Positions 1-64,000 of a stretch of DNA of 64,000 bases are shown in pieces. The translations under genes and the position numbers were made by a program. How positions within the stretch are numbered: the stretch's first letter is position 1; every line of letters begins with the position of its first letter. The DNA comes from Spiroplasma clarkii. GTDB taxonomy: Bacteria; Bacillota_I; Bacilli_A; Mycoplasmatales; Mycoplasmataceae. Below the pieces are notes generated by a model. That model saw only the letters and a program-made list of their open reading frames with translations. It was not told where the DNA came from and did not search any database. The stretch lies in NCBI RefSeq assembly GCF_002795265.1, contig NZ_CP024870.1, positions 930,001 through 994,000 of the forward strand, read 5' to 3'.

Positions 1-466
1 TGAATCCAACCATAATTGGTTGAGGAGCTTTTCGAGTTTGAGCAATGAAATACCCAAACAATCAGACAAAGTAAATACTCATAGCTCCAATTGTTATATC
101 AGAAAGTACAGCAAACATAGCTCCCCCAATTTGAGAAACTTTAGCTCAACCTGTTGTTGCACCTCCAAAATTGTCAATAGCATCTCAACTTCAACCAGTG
201 GCTGCTTTACATAATAATCCCAACAATGAGATTTTTCCGGTTCCTCCAGCACCAAAGACAATAAATCCTAAAAGTAGACCCATTGATCCAGCAACAAGCA
301 ATGGAACCATTGTACCAAAGGCATCTCTCAGTGCAGAAAGATGAGTTTGGTTACCAACTTTTCCCATAAATGGGATAACTTGTTTATTAAAGAAGGATTT
401 TACTTTACTTTCAGACTTCTCAACATTTTCTCGTTGAGGACTGAATTTTTCTTCTTTGTTTTCCAT
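1..466 (-). CDS. PTS sugar transporter subunit IIC, lactose/cellobiose family (partial)
   Basis: This is the N-terminal part of a membrane permease of the lactose/cellobiose PTS family; the C-terminus lies beyond the left edge. The visible part has a charged cytoplasmic N-terminus, then the typical 'FMGKVGNQTHLSALRDAF' start of the IIC domain and glycine-rich membrane segments. TGA codons read as Trp. The ATG at 466 has a GGGAG ribosome binding site and starts one base after the stop of the upstream 6-phospho-beta-glucosidase, so the two are co-transcribed. By family it would import and phosphorylate a beta-glucoside with the IIA protein at 2037-2378; the IIB subunit is not in the window. Confidence 0.9.
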
Positions 467-467
467 T

Positions 468-1829
468 TTACTCCCTACTTTCTATTAATTGCTTATATCA
501 AAAAGATGATTTTTTATAAAAACGTGATTGGTCTTCTAAGTTAACCCCAAGCAAACCATATCTATTTTTATAAGCATTTCTAAAACTTCAACAATCAATT
601 GCAGCTCAAACATGATAACCAAAACAATTGCTGCCTTCATCAATTGCTTTTTTTAAAGCAGTTAAGTGATCATTATAAAATTCAATGCGATAATCGTCTT
701 GAATGATTCCTGAGTCATCAACAAATCTTTTTTCGTTTTCAACACCCATTCCATTTTCAGCAATGTATCAAGGAATGTTATTCAAATTATTTTTGATGTA
801 CATTCCAATATCATAAAGTGCAGTTGGGTAAATTTCTCAACCTCGATAGATATTCATTTTTGCATCAGCTGGAATAAATTGTTCAATGTTATCTAATGCA
901 AATCTGGCTTAAGGATTAGGTTTTGCTCTGACTCTATTTGGAAAGTAATAATTAATTCCCAAGAAATCAACTTTTGTAGCTTTGACTAACTCAATTTCTT
1001 CTGGTGTAGTTTTTGGTAAACAGTTGTATTCTTTTAAAGTTGAAACTAACAGTTCACTAATTTCTCCATTTACCATAATCTTCATGGGACCAGTGTTAAC
1101 ATAAGCATCATGAATTGCTGCTGCAATTTTATTTTCTGGTGAATCATTTTCTGGATAACTAATGTTTCAGTTATAAACAACTCCAATTTGACTTGTTTTG
1201 ATATTTTTTTGTTTAAAAATTTGTACAGCTCTTGCATGAGCTAAAAAGATTCCTCAAGTTTGATTGATTGCAGCATGGACATCATTGACACCAGGATAGT
1301 GTCAATCTCCTAAGTAACCTCCAAACACCGGGACAAGTGGTTCATTGAAAGTTACAAATAATTCTACTTCACCTCCATACTCATCAAAAACAAACTCACA
1401 ATAGTTTTTAAATTTTTCAAGTACTACTTTTGATTCTCAAGCACCAAGGTCTTGTGCTCAAAGTGGCATATCAAAATGAAATAAAGTCATGATAACTTGA
1501 ATATTATTTTTTTTCATTTCAGCAATTAAATCATGATAGAATTTTACAGCTTGGGTATTTAGTTTATCTCCATCAGGAAATAATCTTGCTCAAGAAAAAC
1601 CTGTTCTAATTGATTCAACTTTAATATCTGCTAACATTTTTAAATCTTGTTTGTAGTGTCTCATAAAGTCACTAGTTACACTTGGACCAATTTGGTCATA
1701 AAACTTTTGCGGATCTAATTCATAAAATTTATCAAAAGCTAACTTACCAATTTCTGTTGTACCTTTTCCTTCAGTTTGCATTGCACTGATAGCTGCACCA
1801 AACTTAAAATTTTTAGGAAATTTTAACAT
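468..1829 (-). pseudogene. 6-phospho-beta-glucosidase (GH1) with an internal TAA
   Basis: A glycoside hydrolase family 1 protein that should split phosphorylated beta-glucosides imported by the adjacent PTS. The reading frame spans 453 codons with typical GH1 blocks: N-terminal 'FPKNFKFGAAISAMQTEG', then the 'IAENGMG' nucleophile block and a normal C-terminus. Codon 307 (909-911) is TAA in the same frame, in 'KPNP-stop-ARFALDN', where a residue such as Glu or Gln would be expected. The frame is otherwise intact on both sides. The ATG at 1829 has an AGAAAGG ribosome binding site. Either the gene is a recent pseudogene or the base is a sequencing error; the stop removes the nucleophile block. 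Confidence 0.85.
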
Positions 1830-1886
1830 TGTTTTTTACCTTTCTTATTTTTTACTATAAAATATTTGTATTAGTGGAGGTAGAGT

Positions 1887-2078
1887 ATGTTTAATGCCCT
1901 TGTAATTGTTGGAGGAATCTTTTTAGCGATACCTTTTATAGTTTGACTTTATTGTCGATTCCAAACAAAAATTAGACACAACCATAAACATTGATATAAA
2001 TATTTAATTTTAATATCAAGTCTTTTAGGTATAACTTTATTTATTGTTTGTTTTGTTGTTGCATTTGTCATTTATTAA
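1887..2078 (+). CDS. Small membrane protein, unknown
   Basis: A 63-aa plus-strand frame in the gap between two minus-strand PTS-operon genes. The ATG is preceded by GTGGAGG, a good ribosome binding site, and the product has two hydrophobic segments separated by a basic, His-rich loop ('RHNHKHW'), with two TGA-Trp codons. Its 3' end overlaps the end of the PTS IIA gene tail to tail by 42 bases. I do not recognise the family. The good ribosome site and the two membrane segments argue for a real gene, but no homology supports it. Confidence 0.5.
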
Positions 2079-2378
2079 TTTATAAATATTAATAAATCTT
2101 TCTGCAAAATCAATTGTACTTTGAGAAGTTAACATTTGATCTTCAGCATGCATAAATAAAACACTGAATTCATGTTTAACTCCTTGTGCTTCTTGTTGAA
2201 TAACTTCAAGGTGAACTTTTTCAGCAGCAATAATTGCTTTATAAGCTAAATCGATTTCTTGCCAAGCTGCTGCAAATTGATTGCTCTCTGCAGAATTGAT
2301 TGCTGCAAAAGCTTTGCTTTTTGCTTCTCCTGCAAAAGTTATGATTTGAAATGAAATTTCTTCAAAATTAATTGCCAT
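2037..2378 (-). CDS. PTS IIA subunit, lactose/cellobiose family
   Basis: A 113-aa all-helical IIA protein of the lactose/cellobiose PTS family, which passes phosphate from HPr to IIB. The motifs 'ITFAGEAKSKAFAAI' and 'VLFMHAEDQMLTSQ' are typical; the His in the latter is the expected HAEDQLM phosphate carrier. The ribosome binding site AGGAGG lies just upstream of the ATG at 2378. It follows a small membrane protein gene by 9 bases, and 207 bases separate it from the downstream glucosidase, so the glucosidase may have its own promoter. Confidence 0.93.
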   Translation of the reverse strand: MAINFEEISFQIITFAGEAKSKAFAAINSAESNQFAAAWQEIDLAYKAIIAAEKVHLEVIQQEAQGVKHEFSVLFMHAEDQMLTSQSTIDFAERFINIYKLINDKCNNKTNNK

Positions 2379-2387
2379 TTTTTCCTC

Positions 2388-2606
2388 CTATAACATCAGT
2401 GCTAAGATTAGCAAAATAATGGCAACAATTGAACAAAAAACTCGAATTGCAACTAGTATTAATCTTTTTCTCAGCAAATATTTTTTATATACCTTCTCCA
2501 TAACTTGAATTGATATAACTGTCAAACTATAAATGACTATTGGAATTAAAGTTAATATTCCGTAAAAATCATTTAAAAATATTTGCCCATCAATAATAGC
2601 ATTCAT
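2388..2606 (-). CDS. Small membrane protein, unknown
   Basis: A 72-aa protein with two hydrophobic segments (about residues 15-35 and 50-71) around a basic loop ('KKYLLRKR'). It starts at ATG 2606 with an AGGAGG site and ends 9 bases before the PTS IIA start, so the two are in one transcript. The family was not recognised; its position first in a PTS operon suggests an accessory role, which is inference only. Confidence 0.7.
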   Translation of the reverse strand: MNAIIDGQIFLNDFYGILTLIPIVIYSLTVISIQVMEKVYKKYLLRKRLILVAIRVFCSIVAIILLILALML

Positions 2607-2732
2607 ACTTTTTCCTCCTGTTTTGATTATATTTATTTGGACCTTTATTACAACTTTTTTCCATATGGTAAGTCGTATTTAGAACTATTTTAATATTAAA
2701 AGACTCTTTGTTTATAAGGTTTTAAAATAAAA

Positions 2733-2761
2733 AATCTACTTTCCTAATTGGAAAGTAGATT
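2733..2761 (-). terminator. Rho-independent terminator of the RpiR gene
   Basis: A perfect 12-bp stem (2733-2744 with 2750-2761) and 5-base loop, followed on the minus strand by TTTTATTTT. The stem overlaps the last codons and stop of the RpiR gene. Confidence 0.85.
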
Positions 2762-3511
2762 ATCACTTAATTTAGTATATAAAAAGATAAACAAATAATC
2801 AAAAAATAATCTTCGAAACATGTAGGCAAAATATTTGCTTGAACCAATCACAAACTTACTGTGAAAATTTTTGATTTTATCTTGCTGAGATTCTGAAGTA
2901 ATGATAAAAAGGTTATTTAAAAGGATCTTTTTGTCAACCACCTCTAGGTGATCTATTAAGAACTGGTTGTCAACTCCATTTAGCAATAACAAAATTGGAA
3001 TCTCAGTACCAATATTTTGAATTATTTTTGTTGAAATTGGTCTAATTTCTGTGAAATAGACTTCAATATCTTGATTCATCATAATGTCTTGAAAGTATTT
3101 TGCAGCATCATTACTTTCATATGATGAAAATAAGTAAATTTTTTTACACTTACTAATTTTGCTGCACAATTCATTGATAAATAACATATTATTATTCAAT
3201 TGAACATCAAAGTCTAATATTATTTCTCTCAAAAAGCTAGTGTCACTTGTATTTACAATTGTTCTTTGGTTATATTCTTCTTTTTCAGTTTTAAGAGCAA
3301 AGATAAACTCTCGATATCCACTAAATCCCAATTTCATTGAGAATTTTGTGACTGTTGATTCAGAAACATGGCATTCATCAGCAACTTCTCTTAGTTTTCT
3401 AAAACAGCCTTTGTCATAATTTAACAAAACATACTTGGCAATTGCTTTTTCAACACTGTCATTTGGGTTTCTACTTAACAACACTATTCTTTCTCTGATT
3501 TTTTTATTCAT
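2744..3511 (-). CDS. RpiR/MurR-family transcriptional regulator
   Basis: A 255-aa sugar-phosphate-responsive regulator. Residues about 1-75 form the RpiR helix-turn-helix domain ('LREVADECHVSESTVTKFS', then 'LGFSGYREF'). The rest corresponds to the SIS domain, although it is poorly conserved. It lies just upstream of the cellobiose-type PTS genes on the same strand and is separated from them by a terminator, so it is the likely local regulator. The ribosome binding site (AGGTAAT) is weak. Confidence 0.9.
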   Translation of the reverse strand: MNKKIRERIVLLSRNPNDSVEKAIAKYVLLNYDKGCFRKLREVADECHVSESTVTKFSMKLGFSGYREFIFALKTEKEEYNQRTIVNTSDTSFLREIILDFDVQLNNNMLFINELCSKISKCKKIYLFSSYESNDAAKYFQDIMMNQDIEVYFTEIRPISTKIIQNIGTEIPILLLLNGVDNQFLIDHLEVVDKKILLNNLFIITSESQQDKIKNFHSKFVIGSSKYFAYMFRRLFFDYLFIFLYTKLSDNLLSN

Positions 3512-3587
3512 GATTTATTACCTATTTATTCCCATTATTGTATTTTTTAAAACAAAATTAATCAAGTATTATCAAAAATTGTTGGCT

Positions 3588-4190
3588 TTATCTTTTTACT
3601 CCTAATTTAGTAAATTCATCAAAAAGTTTTTGATTATTTTTTTTATTTCAAATTCCAGCTCTTTCATTAAACACAAATGAAGTTAATAGTGGATAATTAA
3701 AATCCAAATCAACTAACTTTTTAATACACTTTAAGTAATCATCTTTTAGTGGCAAAACAAGTTCTACTACTTTTTGCTTTCATGGTTGTTTATACTGGAT
3801 GCCTGAATAAATATCATTTAGTTCTGGGAATATAAAGTCATAGATTCCCCCGACTCCAACATTTTCACCAGGATTTTTATCAGCATTTGGAAACTCAAAG
3901 ATTTTAATATGTAAAACCAAGTGTTCTAAAAGATTGCAATAAACTAGCCTATCAGCTGTTTGATAGCTAAATAAATTTTTTCTAGCTCAATCTGGAGTTG
4001 ATAACAAAATTGCTTTGTCCTCATCCATATGATGAATATATAAACCCTCTTTTCCTCTGGTGATTTTTGTGTTCTTTTTAGTGCATTCTTCATCTAAAAA
4101 ATAATCTCCAGGCACTGAGTCATATTTTTTTATTAAGTAATCACAACATTCAGTGTAATTTAATTCTAATAATTTTTCAATTTCTGTCAT
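3588..4190 (-). CDS. Conserved protein of unknown function, HNH-like motifs
   Basis: A 200-aa protein read through one TGA-Trp codon. The ATG at 4190 ('MTEIEK') is chosen because GAGG lies just upstream and a TATAAT-like box precedes it; an upstream in-frame start at 4217 has no such site. The block 'GLYIHHMDED' followed by 'YCNLLEHLVLHIKI' resembles the spacing of HNH/treble-clef nucleases, but no Cys ligands are clear, so this is only a suggestion. It stands alone between terminators. Confidence 0.7.
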
Positions 4191-4288
4191 TTCTCTTACC
4201 TCTTGTTTATAATACAATTACTTCTTTCTTTTGTCAATTTCACAAATCACCAAACTTTACAAACAACTATGACAAAACTTTAATAAAA

Positions 4289-4317
4289 AACCAGTATCTT
4301 CATTATAAGTACTGGTT
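4289..4317 (-). terminator. Rho-independent terminator
   Basis: An 8-bp stem (AACCAGTA / TACTGGTT, 4289-4296 and 4310-4317), followed on the minus strand by TTTTATT. It ends the transcript of the membrane protein at 4354-5022. Confidence 0.8.
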
Positions 4318-4353
4318 GTAGAGTATCTAAAAGTTTTGTTTTGAAGTCATTTT

Positions 4354-5022
4354 TTATAATTCTGATCTGTTTGCAAATTTATTTTCATTTAGATCAACAG
4401 GTTTTTTACCACCAAAAATTTTATCAATGATTGAGTTGATACATGAATTATTTGAAACTGTGGCAATTGCTGAAGCAATCACTACAGTAAATAACAATGC
4501 AAAAGAAATGTAGGTTTTAGTAGCTATAGTAATTCTGAATTTTTCCTCAATTTCATAATACTGTTCACCACGAGTCATGTTTTCTAGTGCTTTTTTAACT
4601 TTACTAATATCATTTATGTAATTAAATAGAACAACAAACACAAAAGTTATGATAATTGCTGTTATAAATAAGTTAAGCATTTTTAATAAAATATAGACTC
4701 TTTTATTTTTAAAACGCAATAACAATGATGAAACTAGTACAACTTGCAAGCTCACAAAGACTGCAATTACAATAAATGAGATGTATAAAGTTGTTGGAAT
4801 TTTAATAATTTCAAAATCTGAACTTCCTACCCAAAAATAATCATATGTATATTTAATTGTTTCAATTGAATCTAAATAGATATCCCCATATTTTTCTAAT
4901 TTTTCTGTATATGTGTCATAAACATAAGTTGAATAGTTAAATCCAATAAATGTAAATACAAAAATTACTAGCATTAATGATATTGTAAAAACTGAGAAAT
5001 TTTTTATCAATTTATTTGCCAT
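4354..5022 (-). CDS. Four-segment membrane protein, unknown
   Basis: A 222-aa integral membrane protein with four hydrophobic segments: near the N-terminus, two in the middle ('IPTTLYISFIVIAVFVSLQV' and 'NLFITAIIITFVFVVLFNYI'), and one near residue 190. A cytoplasmic tail ends in 'NRSEL'. ATG 5022 is preferred over an earlier in-frame start at 5064 because AGGAGA precedes it at a suitable distance. I do not recognise the family. It is a single-gene transcript ended by the terminator at 4289-4317. Confidence 0.75.
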   Translation of the reverse strand: MANKLIKNFSVFTISLMLVIFVFTFIGFNYSTYVYDTYTEKLEKYGDIYLDSIETIKYTYDYFWVGSSDFEIIKIPTTLYISFIVIAVFVSLQVVLVSSLLLRFKNKRVYILLKMLNLFITAIIITFVFVVLFNYINDISKVKKALENMTRGEQYYEIEEKFRITIATKTYISFALLFTVVIASAIATVSNNSCINSIIDKIFGGKKPVDLNENKFANRSEL

Positions 5023-5132
5023 TTTTCTATATTCTCCTGTAATTTTTAAAATTTTTGTCTGCAAAAATATTATACATAATACTACGAATATTTAGAATTA
5101 TTACCAAAATATGTGTTTCTTGTAAGAAAAAC

Positions 5133-5163
5133 AAGGTTTATTAGATAATTTCTAATAAACCTT
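5133..5163 (-). terminator. Rho-independent terminator
   Basis: A perfect 13-bp stem (5133-5145 with 5151-5163) and 5-base loop, followed on the minus strand by GTTTTTCTT. It lies just after the 51-aa gene at 5172-5327. Confidence 0.85.
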
Positions 5164-5171
5164 ATCAATAA

Positions 5172-5327
5172 TTACTTTTTACTCAATCTTTCAAATAGTT
5201 CTTTCATATTTTTATTGTTTACAACAAAATCTACTGCTTCTTGAAGACTTTTTCTATCAACAACCAATTCGCTTGCTGAAGTTGTTTCAAAGTCTTCTCT
5301 TGTAAATACTTTTATTTTTTTGTCCAT
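5172..5327 (-). CDS. Small protein, paralogue of the Fic/Doc partner (copy 1)
   Basis: A 51-aa protein starting 'MDKKIKVFTREDFETTSASE' and ending 'KELFERLSKK', with a GGAGG ribosome binding site. It is about 80% identical to the 51-aa protein at 5612-5767, which directly follows a Fic/Doc gene. Copy 1 follows only a decayed 3' fragment of such a gene (5340-5495), so it looks like an orphan antitoxin left by a tandem duplication. The 'TSASE' segment partly resembles the S/TxxxE inhibitory motif of Fic antitoxins, but the following residue is Leu, not Gly or Asn. Antitoxin function is inference. Confidence 0.7.
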   Translation of the reverse strand: MDKKIKVFTREDFETTSASELVVDRKSLQEAVDFVVNNKNMKELFERLSKK

Positions 5328-5339
5328 ATTTTAAACCTC

Positions 5340-5495
5340 CTAAAATAATCTCAAATATGCTTCTTTATATAAATGATTATATACACATTGAAGCAATTCT
5401 TTGCTAGAAATAGTTTTTGAATTCTCTTTTACTAGTCAAATTCTTTTAAACCACAATTACAGCATCAAAAATTTCACAAACAACTAACGTATTAT
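5340..5495 (-). pseudogene. Decayed 3' fragment of a Fic/Doc gene
   Basis: The sequence upstream of the first 51-aa gene aligns base by base with the last part of the intact Fic/Doc gene at 5780-6508, including the end 'YNHLYKEAYL' and the TAG joined to GGAGG. The 5' part is missing and the remaining frame carries stops. It marks an old tandem duplication of the whole toxin-partner unit. Confidence 0.75.
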
Positions 5496-5530
5496 GAGTT
5501 TTAAAACCTACTATACTATGAAAATCAAAA

Positions 5531-5562
5531 AAAGGATTTAGATCATTTCTGATAAATCCTTT
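5531..5562 (-). terminator. Rho-independent terminator
   Basis: A 10-bp stem (AAAGGATTTA / TAAATCCTTT), followed by TTTTTGATTTT on the minus strand. It ends the Fic/Doc operon and separates it from the decayed duplicate. Confidence 0.75.
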
Positions 5563-5611
5563 TAAAAATTAATATAGTATTTTGTTAGTATTTAAATGAC
5601 TTTAACGAGAT

Positions 5612-5767
5612 TTACTTTTTACTCAATCTTTCAAAAAGTTCTTGCATATTTTTATTGTTTGCAACAAAATCTACTGCTTCTTGAAGTCTTTCTTTGTCAA
5701 CAACTAGTTCACTTGCTGAGGTTGTTTTAAAGTCTTCTCTTGTAAGTTCAATTATTTTTTTTGCCAT
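5612..5767 (-). CDS. Small protein downstream of Fic/Doc, candidate antitoxin (copy 2)
   Basis: A 51-aa protein beginning 'MAKKIIELTREDFKTTSASE' and ending 'QELFERLSKK'. Its GAGGGG ribosome site overlaps the stop of the Fic/Doc gene, and the ATG is 12 bases after it, so translation is probably coupled. A small charged protein tightly linked to a Fic/Doc toxin suggests an antitoxin, although placement after the toxin is the less common order. A paralogue lies at 5172-5327 and a decayed copy near 20.3 kb. Confidence 0.75.
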   Translation of the reverse strand: MAKKIIELTREDFKTTSASELVVDKERLQEAVDFVANNKNMQELFERLSKK

Positions 5768-5779
5768 ATCTGACCCCTC

Positions 5780-6508
5780 CTAAAATAAACTTAAATATGC
5801 TTCTTTATATAAATGATTATATACATATTGAAACAATTCTTCACTAGAAAAAATTTTTGAATTAATCTTTTCTAGTACAATTTTACCATTTTTCCTTACT
5901 TTTTTATACTCACAGCTATCAACAATTTCACAAACTATTTTCTCTCACCTTTCAATGTATTCATCATTATTATATGATTTTTGTAAATATATACGATTTT
6001 CATATAGAAATGCTGTCATCATCAACACAGCACTTCTTTTGTTGCCATTAAAAATAAAATGTCCTTGGCAAAACCTAATCAATAAATCAGTGGCTTTGCT
6101 AATTCAATTATGTTCTGGGGCATCATGTCACCCATAATATATGAAAGAATTTAAACATGATATTTGTGAACCTGAAGGTATTGCATCAACATTGAGTTCA
6201 TAGCCTTTGCTGGTTTTTAGTTTTGGTAGTTTTGCCATAACAATTTCTAATAAAGAGTTACACAATTTAAATAGATAATCTTGAATTTCTTCATAATCAA
6301 CATATAACAGCTTGTAAACTGTGATCCATTGTTTATTTAATTTATCTGTGGTTTTAATCTTTATAATTTGTTCATTCTTAGTTATAACCTTCAAATCAAG
6401 TAACTCATTTTTAAGATAGTTAGAGTTAACTGCTTTAGTTAATAAGCTGGTAAACAATTTAATATCTGCTTTATTAGTGGCAATATATGTGAAATTTTTT
6501 GTAATCAT
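5780..6508 (-). CDS. Fic/Doc-family protein, putative toxin
   Basis: A 242-aa protein with two TGA-Trp codons. The C-terminal half carries the Fic/Doc active-site loop 'HFIFNGNKRSA' (His150 to about Ala160), between the classical Fic HxFx(D/E)GNGR and the Doc HxFxxANKRTA forms; the GNKR version with Asn at the acidic position is closer to Doc. Fic proteins transfer AMP to proteins, and Doc phosphorylates EF-Tu. The roughly 125 N-terminal residues match nothing I know. It is followed by a translationally coupled 51-aa candidate antitoxin. Confidence is high for the fold and moderate for a toxin role. Confidence 0.85.
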
Positions 6509-6953
6509 TTTTTACCTCATCATTTCTAATTTAATAAATAGATTATTGCACTGCTACTCTGACTAATCAACAAATTTCAGAAATAAAATTTTTTGAAATA
6601 TCAGTTTTATATAATATGTTGTAGTATATTTTGTTTAAAATTGATATTTTTTAACCTGATACAACTTGCTTAGATTATCTTTTCTGTACAAAATTATGCA
6701 TAATGAGAGGTATTCCCCAAAGTTCAGCATCTATATTTAATTGCAGAAATTGTTTATTGCTTTTTATACTAATCACTTGCTTCTCAGGTGTTTAATTATA
6801 TTTATCCAGAATTATTTTCTATATTTTTTACTATAATAACATCCATAGCACATTAAATGGATAGATCAATTTCAATATTACTATAACTTTTAATTCATAT
6901 TATTCTGGTTATTTATTTAAATGCATCTTAAAATTAAATGATTTTACTAGTAC
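6509..6953 (-). other. Intergenic gap, no gene seen
   Basis: A 445-base very AT-rich stretch with stops in all frames and no clear hairpin terminator. It probably contains the promoter of the Fic/Doc operon and the 3' untranslated end of the ATPase gene at 6954-9557. Confidence 0.5.
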
Positions 6954-9557
6954 CTAGTTATTTAAATTTGCTATTAACCTTAGTAATTCATCATAATCAA
7001 ATGAGATTAATGGGCTAGACATTGAATAAGGTGAGTGTCTAAAATGGTTTGAAATTTTATTAATTGTTTTGTTTTCGCATTTTTCATCACTTGTTTTTGC
7101 ATAATACATTATTTTTGCAGCTTTTATTACCTGAACTAATCTAAACTCTAAATTTAAGGGAATTTCAAATTGCAAAAAATTAAGATTTTTAATTGAAACA
7201 TTAATATTTTTACATAATAATTTTTTCATTACATTAATTAATTTTGGTTCAGAACTTAAATTAGCATATTTTTCAATGAGTTCTCTCATTTTTTCTATGT
7301 GCTTATTTACATTGGACAAATCACAATTAAAAATACCTGATGTTTTGTCTTCCTTTTCACCTGTTCTAAATCTAGTATAAAACTCAAATAGTTCAAAATT
7401 TTGTTCATAATCTTCAATTTTATCACGATTATTATTTAAGACTTCCCTAATATCTTTGTAAATTTTTGCAGCTGGTATTCTATTTTCTCCTAAGTTTTTC
7501 TCTATTAGACTATAAAAGTAATTATCCATTACCTTTGCTAGGAGAATACCTGTAGTCATTAAATAAAAAGCATTTAAACAATGGCAATTTACATCCTTAG
7601 TAAGATTAAAATGTTCTATAAAAGCAATAATTAGTGATATATCTGAATTAACTAAATCTTTTATTTCTAAATCAATTAGCTCTTTTGAGTAATCAAGCTT
7701 TTTAAGACTAATTTTATCAAAAAACGCAAATAATAATGTATTAATAAATTCAAAATTATGGGTCAAAATTATGAATTTAACTTTTATTGGAGCACATTTA
7801 ATTACTTCTTGGAGCATATTTGTCACAGCAAAATATGAAAACAAATCCATAGAATCTACAGGATCATCAATAACAATAATTTCATCTCTGTCCTTATTTA
7901 CTTTTAGTTTTTTTTCTAGACTCATAATGAAAATGATGAATGCAAGCATTGATCTTTGTCCAGAACTAATTACATTAAAAGGAGCTTTATCTGTACTAGA
8001 GTTTTTTATTTCCAATTGAACATTTTCTTTCCCTCTTGTTCTAGCACCACTTTTTACTAATGATAGATTAATATTTCTGATTGGAGATATATTCTGCTTT
8101 ACTAACTCATCATATCTTTTTTTAATATCTGTAGACATTTTTGAGTTCTCAATCTCTAAGTAATTCTTCATGCGCTCAATTGTCAATTTTATAATATTTG
8201 ACAAGTAATAATCATATATTTTTTTAATTAATAGATCTCTATTTTTTGACATTAACATTGCAATAATCATATCAAAATTATCCTCAATACTTATTTGTTC
8301 TGTTGAAATTTCTAAATTTTCTACTTGGTTGAATACTTTGTTTTTTTTGATAAAAATTTTTAAGCTTTTTTCTTCATTTATTATACATAGATATGATTCT
8401 AGTAAATCTTGATAATCATTAATATTTTTAATTAAAATATTACAACTACTTGTAATTAAATTTTCATGTCCAAGCCCAATACATTCATTCAAGAAATTTT
8501 TCAAATCAACATTTCGTTCATTAATCTCCTTGATTTTATCTAGTAAAAGTTCTTTTAACAAGCTCAATTTTGAAGCTAAATCACTATTTGATATCCCATC
8601 TAGAATGTCATCAATCTCTTGTTTTTTTAATATCATGTTATTCTTACAATAATAGCAAAAATCTTCTATATCTTTGTGGATATCCTTACCTTCATTTACT
8701 CACTTCTTAATTCTATGAATATGTTTATTGTCAGAAATATTTTTAGATTCACTTTCTGACAATTTAACATGCTTTTCTAATTCATTTTTAAATTTTTTAA
8801 TTAATTCATTAAATACATTATCCATTTGTATATTATTATAGTAATCATCAAGTGAATTATTAATTTCAAAAATAGTACCTTTTAAATAATTATTTCAATA
8901 CTTATACTTTTCATTAAATCTTTCTACCATTTGCTGATTAAGATTCAAAGTAACAAAATTTTTAAACTTACTCTCATCATAAGCCTTGGTTTTTAGATAC
9001 ACCCCTTTCAATTCTAATCATTCTTTATGCTTATTTACTGCATACACATATTTTTTCATAACCTCAGTATAATTAGTTACTAAACTAATATCCTTTTTAA
9101 ATCTTTCCAAAGACTTTTTGGTTTCATTATCTATCAATGAACTTAATTTTTCATTAATACTAATTTTATTTTTTTCATCAATACTTTCTACAAAATTCTT
9201 ATAATCATCATTTTCAAGTAAAAAATCATTAACATCAATTTTTATGTCAATTTCTTCTTTTAAATTATTTAATTCTGAAATCTTGTTATCAATTTTGTGA
9301 CAAGTTTCAGAGACAAATATTTTTGATCTTTCTTTCCTGTTTTCAGGAGATACATCAACAAATCCATTCTCATTTGAAATATAAACATTCCTACTTATGT
9401 AATCTTGATTAAAAACAAAAGCATTATATTTATCTTTCAAATGGTTTGAAATCATAGTTTTTCCAGATCCATTTGAACCATAAATAATAGTTAACCTTTC
9501 ACTAATTTTTAATTTCAATTCATGAGTAAAATAATCATTTTTAACTAAAAATTCCAT
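6954..9557 (-). CDS. AAA ATPase (AAA_13/RloC-like) with CxxC hook, putative defence protein
   Basis: An 867-aa SMC/Rad50-like ATPase: Walker A 'GSNGSGKT' (27-34), a coiled-coil-rich middle with 'CYYC' (301-304) resembling a zinc hook, an ABC signature-like 'SSGQRS' (about 531), and Walker B 'IIVIDDPVDS' (about 564). The C-terminus has a conserved 'NHFRHSPYS' block whose counterpart is also present in the ATPase at 20.5 kb. ATG 9557 has AGGAG upstream; an earlier TTG is less likely. The family includes the anticodon nucleases PrrC and RloC, but no nuclease triad was identified here. It starts 61 bases after the HEPN-helicase gene, probably in the same operon. Confidence 0.85.
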
Positions 9558-9618
9558 AATCAAAATCTCCTATGAATGTAATTATTAATGGTATAAATAA
9601 TCTCTATACTTATAATTA

Positions 9619-12324
9619 CTAGTCTCTATTTATTATTTCTTTTAAAACATTTACAGTCTTACTGTAATCTTTAATTTCAAAGTTTGATACTACATTATTC
9701 ATTGATTCTTTAGATCAATAAATTTCAAGGTTACTTCTTGCTCTTGTTATTGCAGTATAAAAAATATTATGATCAATTTTTTCATCAATATCATTATCTA
9801 CAACTATTTTAACACTGTCATACTCTAATCCCTGCGATTTATGTATCGACATTGCATATGCAATTTGAAATGGAATAAGAGAATTCTCAAATTCATCTTC
9901 TTCATCAGTGTCTGTAGAATTTTTTACTTCAAATTTGATAATAGATTTTCCATCTTCATCATCACAATAATCAATTCCTGTATTACTCAACTCAAATTGA
10001 ACTACTTTCTTATCAATTATGATTTTAAATTCAACCATATCATCTAATTCATTGATTTCTAGAATTTCACCTTTTAAATTATTATATAATACATTCCTAA
10101 ATTTTTTTGAATCTCTGAATATGATTGGGTCTCCAACTTTAAACTTCATTATACCAATTTCAATTTCTTTCCCATTGTTTTTCATTTGTAATAGCTTATT
10201 GATATTATTAATACCATACAAACCATCATAATTTAGACACAAAATTATCTCATCAACAGATTTTTGGTTAAAAATTCCACTGTCTAATTCTTTTGAATAT
10301 TCTCCCCTACAAATTAGTTCCACAATATTTGGTTTGTTTTCCCTAACAGCATTTCAAAGTTCTAACAGGTCTGCATCTTGTGTTCTATGTTGCTTTGTTA
10401 ACTCTGATCAAACTTGATCCTTTAAAAATGATTTAATAATACTGAATCAATTCCCAAATTGAATTGATTCAATTTGAAACTTATCACCAACACACAAAAT
10501 AAGTTCTGTATCTATTTTTTCAAGAATTTTGATAATATCACTATTACTTATTGTACTGCATTCTTCTATAACCACAAGACTAAATTGCGATTGAGACTCC
10601 TTTAATAAAAATGAATCTATTGTTCTATACTCTGCATTATTATTATTTACTTTTTTCTTTAGATTTGTGACTGCCACATTTGTTTGTGCTAAATAAAGAA
10701 TTTTCTTGTCAGAGTATTCTTTTAAATAATTAGATAAATACTTTATTAATGTGGTTTTACCTGTACCTGCTGGGCCATGAACAAATGCAACCTTTGATAC
10801 TTTGAATAAATTCTCTAATATTTCTTTTTTGTTTTCATCAAAATCATCACTATCAACTGTTTTTAACCATTCTTTAACCTTTTCATTATATCCCACAAAT
10901 CCAGATAATGAACCCTCTTGAAATTTTTTAATAGTTTTTTTCAAATCTAGTTCATCTCCACTAAAGTGATAATTTTTATCTCCATAGTTTTTTATTAACC
11001 TTTGAATTCTATGCTTTTGATAAATATTACTATTATATACTTTAATTAATTTATCTTTGTCCATATAATCTTTAAGATCATTATAAATATTGCCACTATC
11101 TTTTATGTAATTTTCAAGGTCTAGTGCCAAAAGTTCGTGTTCCCTAGCGTCACAATCAATTGCGCAATATACTCATCTTTTTACTGCTATATTTCCTGCA
11201 GGATCTGTGCAAAAAGGCATTCTGTCAAAAGGGATGGATTCAAATTTTAAAAATAATGATGATAGTAAAGGATTTCCTCTATCGAAATATTGCCCTTTAA
11301 TTATCTTATATCTCATAGAAAACAAAATATATCTTATAATATTTTTACCTGCATCTAATTTTCTACATATTCTTAAAATTTCAAATATACTTTTATTCTT
11401 GTTTTTTTTATTTATTTCATTTTCAATTTCATCAAATTTATTTTGTGGTAAATCAATTATATCTATTAAGTTCAAATTATTTTTAGTAATATATTCATTT
11501 ATTTTTTTTGACTCACTTGATTTCCCTATGCCTTTATTTTTCTTACCAAACACCTTTGCTAGTCACTCATATTCACATGGTCTAATTGACACTTCTGATT
11601 CTATTGCAATATTAATTTCAATTTTTTCATCAAACAAATCAATCTTATCTTTTACTAAATATAAACCCACTGCATAATTCTCTTGAACATTTTCCTTTGT
11701 GTATATAATAATTCTATCTACCTTATCATTATACCACCCTCTTGCTAAAGCTCCTGACAACTCATAGTATATTTCATTATTTAAATAAATTAACTTTTTT
11801 TTGTATATATATAGCCTATATCAAGTTTTATTTTGATTATTCAAATTACTTTTAATTTTTTCAAGAATTTTATTATAATAGTCCTCCAACTGTTCATCCA
11901 CAGAAAACTTAAATTCACTAATTTTTTCAATAATTTCTTGGTTAAATTCTTCTTTCATAAATTCTTTTATAGCAAAAATTTCTTTAATGTACTTGTACAT
12001 TAACCTTTCAGAATTATCTTTTGATGAAATATAATGTGAAGTCGATACTCTTAAGTTATTGTGAAAATGTCTTAAAAATATATAGTTGCTCCTTTCCCTT
12101 AAATGTTTAATTGCAGCAGTCAGACTAGAATAACCATAGGCATATTCTTCATTTTTATCTCTAATTAAAATTTTAAGTGCAATGTGCTCTACAAGAGTTC
12201 TAAGTTGAGCCAAAATATTTTGGGATAACAAACCAGGTTTGGTATTTAAAGATTCAATATTTTCATCAATTGTATCACTAATTTTTTTTATTTCTGAATC
12301 AACTTTAATATAAATATTCTTCAT
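9619..12324 (-). CDS. HEPN-superfamily 1 helicase fusion, putative defence protein
   Basis: A 901-aa protein read through several TGA-Trp codons. The N-terminal ~130 residues are helical and contain 'LRTLVEHIALK' and 'HNNLRVSTSHY', whose R92-x4-H97 fits the HEPN RNase signature. A middle domain of about 250 residues is unassigned. The C-terminal part is a RecD/UvrD-like helicase: Walker A 'GPAGTGKTT' (517-525), Walker B 'VVIEECS' (about 583), and late motifs 'SIHKSQGLEYDSV' (about 826) and 'FYTAITRAR'. It is followed after 61 bases by the AAA ATPase at 6954-9557. I infer an RNase-helicase anti-phage effector; it has not been tested. Confidence 0.85.
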
Positions 12325-12564
12325 CTTGCTTGCCTATATAACAATTCTAAAATTACATAATCATCTATCTTACAAATAAAATACTATGTTAACTCTAAAT
12401 TATAACTTTCTATTTAATTAATACAAATGATATCATTCATTTTTTTTACTTTAATTTTGATATTTGTTCTAGTTAAATCATGTTTTTATATTTTAAAAAA
12501 AATTATCAAAATTAATATTTACTACTTATAATTAGCAAAATACTGTTTTTATAATTTTCCTAGT

Positions 12565-12592
12565 AATTACAAGTTTATTCAAACTTGTAATT
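12565..12592 (-). terminator. Hairpin, probable terminator
   Basis: A perfect 12-bp inverted repeat (AATTACAAGTTT / AAACTTGTAATT) with a 4-base loop, downstream of the HEPN gene ending at 12614. The following minus-strand sequence lacks a clean U-run, so termination is less certain. Confidence 0.5.
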
Positions 12593-12613
12593 TAAAACCA
12601 AAAAGCCTATATC

Positions 12614-13375
12614 CTACAACTTAATTATTGCTTTTTTAACTAAATATTCTCCAAATAGTTTGTCTTGTTTATCTTCACAACTGTCATTAATTGCACTAGT
12701 TAAATAATCTTTATAAAATGGATCAATTAATTCTCTAAGATTTTTTATACTATTTATTAAATTTCCTTCCTTTTGAATTCCATCAATTCAACACTCACTA
12801 AACTCGTCATATACAAACAACATTCTATGATGGCTAACAGCATTTCTTAATTCCCTAACTGCGGATAGGTTTTCGTCAATATGGTCAAGATTTTCAAATA
12901 AAAGCACTTGTTCATCTGCTGTAAATATGTTAAACAATTCCATCAATTCAGAAAGACTCAGAGAGCCAAGTGAAAATGATAAGCTTTTACACTCACTAAG
13001 TTTACCCATTAATTTTTTACCAATTTTTTTACCATTTTTTTGAGATTCACTTTTAAATTCACTAACATTGTCTAGAAATTTATTTGCTATAAATGCTCTG
13101 ATGCTCTCTTCAAATGCTGATAGAAATTTGTATAAGATATTTCTAATTCTTTTGTCATATCTATATAATTTTGAAACTTTTAAGTATTCTATTTTCCCAT
13201 TATCATTTAACTCTATGAAATTTGCTAATTGAGTGAGATATGCAACTCCTTTAAGTCTTAAATAATTCCTACATTCTTCCTCCAATTTATTGTCTTCATC
13301 AGGAAAAATCATTTTACTTACAAACTTATCAATACTTATATTTAAAGGCAGTTTCTTCTTTTTACTTTCAATCAT
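12614..13375 (-). CDS. HEPN-domain protein, Abi_2-like, putative toxin
   Basis: A 253-aa protein resembling the Abi_2 (AbiD/AbiF) abortive-infection family: helical throughout, with 'RELRNAVSHHRML', in which R177-x4-H182 is the HEPN RNase motif. Its ATG lies inside the 3' end of the nucleotidyltransferase gene (14-base overlap) with no separate ribosome site, so translation is coupled. Pairing with a nucleotidyltransferase recalls HEPN-MNT toxin-antitoxin systems, in which the transferase adds AMP to the HEPN toxin to silence it. RNase activity is inferred from the motif only. Confidence 0.8.
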
Positions 13376-14003
13376 ATTTATTGTAAATATTATTTACTGC
13401 CTCATAATATAGTGAAAAACTTTGTTTATCCTGTTTGTTATTGTTTTCCTTTAAATTAAGATACTCTCTTCTAACATCTATTCATAAACCATTTGCAATT
13501 ATATTTGATACCTTATCATCATAATTTCTGCCTAATTTTTCTTCCTCTCAAACACATTTGTTGCTCACTTTAACATGTTCAAGAATAAATTTTTTTTCTG
13601 TTTCTATATCTTCATACATAATTGCAAAGTCACAACTATAGGTAATGGTTTTATTTTTTTTATCAATAAGTTTTAGTTTTATTGCACGTCCACCATCACT
13701 GACATATTCAAATCCATGTTTTATTACAATTTCATTCAAACTCTTAATAAACATTGATCTAATTTCCTTTGGTTCAATATTTTCATCAAATTTTTGTAGA
13801 TAGAAATTATAGTCAAGGTCAAACTCCCTATTTTCACCAACCAATCTAGTAACTAATGTTCTTTTACCACTACCTATCAAATGAAACTGAAATGTAATTT
13901 GCACTTCTTTTAACTTTTTTTGTAATTCATTGATTACTTTTTCAATTTTTACTCTTACTGGTTTTAATTCACTTTTTGTTATATATTCATACTTATGACC
14001 CAT
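13362..14003 (-). CDS. Nucleotidyltransferase paired with HEPN protein
   Basis: A 213-aa protein with a nucleotidyltransferase active site: 'HLIGSGKRTLVTR' (Gly44-Ser45), then 'EFDLDYNF' (Asp62, Asp64), and a third acidic residue in 'SCDFAIM' (Asp125). This GS...DxD...D pattern occurs in polymerase-beta-type transferases, including MNT antitoxins and CD-NTases. It is read through two TGA codons. It overlaps the HEPN gene by 14 bases. A role as antitoxin or as signalling enzyme for the HEPN protein is inference. A plausible promoter region lies upstream at 14010-14100. Confidence 0.8.
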
Positions 14004-14166
14004 TAAAAATCCCCCTTTATAATAATTCTATCAAAATATTAGTGTAATTAGAAATATTTTATAATCTTATAGTGTTCTAACTAAAATTATCTAAGTAATG
14101 GCTCATATTGTAATGATGAAAATAAAGTATTTACTTACATATTTTTATCAAAGTAAGTCACAAAAA

Positions 14167-14188
14167 ACCTAAACCATTTGGTTTAGGT
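14167..14188. terminator. Bidirectional-looking terminator hairpin
   Basis: A 9-bp stem ACCTAAACC / GGTTTAGGT with a 4-base loop, flanked by T-rich sequence in both directions (TTTTTTG on the minus strand, TATTTTTTAA on the plus strand). It ends the minus-strand PTS/aldolase operon whose last gene stops at 14212. Confidence 0.8.
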
Positions 14189-14211
14189 CTATTTTTTAAT
14201 TTTATAAGTAT

Positions 14212-14706
14212 CTATAGTTCTAGAAATTTGATAATAACCTCATTGTCTGATCCATTTTCTTTTTTACAACAAAGTAAACCAACAGTTTTGAAGTTGTTCG
14301 ATTTAACTATTTTTAAGCAGTTATTTTGTGCAAACAATTGATATTTTTGATCAATGTCTTCATTTCTTGTTATCAAAATTATGGTGTCTCCTTTTAAAGC
14401 CACAATTTCTTTTTTTCATCTAAACTTCTTAACAATGAATTTTTGAGAAATTAAACTGCAAAGTAATGATTGTTTAAAATTTTTAAATCTCAAAATTGGA
14501 ATCATAAAATAATTTATAAAGCAATAAAATAAACAGATGACAAACAAAGACAAAATAACAATTAATTTTAAATCAAAATCATTCTGACTTACGTAATAAA
14601 TCAAAACACTTGTAATTATTCCTAAAAATATCAAGACCAAGATACGATAGATTAAGAGAAATTTACCTTTATCTTTGTTAAATTCATTCTTTTGCATGAA
14701 TACCAA
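14212..14706 (-). CDS. Small membrane protein, unknown (end of PTS operon)
   Basis: A 164-aa protein with two membrane segments ('YRILVLIFLGIITSVLIYYV' and 'LIVILSLFVICLFYCFINYF') followed by a soluble C-terminal half. TTG 14706 is preferred because GGAG lies six bases upstream; the ATG at 14697 would be 15 bases away. It overlaps the preceding small gene and is the last gene before the terminator at 14167. The family was not recognised; it resembles the preceding protein in layout. Confidence 0.65.
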
Positions 14707-15049
14707 GAACAGCTCCTTGTATTTTTTCTTGTAAATCTATGTTTTTGTTACTAGCATTTGAAAAGAATATAGTTCCTCTAATTTTGCTTGGACTTAGGTC
14801 ATTTTTTAGTTCACAAGTAAAATAAACTTTTACTTGTGTAGCTCATAAATTTGTTTTGATCTCATAATACCAACCCAAAACTTGATAATTGTTTAACAAT
14901 CGAAATTGATTTTTAATAATTTGTTTAAAAATTGGTTTCTTACTGTTTTGCTTATAAGTTTTAATGACCATAATTTTTATAATTATGTTTCGCACAATTA
15001 CTATTGTAAGCAAGCCAAGCAGTAAACCTAGTGACATTCACAATCACAT
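14678..15049 (-). CDS. Small membrane protein, unknown
   Basis: A 123-aa protein starting 'MWLWMSLG' with one strong membrane segment ('LLLGLLTIVIVRNIIIKIMV') and a basic C-terminal domain. The ribosome site GAGGTGG lies in the 3' end of the phosphofructokinase gene, and the ATG follows that gene's stop by one base. It overlaps the next gene by 20-29 bases. It is probably an accessory protein of the PTS operon; no family was recognised. Confidence 0.65.
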
Positions 15050-15050
15050 T

Positions 15051-15932
15051 CTATATGACCACCTCTTCAGCCAAACTATAAATCAGATTTGCTTTTTGCA
15101 TCTGAATATTTTTTACAATTTTGTCAACACACTTTGCACCATAGTGACAATCTCCAAAACTAGGAGTTCCGCCTCTTTGAAAGTGACCAATAATTGTAAA
15201 TCAAATTCGTTTACTTATTTTAGCTGAAATTTCAGTTATTAAAGCTTGAGTTTGTAAAAGTTTTTCAGAAAGCAAAATAATATTTGTTCTTTTATTTGAT
15301 TCTTTAAGAGCTTTAACAATTTCTGCCACTAAATGTGGATTTGTAAAATTTTGATTATTAATTACATAATCTGCATAAACTGCTTGACCGACAGAATTAG
15401 TTAAATCACTACATTCTCTACCCATTAGTTCATAAACTTGGACTTTTTTATGATTTTTAGCACTATAGTTTACTCTTCTAATAAACTCCACAACTGAATT
15501 CAAAGCTGTATCAAAACCAAGTGTGGTTTTGACTTCAACCACATCATTGTCAATAGTTGTAGGAATAAAATGCACTTTAATCCCTTGTTTTACTAAAATT
15601 TTTGCAGCCATTAAACTTCCATTACCACCAAACACTACTAAATGTTGGATATTTAGAGCTTTTAAATTTTCAACTACTTGTGCTTGTATTGCGAAATTGT
15701 TAAATTCAGCAAATCTTTCACACCCAATTATTGCAGAACCTTCTAATTGAATTCCTTCAACATTTACTTGATCTAAAACAAGATACTTTTGTAAATAAAT
15801 GCCTTCTAAACCATCATAAAATCCTAAGATTTGATATGTTGGTGCTAATTTATGAACAAGTCCATAAATGGCATTATTAATTCCAGGGGCATCTCCCCCT
15901 GAACAAACAATTCCAATTTTATTGTTTGTCAT
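15051..15932 (-). CDS. 6-phosphofructokinase family protein (paralogue)
   Basis: A 293-aa member of the ATP-dependent phosphofructokinase family. Visible motifs are 'CSGGDAPGINNAI' (nucleotide loop), 'VFGGNGSL' (usually GGDGS) and 'TTIDNDV' (usually GTIDND, with the catalytic Asp). It is shorter than typical PfkA (about 320 aa), and the GGNGS change is unusual because the Asp in GGDGS helps bind Mg-ATP. Placement in an operon with a PTS and a class II aldolase suggests it phosphorylates a sugar phosphate made from the transported sugar rather than serving main glycolysis. Its start overlaps the IIC gene by 14 bases. Confidence 0.85.
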
Positions 15933-17418
15933 TTACTTCCTCAACCAGTTCAGGATTAACACCAGTGACAACTGAACTCGGTGCTGCAAGTTTAGCTTTT
16001 TTTCTTTTAATTTGAATAAAGATTTGTTCTTCAACCACCAAACCAATAATAAAAGCTAAAACTACTCCAAAAGTCACTCATTTTCCTAAATGTCTAGTGA
16101 TTAATAAAGGAATTAACCCTAAAATGTAATCAGTATCTCCTCATCCAGTTGAAATTGAGGCTTCAACTCCAGCATAAGCATTTAATTTTAAAAATAAGAC
16201 TGGTACAAATGTTATAATTAATCCTTGAACAAAAGGACCAACAATTGCTCCCCAAATCCCACCTTTTGAGTTAGCAAATACTCCACCAGTGGCTCCCAAG
16301 AAAAAGTGAGCGGCAATTCCTGGTAAAACAATTGGTAAACCAGCCCCATAAGTTATAAACATTCCAATAATCCCAGCCACAAATGATGCTAAAAATCCAA
16401 TTAAAACAGCATTGGGTGCATAAGTAAACACAACTGCACAATCTAGAGCTGCTTTTCCGTTTTTAACAAACTTGTCTGAAATTCCTTTAAAAGCAGGCAC
16501 TAGTTCATTTAAAACCATTCTGACTCCAAGTAAAATGACTTCAATTCCCGCAGCAAAAGTAAAGGCTTGAATGATTGCAAAAACAAATCAATGATTTGCC
16601 ATTGCCCCTGTGCCATCAAGCACATCTGTACCAATAAAGACATCAAGCCCTTTTGCAGCATATGCTGCAATATAAACTATTAAGAAGAAAAAGATCATTG
16701 TAATACTAATTGCAACATTTGAATTTTTTAAAAATGATAAGCCTTTTGGGAATTTGATATCTTCAGTAGATCTCACTTTACCTTTTTGTAAAGCACCAAT
16801 CCCATTACCAATTCACCCAGCAATAAAATAACCAATTCCTCCAGTGTGACCCATGGCAATGACATCACCTTTAGTAACTTGACGCATAAATTTTTGATTT
16901 GCTAAAGGCATAAACAGCATGTAAATTGCCATAAATAAACCTCCAGTTAAAATAATCATTCATAAATCTTTGCTGTCATCCATTCCAGCAGACACCAAAC
17001 AAGCTGCAGTCATAACTGACATATAAAACAAGACATGTCCTGTTAAATAAACATATTTGTATCTAGTGACAATTGCTAACACAACATTTGTTAGCATAGC
17101 CACAATCATAACCCCAGTTCCAATGGTAATAATTTTGGGAATTACATCCAACAATTGTGCCATTGTGGCTTCATTATTGGGGATAGCTCCATTAATACCA
17201 AAAAGATTAATAAAGACTGGTGAAAATTGTGATAGTGAAGAAGATAGTAAAGTGGCTCCTCCACCAAGAATTAAAAATCCAATAATAACTTTAAAAGTTC
17301 CAGTAAGAACTTGGGTAAAACTTTTTCTTTGAATTAATAAACCTATCATAGCAACAATTCCAATTAAGATTGAAGGTGTTCCAAAAAAGGTTTTTAAAAA
17401 TATTATAAATTCATCCAT
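15919..17418 (-). CDS. PTS IIC subunit, ascorbate (UlaA/SgaT) family
   Basis: A 499-aa membrane permease with about 10-12 hydrophobic segments, starting 'MDEFIIFLKTFFGTPSILIGIVAMIG' in the UlaA style. Glycine-rich blocks such as 'GGGATLLSSSLSQFSP' and 'HTGGIGYFIAGWIG' support the family. It is read through several TGA-Trp codons. The soluble IIB and IIA subunits are separate genes just upstream, as in ula operons. The genes around it (aldolase, phosphofructokinase paralogue) are not the usual ascorbate enzymes, so the sugar may differ. Confidence 0.88.
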
Positions 17419-17429
17419 AATTGACCTCC

Positions 17430-17708
17430 TTATTTTTTATAATTTGTAAGTGCTTGAGAAATTTTTTGTTTACATTCCTCAACATCAAAAAGGTTATCAA
17501 GAGTTATTTTTCTGGGAAATTCCACAGAATCTGTGATATCATTACCCACAATGACAAAGTCTAAGTCTCAGTCAGGAGCAAAACTCCCAACACTTGTGTG
17601 AGATACCTCTCCTTCAGTATTAAGTTGTTTTAAAGCTGCTTGAATAGTTTCTTCAATTAAGAAACTTGAAGCAAGTCCAGATCCACAAACTGACATAAAT
17701 TTATACAT
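17430..17708 (-). CDS. PTS IIB subunit, ascorbate type
   Basis: A 92-aa phosphocarrier with the phosphocysteine loop 'SVCGSGLASS' (Cys8) near the N-terminus, typical of UlaB/SgaB. One TGA-Trp codon. The ribosome site AGGAGG precedes the ATG; the gene ends 11 bases before the IIC start. It receives phosphate from the IIA protein encoded immediately upstream and passes it to the sugar during transport. Confidence 0.88.
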
Positions 17709-17720
17709 AATTTACCTCCT

Positions 17721-18161
17721 TTAAAAGTGTTTCTCTAGAAAAATAATTAATTGTTCTTTGGTTTGGATTTGATAAAACTCTGTTCTTTTAGCTTCATCCA
17801 AAAAAACTTGCGAGAATTTTTTTAAAAATCCTAAGTGTTCCACACCATTAGTTGTAGCTAAAATAATTAAATACTTAACTGCTTTGGGGTTGATGTCTCC
17901 AATTTGGCAAGGTTTTTTTAATATGTTTCAAGAAACACCTGTTTTTTTGATATTATCTAAATTGATATCACTATGAGCAATTGCCACTTGTTCTGCAACC
18001 ACAAAATATGGTCCATGTTTTATTACTGAAGCTATAATGACTTCTAAATAACTAGCAGTTATGTAATTGTTGACAATTAATGATGCACCACAAGTTTTTA
18101 ACATTTCTTTTCAGCAAGTAAAACCTTCATATTCATTTAACAAATTTTTATCATATTTCAT
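17721..18161 (-). CDS. PTS IIA subunit, ascorbate/fructose-mannitol type
   Basis: A 146-aa IIA protein; 'VVAEQVAIAHS' corresponds to the conserved block with the phosphorylated His (His63). Two TGA-Trp codons. It follows the aldolase gene by one base and is followed by IIB, giving the order aldolase-IIA-IIB-IIC-phosphofructokinase. Confidence 0.85.
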
Positions 18162-18162
18162 T

Positions 18163-19005
18163 TTACTTTCCTTTACATATATTTATCTTTTCATAAATTA
18201 GTTGTTTTAATTCAGTCATAGCATAAGTTAAAATTTTGCGAACATCTTGGCAATCTTGATTTGTTTTAATGTATTCAACACAAGCTGATGCAAATTTTAT
18301 TTTGATTTCAGTACCAAAATTAATTTTGGCAATTCCAAGTTTTATGCATTTTTGAATGTCCTCTTTTGCTAGACCACTGCCCCCATGCAACACCAAGGGT
18401 TTTTGCAATAACTTATTAATAGTTTCTAATAACTCTAAGTTTAGTGAGGGTTTTGTTTGATACATTCCATGGGCAGTGCCAATTGAAATTGCTAAACAAT
18501 CAATATTAGTGGCAGTTCAAAACCGCAATGCATCTTCTGGGTTTGTGTACACTGATTTACTGATTTTTTTTCAGTCTTCAACTCCAGCAATTTGTCCAAG
18601 TTCTGCTTCAAGAGAAATTTCTTTTAAAGTACTTTTTGCATAATCATAAACTAGATTTGTGTTATTGATGTTTGTTTCAAGTGAACAGTGTGAACCATCA
18701 TACATAATTGATTGAATACCTTCATTGATGGCAGCCTTACAAGTTTCAACATCAAGTTCATGATCTAAGTGAGTCACCACTGGGATGCTAACTGAATTTG
18801 CTAAATTGTTAGCAACTGCTATTAGATTATTCAAACCATAATACTTGATTGCTGACTGGGTGAACATTAACACTACTGGGTGTTTTTGTTCTTCACAAGC
18901 ATCCACAATAGCTTTCATAATTTCATAATTGTCAACATTAAAGGCAGGTATTGCATAACCGCCCTTGTAAGCAGCCACTAAAATTTCTTTAAGGTTTGTT
19001 AACAT
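18163..19005 (-). CDS. Class II fructose-bisphosphate aldolase family protein
   Basis: A 280-aa zinc-dependent aldolase. Zinc and substrate motifs are visible: 'PVVTHLDHE' (His ligand and catalytic Asp), 'SIGTAHG' and 'LVLHGGSGL' (His ligands). ATG 19005 is chosen because AAAGGAG is directly upstream; an earlier ATG at 19023 precedes that site. As first gene of the PTS operon it probably cleaves the bisphosphate made by the phosphofructokinase paralogue, either fructose- or tagatose-1,6-bisphosphate; the sequence alone does not decide which. Confidence 0.9.
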
Positions 19006-19068
19006 ATGATCTCCTTTCCACATTTATTATAAATCGTAATGTAATAATTTACTATATTTTTTTAAAAA

Positions 19069-19092
19069 AAGTAGTAAAAATTTATACTACTT
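19069..19092 (-). terminator. Rho-independent terminator after RpiR gene
   Basis: An 8-bp stem AAGTAGTA / TACTACTT followed by TTTTTTT on the minus strand. It separates the regulator gene (19156-19851) from the aldolase operon, so each has its own promoter. Confidence 0.8.
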
Positions 19093-19155
19093 ATTCTTAG
19101 TACAGTTTTGTTTACATTGGAAAAAGGAAATTTCTGTTAAAAAGCATTTTAAATC

Positions 19156-19851
19156 TTATAATTTATCAATGGCTTTTTCTCAAAATATGTCTAAAAATAT
19201 TAAAATTGGGATGAAATTTGTAATTCTGCTTTTAATCATCAGTTTATTTCTGTTAACCATAGTAATCACTAATTCATTTAGTTCTGTTAATTTTTTTGAA
19301 TTAACACAAGTAATTGTGACACATTTAATTCCTTGGGAATTTGCCATTTTTAAAGCACTTAAAATTCAATCTGTAGTACCTGAATTTGTAATTGCTACCA
19401 AAACACAATCTGCTGTCATGTTTGAAATTGACAGAATTATTTGATCATAGTCATTTTCTAAAACATATGACTTGATTCCTAATCTGTTAAAATCAAGACT
19501 GAATTTCTTGGCAATAATGTGACTGTGGGACTTTCCAATAAAAACAACTGTTTTGTCCTTTATTATTTTGAAGAATTTTTCTAAGTTTTGTTCATTGTCA
19601 ATTTTAAAATTTGCATCAATTAACTCATGATAATTATGACTTAATCCCGACTTTTCTTTAATAATCTCTGAACTTATATTTATAATTAAATCTTTATAGC
19701 CTTTGTAACCAAGTTTCTCTATCAATGAATAAATGGTTCCATAACTTATTTTTAACTCTTTGCAAATGTTGTCAACTGAAGTGTTTAATAAGTCAGAATG
19801 TTTTTTTAGATAATCATAGGCTTCTTGTTCTCTTTTTGTTAGTGTACTCAT
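19156..19851 (-). CDS. RpiR-family transcriptional regulator
   Basis: A 231-aa regulator with an N-terminal helix-turn-helix ('VDNICKELKISYGTIYSLIEKLGYKGYKDL') and a SIS domain ('VVFIGKSHSHIIAKKF', then 'VAITNSGTT'). AGGAGG lies just upstream of the ATG. It is encoded directly upstream of the aldolase/ascorbate-type PTS operon and is its likely regulator, sensing a phosphosugar by family analogy. Confidence 0.9.
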
Positions 19852-20154
19852 TTTTCCTCCTGCTTCGATATATCACTATATCTTCAATTTCATTGCTTAG
19901 TCTATGATACCTTTTAATTTTATACCAATTTTAAGATACTTTCCAACAGTCATTTATGTTCATATGAATGATTCAGAAAACTATATAAGAAAATACACAA
20001 TAGTTTTATTACAAATTTTTAGAGGCTTTGAATAATCTTACTAATAGATGAAACAATAGTTATCTCATCATTAGTTTTAAGAATTAACGGCTTGAAATAT
20101 ACTAAATTTTGATTAGAAAAAATTTTTTTATATGAGTAACTAATTGAATAACAA

Positions 20155-20340
20155 AAAAAGGATATATTATTTCCAATAAACCCTTTTAAATTTAATACAG
20201 CATATTACTATCTTTTAAAAAGCCTAACCAATACTCATTTTTGGTTTAAACTTTAAAATAACTCTTACATATTTCTATTGTTACTACAAAATTCACTACT
20301 TTTTCTTGAATGACCCCTCCACTAATGGCTATTTCAATTT
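20155..20340 (-). pseudogene. Decayed third copy of the Fic/Doc partner gene
   Basis: On the minus strand the sequence GGAGGGGTCA is followed by bases that align with the middle of the 51-aa genes at 5172 and 5612 ('FVVNNKNM' region), then decays into stops. The flanking imperfect hairpin near 20160-20190 matches the terminator hairpin at 5531-5562. The start codon and first ~20 codons are deleted. The surrounding 19852-20492 contains no intact gene. Confidence 0.6.
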
Positions 20341-20492
20341 ACTAAATTTATTTTCCCATAAGTAAATTCCTTTTACAATTAATTATAAATTCAGTTATTG
20401 TTATAAATTTTCACCAACATTTCACTAGATTGATTGTTATCCATAAACTACTACTGCAGTTAATTGATAGATTAAAAATATAATAATTAATT

Positions 20493-22472
20493 TTATAAAG
20501 ATTGCAAGTTTTTAAAATATTCCTTTAAATCTTGAATATCATTATTGATGTCATCAATTGAAACACTCAATGGATATTGAAGGGGTATTACAGTGCTATT
20601 GTAATGCACTGAATGATTCAAAAAAACCTTTTTAGACATTAAGTATTTTCTACTAAGTTTTTTTGACAATTTCACTTTCAAGTTACCATTTTTTTCAAAA
20701 ATTATATTGATCTTTTCGTTAAAAGTGTAACAATTTATGAATTCACTTTTTACCTCTTCATTGGAAATCAAAGAATATATTTTTGATTCTATTCATGCTC
20801 TTAAACTAGAAAGTAGAACTACTTTTTTAATGGTATTTGAGAAAAAATCCTCATTATTCAATTCAATATAATTTTCAATTAAGTCTATTAGTTTTTCTGA
20901 ATTTATATAATATTTAGAATTGTTTAATTCATTTATTTTTTCATCAATTGTATAGTGAAATATTTTATGTATATTATCTAATTCGTTAAAACTTGGATTC
21001 TCTTTTTTTATTAATGCACTCAATGCATTATAATAATCACCTTTGACACACTTCTCCTTTAAAGAATCTAATGATAATATGTGCTCATTTAAATCCTTGG
21101 TATCAATATCTTTTATTGAAGTAACCCCTTTAAACTTCTCAAGATATTTATAGACAAACATACCTTTATATTGTGAATTTACTATATTTATTACATCTAT
21201 TGAGTGGGTAAATAAAATAATAGTCTTTTTATCTTGAGCACATGCCAATATTATTTCATAAATTATTTTATAACAATTAACTAAATCAAAACTTGAAATT
21301 GGATCATCAAAAACTCCTATTTTGATGTTACTACCTTTAAATAAATGAAGTCTATATAAAAAGTGTATCAAGTTAATCTCACCAGTGCTATGCTTTTCAA
21401 CCTATCTATTTAGCACAATCTCAATTTCATATGAAAAAGAGTTGAAATTTATATTTCTTTTATCAATCTTTAAATATGAACTGAAATTATGAATAAATTC
21501 AGTTTTGTTTTTACTTAGAATTTCAAATTTACTTTTTGATTCATCTATCAATTTATCAAGTTTTCTTTTTGCCTTATTTATTTTTTTTGAATTATCACAT
21601 ATAAATTTAAGTTTTTCTAAGTTGCATTCAGAAATAGCTAGACCAATCAGCAAGTCTTCTCTATTTTTTAAATATAGATATAATTCATAAAACTTTTTAA
21701 AAGATTCTTCACTAAAAATTACTGATTTATTTTTAAATAGCTCAAAAATTTTAGATTTTCCTACATTAAATTCCTTAGTTTTGGTGGCAAGCATTTCCCT
21801 AAGACTTTCTAACTGAGTACTACAAATTGGACAAGTTTTATCATCCAATTCTGATTTTAATAAAATTTCAAATGAGTATCCTATAATTGAGTTTCTTATT
21901 TTTTTAGATTCTGAATCTTTTAATTCAATTTCTTTAAATAATTTTCATACATAATAATTTAATAGTTGACGTATAACTTCTAGATTAGATTCACTGTTTA
22001 TGTACTCTAGGTCTTCTTTTGGGATTTCATAATCAAAAAACAACTCATCTTTTCAGTAACTGCTAATTCTTTCACTTATCACATCTGTATTTTCTTTAGA
22101 AGAGTGACCCACCACTCTTATAAGATTAGTGTTTATTTGATTTTCTCTTTTTAACAATTCAATCTCTTCTTCTTTTTCATCAATTTTAAGGGTATTATAT
22201 TTTATGATAAGTTCTTTATTTCTTCTATATTTTCTTATTTTTTTTCAATCATCAGTATTTTTAAAATCTTCAATCTCATCTGTTTGATCGAAATAGAAAA
22301 CAGCATTATTGTTTTGTTTAATAAATTTAGAGATGCTTGATTTACCAGCACCATTACAACCAAAAATTATTTGATTTTTATCAAGTAACTTAAAGTCATT
22401 ATCTAATAAATTTTTCAAATATGAAAATTTTTTATCATTATCTAAAATCATTTCTCTTTCAAAAAGTATCAT
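20493..22472 (-). pseudogene. AAA ATPase (AAA_13-like) interrupted by in-frame TAG
   Basis: A 659-codon frame related to the ATPase at 6954-9557: Walker A 'FGCNGAGKSS' near residue 40, 'CPICSTQLE' as a zinc-hook-like CxxC, Walker B 'IGVFDDPISSFD', 'LFTHSIDV', and a C-terminal 'LNHSVHYNS' block. Codon 357 (21402-21404) is TAG, just before 'VEKHSTGEINL' in the ABC-signature region, so the ATPase is split. The frame is open on both sides. Truncation before Walker B should abolish ATP hydrolysis; reinitiation at a downstream start cannot be excluded. It lies downstream of the OLD nuclease gene on the same strand. Confidence 0.85.
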
Positions 22473-22719
22473 TGTTTCACCATATTTCTATTAAAGTTAC
22501 TATGGAATGATTTATGCATTTTAATCACTCAAAGTAAAATCCTCTTTAATGAATTTTTTCATTCATTGCTGCATTACAATGTATTGAATATTTATATCCA
22601 CTCTATGCAACTTAATCAATAATTTTTAATTAATCAGCAACTAAGTTTATTCTTTAATGCAAAAAGTATTTGCTTGGTTGAATAACAATTTTTTTATCAA
22701 TGAAGAACTATCAGGTAAT

Positions 22720-24696
22720 TTAACTTTCCCTTGTAATTAAAGAGAAGACTTTTTCAAAGTTTTTTCTTGTTTTCTCGTCAACTTTAATATTTTCATTTTC
22801 AACTGCATTTTTAAATTGAACTGCATTATTAAATTTTTTACTATCCAATTTAAATTTTTCTCTCATTTCTTTTGAAAATAAATCTTCGATGTCTTTAAAA
22901 GTACTTCCAGCCTCTTTTAGTGAATAACACTTAATATCTTTTTCTTTTGCTTTAGAGGCAAATTCACTTCCAGCCTCATCTCCATCAACTAGACAAACTG
23001 GATTTTTCATAATATTAGATAATTCACTTAAAATTTTTTCAGGACCTGCTACTCCTTGAAACGGTAAAAAATAAACATTGTCTTGATTTAGTAGTTTTTT
23101 AAAAGCTGTCAGATAACAATAATCTGTGATTCCTTCTACAAAAATTATTGTATTTTCTGGATTAAATATTACATGTTTTTGAACTGTTAGGGCATCTAAA
23201 ATATTTTTTGTAACATTTGAATCTGAACTATCAAACTCATCTACAGTAAATCTATTGATAATATCTAGTGAGTTTTTGTTTTGTTTTATAATTCTTAATT
23301 CATCAAGATGATCATTACTGATCATAAATGGTGAGTGTGTCGCAATTACAATTGTAACTTCATTATCAAGTGCAAATTTTTTTAAAAATTTTCTTAACTC
23401 AACACATCCTTGGGGGTGAAGTTTTGAACCAGCTTCATCAATTAGAATAATATCCCCTTTTTTGATATTGTTAGTTATCAGAAAATCAAAATAAAAACTA
23501 AAAAATCACTTAAAGCCCTCAGACTGTCTTGCAAGACTAATAACTTCATTATCACTTGTTATTGCAAAACTAAATTTGCTTTCTGAAACTTCAATTGAAA
23601 ACTTATATTTTGATTTATTTTTATTATAAATTGCATTAAAATCTTTTGAAACTTCAATTAGTTTTTCATTTATTTCAGCTTCAAGTTTTCTTAATGACCC
23701 TGGGTAGCTGCCACTTTTTTCCTTTTCATATATACTGTTTATTTTGTCTTTATCTATTTTAAATTTATCAAGAATAATGTTTTTAAAAAAAATATTAAAA
23801 CAATTTGTTGGCAAAATATCATTATCAATTCTAGAAGTAAGATTATTTATATTAAAATTTGGCTCAATAAATTCATAAACTTTTGGTACTATATTAAAAC
23901 CATATTTTTCAGTAAATATATTTGATATATGGACATCTGCTGATATTAAGTTCGCAAACATTTTCCTTATTGAAATATACTCGTCTCCAATTATATGCTC
24001 ATCAGATGAATCTACTTTTTCTTTAATTCACTGATATTTGCCCGATTTCACTAAATATAGATATGCCTCATATGTAGTTGGCACTGCAGTTGACATTTCA
24101 CCCTTTAAATCAAACATCACATTATCATTTTCATCAATATGCAAAATGTATTTATTAAAATCACTTATGTTCTGAAAAAAACTAATTGCATTTTGTGCAT
24201 TAATAATTAATTGTGAAATATTTCTGCCATATTGGTAATCATGATTTCTATTTTCATGACTTAATTCTTCTAAGTAATGGTTCAAAATTAATATTCCAAA
24301 TTCTATAATTTTTTCAACTAATTGTGGAACGGTTATTTTTGTTTCAATATTTTCCCCATTTAAATTATGTTCATAATAATTAGTTTTTTCATTTATAAAA
24401 TAAGAACATTTATATTTATTTTCATTATAAACAAGACATATTTCTGGCTCAGCTTTGTCATATTCATAAAATGAAGGTTTATCAAGTTTAGTTGATAGAG
24501 TGGCTTGATTTAAAGAATTTAAACTTCTAAGAATGTTTGATTTCCCTACATTATTTGGACCAATCAATACAACTAGCTCTCCAAGATTTCTAATTGAGGT
24601 GTTTAAAATTAACTTTACTTTTTTCTCATCTTTAGTGTCACTAACATCTATTGCAATGTTTCTATATTGCTTATATTTTAAATATCTTTCTGACAT
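22720..24696 (-). CDS. OLD-family ATP-dependent endonuclease (AAA + TOPRIM)
   Basis: A 658-aa protein: N-terminal ATPase with Walker A 'GPNNVGKSN' (46-54), Walker B 'IILIDEAGSKLHPQG', 'IATHSPFMI' H-loop, and C-terminal TOPRIM nuclease with 'IIFVEGITDYCY' (catalytic Glu) and 'VCLVDGDEAG' (DxD-like). Two TGA-Trp codons. ATG 24696 has GAGGAGG upstream. OLD proteins are anti-phage nucleases; in Gabija (GajA) they pair with a UvrD-like helicase, but none is adjacent here, so it looks like a stand-alone (class 1) type. A 248-base gap separates it from the broken AAA ATPase downstream. Confidence 0.9.
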
Positions 24697-25137
24697 TTTT
24701 TTCCTCCTCTTAAAATTTTTTATTAATAACTTATTTATCAAACCTCTTAATGTATTAGGTTATTTTACTATTCATAATGAATTTTAATAATTCATTCTTT
24801 TTAAAAAATATTCAGTTGTAATATTTTAGGGGCCTAATCAGAAGTTCAATAAATTCTGTAATTCTAGATAAAATTTATTAAGTTTTACTATTAAACTCAT
24901 GTAATCTAATTTAAAGAGTTTAGCTACATAAATCCAGTCAAGTCTTAATACATAATAAATATAAAAAAGAAATATCAAAATTTTACTATATTTTTAACTT
25001 GTTGGCCTCCACAAATATAGTATATTGCTTTTTTTATAAAAAATATAGAATAATTTATAAAAATACTAAAATAATAGTTCCTTACTTAAAAATAGCATCA
25101 AATGCGATTTTGTTAGACACTTTGATTAAAAACAAAA
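24697..25137 (-). other. Intergenic gap, no gene recognised
   Basis: A stretch of about 440 bases, AT-rich. A 63-codon plus-strand frame at 24999-25190 has no ribosome site and runs across the csn2 terminator, so I do not count it as a gene. The stretch should hold the OLD gene promoter. Confidence 0.4.
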
Positions 25138-25164
25138 AAACACAAGTATTAAATTACTTGTGTT
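25138..25164 (-). terminator. Terminator of the cas1-cas2-csn2 transcript
   Basis: A 10-bp stem (AACACAAGTA / TACTTGTGTT) with a 6-base loop, followed by TTTTTTTGTTTTT on the minus strand. Confidence 0.85.
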
Positions 25165-25198
25165 TTAAACTTTCTCTAATTTTATGGTAATAATGTTC

Positions 25199-26386
25199 TT
25201 AAAATACTAAGTCAATCAAATTTTTTAACTTCTGAGTTTTTACATTAAATGTGACTTTAAGGTTTAATTTTAATTCTATGATCATCATCAAGATTATGCA
25301 AATATTCTTTGCATTAAGATGGAATGTTAAGTCATTTGTTGTGTTAACTTCTCAAAAGAAATTTAAAGCTTCATCTTCATTAATAACAATATTTTTATAA
25401 ATAAAACACTTATACAAAATATTTTCATAGTACTTTTGAAACTTTTGCCCCTCAATTTTTAAATCATCAACTGTTAAAACTTTATTTAAATCAAATTTAA
25501 ACTGATCTAAATTTGAGTATTTACTTTCTAAAAATGCTGAAAAAATAGTGATGTTTTTTACATAATTTTTATAATTTACAACAAAGTTAATTTTATCTTT
25601 TTCAAAGAAATTGACTGATTGAATATTTGGATTTAACAACCTTAAACTATGAGAATTGTTAATAGTAACAATTCAAGCAATTTGATTTTGAGCAAATAAC
25701 TTAATTCAGTTTCTTAATTTACTAATACTTAAATCATCAGCACAACTTTCTGGTAAATCCAGTAAAATTATTACTGGTCTTAAGGTATCACTTAAATCAA
25801 CATCATTTAAAATAATTTTTAATAATAACATTCTCACTAAAAACTTACTGTAGTTTTTCTCTTCAACAGTTCTGTTGTCTTCATTGTAGATATTTAACTT
25901 AACTAATTTTTCTAAAATAACTTCAACTGAATTTAACTGTAATTCTGTTTTAAAATCAATTTTCCCAACAATCTCATCTAACAAGTGGTTTTCAGCAAAG
26001 TACTCTTCAACTGCTGATGCAAGATTTTTTGAAATATCACTTAGTTGTTGATCAAAATTATTAATGACCTTTTCTTCATAGATTTTTTTATTTAAATATT
26101 TTAAAATGCTATCTTTTAAAAATCCAGTTTTTGAAAACTTTAATTCTGAACTAAGTTCAAAAACTTCTTTTAAATAAATCACTTGAAAATCACTGGCTCC
26201 ATTTTCAAACAAATCAAAACTTAAACCACTTGTTTTACCTGACTTTGTGTTTAAAACTTTTGAAAGCTCATTTAATAATAAACTTTTTTTACTATCATTT
26301 GGTCCATACAAAACTGCTAACTTATTGAAAAATGAAATTTTAACTTTGCCAAAATACTTACTATTAAGTGATAAATAATTTCTCAT
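25199..26386 (-). CDS. csn2: Csn2-like CRISPR adaptation protein
   Basis: A 395-aa protein placed directly after cas2 (3-base gap), the csn2 position in type II-A loci. Csn2 forms a ring on DNA ends and supports spacer acquisition with Cas1-Cas2-Cas9. The N-terminus 'KLAVLYGPNDSKKSLLLNEL' looks like a P-loop (28-35) in which the usual GxxGxGKS is altered to GPNDSKKS; Csn2 proteins are known for degenerate P-loops. 'RPVIILLDLPESCADD' is a Walker B-like strand. It is clearly longer than the ~220-aa streptococcal Csn2, so I assign it from position and P-loop, not from close identity. Confidence 0.8.
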
Positions 26387-26388
26387 TT

Positions 26389-26724
26389 TTATAACTCCAC
26401 CAAATAATCAATATTTTGGTAACTTTCTTGGATTGACTTTTGACCAACTAAAATTTTTATATCATTGTACTGTTTTTCTGTAATCGCTAGCATTCTCACA
26501 TCTCCAATTTTTGGTTTATTTTTTTCAATTTTCTTTTGAGTTATTAAAACAATATCATGGTTCATGCAGAGTTTTACATAAATTGAAAACTGCATCATAT
26601 AAAATCCATTTTGAATTAAAAATTTTCTAAATTTAGTGTATTCTTTGTTTTCACTTTTGGTAGTATTTGGTAAATCATAAAAAACCATTAATCTCATCTG
26701 GCGATACCTACTCTTCTGTCTCAT
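26389..26724 (-). CDS. cas2: CRISPR-associated endonuclease Cas2
   Basis: A 111-aa Cas2 starting 'MRQKSRYRQMRLMVFYDLPN', with the Asp of the first beta strand ('VFYDLP') conserved. ATG 26724 is chosen over an upstream TTG; it overlaps the cas1 end by 17 bases. Cas2 joins Cas1 to integrate new spacers. Confidence 0.95.
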   Translation of the reverse strand: MRQKSRYRQMRLMVFYDLPNTTKSENKEYTKFRKFLIQNGFYMMQFSIYVKLCMNHDIVLITQKKIEKNKPKIGDVRMLAITEKQYNDIKILVGQKSIQESYQNIDYLVEL

Positions 26725-27646
26725 CAAGACTACTTCTTTCTTCAAATTGGACAATTGTTGGTAACTTCAATTTTGTTAAACTTGCAGTTTTCAAATAAGT
26801 ATAATAACTCTTAACCACTATTTCAATAGCATTAGTCACTGTGTGGATTTTTTCATCAATAACTACACTTTGATTTAAAAGATTAATTAGTTCCAAGCGA
26901 TGTTGATAATGTAAAGTTTCATTTGCAAGTAAGCTCTCAATATTGGTGCTAACCCATAAATCAACCATTGGTCGAAATGGTTCTACCAAGTCATATGATA
27001 AGTTTCAGTTATTGGTTTTACCTTTGTGAAAAATTCCCAAAAAACAATGCAGTCCATATTTTACTAAAGTTCTAGAAATAGCTGATGCTAAAATTGTGTA
27101 ACCATAATTTAAAGCTGCATTAATAATGTCTTCACTAAATCTCAAAAAACTACTTCCATAAAGTTCTCTAAAAAACACCTTAGCAGCTAAGGCTTCACGA
27201 TTTGAAGCATCATTTAGTTTAACTGTATTAAAAAAGTTTGACATCATTGTCAATGATCTTTGTGAACAGCCCAGCATCCCCATCACATTAATTGAGTTTT
27301 CAATTTTCTTTTCCACAACCAACTTTCAGAGTTGCTCTTTTTGATAGTTTTGCAATTTAATTTGATTTTCAAAAATTGTTAATGGTTTTCAGTGATTGTG
27401 AAAGGACATTATTAAACCATTGGGTTCATACTTATCATCACAAATTATTAAATAAACATTGTTTTCAACAAGTTTAGATAAAACTTGTGTTGTTAAAGTA
27501 GTGTAATTATTTTCTAAAACAACACAATTTAAGTCATTCATTGCAAAATAAAGTTCCTTCTTTGCTTTTAGGTTTGTCACCATTAACAAGCCATTTTTTA
27601 GAGAAAGTTTGTCATAATTAGTAATTAATAATGTCTTCCATGACAT
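26708..27646 (-). CDS. cas1: CRISPR-associated integrase Cas1
   Basis: A 312-aa type II Cas1 starting 'MSWKTLLITNYDKLSLKNG', with two TGA-Trp codons. The C-terminal helical domain contains 'NAALNYGYTILASAISRTLVKYGLHCFLGIFH' pieces (metal-binding Glu region before and His in 'GLHCFLGIFH') and 'DLVEPFRPMVDLWV' (Glu/Asp of the active site). It is first of the cas1-cas2-csn2 block and lies downstream of the array; about 150 bases between array and cas1 can hold a promoter. Confidence 0.95.
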
Positions 27647-27796
27647 TTAAGTACCTTCTTTCATTTAAATTACTTAGGTTTTCACCTATTTACACTATAA
27701 CAAAAAAAAATAAACTTATAAGTTTATTTCTAAAATCTTGATTACTGGTTTTAATTTAAAGTAAATTGTTTATTGATCTCTAGTAATTAAAATTTT

Positions 27797-28824
27797 GTCG
27801 TCTATTTGTTAGATATGTCAGATAACTAAAACAAATAGTTAGAAAGGAGAAACTACAATGGAGCGCCTATTCCTTAGATATGTCAGATAACTAAAACTGA
27901 GCGACTAAGCTGGAAGTTGAGGATGGATGTCGCCTATTCCTTAGATATGTCAGATAACTAAAACTTGTAGTAAACTCCTCATATTCGACCATGAGTCGCC
28001 TATTCCTTAGATATGTCAGATAACTAAAACTCTTTTCTCGGTTATATGGCCCTAAGGCCAGTCGCCTATTCCTTAGATATGTCAGATAACTAAAACGGAC
28101 TTGACCCATCACTTCGCTTAAACTCAGTCGCCTATTCCTTAGATATGTCAGATAACTAAAACTGCACTTGTGTTTAATGCAAGTTTTAATGAGTCGCCTA
28201 TTCCTTAGATATGTCAGATAACTAAAACTTTGCTGAAATTTGGATTTTTGATTTTAAAGGTCGCCTATTCCTTAGATATGTCAGATAACTAAAACGCAAT
28301 TATGAACAAGGTGAGGGAGTGTATGGTCGCCTATTCCTTAGATATGTCAGATAACTAAAACGATGGTAAGGAAGATTTTTATAGATCATCAGTCGCCTAT
28401 TCCTTAGATATGTCAGATAACTAAAACTAGACTTAACAGGTACCTTTGGTAGTTTAAAGTCGCCTATTCCTTAGATATGTCAGATAACTAAAACCTTTCT
28501 ATAATAGTCTAGTACAAACTCAGCGTCGCCTATTCCTTAGATATGTCAGATAACTAAAACATGAATGAAGTATGATTAACTACTTAAGTGGTCGCCTATT
28601 CCTTAGATATGTCAGATAACTAAAACTTCTTTTCTTTTCTCGGAAATGGTGCCTTAGTCGCCTATTCCTTAGATATGTCAGATAACTAAAACTCCTGGCA
28701 AATTGAGCAGACAAAGCATTTAGTCGCCTATTCCTTAGATATGTCAGATAACTAAAACGCACTTGAGCACAATTGAATTTGATAAAACGTCGCCTATTCC
28801 TTAGATATGTCAGATAACTAAAAC
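27797..28824 (-). CRISPR. Type II-A CRISPR array, 16 repeats and 15 spacers
   Basis: Sixteen 36-base repeats separated by 15 spacers of 29-31 bases (mostly 30). On the plus strand each repeat begins GTCGCCTATTCCTTAGAT and ends AGATAACTAAAAC; on the transcribed minus strand it starts GTTTTAGTTATCTGACAT, as usual in type II. The repeat at 27797-27832 is degenerate (GTCGTCTATTTG) and marks the leader-distal end; the one at 27862 has two changed bases. The leader-proximal repeat (28789-28824) is only 9 bases from the cas9 stop codon, so there is no room for a normal leader. Orientation follows from pairing with the tracrRNA anti-repeat. Confidence 0.98.
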
Positions 28825-28833
28825 CTTAAAATC

Positions 28834-31800
28834 TTAGTCTATCAATGAATAACCAAGGATGCTAATATTTAGAATTGAAATTTGATTAGATAATTGAGAT
28901 GTTGTAGCTCGAAAATTTTGTTCTTTAAAAATTTCTTTGTTTTTATTTTCATCAGATATAAAAGTTGTATTTATCTTGTGAACATAGCTAGTATCTCCCT
29001 TTTTTCCTCTCAATACTTTATACTCAATTTCACTATGTTTATTGATATATGAAAATGTGGTATTTTTAACAAGCAAAACTTCACCACCCTTAAGACTTAA
29101 GATACTTTTATCTTTAAAAATATCAACTTTTTTAACTCACTGTGGCTTTGCCTTTTGCTCTAATTTATTCAACTTCAGGCCATAATAAATAGTACTCTCT
29201 CAAATATCACCATTTTTACTTGTAAAGTATTTTTCACTATTAAATTTACCTGTTTTTTTGTCAATTGCTACATTTTTTCCTTTAATCAATTGGCTATCTG
29301 TAACTGCACCTTTTAATTTTTTATTGATTTTGTAAGAAACAAAAGGATAATGTTTGAATCCCTGAATATTAGCGTCGTCTAATGTTTTTAAATATTCTTT
29401 TGGATCTTTAACTTTTACAAACTTTGGCACCTTAGTTTTAACTTTCCTTTTAAATTCAGTTAATCCATTAAAGATTTCATAGCGCTTGGTTTCTTTAATT
29501 TTTCTCTTAATTTGTTTTTCATCTAGTTTTTCAGTTTCTTCAATTGATTCTATAGTGAGTTCAACAGGCATTCTTAATTCAATAACTTCTTTAAGATTTT
29601 TTACAAGTGCATACATACCTGTCTGTTTGCAACCTGAATTAATATAATTTTCAAGTCTTTCTAAAGCATTTGGTATTTCATGGTACCAGATATACCCATT
29701 CTCTTTTCTTCATTTACTAAATACTGCTGTTTTTCGCTCGTTTCATTGTTCATCAGTAATTATTTTTTTATTTCAACTCCTAAATTCATCGCCTAAAATA
29801 AGTAAGTCTGAGGCAAAATCAATTGATCCTTGATTTTTAAACTGAGCTAAAACAATTGCATCAACTGCATGATGGTATGGAGTAATATCTCTAACTTTTG
29901 TGTCTAATCCTCATGGTGAATTAAATAACCATTTTCTTCTAAATCTTGATGTGACAATTCCCTTTATCATCAAGACATTTGATTTATATTCTTTGCCTTC
30001 GTTTGCATATTTAAAAGTTAATTGTTGTTTCAATCAATTTGCAAAATACCTTGCAATATATGAATTGTCAACTAGGTTTCGTTTAGCAAAATCAGTTTCA
30101 ATTTTCATAACAGATTCGACCATTAGATTTTCATACTTGTTTCAATTAATTTTGTTTTTTCGATATAAATTTAAGCAATTTTTTTTGAAGTTGCTAACTA
30201 CACCTGGATTGTCAGCATTCAAGTATTCCAGAGGTGTCCTATTTTTTTTCTTCTGATTTTCACTATTAAAAACCAAGACTTTGTTTTCAATTGAATCATC
30301 TGGAAACTTTGAAATTGGTAAAATATGATCAATCTCCAACTCATATGTATCAAATTGCTCCAATAAAATTGTTTCTAATGAATACATACACTTTTCATCT
30401 TGTGATTTTCAAAGCTTATATTTTAAAATATTGGTATGATTTGCCCTTAGTCCATTGTCTTCTAAAATTTTTGAAATCCCCATATTATTAAGTCTATTTT
30501 CAAGGTTACGAGTATTCAATTCTTTTCTAACTTCTGCAGATTTCCCCAACTCTCTTGATGTTTCCACATTGATTTTGTGAAAGTCTCCATATCTATTAAA
30601 GAGTGCTTTAATAACTTTTCTAGCCTCATTAATTGCTCTAAAAACAACAGGGTTTCTCACTAAATCAGGGTCTTTAATTGGTTCTAAAAATCTACCTGGT
30701 TTTGCCAAGGTTTGTTCTACTGCATTTGCTTTCATTTCATCTTGATAAACACCAGCAATTTTACCTTCCAAGAATTTTTCAATAACTTCAAGCATTGCTT
30801 TTTTTGACAACCCACTTGTTGTGGTTACTTTTGCAGGTAGGAAAAGTAATTCATTTACTTGTTCATTATCAATTTCTAGATTATTATTTTTTGCTCAATC
30901 TCTAATTTTCTCTTCTCTTCTTTTTGGGGTAATGTTTTGATTCAATAGTATTCCCAAATCATCAATAAAATTTTTATCCAAGGTAGTTGAGTCAATTTTT
31001 TTAAGTATTTCCATTCCAAAAACCTTAATAAAACGCTTGGTAAACTCAAATAGTGTAGTCTTTTTAGCATTTTCAATTGCCTTAGAGTTTTTAACTTCTT
31101 CTTTTTCAACTTTAAAATCTTCAATTAATATTTTATCAATTGCTTTACTACTACCAGTAATGAATTTATCATCTTTAAGTGCTTTTTCAAATAATTTGTT
31201 GTGAAATTCACAAATTTTCTCTTCAGTTTCTAAAAGAGAAGAAAATTTAGAAACCTCAACAGCCATCTGATAAATTTCAAAGATAATACTTGATTTAACA
31301 TATCTACTCTCATCTGGATAAAATGTACATTTACCTGTTAATTCAGTAAATGGCTTATACAATTTATATGCTTTCAAACTATCTCTCAGTGCTAAGAAAT
31401 TTCTATCCTTAACATTTTTTGCTTTCATAATTGCTAATTGATCTTGAATTTTTTTCTTGATTTGATCTCTTGTATAACCTTTTGGACCAAAACCATCCTC
31501 AAAATCCCTTTGTCTAAAAGCAGTTTCAATAATTTTTTTAATAAATTCACTTGTAATTTCTGGGAAATATTTTGCCTGTTGATTTAAAATCATTTCTAAT
31601 TCATATTGATAGGCTTCCCTAGGGAACAAGAATTTGAAATCACCACTCTTTGTCCCTTCACCACTTTTCTTGTCTTTAACATTATTTCTTACATCTAAAA
31701 GATTATCATTGTTTTTTACCCGAGTATTGCCAAACTCATTTGCAATTATCGCTTCTGCAATGGTTTTTTGACATTTTTTAGTTTTTAGATCATAACCAAT

Positions 31801-32358
31801 CATTTTTCTAGCCTCAAAAATTGAGTTTGTATAACTGTCATCTTCTTTAACTTTTGATTGGTCAGTTAAAGTTGAGACATCCTCACCTTTGTTAACATCA
31901 AATAGATTTGCAAAACCTCTATTTTTTGCAATATGAGTAACAACTATTACCAATTGCTCTTTGCTTAATGGTTGGGTCAATGCCCTATTCCTTAACACAT
32001 ATGGATTAAAAAATAAGTTTTCATCATAATCCACCTTATTAGTGGGTTTTAACTTAGAATTTTTAAAATCAAAAACCCCATTATTAATTTCTTCAACACT
32101 AATAATTCCATACTCTTCAAAAGTCTTTTTAATTAACTTTATTCTAGCTTTTTTTCTTCTGTTTAATCTTCTTGAACTTCGAAGCATCCTTCTCTCAGTA
32201 GCCAGAGATACTTTTGATTTTGGGTTTTCTGGAACTTCAAAAAGTCTCACTCCAAAATCATCAATTCATGGTTCATAACCACCTTCATCATCAAAAGTTG
32301 TCACAGCCCACCCGACAGAACTAATTCCCAAGTCTAAACCAAGTATATGTTTCTTCAT
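28834..32358 (-). CDS. cas9: CRISPR-associated endonuclease Cas9, type II-A
   Basis: A 1174-aa Cas9, open throughout with many TGA-Trp codons. Catalytic residues are all present: RuvC-I 'ILGLDLGISSVGW' (Asp9), RuvC-II 'INVETSREL' (Glu599), HNH 'LEIDHILPIS' (His678, with Asn about 701), RuvC-III 'YHHAVDAIV' (Asp833). The arginine-rich bridge helix 'RRMLRSSRRLNRRKKARIKL' follows RuvC-I. It is shorter than S. pyogenes Cas9 (1368 aa). GGAGAAATTT precedes the ATG. The tracrRNA gene lies directly upstream on the same strand, and the array begins 9 bases after the stop. Confidence 0.98.
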
Positions 32359-32425
32359 AAATTTCTCCATTTTCTATCATTCTTAATGATTTTAACATAA
32401 ATTTTAGAAAATGGAGAAATTAAAC

Positions 32426-32515
32426 AAAAAAAAGAGCAGGTTTAGGGATGCTCAACCCTTCACTAAGAAGTTTATCTTAGTTTCTGACATATCTAAGCAA
32501 TAGACGACTGTTGCC
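32426..32515 (-). ncRNA. tracrRNA
   Basis: On the minus strand, bases complementary to the array repeat run from about 32508 to 32476 (GTCGTCTATTGCTTAGATAT onward, two mismatches then a bulge near the end). They are followed by small hairpins and a terminator GAGCA...TGCTC (32434-32453) with eight U residues. This anti-repeat plus terminator layout defines a type II tracrRNA; it guides RNase III processing and Cas9 loading. Its 3' end is about 70 bases upstream of cas9. The 5' end is estimated. Confidence 0.9.
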
Positions 32516-32648
32516 TGACAATTAAATGTTACCATAAATATTTTAAAAATCAATAGTTTTTAAAATATTTTAATTCAGGATCGTGTCAATTCTATATGAT
32601 AATGTCACATTTTAATTGGTTTAATAGCATCACTTACATCAATATGCT

Positions 32649-33488
32649 CTAAATTAAATCCTTAGTTTCAATAAAATCCATATCAGTCCAATCCTTGTTT
32701 TCACCAGCCATTGCTCAAACAAAACTATATGATTTTGTCCCAACACCATAATGAACACTTCAAGGTGGATTGACAACACAATCTTTATCTCTCATTATTA
32801 TATTTCTCACATCCTCTTTTTGCCCCATAAAATGGTAAACTTCACTTTCATGATCTAAGTCAAAATACAAGTAGCACTCCATTCTGCGTTCATGAGTGTG
32901 AGGCGGATAAGTATTTCAAACACTTCCAGGTTTCAAACAAGTTACCCCCAAAGACAATTGACAGGTTTCAACAACCTCTGGATGAATTAATTGATAGATT
33001 GTTCGCTCATTTAAGGTTTCTTTTTTACCTCAATTAACAACTTTTGCATCATTTATTGAGATAATTTTTGTTGGTAAAACCTTGTGAGCTGGGGTTGAAA
33101 CCATATAAAACATTGCTGGAGTGTCTGGGTTTTGAGATTTTAACTGGATTTTTTCATTACCTTTACCAATATAAATGGCCTCATTCTTGTTTAAAAGAAA
33201 CTCTTTATTTTCAACAATTACAATCCCTGGAGCCGCTAAGTTAATTATTCCAATTTCTCGGTTTTCAAGTAGATATTTAGCATTTAATTCTGTTCCAAAT
33301 TTTGATATTTCAAGCAATTTTGTTTTTGGAACCGCCCCCATTAATAACACTCTATCATAATATGTGTAAACTGCTTTAACTTCATCAGTTTCAAAAAGAT
33401 TAAATTTAAAATTTGCAACTAAATCATTTTTAGTTAATTTACTAAACTCTTTTTTTGAAACTGCATCACTTAATTGTATTTTTTTCAT
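32649..33488 (-). CDS. kduI: 5-keto-4-deoxyuronate isomerase KduI
   Basis: A 279-aa cupin enzyme (E. coli KduI has 278 aa) that isomerises 5-keto-4-deoxyuronate to 2,5-diketo-3-deoxygluconate. The metal-binding block '[17 protein letters not shown]' (two His, Glu) and the later '[11 protein letters not shown]' His are visible. Two or more TGA-Trp codons. AGGAGAAAAA precedes the ATG. It is the last gene of the glycosaminoglycan operon and follows kduD by 10 bases. Confidence 0.95.
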
Positions 33489-33498
33489 TTTTTTTCTC

Positions 33499-34275
33499 CT
33501 ATCTAGCTAGTCAGCCTCCATCAACTGCAAAGACAAAACCATTACAGTAATCACTGGCTTTACTTGCTAAAAAAACACAAGTTGCAGCAACATCACTAGG
33601 CTTTCCTCATCTATTTGCAGGAATTCTAGTTAAAATTTCACTATTTCTTTTAACATCAGCTCGAATTGGTGCAGTATTTTTGGTTTCAATGTATCCTGGA
33701 GCAATTGCATTAACATTGATATTAAATTCTGCCAGTTCATTTGCAAAAGCTTTTGTCAAACCAGCCACCCCGTGTTTTGAGGCAGTATAACTTGGCACAA
33801 ATTTACCACCTTGAAATGACAACATTGAAGCAATATTAATAATTTTCCCTCCACCCTGTTTTTTAAAGATTTTTGAAACTTCACGAGATAGTCGGTAAAC
33901 GACATTCATGTTGATATCAATTACTTTATTTCACTCTGCATCTGTTCCTTCTAGGATGGGATTTCGCGAAATTGTTCCAGAGTTATTAACTAAAATATCA
34001 ATTCGTTTATATTTTTTTAAACACTTAGCAATAATTTCATCTTGAATTTGAGGATTTGTCAAATCTCCAAAAGCAAAAGCCACTTCTCAACCATTTTGAT
34101 CATAAAGATTTTGCATTTCTTCAACACCAGTTTTATCATAACAAGTGATAAAGAGTTTTGCTCCAGATTGAGCCATGGCATCACTATAAGCTTGACCAAG
34201 TCCAGTGTTTCCTCCTGTAATTATTACAACTTTATCTTGTAAACCAAATGTTTCTATAACATAATTTGTTTTCAT
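33499..34275 (-). CDS. kduD: 2-deoxy-D-gluconate 3-dehydrogenase KduD (SDR family)
   Basis: A 258-aa short-chain dehydrogenase: cofactor loop 'VVIITGGNTGLGQAYS', 'LVNNSG', catalytic 'SYTASKHG' (Tyr and Lys of YxxxK) and C-terminal 'AVDGGW'. By position and family it reduces 2,5-diketo-3-deoxygluconate to 2-keto-3-deoxygluconate, the step after KduI. It lies between kdgK and kduI with gaps of about 10 bases. Confidence 0.93.
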
Positions 34276-34284
34276 TTTTTTCTC

Positions 34285-35304
34285 CTATCTATTTACTAAT
34301 TTTGAATTATCAAATTCTAAATATGGTTCAATTTCAGCTTGCAATAAATTTAATGTGTCTCCATAAATTGAATGTTTCAATCAACTGCAACACAAACCAT
34401 ATTCAACAGCCTCTTTGATTGATGAATTTTCAAGCAATTTGAAAAGTACTCCAGCCACAAAAGCATCACCGCACCCAATTCTATCAATAATTGTGGCAAC
34501 ATACCTTTCAGAACTTTCATAAACATCCTTACCATCAAAGTACATTGCTTGATAACCAAATGTTTCAGTATTACTTTTAAAATTTCTTTTTGTACAAATA
34601 ATATATTTTAAACTTTTATATTTTTTAAATATTAATTTGCAAAGTTCAGCAAATTGATTTTTATCGTTAATATCAATATTAAGATTAGTTAATTTTAAAA
34701 TCTGACAAATGTCTCATGAATTTGCAAATAAAATATTTATTTTTGCAGTTGTTAAAAGTTTTTGATAACTTGCAAAGGCCTCTTGAGCACTTCACATACT
34801 CGATCTATAGTTACAGTCAAAACTATAAAGATCACTATTTACATTTTTAAAAAAATAACTGACTAAATTAAGTATTGTTGGTGGGTTGGTACCGATGGCA
34901 ATTCCACTTGTATGAAAAATTTTATATTTTTTTGACTCGATTTCATAATCAGTGGCTTGAGATTGAGCAAAGGCACTGTTTTTTCTATCAAAAACAACAT
35001 TTCCCATTTTATTACCTTGTTTGGGTTCTAAAAAATATAAACCCATTCTCTCACTGGTTTGTTTTCCCTCAATGAGATTAACTCTATTTTTAAAACAATG
35101 TCTTTTTACAATTTCACCCAGTAAATTTTTAGGTAATACTGTATAAAAATCAGCACATGGTTTTGCGGCCAAATTTGAAATATTTGCAGCCACGTTTAAT
35201 TCGGTGCCTCCAACACTAAGATTAAAGTTTATACTATCTTTTAGTAATTTGCAATTAGTTGTTGAAAAACGCAATAAAGGTTCTCCAAGAAAACAAATAC
35301 TCAT
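34285..35304 (-). CDS. kdgK: 2-keto-3-deoxygluconate kinase KdgK (PfkB family)
   Basis: A 339-aa PfkB-family sugar kinase: N-terminal 'FLGEPLLRF' and 'VGGTELNVAANISNL' (family signature 1), and C-terminal 'DRIGCGDAFVAG', where GCGD replaces the common GAGD anion hole but keeps the catalytic Asp. Several TGA-Trp codons. The start overlaps the kdgA stop (TAATG), so translation is coupled. It phosphorylates 2-keto-3-deoxygluconate for KdgA. Confidence 0.93.
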
Positions 35305-35924
35305 TAGTTAATTGCCTCTAGAAACTTTATTGATCTTTGTTTAACTTCATCTTGGTTGATAGTTTCATTTATTTTTCCTACCAAATTACCCCCAACACTA
35401 ATTGCAAAAACTCCATTATTCAATCACTCCTTAGCATTTTTTATGTCAACCCCTCCACTTGGGATTAACTTTACATCTGGCATTGGTGCTAAGACACTTT
35501 TAACAAATCCAGGTTTTAAAACATCTCCAGGAAATAATTTTTGAATTTGACTACCCTTACTACGAGCAAATTCAATTTCATTGATTGTCATTACACCTGG
35601 AATATATAAGTGCTGATTTTCTGCTGTTCAATTTAAAATTTCTAGATTAGTATTTGAACTAATTAAAAATTCAGCACCATTTTTAATTTCTTGTTTTGCA
35701 TCTGCTAAAGTTAAAATTGTCCCAGCACCAAAAATAATTTCAGGAAATAAATTAACCATTTCAGAAATCAATTCAAAGGCATTGTTGACTGTTAAAGTGA
35801 TCTCAATAATTTTTATCCCGCCCTCAATACAGCCAAGACACATTTTTTTTGCTTCTTCATAATTTTTATGTCGCACTACTGCAATGATTTTATTCTGATT
35901 AATGGACTCTAAGATATTCTTCAT
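35304..35924 (-). CDS. kdgA: 2-keto-3-deoxy-6-phosphogluconate aldolase KdgA/Eda
   Basis: A 206-aa class I aldolase: 'KIIAVVRHKNYEEA' N-terminus, 'EITLTVNNAFELI' (Glu of EITL), Schiff-base Lys in 'QKLFPGD' (Lys129), 'IPSGGV' phosphate site. It cleaves KDPG to pyruvate and glyceraldehyde 3-phosphate, the last step of the uronate branch. Two TGA-Trp codons. Located between the heparinase-like gene and kdgK. Confidence 0.95.
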
Positions 35925-35952
35925 TTTTTAACCTCAATTCTAATTTAAAATA

Positions 35953-37986
35953 TTATTTAATAATAGTTACTTGACCTGAATTATTATTTTTAGCAACAAC
36001 TTTGCCATAGAAAGTTTCATGATTAATGTAAACCAATGGACTTCCACCAACCAGTTCTTCAAAAGCAAAATAGATTGTATAGCTTTGATTGTTGTTTGTC
36101 AAAGTAAAAGATTTAAATTTTTTATCATTTAACTTGATGTTTTCTTTATTGAAAACATCATGCTTCTTAATATTTAATTTACTTTTTGCAAAAATATTTA
36201 TCATTCCAGTTTTTGGATTTGAAATTTCACAAACAACTTTTTTTGAATCTTCAATTGAATTATAATTATATGAAACAACAGCTCTTAAAATTTTTGGTTT
36301 AACTTGATTTAGATTATAAAAATAAATACTAGTGCCATTGTTTGTCATTTCAAAGTAATTTTCAAACTCTTTTACATTTACATTTTTATCAAGTATAAAA
36401 TTATTTTTTACATTTGTGATATTTGCATAATTAAAAAGATCATCAACAATAATTGTTGCAAAGTTATCTACTATTAAAATTTGTCTATTAATAACTTGAC
36501 CATTATCAACCCTTCCAAGATCTGTTCCTTCAAAAAAGGTGTATTCATTGTTGTATTCTTGCATATTTGCACAGATATATCTTGGAGTTTTAGTTATTTC
36601 TCATGAACCTTTAAATTTTTGAGTTGGAGTATCATCAACAATAATTGTATTATGTGCTGCTTGACTTTTTAAATATTCTCTATTTTTATCAGTTCCTTTG
36701 TAAGTGTAACGTCCTGGGTCTATAAGAAAATCTTTACCATTAATTGTCAAACTAAAGTGCAAGCTATTTCCATGACCATGACCTGAACCAAGTGAACCAC
36801 AAGAAAACCACAATCAATCAGCATCTTGCTCTCAACTTGATCGATAATACCCTTCACCCAATACTGGAAAACAAAATGATTTGAATGCTGGAACTTTACT
36901 TTTTAGGTTTTGATAATTTTTAGTTAACATAAAACCATAATCTCAAACATTCTCTTCATAAACTGTCTCACCAGTAAAGAATTTAAAATCTTGTCTTTGA
37001 AATAATAAGGCAGCAACTTGTAATCTTGAAGTTAAGTTTGTATTGTCACTGTCTCCTTGCATTGGTTGAGTTCGATCTGGTTTTAAAATTTTTAGATTAT
37101 ATTCATGAGCTAAAATTATTTTTTTAAGAATCCAATCTTCAATCTCTATACTATTAATCAAGCACAAGTTTACAACTTTTGAAAAAGTGTCTAGCACCTC
37201 ATTATGATATAGAGGTGATTTTTCTCAATGACCTCCATCAGCTAAAATTTGAATTTTAAGTGATTGAGTTAATCTTTCCATTGCAAGTTCAAAAAGATTA
37301 TTACTTTCAAGAAATATCTCTTTAAAAATTAGTGAAAATTGCAACAAGGGCAGAGATTGTAAAATTCCTCAATTAGACAAACGTTTTCAACTTTCATATT
37401 TAACAGTAAGAAATTCAATATGCTTTAAAAATACTTTAAAAAACATTTCAATGTCATTTTCTGAGATTATCTCACAATTTTTAATTATCAAAAAAGCATA
37501 GATTAAATTTGAAAATCTAGTTCCTGCATCAATTGTTCTTCAGGTTGTGTTTTCATTGCCATTATAGTCACTATACTTAGTTGAAAAATATTTAACAAGA
37601 GCGATTATTTTATTTGCAAATTTTGGATTTTTTGTATAAGCATATGCTCTTGCTAATTTTTTTAAAAATGACATTCTACAAATCATATACATTCATTCTG
37701 GATCTCCATTGTATTTATGCTCTCAATTAATTTCAGTAAATGAGATTAACTGCTCACATCTTTCCATATCTCATGGATCAATAAAATGAAATTTATTATC
37801 TACAACTAATTCAGCTTCAAGAATTGTGTTTGAAACTGTTTGTTGGTTATTTTTTAAATTATAATCAACAATTTCTTCAAGGTATTTAAGTTCATTATTT
37901 TTATTATCAAAGTTTTTGCATCAGTTATGTAGCTCAGTTAAATTTTCAACAGCAAATTGTTCATAAAGGTTTATATTATTTTTCAT
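35953..37986 (-). CDS. Heparinase II/III family protein
   Basis: A 677-aa protein: an N-terminal alpha-helical toroid (about 1-340) and a C-terminal beta-sandwich heparinase II/III domain starting around 'FSCGSLGSGHGHGNSLHFSL', with 'HGHGNSLHF' and 'LIDPGRYTY' blocks typical of the family. There is no signal peptide, so it acts in the cytoplasm, presumably on imported oligosaccharide. Lyases of this family cut uronate-containing glycosaminoglycans by beta-elimination. A heparinase II/III-like gene also occurs in the streptococcal hyaluronan locus. Substrate cannot be fixed from sequence. Confidence 0.88.
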
Positions 37987-38030
37987 AGTTTTAATCCTAA
38001 CAAATTTTTAACAATAAAATTATAAATTTA

Positions 38031-39161
38031 TTATTCTCAAATTTTATAAAAATCTAAACCTTTTAATAAAAAAATTGCTTGCATAAAATAAAAGTCTCCT
38101 CAAATAACTGATTCATTAACTCCAACATTTAATTTTTTATTGTAAACACCTTGACTTAAAATCCCTTCACTATTTTGATCTGAAAGATAATTTTGGGTTA
38201 GACTTTCTAAACATTTTATAGCAATATCTTTAAATTCACTATTTTCTTCACCAAGAGTTTCACTCATAGTTAAAACCCCATTAATAAATATTGCTGCAGC
38301 TGATGTATCTTTTTCTTGCGTTGCACTATCTGCATCTGTAAAAACTAAATCTCAATATGGAACTAAATCATTTGGTAAGTTTTTAATAAAGTAACTTGTT
38401 ACTTTAAAGTAAGGTTGTTTAAAAATTTCTAAACCAGTTCTTTTGTAAGCAATAGCAAAACCGTAAACTGCTCAAGCTTGACCTCTTGACCAACATGAAG
38501 TATCAGAGAACCCTTGAACTGTTTCTCCAAATAAAGGTTTTCCATCAATTGCATTCATATTAAATGAATGAAAAGTACTACCATCATTTCTAATTAATAA
38601 TTGACTTGCTGTTTTTAAATGTTTTACAGCAATGTCTAAATATTTTTGTTCACCAGTCAAGTCATGTGCTTTAAATAATAAAGGTACATTCAGATTACAA
38701 TCAATAATAAATTTCCCATTTTTATTTTTATCTATTTCACCTCATGCTTGAATGTATTCACCTGGAACTACAAACCTTTCACAAAGTTTATCAGCAGCTC
38801 AAACAACTGTGTCTTTGGCTTTTGAAAAATTTGTTAGTTTGTACTGTGAATAAGCTGATGGTAAAAACAAAAAGCCTAAATCATGATGATTGATCAAAAT
38901 TTCTTCTCTAAGTCTTGCACGAAATGAAGTTAGATGATATTCAGCAAGTAATTGATATTTTTTTTCTTTACTATACATCGTCATCATCCATAGCATACCA
39001 GTTCAAAATCCAGAAGTTCACCCAGCCTCTATTAAATAATTGCTTACTTTTGGGTATTTCCCACAAATTGTATGTGAATCAGGAAAAAGATTATTTAATG
39101 TTAAATAATTTTGCTCCATTTTTTCTACAATATGGTTAACTGCTTTATCTATGTTTTTCAT
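38031..39161 (-). CDS. ugl: Unsaturated glucuronyl hydrolase (GH88)
   Basis: A 376-aa (alpha/alpha)6-barrel enzyme that hydrates and splits unsaturated glucuronyl disaccharides. The two catalytic Asp are seen in 'NHHDLGFLFLPSAY' (Asp94) and 'IIDCNLN' (Asp154); 'CWSRGQAW' is also typical. No signal peptide, fitting a cytoplasmic disaccharide hydrolase supplied by the PTS. Seven or more TGA-Trp codons. It follows the RpiR gene by 3 bases. Confidence 0.95.
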
Positions 39162-39164
39162 AAT

Positions 39165-39953
39165 TTAATTCGTCCTTTTTTCATTTTTTAATTTAATTTC
39201 AATAATGTTGTTGATAATTGCATATGCTAAAAATAACATTGCAAAAGAACTTTTTGAATGACTATTTTTATGTACTGCTTCATTTTGTGGGACATTAATG
39301 AAAATTGTGTCACTAATTTTATTATGTGAAATTAAAACTATTTCACATTGTTGATTTTTTATATTTGAAAAGATTGCTTCAATAGTTTCCCCAATCATTG
39401 AATGAGAAAAAATAAATACTAGATCTTCATGTTTTGCAATTTTTGATAATCGAATTTGGTTTGCATAATCTGAATCATATCTCACATTAAAACCCAATGC
39501 CGAAAGTTCACTACTAAAAATTTTAATAACATCCATGTTGGCTCCAATACCAAAAAGATAAATACAATCTTTAAAATTATCTAGTTTTGCAACAACTTCA
39601 TCAATTGAATTAGCATTTTCTTTTGCTACTGCAGTGATCGAGTTTGTAATTGTTTTTGCATATAACAATAATTTGGATTTACTTGAGTTACTAACAATTG
39701 GAGTTGATGACATATTATATTCACGTTTAAGAGCTTCAATAAAATCTTTTCAACCACTGTAACCAAATTTTCGAGCAAATCTAGTTATTGAAGCTGGTGA
39801 AACATTTGCTTCTTTTGATAATGAAATGATTGAAATTTTATCAAGAACATTTAATTTTTCAAGTAGAATGTTTGCAATTGAAACATAAATACCATTCTCT
39901 GCTAAATCTAATTTGCAAGCAGATTTTATTTTTGATAATATTGAAAACTCCAT
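39165..39953 (-). CDS. RpiR-family transcriptional regulator
   Basis: A 262-aa regulator: helix-turn-helix 'SISLSKEANVSPASITRFARKFGYSGW'-type region (about residues 40-70) and a SIS domain ('CIYLFGIGANMDVIKIF', 'VFIFSHSMIGETIE'). It is encoded inside the glycosaminoglycan operon between an unknown membrane-anchored protein and ugl, so it is the likely autogenously expressed regulator of the operon. Streptococcal counterparts use a LacI-type regulator (RegR) instead. Confidence 0.9.
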
Positions 39954-39958
39954 AATAT

Positions 39959-41002
39959 TTAAACCCTCAGTGTTCTAATTAAATTGCTTTTTGATTTAAT
40001 TATTTTTTTTATTTGTGATTGTTTGCTGTCAACAATTTCTCATTTTAACTCTCCACCAAATTTATTCTTAAATTGTTTTAAGTTATAAATTGGATTTGCA
40101 ACTTCTTCTTCAAAAGTACTATTATTAAATATAGTTTCAATTTGTGTTTCTAAATTTTCATCTTCATCAAAATACTTTTGGATTTCTTTTTTATTTAATA
40201 TTAAAAAAGGTATTTTGAAATTTTTTTGATAATCTAGACTTGAATTTTCAAGTCAAATCAACAACATATTTTTATTGTCATCTTCATTTTTTAATTCTTT
40301 TATTTTGGTTTGTGTCAATACATCATCATACTTTCTTTCACCAAGTTGATCTTGGTTTCAAGAAATGTCATTCGAACTGTTGTTTATACTTAATCTTTTA
40401 GAAGCAAGTTCAAATGGATTTCTTGGTTTTTCAACATTATTGAAGCCAAAAGTATAACTTATTTTTAACAATTCACTGTCATCAATTTCATTTTTTAATG
40501 GCAAAAAAATTATGTCATCTAAACTTACTTGATGAAAAATTAAATACTCTGCTATTGCTAAATATACATCTTCATATTGTTTTTTATTATCAACATCTTT
40601 AATTCTAATGTCGATGCTATAAATTATTTCTTTCATAAACAAGTAGATATTTTTGTATTCACATTTAGAATAATAAACTGGGACTACTGAATTATCTTCT
40701 ACATTTAAAACCAACAGCACAAATGAATCGTATTGCGATTTAAGATTGGAAAATAACTTTCAATCATAATTGTTAAATCAACTAGATTGATATGCTTTAC
40801 CATCACAATATTTTAAAACTTCACTTAATTTTTTTACATCAAGTTCAGCAAACAATTCAGCAGCTCTATCTCTTTGTTGTTCTAAAAATGGCATCATTCC
40901 AGCTCTTTTTGTTCTTTTCTTTTTTTGATCAAACAGTAATCAAGCAATAACAACTAAACAAATTGTGGCAAATAATGTATAGCCAGTAATTTTTAAAATC
41001 AT
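39959..41002 (-). CDS. Membrane-anchored protein, unknown, in GAG operon
   Basis: A 347-aa protein with one N-terminal membrane segment ('TGYTLFATICLVVIAWLLF') followed by a basic stretch 'DQKKKRTKR' and a soluble, acidic, helix-rich domain. Seven TGA-Trp codons lie in its frame. The ATG overlaps the stop of the preceding small gene (TAATG). No family was recognised. Position downstream of yajC and of the PTS suggests a membrane-associated accessory role, which is inference. Confidence 0.75.
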
Positions 41003-41229
41003 TAGAGTTTAATATCTCCAAAGTTAATAAATAATCCTGCTGCAATTATCAAAATTGGAATGAAGAACAAAAAATAATTAATGTTTTTACTTACAAAAGT
41101 TTGAGGTTTGCTTTTCCCTGTTAACAACTCTCTTTTAGATTTTGAAACATATAAAGCAAGTTTAACAATTGTCACTATAATTAGTGCCAATGATCCAAGA
41201 CCTATTAACACTCATCCTAATATTTCCAT
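41002..41229 (-). CDS. Small two-segment membrane protein
   Basis: A 75-aa protein 'MEILGWVLIGLGSLALIIVT...' with two membrane segments around a basic loop ('KSKRELLTGKSKPQ'). A TGA-Trp codon at position 6. It is translationally coupled with the next gene (TAATG). Unknown function. Confidence 0.7.
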
Positions 41230-41276
41230 GCTAATCACCTTTAATCTTTCTCTTATCTTCAGACTTCATTTTGACT

Positions 41277-41546
41277 TTACCCATAAATTGAGTTTCGGTC
41301 AACAACAATTACTACATTTTCTGCAATCTTTAAGTGCATTAAATACTTATCAAATTTCACAATTTCTCCGTAGATTCCACCCATTATTATGACTTTCGAA
41401 CCTACTTTAATGGTATTTACCAGTTCACTGTGCTTTGTTTGTGCTTTTTTATTTGTTTTTCTTCTAAAAAATGGTAGCACAAATGCTAAATATAAAACAA
41501 CAAAAGACATTAAACCAATAACTATTCAGTAAACATACTCTGGCAT
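41277..41546 (-). CDS. yajC: YajC-like protein
   Basis: An 89-aa protein with one N-terminal membrane segment ('VIGLMSFVVLYLAFVLPFFRR') and the YajC core 'VNTIKVGSKVIIMGGIYGEIVKF'. YajC normally associates with the SecDF translocase, but a yajC-like gene is also found inside the streptococcal hyaluronan PTS locus, next to the IID gene. Its presence here after the PTS genes mirrors that order and suggests a dedicated function in the sugar locus. Confidence 0.85.
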
Positions 41547-41594
41547 TATCTTACCTCCAAAAAATGAAACCCTATTTTTGGATTTCACTTTCAA

Positions 41595-42410
41595 CTACAG
41601 TGAGTCTTCATTTACAAATATTATATCACCTTGATCGTCAATAGAAATTATTAGATTAATCATTTGACTATCTCAAATATTTATCGATCAATCATTTAAT
41701 TTAAGACTAATATTTAATTCTTTCAATCCTGATGTTTTTAAATCAAAAGTCATTTGATTATCAATGACATTATTGTTTTTAGTCAAAATCTCAAATGAGT
41801 AATCAACTCCCCTTAAGGGGTTGTTGATTTCATAAGGTTTATTTCCTAAAATACTGTTTGTCATATTTGTAAACATAATTGCTAGTTCTTCACCTGAAAC
41901 TTTTTCTAGGTTTCTAATTCCTTTATTGAAATCACTAAATTTTAATTTGTTTAATTCAGCAAAATAATCATTAATGCTTAAAAAATTAATTTTAATTTTT
42001 TCAATTTTTACATCAATACTATTGCTCACAGCTGTAATAAATGATGGCACTCATGCCTTTATTGTAAAGTTATTTTCTCCATCATGGTTTAAATCAACCT
42101 CAGTGTTATCTTTTGGTAAAACTTGACTATTAGCTTCAATTAATACTGTTAAATCAAAGTCATTAATAGTAATTGAATTTGCTTTCAAGTAATTTAAAAT
42201 TACATTTTTAACATCACTATACATTGTGGTGGCTGTTGGACCTGTCTCACTTTTTAATCAATTAATGATTGTTGGGACAAAGTCACTTTCTGTAAACTTA
42301 CTTAAATCACTTGGGGTTCGGATTTCTTCTCCAAAGTGACATGATACTACAGTTGTTGGTGCTGTGATTGTGATCCCAAAGATCCCAAAATAAGTTAATA
42401 ATTTTTTCAT
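41595..42410 (-). CDS. Lipoprotein, unknown
   Basis: A 271-aa protein with a lipoprotein signal 'MKKLLTYFGIFGITITAPTT' ending in the lipobox 'VVSC', in the style of spiroplasma and mesoplasma lipoproteins. The mature part is an unassigned soluble domain. Its ATG overlaps the stop of the PTS IIA gene. Being in the glycosaminoglycan operon, it may bind or deliver the sugar at the cell surface; this is inference. Confidence 0.85.
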
Positions 42411-42823
42411 TATTCACCTCTTATAAAACTAGAATCAAACATTTCCATGTTTTCTCTTGATTGCTCAATTGATTCTCTAATAATTTTTTTTATTTTTTCA
42501 ATCTCATTACATTCGTTACCAATTTTAAAGTATATATCTAATAACAATGGTAAATTTATTCCAGCAATTAAAACTGAATTGTTATTTTGGTGGTGAAGTT
42601 TTTCTAAAAAAACCTTCATTGGAGTTCCTCCAATGATATCTGCTAAAATTATTCAATTATCTTGATTAATTTTATTTGCAACTAGCTTGGCAAAAACATC
42701 AAATTCCATGTCTTTGGTTAAAGCTAAACTTTCAAGCACTCCAATTTCCCCAGTTAACATTTCAAAAACATCAATTAAACCTTCACAAAACTTACCATGT
42801 CCTGTTAATAAAATTTTGTACAT
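42410..42823 (-). CDS. PTS IIA subunit, mannose family
   Basis: A 137-aa mannose-family IIA. The phospho-accepting His is His9 in 'ILLTGHGKFCEGL'; 'ILADIIGGTPMKVF' is the second family block. ATG 42823 is preferred over an upstream start that would add 14 residues without reason. It directly follows IID (4 bases). It passes phosphate from HPr to IIB. Confidence 0.92.
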
Positions 42824-42827
42824 CTTA

Positions 42828-43706
42828 CTAAGCAGGAGTAATGAACCCAACTGTTGCTCCAACAATAGCTACTACAAAAGTAAACATAATGACTTTAATA
42901 ACCGATCATTTGGCTTTACTGATCAAAGCTACATATGTTGAAATTGCAGTTACAGGTAGTAAATTTGGGGCCACATTATCTAAAATCTCTTTAATACTAT
43001 TTGATTTTTGACCACTACCTACTGCTTGAGTTCAAGAAATATCTAAGTTAAATTTTACGAATGTTAATGAGAGACCAACAATTACAGTAATACCAATAAT
43101 TGAAGCCATTAATGAAATAGTTTTCATAGTTTGTGCTAGATCATCAACAATTTTTTCACCCATTTTTAAACCTAATAAGGTTACTGAAAGCATAACAGCA
43201 AAGAAGTAAAGTGATAAAGCTACCACTGATAGAATTGCTCCAAAAGCACTTCCATTTTGAGAAAATTGTACCCCAATAATGGTAAACACTGGAACCATAG
43301 TAAATGAATACAATGTGTCTCCAATTCCGGCCAATGGCCCCATTAGTGAGAGTTTAACCATAATAGCTTCTTTAGTTGAAGCTCCGGCTTCCAGCATTTT
43401 AATGTGCAAGGCAATGATTAGTGGTGTTCATGAATTATTACAGTTAAAGAAAGTTGAATTTTCAATAAGTTCATGATTTAACCTAGCTGGATCATTTTTA
43501 AAGATTTGTTTTAGTGCAGGATAAAGGATAAAACCATAGCCAATTCCTTGCATTGTTGCATAGTTAAATGCATTTGCTAATGTAAATCAAGTTAAAGCAA
43601 TTATTTTTGCTACAATTGATTTACTAGTTTTACCAGGATTTGCTGAAGTACCATCTTGGTACATCTCTACAGTATCAACTGATTCAATTTGACTACTAGA
43701 TACCAT
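42828..43706 (-). CDS. PTS IID subunit, mannose family
   Basis: A 292-aa membrane subunit with the IID blocks 'NYATMQGIGYGFILYPALK', 'NTSFFNCNN/WTPLIIALHIKML' and 'VKLSLMGPLAGIGDTLYSF'. Hydrophobic C-terminal segments follow. It overlaps the IIC stop by 11 bases. With IIC it forms the transmembrane channel. Confidence 0.93.
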
Positions 43707-44502
43707 TAACTACACCTCCATTTATATTGTTATTTGAAAAATCTTTAATTTTTTCATCAAAATAATTTTTGTTGTTTTTTTCAACAAGTAGAATAATTGC
43801 AGCAACAATTACTCCTAAAATTACTAGTGGAATTGATCCTAATCCTAAGTATGATGTACCAAAGTAGCCCAATAAAGCAAAGGGAATGTAACTCTTTTTC
43901 ATCATAATACTTAAAATAATTGCAAATCCAACTCCAGGTAGTAAGTTACCACTAACTTTAAAAACATTCATCAATCATTGTGGTAAACTTTGAATTGCTT
44001 CATTAATACCATCAAGTGAGTAACAAGCAGCAAAGCCAATAGAAACCCCCAAAATAAATAAGACAAATAAAGTTGAATTGGCAAGGAAGTAATATCCTAA
44101 TTTATTCTTTGCTCTAATTGCTGGTTCAACAATTTTTGAAGTTGGTGCCATAATTGAAAATATGAAGGTATTCATAAAAGCAATGAAAACAGCCAATGGG
44201 AAAGTAAGTGATAAAGCCACTTGAATATCCATTCCTAAAGTAACCACTCAAATTACTCCAAAAATTGCTGGTGCTGCGTTTGATGGTGGATTAGCTCCAC
44301 CTGCTCTACCAAATCCTAGATAAGCTAAATCAAATGTTCCTCCAGCAATTAATCCCAATTCAACATTTCCCAAGATTAAACCAATTACTAATCCTGAAAA
44401 CATAGGTTTAAGCATACCCATTAATGGTGTAAAAATAGGTCCTGAAATTATAAAGCCACTTCAGATAGCAATCCCTAGGGCTTGACCAAAATTTATATCC
44501 AT
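43696..44502 (-). CDS. PTS IIC subunit, mannose family
   Basis: A 268-aa membrane subunit starting 'MDINFGQALGIAIWSGFII'. Family features include 'GLILGNVELGLIAGGTFDLAYLG' and many membrane segments. Several TGA-Trp codons. Start overlaps the IIB stop by 10 bases. It determines sugar specificity, by neighbours probably an N-acetylhexosamine-uronate disaccharide. Confidence 0.93.
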
Positions 44503-44996
44503 TTATTAAGTATCCCTTCTCAATCCAGAGGGCTATCTGTGACATCTGTGCTTAAACCATAATTTGAGAATTTAACATTTTTCTCTTTATACATTTGTGC
44601 TAACATTTTAGACTCCTCTTCTGAAAGATTTATAAATCGATTCAGTTTTTTTCGACCACTAGAACTGTGAATATTGCCAATGTTGATTTGAGTGAGTGGG
44701 ACACCTCCCATTACCAAGTCATAGGCATCTTTCACATTTCCAATGATAATAATGATTTTTTGTTCAGGACTTGCTTTTCAAATAAGATCAATTGTTTGTC
44801 GCACTGTAAAGAATCTTAACCCAATGTCACTTGAGATACACACCTTCATTAAATTTTGTTGGATTTTATCAGTGGCTGCGGCATCATTACACACAATTAC
44901 CAAATTAGCATTAAGTTTTTTAACAAACATAGTAGCTTGTCCATGCAATAACCTTTGGTCAATTCTTGAAGCAACAATATTAATTTTATTCTCCAT
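44493..44996 (-). CDS. PTS IIB subunit, mannose family
   Basis: A 167-aa IIB with the phospho-His loop 'ASRIDQRLLHGQAT' (His18) and 'IVCNDAAATDKIQQ' block. Two TGA-Trp codons. It starts 2 bases after the preceding small membrane gene and donates phosphate to the incoming sugar. Confidence 0.93.
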
Positions 44997-44998
44997 AA

Positions 44999-45370
44999 TT
45001 AATCCCTCTCTTCTGTTTTAGTTTGTTTTTTGGTTGTAAACTTTTTGTTAGTTAACAAGTACCACATTGAAATATCTACAGTTAGTAACATTCCACCAAT
45101 CATTGCTAGATAACCATTAATCAAAATAGTGGCTGTCAGACATAAAACTATTGCTGTGGGAATGGCAAATTTTTGTAGTGCTTCTTTTGCAAGACAAATT
45201 TCAATAACTAATCAAGCTACTAACATTATGACAAGTCCAACATAATAAGTTGATATGTTTCCATAAAACTGACCATTTAAATAACCATATTTAACCATGA
45301 CAAATCCAAATAGTAAGGTAAAGAACAAGACAGCAATACTATAACGCCAGTATTTTATTATTTTATTCAT
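44999..45370 (-). CDS. Small membrane protein, first gene of GAG operon
   Basis: A 123-aa protein with four hydrophobic segments (for example 'YSIAVLFFTLLFGFVMVKYG' and 'IPTAIVLCLTATILINGYLA') and a Lys/Thr-rich C-terminus. GGAGG lies upstream of the ATG. It is first in the operon, 2 bases ahead of IIB. The family was not recognised. Confidence 0.75.
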
Positions 45371-45399
45371 TTAATCTCTTTTTCCTCCAATCCATTTTT

Positions 45400-45426
45400 A
45401 TTATATAGTGATAAAAAAAATCACAA
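45400..45426 (-). promoter_or_regulatory. Likely promoter of the GAG operon
   Basis: A perfect TATAAT (45400-45405) lies 30 bases upstream of the first ATG; TTGTGA (45421-45426), 15 bases further upstream, is the best -35 match. The -35 box sits inside the stem of the preceding terminator. Confidence 0.5.
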
Positions 45427-45440
45427 CTTCTTAGTTGTGA
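45421..45440 (-). terminator. Terminator of the beta-galactosidase transcript
   Basis: A 7-bp stem TCACAAC / GTTGTGA with 6-base loop, followed by eight T residues on the minus strand. Confidence 0.85.
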
Positions 45441-45470
45441 AATGTTTTTGCTCTTATGAAAAAATTTTAA

Positions 45471-47243
45471 TTACAAACTTTCTTTATTGGAAAATAGGAG
45501 TTCACTAATGCCCACACAATCTGTTTCAAAGATTAGTACTTTATTAGATTTTGCTTTGAACAGGTACTTTGGAACATACAAATTTTTTTGGGGACCAATT
45601 TTTCAATACCTTCCTAAATTAAAGTCATTGACAAAAATTTGACCTTTGTGATATTTTGAAGTGTCTATGAATGTGTCTTGAAAAATGTTAGTATCACTTA
45701 AGTTGAAAATATTTAATATGGGAGAACCTTGATAAGTAAAGGTTTCAAAAAAATTATGATTGTATAAATCTGCAATATTTTCAAAATCCAAAACATAATG
45801 TTCTCAGTTAATAAGAATTATCTTGTCTAAAGTAACATTGTCCACAATGCCTTTCTTTTGCATATGAATATAGGGACCATAATTTACTCTTCCTAGATTT
45901 TCTACCATAACAATGATTTCATTTTCTCCAGTCACAATTGGGATGGTAACCCCATTTTTGATGTTTTCATTTTCAATAATGGCAGTCAAAACTTTATTCA
46001 CATAAATATGTACCCTATCATTTGTATCAAATAACTCTAGTTTGCCTTCAAAATTGTAAGTTGAGGTAAAAATATTCTTATAAACAATGTATCCATAGTT
46101 TTGATTAAGCTTCTCCATATTTTGTGGATACTTATTTCAGACTTTCTTTCTACAAACAGTTTCTAGATTGTCTAGTAAAGAATATTTTTTTGGGTTTGAA
46201 AAACTCCCACTAAAATTTTGATTTAATTCAACACTTAGAGTTTTTTTAACAGGAGTTTGCAAGTATTTTTTAATTGCATTTTGAAAAGCAAAAAATTTAG
46301 TCCTCCTTTCACCCGCTTCACTCAATGGGGCATCATAATCATATGATGTTACTCTTGGTAAAAGTTTATCTTTGAAATTTGAACCATTTCAAAACCCAAA
46401 GTTTGTGCCTCCATGAAACATATATAAATTAACACTCCCCAGCTTTAATGCAGCTTCTAATTCTGTGGTGGCTTCGGCAGCTGCTCTGGTGTTATGTTTT
46501 TTATCACCCCAACAATCAAACCAACCATCTCAAAATTCCATACACATTAATAAATCTTTATTTTTAGTAAACTCTAGTTGATTTTTAAATCTTTCTGGTG
46601 CATTAGAACCAAAATTACCTGTTGGTAATGCTAAATTTGGAATTGCTCCTTGCTGCATTAAATTATCTCATGGGCCATCTGCTGTAAATAAGTTATAATC
46701 CAATCCATATTTAACCATAATGTTGTAGATTTTAAGCAGATATTCTTTATCATATGAAAATGATCCATACTCATTTTCAACTTGTAACATAATTATGTTG
46801 CCCCCATTTTTACCTAAATGTTGACCAACAATTGGTGCAATTTTCTTATAGAAATTGTCAACTTTTTGCAAAAAAATAGCACAATCACTTCGCAGTCTTA
46901 GGTTATCATACTTTAAGAGTCAGCCAGGAAAACCACCAAATTCTCATTCAGCACATATGTAAGGTGAAAGTCTTAAAATGATATTTAACTGATGTTTTGT
47001 GCATAATTCTAAAAAGTGATTTAAATCAGCAATTCCTTCAAAACAAAAATTACCTTCATATGGTTCATGCAAATTTCAGGGCACATAAGTTTCAATTGTA
47101 TTACAACCCATTTCAATAAGTTTGATAATTCTGTCTTCTCAATACTCAGGCACAACTCTAAAATAGTGAATTGCCCCAGAAACAATTTTGGTTTTGGTAT
47201 TATTGATATAAAATCCATCTTTAATTTCTAATTTCTTAGACAT
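45471..47243 (-). CDS. Beta-galactosidase, GH35
   Basis: A 590-aa glycoside hydrolase family 35 enzyme: '[18 protein letters not shown]' N-terminus, acid/base Glu158 in '[10 protein letters not shown]', nucleophile Glu236 in 'MCMEFWDGWF', followed by C-terminal beta-sandwich domains. No signal peptide, so it cleaves an imported galactoside. Many TGA-Trp codons. GGAGG precedes the ATG. It overlaps the end of the RpiR gene by 8 bases, so the two are co-transcribed and end at the terminator 45421-45440. Similar GH35 enzymes with mannose-family PTS act on galactose-capped host glycans. Confidence 0.93.
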
Positions 47244-48024
47244 TGAGTTTTTCTCCTCCCATTAGTGCTATAATAGTTTTCAAGACCAAAATAACAAAAG
47301 CCAATTTAGCTACTTTATTTTTCCCTGAGATTGCTAGTAAATTTAATCAATAAATATTTGGTTCAAAAATTCGGGAATTAAAAGTTAACATACAGATTTT
47401 ATTTGTTTTTGCTTGAACATTTTTTAAGATTTCTAAAAATTCATTGCCAATCATAGCATCATCCACAAAAAATGCCACATCATTTTTTGAAATATTTTTA
47501 GAATAATGGACTTGGTTATCTAAATCTGATGAAAAGATAATGGTTTTATCTTCTCACATCAAATCATTTTTAAATATTTGCAACAGTTGGGCATATTCTC
47601 CAGTTCCAAAAAGAAAGACAACTTTATTTTGTTTAAGAACTGAAGCAATATTACAAATTGATTTACAATCACTTCTATTAGCAGTTCAAAGCTTTGAAAC
47701 AAAGAGTTTTTCAACCTCTGGGAGTTTGTGTGAAATGTTTGAAACATTTTCAACAATCTCTGAGCGATAATTTTTTGTTTGTAAATCTCTTTCTCAAACC
47801 AAACTAAATGCTAGTTCTTTAAAGCCACTTGCACCAAGCATTTGAGAAAATCGGGTTACAGATGAAGTTGAAACTTGTGCTGTTTTGGCAATTGTGCTAA
47901 CTTTAAGTTCACCAATTCTTGGCAGATTTAATAAGACAGCTCCAGCAATACTTTTGTAAACTGGGTTTTGGCCATTTTTTTTAATTTCTTCAATCTTGTA
48001 AAGTAGAGATACTTTTTCATCCAT
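47236..48024 (-). CDS. RpiR-family transcriptional regulator
   Basis: A 262-aa regulator with helix-turn-helix 'STIAKTAQVSTSSVTRFSQML' (about residues 43-63) and a SIS-like domain ('KVVFLFGTGEYAQLLQIF', 'VAFFVDDAMIGNEF'). It is first in the transcript with the GH35 gene and divergent from the two small plus-strand genes at 48154, so it may control both directions. Confidence 0.9.
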
Positions 48025-48153
48025 TATTTTTCACCCCTCTTATAAATATTATTATATATTAATTCGCTTTTATGTACTTTTATCAGGAATAAATGCCTTA
48101 TTTTGAAATTATTTTAAGCCTGTATTTATCTATAATGAGAAAAAGGAGTAAAA

Positions 48154-48573
48154 ATGACTAATACAAAGAAGAAAAAAGTTTTGGTATTAATTAATGATAG
48201 TTTTTTAGAATTAAAAAAATCATTAATTAGCAGATTTGAGAAAAGTAAAGATCAACTGGATGTAATTCATCTTGATAATATCTCAACTGATTTAGTTGAA
48301 AATGTAAAAAATTATATCAAAGAATTTAAAAGTAATAATTGTGAGTTTGGATTTGTTCTGTGAATCACAGGGATTGCTTTTACCAATTTATTGGCAAAAG
48401 CACTAAAAAATAATGTAACTTTTAATACTTCATGTCAATATTATTATGAAGACTACCAAAATAACATTGGTCCCATTGAAATCCTAGTTTTAGGTTCAAG
48501 TACTCTTGGTGACAAAAATATTAAATTACTAACAGAATTACATATTAAATCCATAATAGATAATAAAAAATAG
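48154..48573 (+). CDS. RpiB/LacAB-like protein, divergent
   Basis: A 139-aa protein with a GGAGT ribosome site. A Rossmann-like start ('KKKVLVLINDSFLELKKSL') and 'FGFVLWITGIAFTNLLAKAL' recall the RpiB/LacA sugar-phosphate isomerase family, where this position has a GTGIG loop; 'IEILVLGSSTLGDKNI' corresponds to the 'NVLxLGA' block. Catalytic Cys is not obvious, so it is either a divergent isomerase or a distant relative. It forms a two-gene plus-strand operon. Confidence 0.6.
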
Positions 48574-48588
48574 AAGGACAGGAAATTT

Positions 48589-48966
48589 ATGATTTACTTA
48601 TATTGCAGTGAAAAAAAGTATTATAATAAACTAAATAAAAAAATCAACATTTGTCATGTTGATAAGGTTGAAAATATTTTAGCAAAATTTAATCCCAGTC
48701 AAGATAGATTAATTATTGTTGGGAAAAGGTTACACCAAATAGTTAGAGAAATTACCCAGCTCACTGGATTTGTTGTCATACAATATTTTTCAGATATTGA
48801 CTGATTAGAAACAATCAAAACCAATGGTGCCAACACTTTAGCACTTGATACTATCCTTCACAGTTTTGATGTAGTTGAATGGGTAATTTCAAAATGAATT
48901 AATGTTCCAGATTATGAAAAGGATAATTATCATGATGAATATGTTGTTGCACTTAGAACTTGATAA
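48589..48966 (+). CDS. LacB-like protein, partner of the preceding gene
   Basis: A 125-aa protein 16 bases after the preceding gene, with GAAGGACAGGA upstream of its ATG. The C-terminal half 'GANTLALDTILHSFDVVEWVISKWINVPDY' resembles the end of RpiB/LacB proteins ('ANVLALGxR...FLxxxF'). LacA and LacB work as a heteromer, so the pair may be a diverged galactose-6-phosphate-isomerase-like enzyme. Ends with TGA-Trp then TAA. Low confidence in function. Confidence 0.55.
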
Positions 48967-49059
48967 AATCAAGGAAATTTAATAAAATTATTGCATGGTT
49001 CTTGGGAAAGATAATTTTACTTTTCAAGTTTAGCAAGTAACATTTTTTATTTCCTGAAT

Positions 49060-49200
49060 CTTTTCTTATCGCCAAAATTTTTAAAATTTTCAATTTCATT
49101 TGGTTGATTAAAGTGAAAAGTGCTTTTCTATTTTACTTAATAAATTTATATAAACTTAATTTCCCTGCATCTTTACAACCAAAAAAATCAATTTTCATAT
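49060..49200 (-). pseudogene. Fragment of an AAA_13-type ATPase (Walker A region)
   Basis: On the minus strand this reads 'FFGCKDAGKLSLYKFIK', stop, 'NRKALF', then after a frameshift 'FNQPNEIENFKN'. It lines up with 'FGCNGAGKSSISKFIKQNNNAVF...DQTDEIEDFKN' in the ATPase at 20493-22472. Only the N-terminal ~45 codons remain. The flanking 48967-49251 has no intact gene. Confidence 0.75.
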
Positions 49201-49251
49201 AAATATAATAATTTAAGAGAAATTATCTAAAACTACATAATTTGTTTTAAT

Positions 49252-49716
49252 CTATAGTCTAACCCAAGAAATAATTACAATAATAATCATAATTGCAATT
49301 CATAATATTTCACTTCATATTATTAAATTTGAATACTTATTCTTTCGTCTTATAATTCTGATTGCTAGATTACTTTGAAATCTAAATTGATCTATAAAAT
49401 TATCTTCATTAATTGGTTCTCTTTCTTGTGAGAATAAGTTAAAATTTTTATTTTTTTCATAGTTTTCATTTTTTTCAACCACTTTACGCAAAGGTAAGAT
49501 GCCAATCAATAAAAATATTATAGGAAATAATGTAAAAAATAATAATATCAGTATCTCTATTTTACTAAATTGAAAAAAATTATTTATAGCTATCAGTATA
49601 AAAGAATTAGCTGAAATAATTGATGCACCTAGAATATTTAGCTTACTTTCCATATATCTCTGTTCAGCCTTTAAAAAATCAAATTCCTTTAAAACTATTT
49701 CTTCTTTACAAATCAA
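49252..49716 (-). CDS. Membrane effector next to cyclase, Pycsar-like (PycTM type)
   Basis: A 154-aa protein with three hydrophobic segments: 'LGASIISANSFILIAI', 'ILILLFFTLFPIIFLLIGIL', and a C-terminal 'ILWIAIMIIIVIISW'. Two TGA-Trp codons at the C-terminus. The TTG at 49716 follows GGTGGAG and overlaps the cyclase stop by 11 bases; no good ATG is available upstream. Size, membrane layout and coupling to a nucleotidyl cyclase match the transmembrane effectors of Pycsar systems, which damage the membrane when bound to cCMP or cUMP. Confidence 0.75.
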
Positions 49717-50299
49717 TTTTCTCCACCGTCTTTTTCTTTGATTTAGTTGTGGTAAACTTTTTCAAATTTTCTCCTTTTAATTGTTTGAAAAATTCAATGC
49801 CTAAACCTATATATTTATTTTTCTTATCCTTTTTGTTTTTAAATGGCATAGTATTACAAATTTTTGTTGAAAATGAAACTGCTTTACCTACATATAAAGT
49901 ATTATTGAAAATATTTTTTAAATTTTCAACTTTCTTGTGATAAACTTTACCCGTATCAACACCAATTCCTACCATAAATTTATGCTGACTATACTCTTCA
50001 ACATAATACTCAATTATACTTTTAATTTCAAAAACTATTTTGACAACATTTTCAAAAGAATCATCTCTATTATTTTTATCAACATCAATAACAAAAATAA
50101 TGCCATCTCCTGAATATATACACTTGTCAACATAATTTTCATTAACTCCTCTCATAGCATCATAAACCTTAGAAATGAAACCTGAAATTATATCTGCTGT
50201 TTCTTCAAGATCACCAACAACATTATGTAGGTTTGTTGAATTCCTTATGTCCACACAAACACTAATAACTTCTGACTTGTTTTTATTTTGATTTTCCAT
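49706..50299 (-). CDS. Class III nucleotidyl cyclase, Pycsar-like (PycC type)
   Basis: A 197-aa single-domain cyclase: 'VISVCVDIRNSTNL' with metal-binding Asp17, 'CIYSGDGIIFVIDV' with Asp65, and 'MVGIGVDTGKVYHKKVE', as in class III cyclase domains. GAGGAGAT precedes the ATG. No membrane or receptor domain is present. A stand-alone cyclase fused in an operon to a small membrane protein is the hallmark of the Pycsar anti-phage system, whose cyclases make cyclic pyrimidine nucleotides. The product here cannot be told from sequence. Confidence 0.85.
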   Translation of the reverse strand: MENQNKNKSEVISVCVDIRNSTNLHNVVGDLEETADIISGFISKVYDAMRGVNENYVDKCIYSGDGIIFVIDVDKNNRDDSFENVVKIVFEIKSIIEYYVEEYSQHKFMVGIGVDTGKVYHKKVENLKNIFNNTLYVGKAVSFSTKICNTMPFKNKKDKKNKYIGLGIEFFKQLKGENLKKFTTTKSKKKTVEKIDL

Positions 50300-50537
50300 A
50301 ATATCTCCTCATTTTATTCTTTGTTAAATGGACAAATTTCATGACTAATTTTGGTAAATTTCAAGAGTTAAATTTATTCACCCATAATAATTTGCACTTT
50401 ATTCAAAAGTACTGTGAGATAGCATTTATTAACTAAAAATTTTTAAGATACTGATAACAAGCTAATCTATTTTTATAGTATAAACTAAACTTCCAATCCA
50501 CTAACTTAAACTTTAGCTTCTAAGTAAGTTATATATT

Positions 50538-51113
50538 TTACGTCAATTTTTTGCTATTTTTAATATGTTTTAATATAGCTTTTCATTTTTCACTTAAATA
50601 AAATTTTCTACCACTAATATATATAAAAAACATATTGTTAAAGTAATTATATATTTCTATAAATGAGAAGTTGTCTATTCCCTTAATTTTTAAACTATTA
50701 AGGTCAACAAACCTATATGAATATCCTGGTCCAACTTCCCCACTCCTAAATTTTATTGGAATATCATACTCCAACATTCTTTTTAAATTTATTTTAACTT
50801 TTTCATATAATTTAAAGTAAATTTTTAAAATTACTTCTATTCCCAACCTATTATTTTTTGTCAATGAGTCATCACATAGATATTTGAACTCTCCAATTAA
50901 GTATTCAATAACTTCACAGTAATTCTGACCTAATGGTTTACCAATTCAAATTTTTGTGTTAATAATTTCTTGTTGATCTGCAATAATTCTTTTAATTACT
51001 TTATTACTAAAATCATTCTTATTCTTATAAATTGGAATTACAATATAACTTATCAAAAAAATTAGTAAAGATAATGAAATAGATGCTATTGAAATGATGA
51101 TTGATAAATTCAT
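50538..51113 (-). CDS. Membrane-anchored protein, unknown
   Basis: A 191-aa protein with an N-terminal membrane segment ('IISIASISLSLLIFLISYIVIPI') and a soluble domain. One TGA-Trp codon near the end. AGGAGAG lies upstream of the ATG. It sits between the Z1 operon and the cyclase pair, with gaps of 124 and 238 bases, so co-transcription is uncertain. The family was not recognised. Confidence 0.65.
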
Positions 51114-51237
51114 AAAAACTAACTCTCCTATTAAATTTCACTCTCACAAAAAATTTTTATGCTTATTCTCTATAATTAAAATTTATGTCAACTTTGATCA
51201 CTTTCTAAAAATTATGTATTTAATAACCATATAAACA

Positions 51238-53781
51238 TTAATTATCCTCTTCTTTATCTATAAATGCACCTGTGGTTGTATTTAAATATATACTTTTTGA
51301 GTTAATTGCAATTTCTTTTTCATCAGGATTGTAAAATGCAATTGCTACAACTGGTTCCTCAATGGCATTGCTTTCAGAGTTCTCATTAATTCTGAATTTA
51401 TTTATAGTAATAAACAAGACTGGATTAGTTATCTCTAATAGTCTACTTTTTGTATTATTAATCTTACCAATTTTGTTAAAATTATAATTTTCAATATCAG
51501 TTGTTAGCACAGTCTTTATGTGGGCAACTTCTTTGTTATTTAATTGTATCCATTTAAAGTCCTTACTACTTAAGTTAACAGAAACATCTTCATTTAATGC
51601 CAGAGAACCATATATTGATTTACCTATATTTTTAATAACTACATCTCATTCTCTATTGCTTTGTTCAAAGTAAATTTTATGGTTTTCAATTTTTTCTTTG
51701 CTTTTTTCTTCAAAATTAAAATCATCAAGAAACTCTTTAACATATTTGTACAGAATTTTTCTAGCAACATAATTTTGATTAGTTTTTTCAAATTTTAACT
51801 TTAATGTTAATTTTTTTAAAGACTCAATATTTTCTTGCAAAATTTTAGACTCCATCTGATAATTGTATATTTGATTTCTACCAGTTTTACTTCATTTATC
51901 ATATAGTTTTTCAGCACCCTTCATTTTATTTCTGCTTGTAGGTAGCAATGATTCTGATGCTGAAATTTTAATGATAAATTCCTCAGCTGTTAATCCGTCT
52001 CTCCCTTGCACTTGAACATCTCTCTTAAAATCTTCATAAGTTTCAAACATCTCACAAAAATTATCTCATGCTGTTTGAGTTGTATATAAAGTTGTATAAT
52101 TAATATAATTATCTCTATAACCAAACCAACGACACATCTGCATTGCAGTATCAAAATTATTTGTATTTCTATAAAAAACTGTTGTAAACAGTCCAGGGAT
52201 TGTTAAACCTCTGGATAACTTATAACCACCTATTACAATTAAGATTTTATCTTTATTTGTTTCTAAGGAGTTTTCATCAAATAATCTATCAGAATTTTTG
52301 CTTTTGCTATTTTTATTGATTACTTCAACTTGACAATTTAATGCTGCTTGTTTATATAAATATCAAAATTCCTCATGACAAATATTGGCATATTCATCAT
52401 ATAAATACTTGTAATCTTTTTTTAGCAACTCTTCTAAATCATTTTTGTATAATTCTTTAAATCTATTTAAAGATGTAACTATTGAGGTTATAATATTGGA
52501 AAACTCTTTTTTCAATAACTCTTGACTAATATTTTTTATATCAATATTAACTAACATAGTTTTAAAATTCTCAATTTTAACATTTTCTCTAATTTCTTGA
52601 TATTTAAAAATTGCCACACTAGTTAAAAAGATTTTAACAATTGTTTTGAAATCAGTATCATTGCTAATTTCATAATTATTATTTTTTTTATAATCAAATA
52701 ATTTTTCTTCATCCAAAAACTTAACATTATTAACTTCTGAATCCAATTCCTTGTATTTTTCAAATCCAGTGTAGCTTACTCCAGGAGATAATAAACTTAT
52801 AAAACTATCTGGAAATAAAGTCTCATCCATATGAGTCCTGTTTTTGTTTGTTAATAAATTTGCAAAAGGAGTTGCAGTGTAAGAAATTAATGCAACTTTT
52901 TTAAACTGTTTCAATAATTCTATTACTAATTGATTTGTTTTTGACACCTCTTCAGTTTTTGAAGGGGAATTATCCTGAGATGCCAGATCAGCCTCATCAT
53001 CAATTAACAAAATTTTTGAATTCATTTTTTTTGCAATTGTACTTTCCTTATTATTCTTCAAAGAGTTTTTTACATCTTCATTATATCCATTATAAATTTC
53101 ATTGATTACCTTTAATTTATTTGCTGTTTTTTTGATAATCCAATATGTTTTTTTAGTTTCATTCATTTTATATGCAATAAGCGAACCAATATTAACATCT
53201 TTGTCCAATGTTTGGTTGACTATGCCATAGTCACTCATACTAATAAGAGTTTCAACATCATTTGGATCTATGCCTATACTTTCATTAATTCTAAATCCTG
53301 TTTGATTACGCAAATCTTCAATTAAGCCAGATAAAACGATTACAGTTTCATAGCCAATGTCAAATGCACCTAAAATTAATGAAATCATTGAACTTGTTTT
53401 TCCAGATTGAATATCACCAATAACTAAGCCTTTTATACAAAATTCACTAACTTCATCCTTTACATTAATTTTTTCTAAAATGCTCAATGTTTCTGATTCC
53501 AAGTTTTGTAAGTCCACATCTGACCTATCTAACTTTTCAAGGTACTTGTACATCAATGATAGTTCATCCCTTAAAACAGGTTGAAATTTAACAATTTTCT
53601 TTGAATCATTTTCAAAATTAAAAATATTAGTACTTGAAGTAATATTAATATCACCTTGAACTATTGATTCTGCAACTTTATACTTTTTTGCCAAAGCTTT
53701 TATAATATCTTCATCATTATCAAAAACCTTGGTCTTCTTTAATTTTAAATAATCTTTATAAATGCTATTTTCCATTTTCAT
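51238..53781 (-). CDS. Z1-domain superfamily 2-type ATPase/helicase
   Basis: An 847-aa protein: Walker A 'VIGDIQSGKTSSM' (about 121-133), 'ILLIDDEADLAS' (261-265, DEAD-like), 'ISYTATPFANLL', and the Z1 block 'GGYKLSRGLTIPGL' with 'MQMCRWFGYR'. Several TGA-Trp codons. The ATG at 53781 overlaps the preceding gene. Z1 ATPases are described in predicted restriction systems together with MutL/MORC-like ATPases, AIPR proteins and m5C methylases; here the AIPR and methylase genes lie 7-11 kb upstream and no MutL-like gene is seen. Confidence 0.88.
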
Positions 53782-54268
53782 TTCTTCTCTCTCTATATTG
53801 TAAAAAATCACTTTTAACAACAAAATATTCTGTTGATAAGATAGTGTCAATATTTCTAGTTCCCTGACTTTGTAATAGGAAGATAATTTCATCAAGTGAA
53901 ATTTTTGAATTTTTTCAGATTTTTATTTTGAAACCTTTTGAACTAATTATTCCATAAATTTCAAAATCAAAATCATGTCTTTGCAAATAATAGACTAGAG
54001 CAAATTTATCAACTCCATGACTTATCAATAATTTACTATCAACAATTGCTGCAAACCTACAACATTCAATGATCTCATTTACAAACTCTTCTATAGAACC
54101 TAGCAAAAAATCAAATTTATTTGTATTTTCATCTGTTATATAATTTTCATCAAGAACAATAATTTTTTTATTAATGATTAAATCATTGATTTTTTCATTA
54201 ATCCTATTTATTGGTAAAGTATCTTTAAATTGTTCAAAAAAAGAAGCAAAACTTATAGCATTTTTCAA
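53765..54268 (-). CDS. Unknown protein of the Z1 operon
   Basis: A 167-aa protein with one TGA-Trp codon, overlapping both neighbours: it probably starts at TTG 54268 inside the end of the preceding gene, and its stop lies 17 bases inside the Z1 gene. No standard domain was recognised. Its length does not fit the larger PD-(D/E)xK component often found with Z1 proteins. The tight overlap indicates one functional unit with the Z1 protein. Confidence 0.65.
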
Positions 54269-54591
54269 AATTCTGTTTTAAAGAAACTATCTATATCACT
54301 TTCATTATTTACTTTAATAATTCTTTGAACTGTAATGCCTTTGAATTTTACATCAATTTTTGCAAAACCTAATACTATATACCTATCTCCAGGATTAATG
54401 GTATTTCTAGTTTTATCTAACTCTAGTCCAAGTTCATCAAAAGCTTGAAACATTACCATTAAGTCCTTTTGTTCTTTTTCTATTCCAATATTATTAGTTC
54501 ATAATGTTGCGCTAACATAGTAAGTGTTAGCTTGCGATTTCTTTAATTCACTAATATTGGTGATATATCCAATTCCAATAAACAAATTCAT
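54253..54591 (-). CDS. OB-fold/SSB-like small protein of the Z1 operon
   Basis: A 112-aa protein starting 'MNLFIGIGYITNISELKKSQ', which recalls the beginning of single-strand binding proteins, followed by short strands ('YYVSATLWTNN', 'DRYIVLGFAKIDVKFKGITV'). Two TGA-Trp codons. AGGAAT precedes the ATG. First gene of the operon with the 167-aa protein and Z1. The SSB assignment is by pattern only and weak. Confidence 0.6.
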
Positions 54592-55105
54592 TGCTATTCC
54601 TCATACTTTCTATAATAACCTACAGATAAATTTTAACTCAAAATTGAGATTGTTTCAGAACTTTTTAAAGAAAATAAATTTTTTTGATTTGTTTTAAAAA
54701 TTTTACTTGGTATTAGATAGTTATTTAACTTCCTCCTATTAAAATTTAAATTTATAAATTTCGTTATGTAAACAGATCAAGAAAATAGTTTAAGTTTTTT
54801 AAATGCAATTGGTTTGCCTGTTGCTATTTGTAATTAACACCACAACTCTACTCTCTCATTTCAATTAATTAACTTCATATCACTTGTGTTTGTTTTAATA
54901 TTAACTAAAACTGAAATAGTTTCAGTTATTTTTTATTAAGAAAATGGAGAAATGAAAGCAACTATCTATTGACCATCTATACCATATGACATTTAGCAAT
55001 AGATTTAAGGTTACTATTTGTTTAATTAGTCTTGACATTTAATTAAGTTTTTTTGTGATTGACATAAATACAAGTAATATATATATCATAAGTGGATAGT
55101 CTAAA
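54592..55105. other. Intergenic region with plus-strand hairpin and possible decayed tracrRNA
   Basis: No gene was found. A plus-strand hairpin AACTGAAA / TTTCAGTT (54909-54927) is followed by ATTTTTTATT. The 15-mer AGAAAATGGAGAAAT just after it also occurs beside the tracrRNA (about 32406), and TGACATTTAGCAATAG (near 54987) resembles the tracrRNA anti-repeat complement. A TTGACA...TATAT promoter-like pair lies at 55059-55087 on the plus strand with no gene behind it. Confidence 0.4.
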
Positions 55106-56161
55106 TTAGAATTTTTGCATCTTCACCTCTAAATTGTTTTTAAAACTAATATACTTATAATTATGTTTTTCAAGATTGTACACCCATTTTCAAAATTTTT
55201 TACTTTCAGGATTGAATTTTAATTTATAGCATAGAGAATAACATTTATTTTTTAAAAGATGATATCTAATTTTCTCTATCCTATGGTTAGAACATAGAAG
55301 TCAAATTATTGTAATAATTAAAAAAAATATGCTTAATAATATTTCTCCAATAATGCTTGGTGAGCCACTTTTTAGTGATGCTTTTCTTTCTCACCAAAAA
55401 ATATTTATACCTTCTTTTTCTGTGAAATATATATGTATACCAGTTATCATAATTAATGTAAATACCAGCAAAGGAATAATGAAAATAATTATAAAACTAA
55501 TTGGAAAAAATGGAAGACTTTGATTATTTTTGATAAATGACAATATTTGATTAAAATTATAGATTAAATAATATGCTACAAAGAAAACCACTGCCACAAC
55601 AACTAACATAACAAATATGTATGCTTTATAGATAAATGAAAAAAGTGAAACTCCTCAATTGTAAAAAACTCTTTCAATATCATGACCATATTTAATTTTT
55701 TTAGAACTTTCTATTGTTTCTAGAAAATGAGTTTTGTGAAGCAAAAAATAATGAAGTTCCTCATTTTTTCTATTATCATAAAAGTTAATTATCCATTTAT
55801 CATTTTTAAATATGAAGTTAAATGCTATATTTTTCCTGCTACAAATAAAATCAGAAAAAGTTGATAAACCTACTTTACTCTCACATTCCTTACAGTAAAA
55901 GAAAAATTCAAAAATTGCCAAATATCTATTTTTTAAGGATTGAAACTTGCTCATTACATAATAATCCTCTTTAAAACTGTCTATTTCTTCATTAAAAGAA
56001 AAAATTAAATCATCTAATCTATATGAGTTATCTCTCAACCACTCCCTATCTAATAACTCATTTACTTTAAAAAATTTTACTCTTTGAAATAGTTTCTTAA
56101 AAATAAAAAATATTGCCGGAATATAAACTGAACTAAAAATAAGTAAAATTAATTCTTGCAT
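55106..56161 (-). CDS. Multi-pass membrane protein, unknown
   Basis: A 351-aa protein: an N-terminal membrane segment ('ILLIFSSVYIPAIFFIFKKLF'), a soluble domain of about 150 residues with 'FFFYCKECESK' (CxxC), and three more membrane segments in the C-terminal half. Several TGA-Trp codons. AAGGAGAA precedes ATG 56161. It lies among defence genes, but the family was not recognised. Confidence 0.7.
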
Positions 56162-56314
56162 ATAGTTTCTCCTTCTTTCAAAGTTGTTATTTCTAAAATG
56201 AAAAATTATGATGATTTAACATTGGTTTAAATAATGTGCATAACTAAAGTAAAACAGTATTTAGTTTAATAAATCTGGTTAACTAAAAAAAGCAAATGGC
56301 TTTTAATATTTTTG

Positions 56315-56770
56315 CTATCTCTTAGCTGTAATCTTGTCTAATAATGGCTCCAATGATCCAAGAGTAGCACCATAAATTCCTTTGCTTGCACCCCTAAAAT
56401 CTACTTGTTCTGCCATTAAAATAAATACATTAAATTTTTTATTAAATTTATCAACATTTATTTTACTAATTTTAAATATTTCAATTCAATTTGTTTTGCT
56501 TTTTTCTTTAACATTTGTACTTGTATCAGTCTTATAAAAAAATTTATTTTTAGATGAAACTCTATGCTTGTATTTATTGTTTGTAAAAATTTGAAAAATA
56601 AACCATCCCAATTCAGTGTTTAATACTAAATCACAAATCAAATATTTTTGATTTTGTTCATCATAATAGAATTTATTACTTTCATCTGATGAAGTAAACA
56701 ATTCATTCAAATTTTTAAACTTCTTTTTACAAAGTTCAATAATTTTATCTTTTCACTCTATTTTTACCAT
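56315..56770 (-). CDS. Unknown small protein
   Basis: A 151-aa soluble protein starting 'MVKIEWKDKIIELCKKKFKN', with two TGA-Trp codons. GGAGTAGGA lies upstream of ATG 56770. Mixed helix and strand, no motif recognised. A short hairpin with a T-run (about 56287-56303) follows on the minus strand and may end the transcript. Confidence 0.65.
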
Positions 56771-57282
56771 ATATATCCTACTCCTTTTCAAAAATATTTT
56801 ACTATAAATTCTCCTTCTAAAACAAACTTTTAAGTTTATATTTTACATATTCTATAATTTTTTTGTTTCTAGATTGCGCTATTTTTATCAATTAAACGCA
56901 AAAAGAGAGGCCTTTTTTTACTAATATATTTAAACCAAAAAAGCATTGAAAAAAGATACACTTTGAATATTGTAGAAAATATTAATGCAAATATAAGGTA
57001 AATATTGAGATTATATATATTGGTAACATTAGAATTATATTTTATATTTTTCATTACAATTGCAGTTTCATTTTTTTATTTTTAATTGAGTTTGACACTT
57101 TGATAGTCTTTTATAAAATCATTTTTATAAATCTCTTTTATTAAAAATGGTTTAATTTTTGGTCCACTTTTGATTACTTTTGGGGGCATATCTTTTTTAT
57201 TAAAATCACAAAAAAATTTGAAACTGTCAATCAAATTTGTCCTTTCATTATTTTTATTTTTTCCATTGTTTATTACAAATGA
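56771..57282 (-). other. Gene-poor stretch with short open frames
   Basis: Two short minus-strand frames are visible. 56869-57054 (61 aa, one hydrophobic segment) has an ATG but no ribosome site. 57082-57306 is open for about 70 codons without a start ('SFSFVINNGKNK...') and may be a gene remnant. Neither can be supported as a working gene. Confidence 0.35.
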
Positions 57283-57406
57283 AAAAGAGAGATAAAAATC
57301 TCTCTTAGTTTAACTTTAGGAGTACCAACGGGTGAAACCTAAATCTGGGTTAAAGGTAATCAGGATGAATACCTATTCAATGGATAACTATTGACCCAAT
57401 CCATTC
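57283..57406 (-). ncRNA. Candidate small RNA with promoter and terminator
   Basis: A transcription unit without an open frame: a near-consensus promoter at 57413-57440 and a strong terminator (9-bp stem AAGAGAGAT / ATCTCTCTT, 57285-57306, with TTTTT). The roughly 124-base product is visibly less AT-rich than its surroundings and holds internal inverted repeats (AATGGAT / ATCCATT; GAATA / TATTC). It matches no riboswitch or housekeeping RNA I know. The RNA call is inference from signals. Confidence 0.6.
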
Positions 57407-57412
57407 ACATAA

Positions 57413-57440
57413 ATCATATCATATATGTTCTAACTGTCAA
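57413..57440 (-). promoter_or_regulatory. Strong promoter of the candidate small RNA
   Basis: Minus-strand TTGACA (57435-57440) and TATGAT (57413-57418) are separated by 16 bases, among the best matches to the vegetative promoter consensus that I noticed in the window. Confidence 0.65.
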
Positions 57441-57514
57441 GAAGTTTTTAAATCTTTTGTCATTCACAAGCATTGTTATCAAAACAAAAAAGGACTAAAT
57501 GTTAAGTTTATATT

Positions 57515-58000
57515 TTACATATTCATGTCATTAACAGAAGGTGTTAAGTGGTTCAAAAGGTAAAATACATCGACAATTTCACTAAAAATTTGTACTCTTT
57601 TTATAAAATAGAACCTCAGCTTGTCAATATTTTTACTTTTACTTAATAACTTATGAACTAATTTATTAATATATCTATACATTGAATTGGAAAACCACAC
57701 TTTATTCCAAGCCTCAACAGCTTTGTTTATTATAATAAATTTAATTTATATAATTATGAGCGTGACCAATTTTCAAAAAATGCTCCTATTCAATGATACT
57801 TTCAGAGTGTGTTTAATGTTATATCATCTGCCTCAACATTAATACATTTTTTAAAATTAAGATCACTCTCCATAAAATTTACATCTAATATATTTTTAAT
57901 TATTGTTAATGCAATTAGTTTCCTTTTATGAAAATCATCTAATTTATAATGATTAATCTTAATTTAACAAATTTTTTGTCATCATATACATTTTCATACT
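57515..58000 (-). pseudogene. Decayed coding region downstream of the restriction operon
   Basis: Two open pieces on the minus strand in different frames or separated by stops: about 57769-57976 ('RKLIALTIIKNILDVNF ... NTLWKYHWIGAFFENWS', no start) and 57515-57740 ('KAVEAWNKVWFSNSMYRYINK ... SVNDMNM'). Their composition is coding-like with TGA-Trp codons. I think they are remains of one gene; the family is unknown. Confidence 0.45.
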
Positions 58001-58113
58001 AGAATCTGATTAAAATTAAAATATTTTTTCATTGATATGAACTCTTTGTGAATAGTTAGGGAGAATATCTAATTCATTTTTTCTAAAATAAATATATTTT
58101 TAAAACTTCATGA

Positions 58114-59400
58114 TTAATTACACTTAATTCCATATGACATTTTAAGCTTTGCTTTAACAGCCTCGTAGTCATACTTATTAATTTCTAAATAATCATCATC
58201 ATTTAAAGCAAAAGATATTACATACATGAATTTTTGAAAATCATAAATAGTTTCTATTGAATTATTTTCAAGGTTTTCCTTAATTCTATCTGCCTTTGAA
58301 ATCAAACATAAATATTGGTAGAAACTATCTACTTCATTTGTTTTATTCATTGGATGTATTCTGACATAGTGTTGATTTGGGGTTATAGCTATAATATTTT
58401 CTAAGTAATCTGCTATTTCTGGAAATTTACTTTCTGGAAATATATGATGCATATGCAGTGCTTGGATATGTTGCTCATCATGTTCTAATAATTCTGTCAT
58501 TCCATCACGATATTCTGCATTGAAGTCTCTAATGAATTGTTTTGCTTTTGATGAAGAATACTTATAATATTTCTTATTTGGACTTAATTCTATGCTGTTT
58601 TCATAATCTTTTCTTGACATATCCTTTGGTTTTTCAGAATATATGTCTCTAAAATTATCACGATTATACATAAGCATATCATATGTAATTTTCTTTCTAG
58701 ATAATTTCCCATTCTTTGTGCCAACTGAATCATTTTTGAAAGCAAGAGGATTTATTATCTTAGTAAAAATTCTTCCACATTCAACATAACCTGGCTTACT
58801 AATTGTATTATTACTTGAGGTTTTGCTACCAATATTTGTGTATTCCTTAGTAAAGTAATAAAAAGTATTCTTAGTTTCATTAAAATTAACTTCATTTGGA
58901 AAATTGAAAAAATTATTAAAGATAGCAAGCAAATCACTATCTTTAAGCACCTTTTCAATATAAATTTGTAAGAAGTGCAATGCATATTTTGGTGCAATGG
59001 CAATGTATTTCAGTAACCTTAAGTCTAAAACATTAAATAAATTTCTTTGACCAATTTTTGTTTCATTCAAAATTTTTGCATAAGCAAATAATTTCATTGG
59101 TTGTTGAAAAAACTTATCATACTCATTTTTACTAGATTTACTAGTCACATTTGCTTTTTTAAAAATTTCTTCTACATTTCCTTTAGCATATTCTGAAAAT
59201 CAAATATCTTTTGAAGAAAATATGGAGCTGATGGACTTGTTACCCTCATCTTCAAGGAATTTTACAATACAATCTGCAACAATAGAACACACATCTGGTG
59301 TACATTTTTGATCTATCCATCTTGCATTATTTGTTTTTCTTATGTCATAATTTTTTTTATTTAAGAACTCATTAATTTCATCAGTATTAAATATCTTCAT
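58114..59400 (-). CDS. HNH restriction endonuclease (predicted type II)
   Basis: A 428-aa protein encoded directly after two DNA methylases. The N-terminus has 'NARWIDQKCTPDVCSIVADCI', seen in some type II restriction enzymes. The C-terminal part carries the HNH nuclease motif 'LHMHHIFPESKFP' (His318/319), 'ENIIAITPNQH' (Asn335, His344). Two TGA-Trp codons. Its ATG overlaps the m6A methylase stop by 14 bases. It should cut DNA not protected by the two methylases. Confidence 0.85.
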
Positions 59401-60727
59401 TAGTTTTTCTCCTTATTCCAAAGTAGTAGATAGAGTTACTATCTATATTAAGTGACCTTGTTCCATAATTTCTTGCAATCTTATAATATTCTCTAAATTT
59501 TACACTTTCAAATATTACTAAATCATCTTCTAAAATTGATGTATCAGTCTTATTTATCAACAATGCCAATGAACCATCTGTAATAGAATTTTTTGGTAGG
59601 AAACATGCCCTTGGTGAGTAGGAAAGGTTAGGAATCAATACCACATTTTCCTTGTTTAAATATTTAGCAACTGCTAAACCCTCCAAATCATTTATATATT
59701 TGTCATATCCCAAAACATCAATAACTTTATTTGTACAAACATTCCTAGACCTCAGTATTCTATATTTTCCCTCTGATAAATTATGTTTTGTTCCAATTTG
59801 CCTATCTCTAAAAAATGCAAACATTCCTAGGTTTAAACTTTTTGCATATGCATCAAATTCTTCATTTCTATAAATTACCCATGTTGGAAATGCATTACCT
59901 GTAATATACTTTTGTTCTTGAATAATATCAATATTTTTAGTAATAGATTTTACAATTAAATTGCTAGGCTTTCCTTGTGTGTCAACAATAATATTGACTG
60001 TCTCGATTTTAACTCCTTTAAAACCATTTTCACCAAAATCAATTATGCTCTTTATTTCATAATTCTTCAATTCTTCTCTTAATTCTACATATTCTGGAGC
60101 ATTTAATATACTTTTAGGGATAATGAAAGATACAATATTTGCTTCTTTTAATGCTTTTTCAAAAAAGTATGCATATATATTTGATGTTTTTGATAATTTA
60201 CTATTTTTTTTATATATGGTGCTATTTTTGTCACCCATTTTAACTTTGTAATATGGTGGATTACCTATAACCAAATCTAAATTTTCATTTTCAACTGAAA
60301 ATTTTAAATAGTCATCATTTATGTATTTAATTTCTACATTTGGATATTTGCTTCTATAATAAGTTTCAAAAATAAGTTCTGCAATATTCAATTCATTTTC
60401 ATCTATATCAATTATCCAAATTTCCAATTTTTGTTTAAATTTGAAATGTTCTGCAATAAAGGGTAAAAAAGCACCTGCACCAACTGATGGTTCCAAAACT
60501 TTTATATGATCCTTTTCAATTTTTGGTAACACTTTAAATATTTCTTCACAAATAATTTTATCAGTATAAAAAGCTGCAGTAGTTTTTTTATTTGGATTTA
60601 ACATTTCAGCAGCAATATAAACTAAGGTTGGATCAAGTTTGCTGCCATATTTCAATATTGTATCTTTTAAACTTGTAAGGTTGTTTAAATTATATTTTTG
60701 TAAAAATAGTTTTATATCTTTTTTCAT
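59387..60727 (-). CDS. DNA adenine-N6 methyltransferase
   Basis: A 446-aa gamma-type N6-adenine methylase: 'AAFYTDKII', S-adenosylmethionine motif I 'VLEPSVGAGAFLPF' (78-91), and catalytic motif IV 'LVIGNPPYYKV' (NPPY at 156-159). A target-recognition region follows in the second half. It overlaps the m5C methylase end by 38 bases and the nuclease start by 14 bases. Confidence 0.93.
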   Translation of the reverse strand: MKKDIKLFLQKYNLNNLTSLKDTILKYGSKLDPTLVYIAAEMLNPNKKTTAAFYTDKIICEEIFKVLPKIEKDHIKVLEPSVGAGAFLPFIAEHFKFKQKLEIWIIDIDENELNIAELIFETYYRSKYPNVEIKYINDDYLKFSVENENLDLVIGNPPYYKVKMGDKNSTIYKKNSKLSKTSNIYAYFFEKALKEANIVSFIIPKSILNAPEYVELREELKNYEIKSIIDFGENGFKGVKIETVNIIVDTQGKPSNLIVKSITKNIDIIQEQKYITGNAFPTWVIYRNEEFDAYAKSLNLGMFAFFRDRQIGTKHNLSEGKYRILRSRNVCTNKVIDVLGYDKYINDLEGLAVAKYLNKENVVLIPNLSYSPRACFLPKNSITDGSLALLINKTDTSILEDDLVIFESVKFREYYKIARNYGTRSLNIDSNSIYYFGIRRKTNEDI

Positions 60728-61889
60728 TTAAACCCTCCAATTGCATAAGTATATTACTTGCTATTTGAAAAAAAATTGCAGTAGGTACAGCCTCACCAAT
60801 TGACTGTCGTATATTAACATCATTTTGTTTAATAAATAATCTCTTGTTTTCTAATGACATTTCATTTAGTTCTTTTTCGTCTTGGGCAACCCACTTGAAA
60901 TCTGATGGAATTGTCATCATTAGCATTAGCTCTCTCACACTAAAAACTCTATCATCAACTGGATGTATTGTATTTTGACTTGCCATAATATCATTTCTAG
61001 TATGAATACATGGAGCGACCTTATCAAAGCATTGTCTCTTATATTTATCACTGTTACCATTTTTTGTTAATATTTTTAAACCGTTTTTGTAATAATGGGG
61101 TAACTTGCTGATATCAGTATTGTCAAATGCACTTTGTCCTTGCTTTAATTTTTTTATTCAATTTCTCATATCACCCTTATAATGTCTAAAACTATGATAA
61201 ATATCAGTCTCATCAATTTGTCCCATTTCAACTAGATGAGGTAGTTTTCCAATAATTTCTCCTAGCATTTTTTCATTTTTCAATGTAGGAAAAAGATTAT
61301 TTAATTTTAGCCCAACATCACGTCTCACCCCCAATACAAGTGTTCTTGTACGGCTTGAATTTGACCCATAATCTTTAAAATTTAGTACTCGTGATTCAAT
61401 ATTATATATTGCTTCAAGGTTATTTAATATTGCCTCACTTATTCTTTTTTCTTTACCATCTATGTCTGTACAAATAGTATTAAGAAACGATCTTACATTC
61501 TCCAATACAAAAGTTTTTGGTTTAATTTGTTTTATAAGTTTAATTGACTCAACAACTAATGAATTTCTTTTTTGTTCATCCTTCTTTTTATGATTAGCTA
61601 CAGACATTCCCTGACAAGGTGGAGTGGCAATGATTGTAGTAATCTCCTCAATACCCTCCTTTTCATGTCACAATCTGATTTCATCAAATATTTTGTTTTT
61701 CACTTCATCTTGCAAAACATCACCAAGAATGTAACCACTATCATACTTACATTTACTGTTGTGTTTCTGGACTTCAAGTCTTCTTGATAATAATTCATTT
61801 GTTGCTACACATTCAAACCCTGCCTGTTTAAACCCATAACACCCCACTCCTGCACTACTAAATAAGGATATATATGTTTCTTTTTTCAT
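60690..61889 (-). CDS. DNA cytosine-5 methyltransferase
   Basis: A 399-aa m5C methylase: motif I 'SLFSSAGVGCYGFKQAGF', motif IV 'ATPPCQGMSV' (catalytic Cys92), motif VI 'TFVLENVRSFL', motif VIII 'YGSNSSRTRTLVLGVRR', and motifs IX-X 'TIHPVDDRVFSVRELMLMMTIP'. The frame passes several TGA-Trp codons. First gene of the restriction operon (m5C, m6A, nuclease). Having both m5C and m6A enzymes suggests an asymmetric target or separate protection of the two strands. Confidence 0.95.
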
Positions 61890-62617
61890 AATTTTCTCCT
61901 TGCTAGCAACATCTGATATGTTAGAAATTTCACACTACAAAATACACAAATATTCATAAGAAAATTTATAATAAGTTATTGATTTCTATTTAGTTTGCAA
62001 GTGTTGAAATTCCTATGCTTAATTTAATTAATACATCAGTCTTTGTATGCATCTATCTACAATTTCATAGACTATTATAATTAATCAACATTTTCTAATC
62101 TCCAACATAATATATTACAAAGATACCATAAAGCATTTTAAATTGCAAACAAATAGTTTTATTTATCAAACAATATTTTTTTATTACTTGTCAAAAAAAC
62201 TCTTGAATATAACATACTTAAACTAGAAAATGCAAGATAGGAATTTTGGAATTATCATATTCTATCTTACAATTACATTTTCAATTACCTATATTAAAAG
62301 CAGTTTGGTATTTTAGTACTTTTGGTTAGAACTAAAACTTAACAAATTATTTTAAAATTTAAATAAACCAAACATTTTCATATATCAACAACTAAATAGA
62401 TTTTCGATTTTTATAAAATTTGAATTATATATTAATAAAAATTACATTATTAATAACCAATAACTTTTAATATTGCCTTTAATTAATTAGTTTTATATGT
62501 TGATTAAATAACATTTTTAAACTATTTTCTATATTTCAATTCTTAAATTTCTCATTTATAGAATCAAGACTCATATTATAATGATAAAATATTTGTCTTT
62601 ATAGGGAAAGTATTTTA
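61890..62617 (-). other. Intergenic gap, no gene seen
   Basis: About 730 AT-rich bases with frequent stops in all frames and no recognisable fragment. It should contain the promoter of the restriction operon and the end of the AIPR transcript. Confidence 0.5.
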
Positions 62618-64000
62618 CTATTTTTTATTAAATATGCTCTCAAGTATCTTTTTTCTTGCTTCTCTTTCTGATATTGTAATTGGAAGTAAGCATAACTTGA
62701 CAAACTCTTCAAAAAAATCCTTTTTATATGAAAATGCTGAATGTCCATAAATTTCATTTTTATTATTTTTTTTCTTTTTGTATAGTTCCCACAAGTTCTC
62801 ATAACATTCATATAAATACCTTGCCAAAAGCTCTTGATTAACTGTAATTTCATCACCACTGTTTTTATTAATAAATGTACCTTTGCTATTTTTAAATTGA
62901 TCAATTTCTTTAATACTTATAAGTTCATTAAGATTATCTAAATTATTTCAAATTAGTCAAAGTAGAGCTATTATTCAATTTTGTATTAATAACATTAATG
63001 GTTTAACTTCTTCAATTCTTGATGGTTCAATGTCATTATTTGCTAATTGAACCATTTTCTCAATGACATCATAAAATTTATAAGCTAACAATTTGTCCTC
63101 ATTTGAGATACTTTCATTTTTAAATACTAAGTTATAATGCTCATCATTAAATATTTTGTTCTTATTTTGCAAAGCAACCGTTGGTTTCATTAAAATTAAA
63201 CTATAAATATACTGCCCCAACCTATCATTTCAAAGTCTTTTAATATTTTCTTCTTTTAAATTAAAATTTTTAATAATATAATTTTTCTCATTAATGTCAC
63301 TATCTCCCCGCTTGATATTTAAAATAATTTGGTTCTCTTTAAAGAACTTTTTCAATTCAATCATTTCAGCAGCATTAGATCTGAAATCTCTTGGTTGCAC
63401 TGGTTTTTGATTATTTGATGATTTTGTTATTTTTTCAATAAGTTCACCATCTTTATCACTTTTGGTTTCAATTATCTTTGCAACCACAAATACTTTGCTA
63501 AGATTGTCTTTTAATTTACTTTTCCCAAACAATTTATTTAAATTTGTAACTGTTTGTGCACCATTAACTATTGAAAAATTATTTAACAAAACTGTATTAT
63601 TTTGAATATCAAGATCATAAATTTTTTCTGTTACAACTGTAATTCCATTATTGAAAATGAAAAACTTTTCAGGATTAGAGGCTACTGTTTCTTCAATGTT
63701 TTTATCAACTGATTTTGATATGCTTCCACTATCAATATTGTATCTGACATTTCTTTCAAATATTCTATCTTGAAATTTTTGATAGCAGCGAATTAATGAC
63801 ATAGCAGTAAGAGACAATAACACAGTTTTTTCAGAATTACGCTCATCATAAATTATAGAATTGTTCTTTCCTGTCTCAGCATTTGCTGGATTTTTAAATT
63901 CAAAATTGAATTTAAGTGGATTATCTGTTTTATTTTCTTCATTTTCACCATTAAACTTATTTATTAATCTTTTTCTATCTACTATCTTGAACTCGCCAAT
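62618..64000 (-). CDS. AIPR-family abortive infection protein (partial)
   Basis: The last 460 residues of a protein whose start lies beyond the right edge. The AIPR core is clear: 'RNVRYNIDSGSISKSVDKNI', 'FFIFNNGITVVTEKI', 'FSIVNGAQTVTNLNKLF' and 'SSNNQKPVQPRDFRSN'. Several TGA-Trp codons. AIPR proteins occur in abortive-infection loci and with Z1 ATPases, DNA methylases and MutL-like ATPases. Here the gene precedes an m5C/m6A/HNH restriction operon, with the Z1 operon further downstream. Confidence 0.92.

Follow-up and report, generated by a model that had tools for sequence, protein, structure and literature searches.

A compact type II-A CRISPR locus in Spiroplasma clarkii with the array 9 bp behind cas9

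The genome of Spiroplasma clarkii (1.56 Mb, a single contig; a code-4 mollicute) encodes an intact type II-A locus on the minus strand of the window (the whole 64,000-nucleotide stretch analysed here), in the order tracrRNA – cas9 – 9 bp – array – cas1 – cas2 – long csn2. In the direction of transcription, the features are:

32526..32534, minus strand: extended -10 candidate of tracrRNA, TGG TAACAT (score 7.06)
32426..32519, minus strand: tracrRNA (anti-repeat, nexus, Rho-independent terminator)
32389..32397, minus strand: extended -10 candidate of cas9, TGT TAAAAT (score 7.35)
28834..32370, minus strand: full-length cas9 (1178 aa, code 4), encoding RuvC and HNH domains
28836..28844, minus strand: extended -10-like TGA TAGACT, whose last T is also the T of the cas9 stop codon TAA
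28825..28833, minus strand: 9-bp gap GATTTTAAG from cas9 stop to repeat 1, containing ATTTTAAG, a putative diverged leader-anchoring motif
27797..28824, minus strand: CRISPR array, 16 repeats and 15 spacers
27862..27897, minus strand: degenerate repeat 15 (2 mismatches)
27797..27832, minus strand: degenerate repeat 16, the most distal (3 mismatches), which retains A at repeat position 32
27702..27729, minus strand: A+T-rich hairpin followed by a T run, the likely terminator of a cas9–array unit
27694..27702, minus strand: extended -10 candidate of cas1, TGT TATAGT (score 6.32)
26708..27646, minus strand: cas1 (type II)
26389..26754, minus strand: cas2
25199..26386, minus strand: csn2, long form, 395 aa (PADLOC Csn2, E 4.3e-45)

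The protein families confirm that this is a type II-A locus: Cas9 matches TIGR01865 (E 5e-154) and has the HNH_4 and RuvC_III domains, Cas1 matches TIGR03639 (E 1e-79), PADLOC calls Cas1_II and Cas2_II, and the PADLOC match of Csn2 extends across 364 aa, with no Pfam or NCBIfam match to this protein. An RNase III gene is present in the genome, and there is no second array with the same repeat elsewhere in its 1.56 Mb. The cas9 stop codon TAA (28836-28834) is followed by GATTTTAAG (28833-28825) and then by repeat 1, GTTTTAGTTATCTGACATATCTAAGGAATAGGCGAC (28789-28824, minus strand), the first of a series of 36-nt repeats separated by spacers of 29-31 nt; the original prediction, which placed the first repeat 9 bases after the cas9 stop, was thus correct, as it was in placing the array between cas9 and cas1 and not after csn2. 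The usual order of type II-A loci, typical but not defining, is cas9-cas1-cas2-csn2-leader-array, from which the inner array of the window locus departs. The usual leader is about 100 bases long and carries a short tag that marks the insertion point of new spacers.

Several other features of the window were recorded. An inverted repeat (AATTTCTCCATTTTCT / AGAAAATGGAGAAATT, 32350-32431) spans the cas9 promoter candidate and the ribosome-binding site, and would hide the Shine-Dalgarno sequence in transcripts reading through from tracrRNA; it is absent from the related genome G124 (see below). Beyond csn2, 22720-24741 encodes an OLD/GajA-like AAA ATPase (673 aa, with a weak TOPRIM match), a possible second defence gene, and two adjacent ATPase-like ORFs at 20493-22472 (356 and 292 aa, without significant family match) may be one broken gene.

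Minus-strand transcription of the array, as originally proposed, is supported by the tracrRNA: its anti-repeat, on the minus strand, forms a duplex with the repeat (-47.5 kcal/mol), and the nexus and T-run terminator that follow it are found there and are absent from the plus strand. A degenerate repeat was originally taken to mark the far end of the array, and two such repeats (15 and 16, with 2 and 3 mismatches) lie at the cas1 end, where degenerate repeats also occur in two other species, G124 and Spiroplasma sp. JKS002669 (G031); 14 repeats of the window array are identical, right up to the cas9 end. At position 32 of the repeat, G124 has A, matched by U in the anti-repeat, and the window has G there in 15 of the 16 repeats, with A in the most distal repeat only; this pattern is accounted for by a change that spread through copying of the cas9-side repeat, whereas insertion at the cas1 end fails to explain it. 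The tracrRNA, the decay of the distal repeats and the spread of the repeat mutation all point to the cas9 end as the leader side, and the repeat pattern, read from one genome per species, speaks against insertion of new spacers at the low-coordinate end. When the spacers were compared with phages, the only hits were weak ones of 28 nt to Xanthomonas phages; no protospacer was identified, which left no PAM with which to test orientation. The sole match above noise within the genus, of spacer 15 to a chromosomal site around a ribosome-binding site, was taken as chance.

A search of 320 genomes of the order identified 13 with close Cas9s, including that of S. clarkii itself. The nearest Cas9 (58% identity) is that of G124, of the same genus, in which cas9 is followed after 6 bp by 56 repeats and then by cas1, cas2 and csn2; in JKS002669, cas9, 108 bp, 83 repeats and cas1 follow one another. 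These arrays hold 55 and 82 spacers, respectively, compared with 15 in the window. In three representatives of a different genus in the family, the order is cas9, tracrRNA, cas1, cas2, csn2, with the array, where present, after csn2. Inspection of about 36 Cas9 loci from the order showed a gap of less than 20 bp in the window and G124 alone, so that the 6-9 bp state is represented by two genomes only; where an array directly follows cas9 in the other loci, 32-202 bp lie between the two. The short gap shared with G124 and the 108-bp gap of JKS002669 indicate that the layout is no assembly accident. Despite the 58% identity of the Cas9s, 84 nt of the tracrRNA are identical between the window (32426-32509) and G124 (L039, 6247-6330). 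In two loci of another family (L045 and L048), the array begins 32-34 bp after cas9 with TATAAT near repeat 1, and in L048 with a hairpin in the gap; these gaps look like intermediate stages of leader compaction. The Cas9 tree leaves the position of JKS002669 unresolved, which makes shrinkage of the leader, as opposed to its growth, an argument from parsimony. Single-sequence scans of genome and viral contig collections for Cas9 relatives gave no match. Among the spacers of the related arrays, those of G124 include one exact tandem duplication and several near-identical spacers (sets 18/19, 16/38/48 and 28/49), as if one element had been sampled repeatedly, and spacers 17, 20, 39 and 63 of JKS002669 (L040) are C-rich and share GGGACCTTTTAC...CCCCCC or parts of it, which is unusual in an A+T-rich host.

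At the junction of G124, GTTTTAG of repeat 1 is directly preceded by TAATTTGAG, and the reading GCA TAA TTTGAG shows that an exact ATTTGAG has one A in common with the cas9 stop codon. ATTTGAG is the commonest leader end among type II-A systems (PMC5382924), and the last 10 bp of the leader are necessary and sufficient for the correct integration site in S. thermophilus (PMC6895254); in the window as well as in G124, an equivalent 10 bp would take in the end of the stop codon of cas9. The leader of JKS002669 ends in ATTTTGAG, from which ATTTTAAG of the window is a single change away, matching ATTTGAG at five of seven positions. In a junction scan of the collection for TTTNAG next to this repeat type (any base being allowed at the variable position), eight arrays from Bacilli MAGs were recovered besides JKS002669, all eight with ATTTGAG immediately before GTTTTAG. 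The exact motif in G124 has a chance probability of 1.5e-4 at the local base composition, and we consider its assignment there secure; a match of 5/7 or better, as in the window, has a probability of 0.028, which taken on its own is weak evidence. An anchoring motif in the window, perhaps weakened, is plausible, and spacer acquisition may be impaired. The description of the array as having no leader thus holds insofar as 9 bp leave no room for the usual leader, but not in the sense of a motif-free gap, since the 9 bp appear to contain an eroded copy of the motif that is intact in G124; the leader would be reduced to little beyond its integration tag. The anchoring sequence had also been suggested to lie within the cas9 coding sequence, and is instead placed by these comparisons in the gap and stop codon, outside the coding body.

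In gene content, the locus resembles type II-A Group 1 (PMC5382924), with cas9, cas1, cas2, a long csn2, tracrRNA, 36-nt GTTTTAG repeats, spacers of about 30 nt and a putative ATTTGAG-like motif beside repeat 1, and differs in its array between cas9 and cas1 and not after csn2, and in a leader of 6-9 bp and not about 100. Only the region downstream of csn2 was covered by that survey, which therefore could not find an inner array. JKS002669 (L040/L113) shares the order tracrRNA-cas9-array-cas1-cas2-csn2 on one strand, but its 108-bp leader contains a terminator hairpin and a promoter in addition to ATTTTGAG. The type II loci of other mollicutes belong likewise to code-4 hosts and have related Cas9s and repeats; their usual order is cas9, tracrRNA, cas1, cas2, array, and leaders go unmentioned (Ipoutcha et al., 2019; PMC6882279). 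An inner array by itself is not new, since arrays located between cas9 and csn2 have been described in M. hyosynoviae 232 and M. arthritidis (PMC8725752). Our literature search for leaderless arrays and for arrays co-transcribed with cas9 did not find the 6-9 bp layout described. We regard the locus as a compact variant within type II-A and not as a new kind of system.

How an array without the usual leader might be transcribed is best approached from JKS002669, in which a hairpin lies 3' of cas9 (z -4.0) and a TG-extended -10 (TGA TAAAAT) lies 9 bp before repeat 1; neither the window nor the G124 junction has intergenic room for such a terminator and promoter. Since no terminator separates cas9 from the array, the two are proposed to form one transcription unit, as the layout of the window also suggests, because it is from cas1 that the array is separated by a terminator-like hairpin and T run and then the TGT TATAGT candidate; in G124, no clear terminator was found 3' of the array. 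We infer that read-through from cas9, a mechanism open to both species, best explains transcription of the array, which makes co-transcription with cas9 the best supported of the three options originally put forward. According to the second option, cas9 would still contain the leader's promoter half, TGA TAGACT in the last codons and stop of the gene (28836-28844), and the array would have a transcript of its own, separate from that of cas9. This is a real possibility for the window, if a somewhat unlikely one: the hexamer ends 11 bp before repeat 1, within the 8-12 bp seen in six of nine loci with intergenic leaders on the same Cas9 branch; its score (6.63) is similar to those of the tracrRNA, cas9 and cas1 candidates (7.06, 7.35 and 6.32), all four having TG before the hexamer; and only 1.6% of 307 ORF ends equal it at that position. 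Read-through may thus perhaps be unneeded in the window. The hexamer fits at only four of six positions, however, and the scores come from a fixed -35/-10 model (an EM-trained model drifted to A/T runs and was dropped; the background consisted of 400-kb samples of the window genome and the G124 genome) that distinguishes poorly between upstream regions and ORF tails (AUC 0.65). Furthermore, G124, with 56 repeats and a shorter gap, has no counterpart to this site, its junction being equalled in score by 54% of ORF ends, and the two species show no conservation of this region. The original prediction had proposed comparing the last 60 bases of cas9 with relatives for non-coding conservation: over the 60 bp that precede repeat 1, the window and G124 share 43% identity, against 84/84 nt for tracrRNA, and an embedded, conserved leader would be expected to be kept like tracrRNA. 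Near the cas9 3' end, 33-44% of codons are identical compared with 59% gene-wide (about 15 informative codons in the last stretch), and no excess of synonymous conservation was found between these two genes; an Rfam scan gave nothing credible. A promoter in the cas9 3' end has modest support in the window and none in G124.

The remaining option, a weak promoter in each repeat that would make a leader unnecessary, is very improbable. Promoters within repeats are reported for type II-C systems, and the repeat here does contain CTGACA (5/6 of a -35). Unlike those systems, the window locus has csn2 and its repeat has no -10 (best in-repeat score -0.9); most repeat-spacer units score below ORF tails, and any match would depend on the spacer. 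A plus-strand array with its leader at the cas1 end is also very improbable, and the data already contradict it. As far as length goes, the cas1-side gap (27647-27796) could hold a leader, but it adjoins the degenerate repeats of the window and the related genomes, holds no anchoring motif and has a minus-strand terminator-like hairpin instead, and the tracrRNA terminator is likewise on the minus strand only. The array could also be a relic that lost its leader by deletion and no longer acquires or expresses spacers, with which the eroded motif and the smaller number of spacers relative to G124 and JKS002669 would be consistent; this is unlikely in view of the four intact cas genes and tracrRNA, the 14 identical repeats up to the cas9 end and the long array that G124 maintains on an equally short gap.

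The explanation we favour, and consider reasonably likely, is a compacted type II-A locus in which the leader has shrunk to an anchoring motif and the array is transcribed by read-through from cas9; on sequence evidence, this compact variant is probably working in S. clarkii. The ancestor would have had the array behind cas9 with a leader like that of JKS002669, comprising terminator, promoter and anchoring motif. This leader would then have shrunk in the lineage shared by the window and G124, leaving only the Cas1-Cas2 anchoring motif against the cas9 stop. New spacers would enter between the motif and repeat 1, which would explain why the cas9 stop stays 6-9 bp from the first repeat. The cas9 transcript would run on into the repeats, with which tracrRNA would pair, and RNase III would cut the guide RNAs from the 3' tail of the cas9 message; in the window only, read-through may be supplemented from a weak promoter that overlaps the end of cas9, and cas1-cas2-csn2 would be a separate unit. 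The direction of evolutionary change, read-through transcription and continuing acquisition are all inferred from the comparisons above. More tentatively, and on balance doubtfully, cas9 mRNA and pre-crRNA could be one obligate transcript with repeat 1 in the cas9 3' UTR and the integration signal overlapping the stop. A ribosome ending at the cas9 stop would then cover the start of repeat 1, and it is proposed that tracrRNA pairing and RNase III cutting would for this reason compete with Cas9 synthesis; if true, this would tie guide supply to Cas9 supply.

The compacted locus is a natural experiment on the function of a CRISPR leader, its promoter and integration parts having apparently been pulled apart and the integration tag kept. 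It predicts that leader surveys restricted to the region downstream of csn2 miss such loci, that about 10 bp would be enough for spacer acquisition in nature, and that read-through of cas9 can provide guide RNA.
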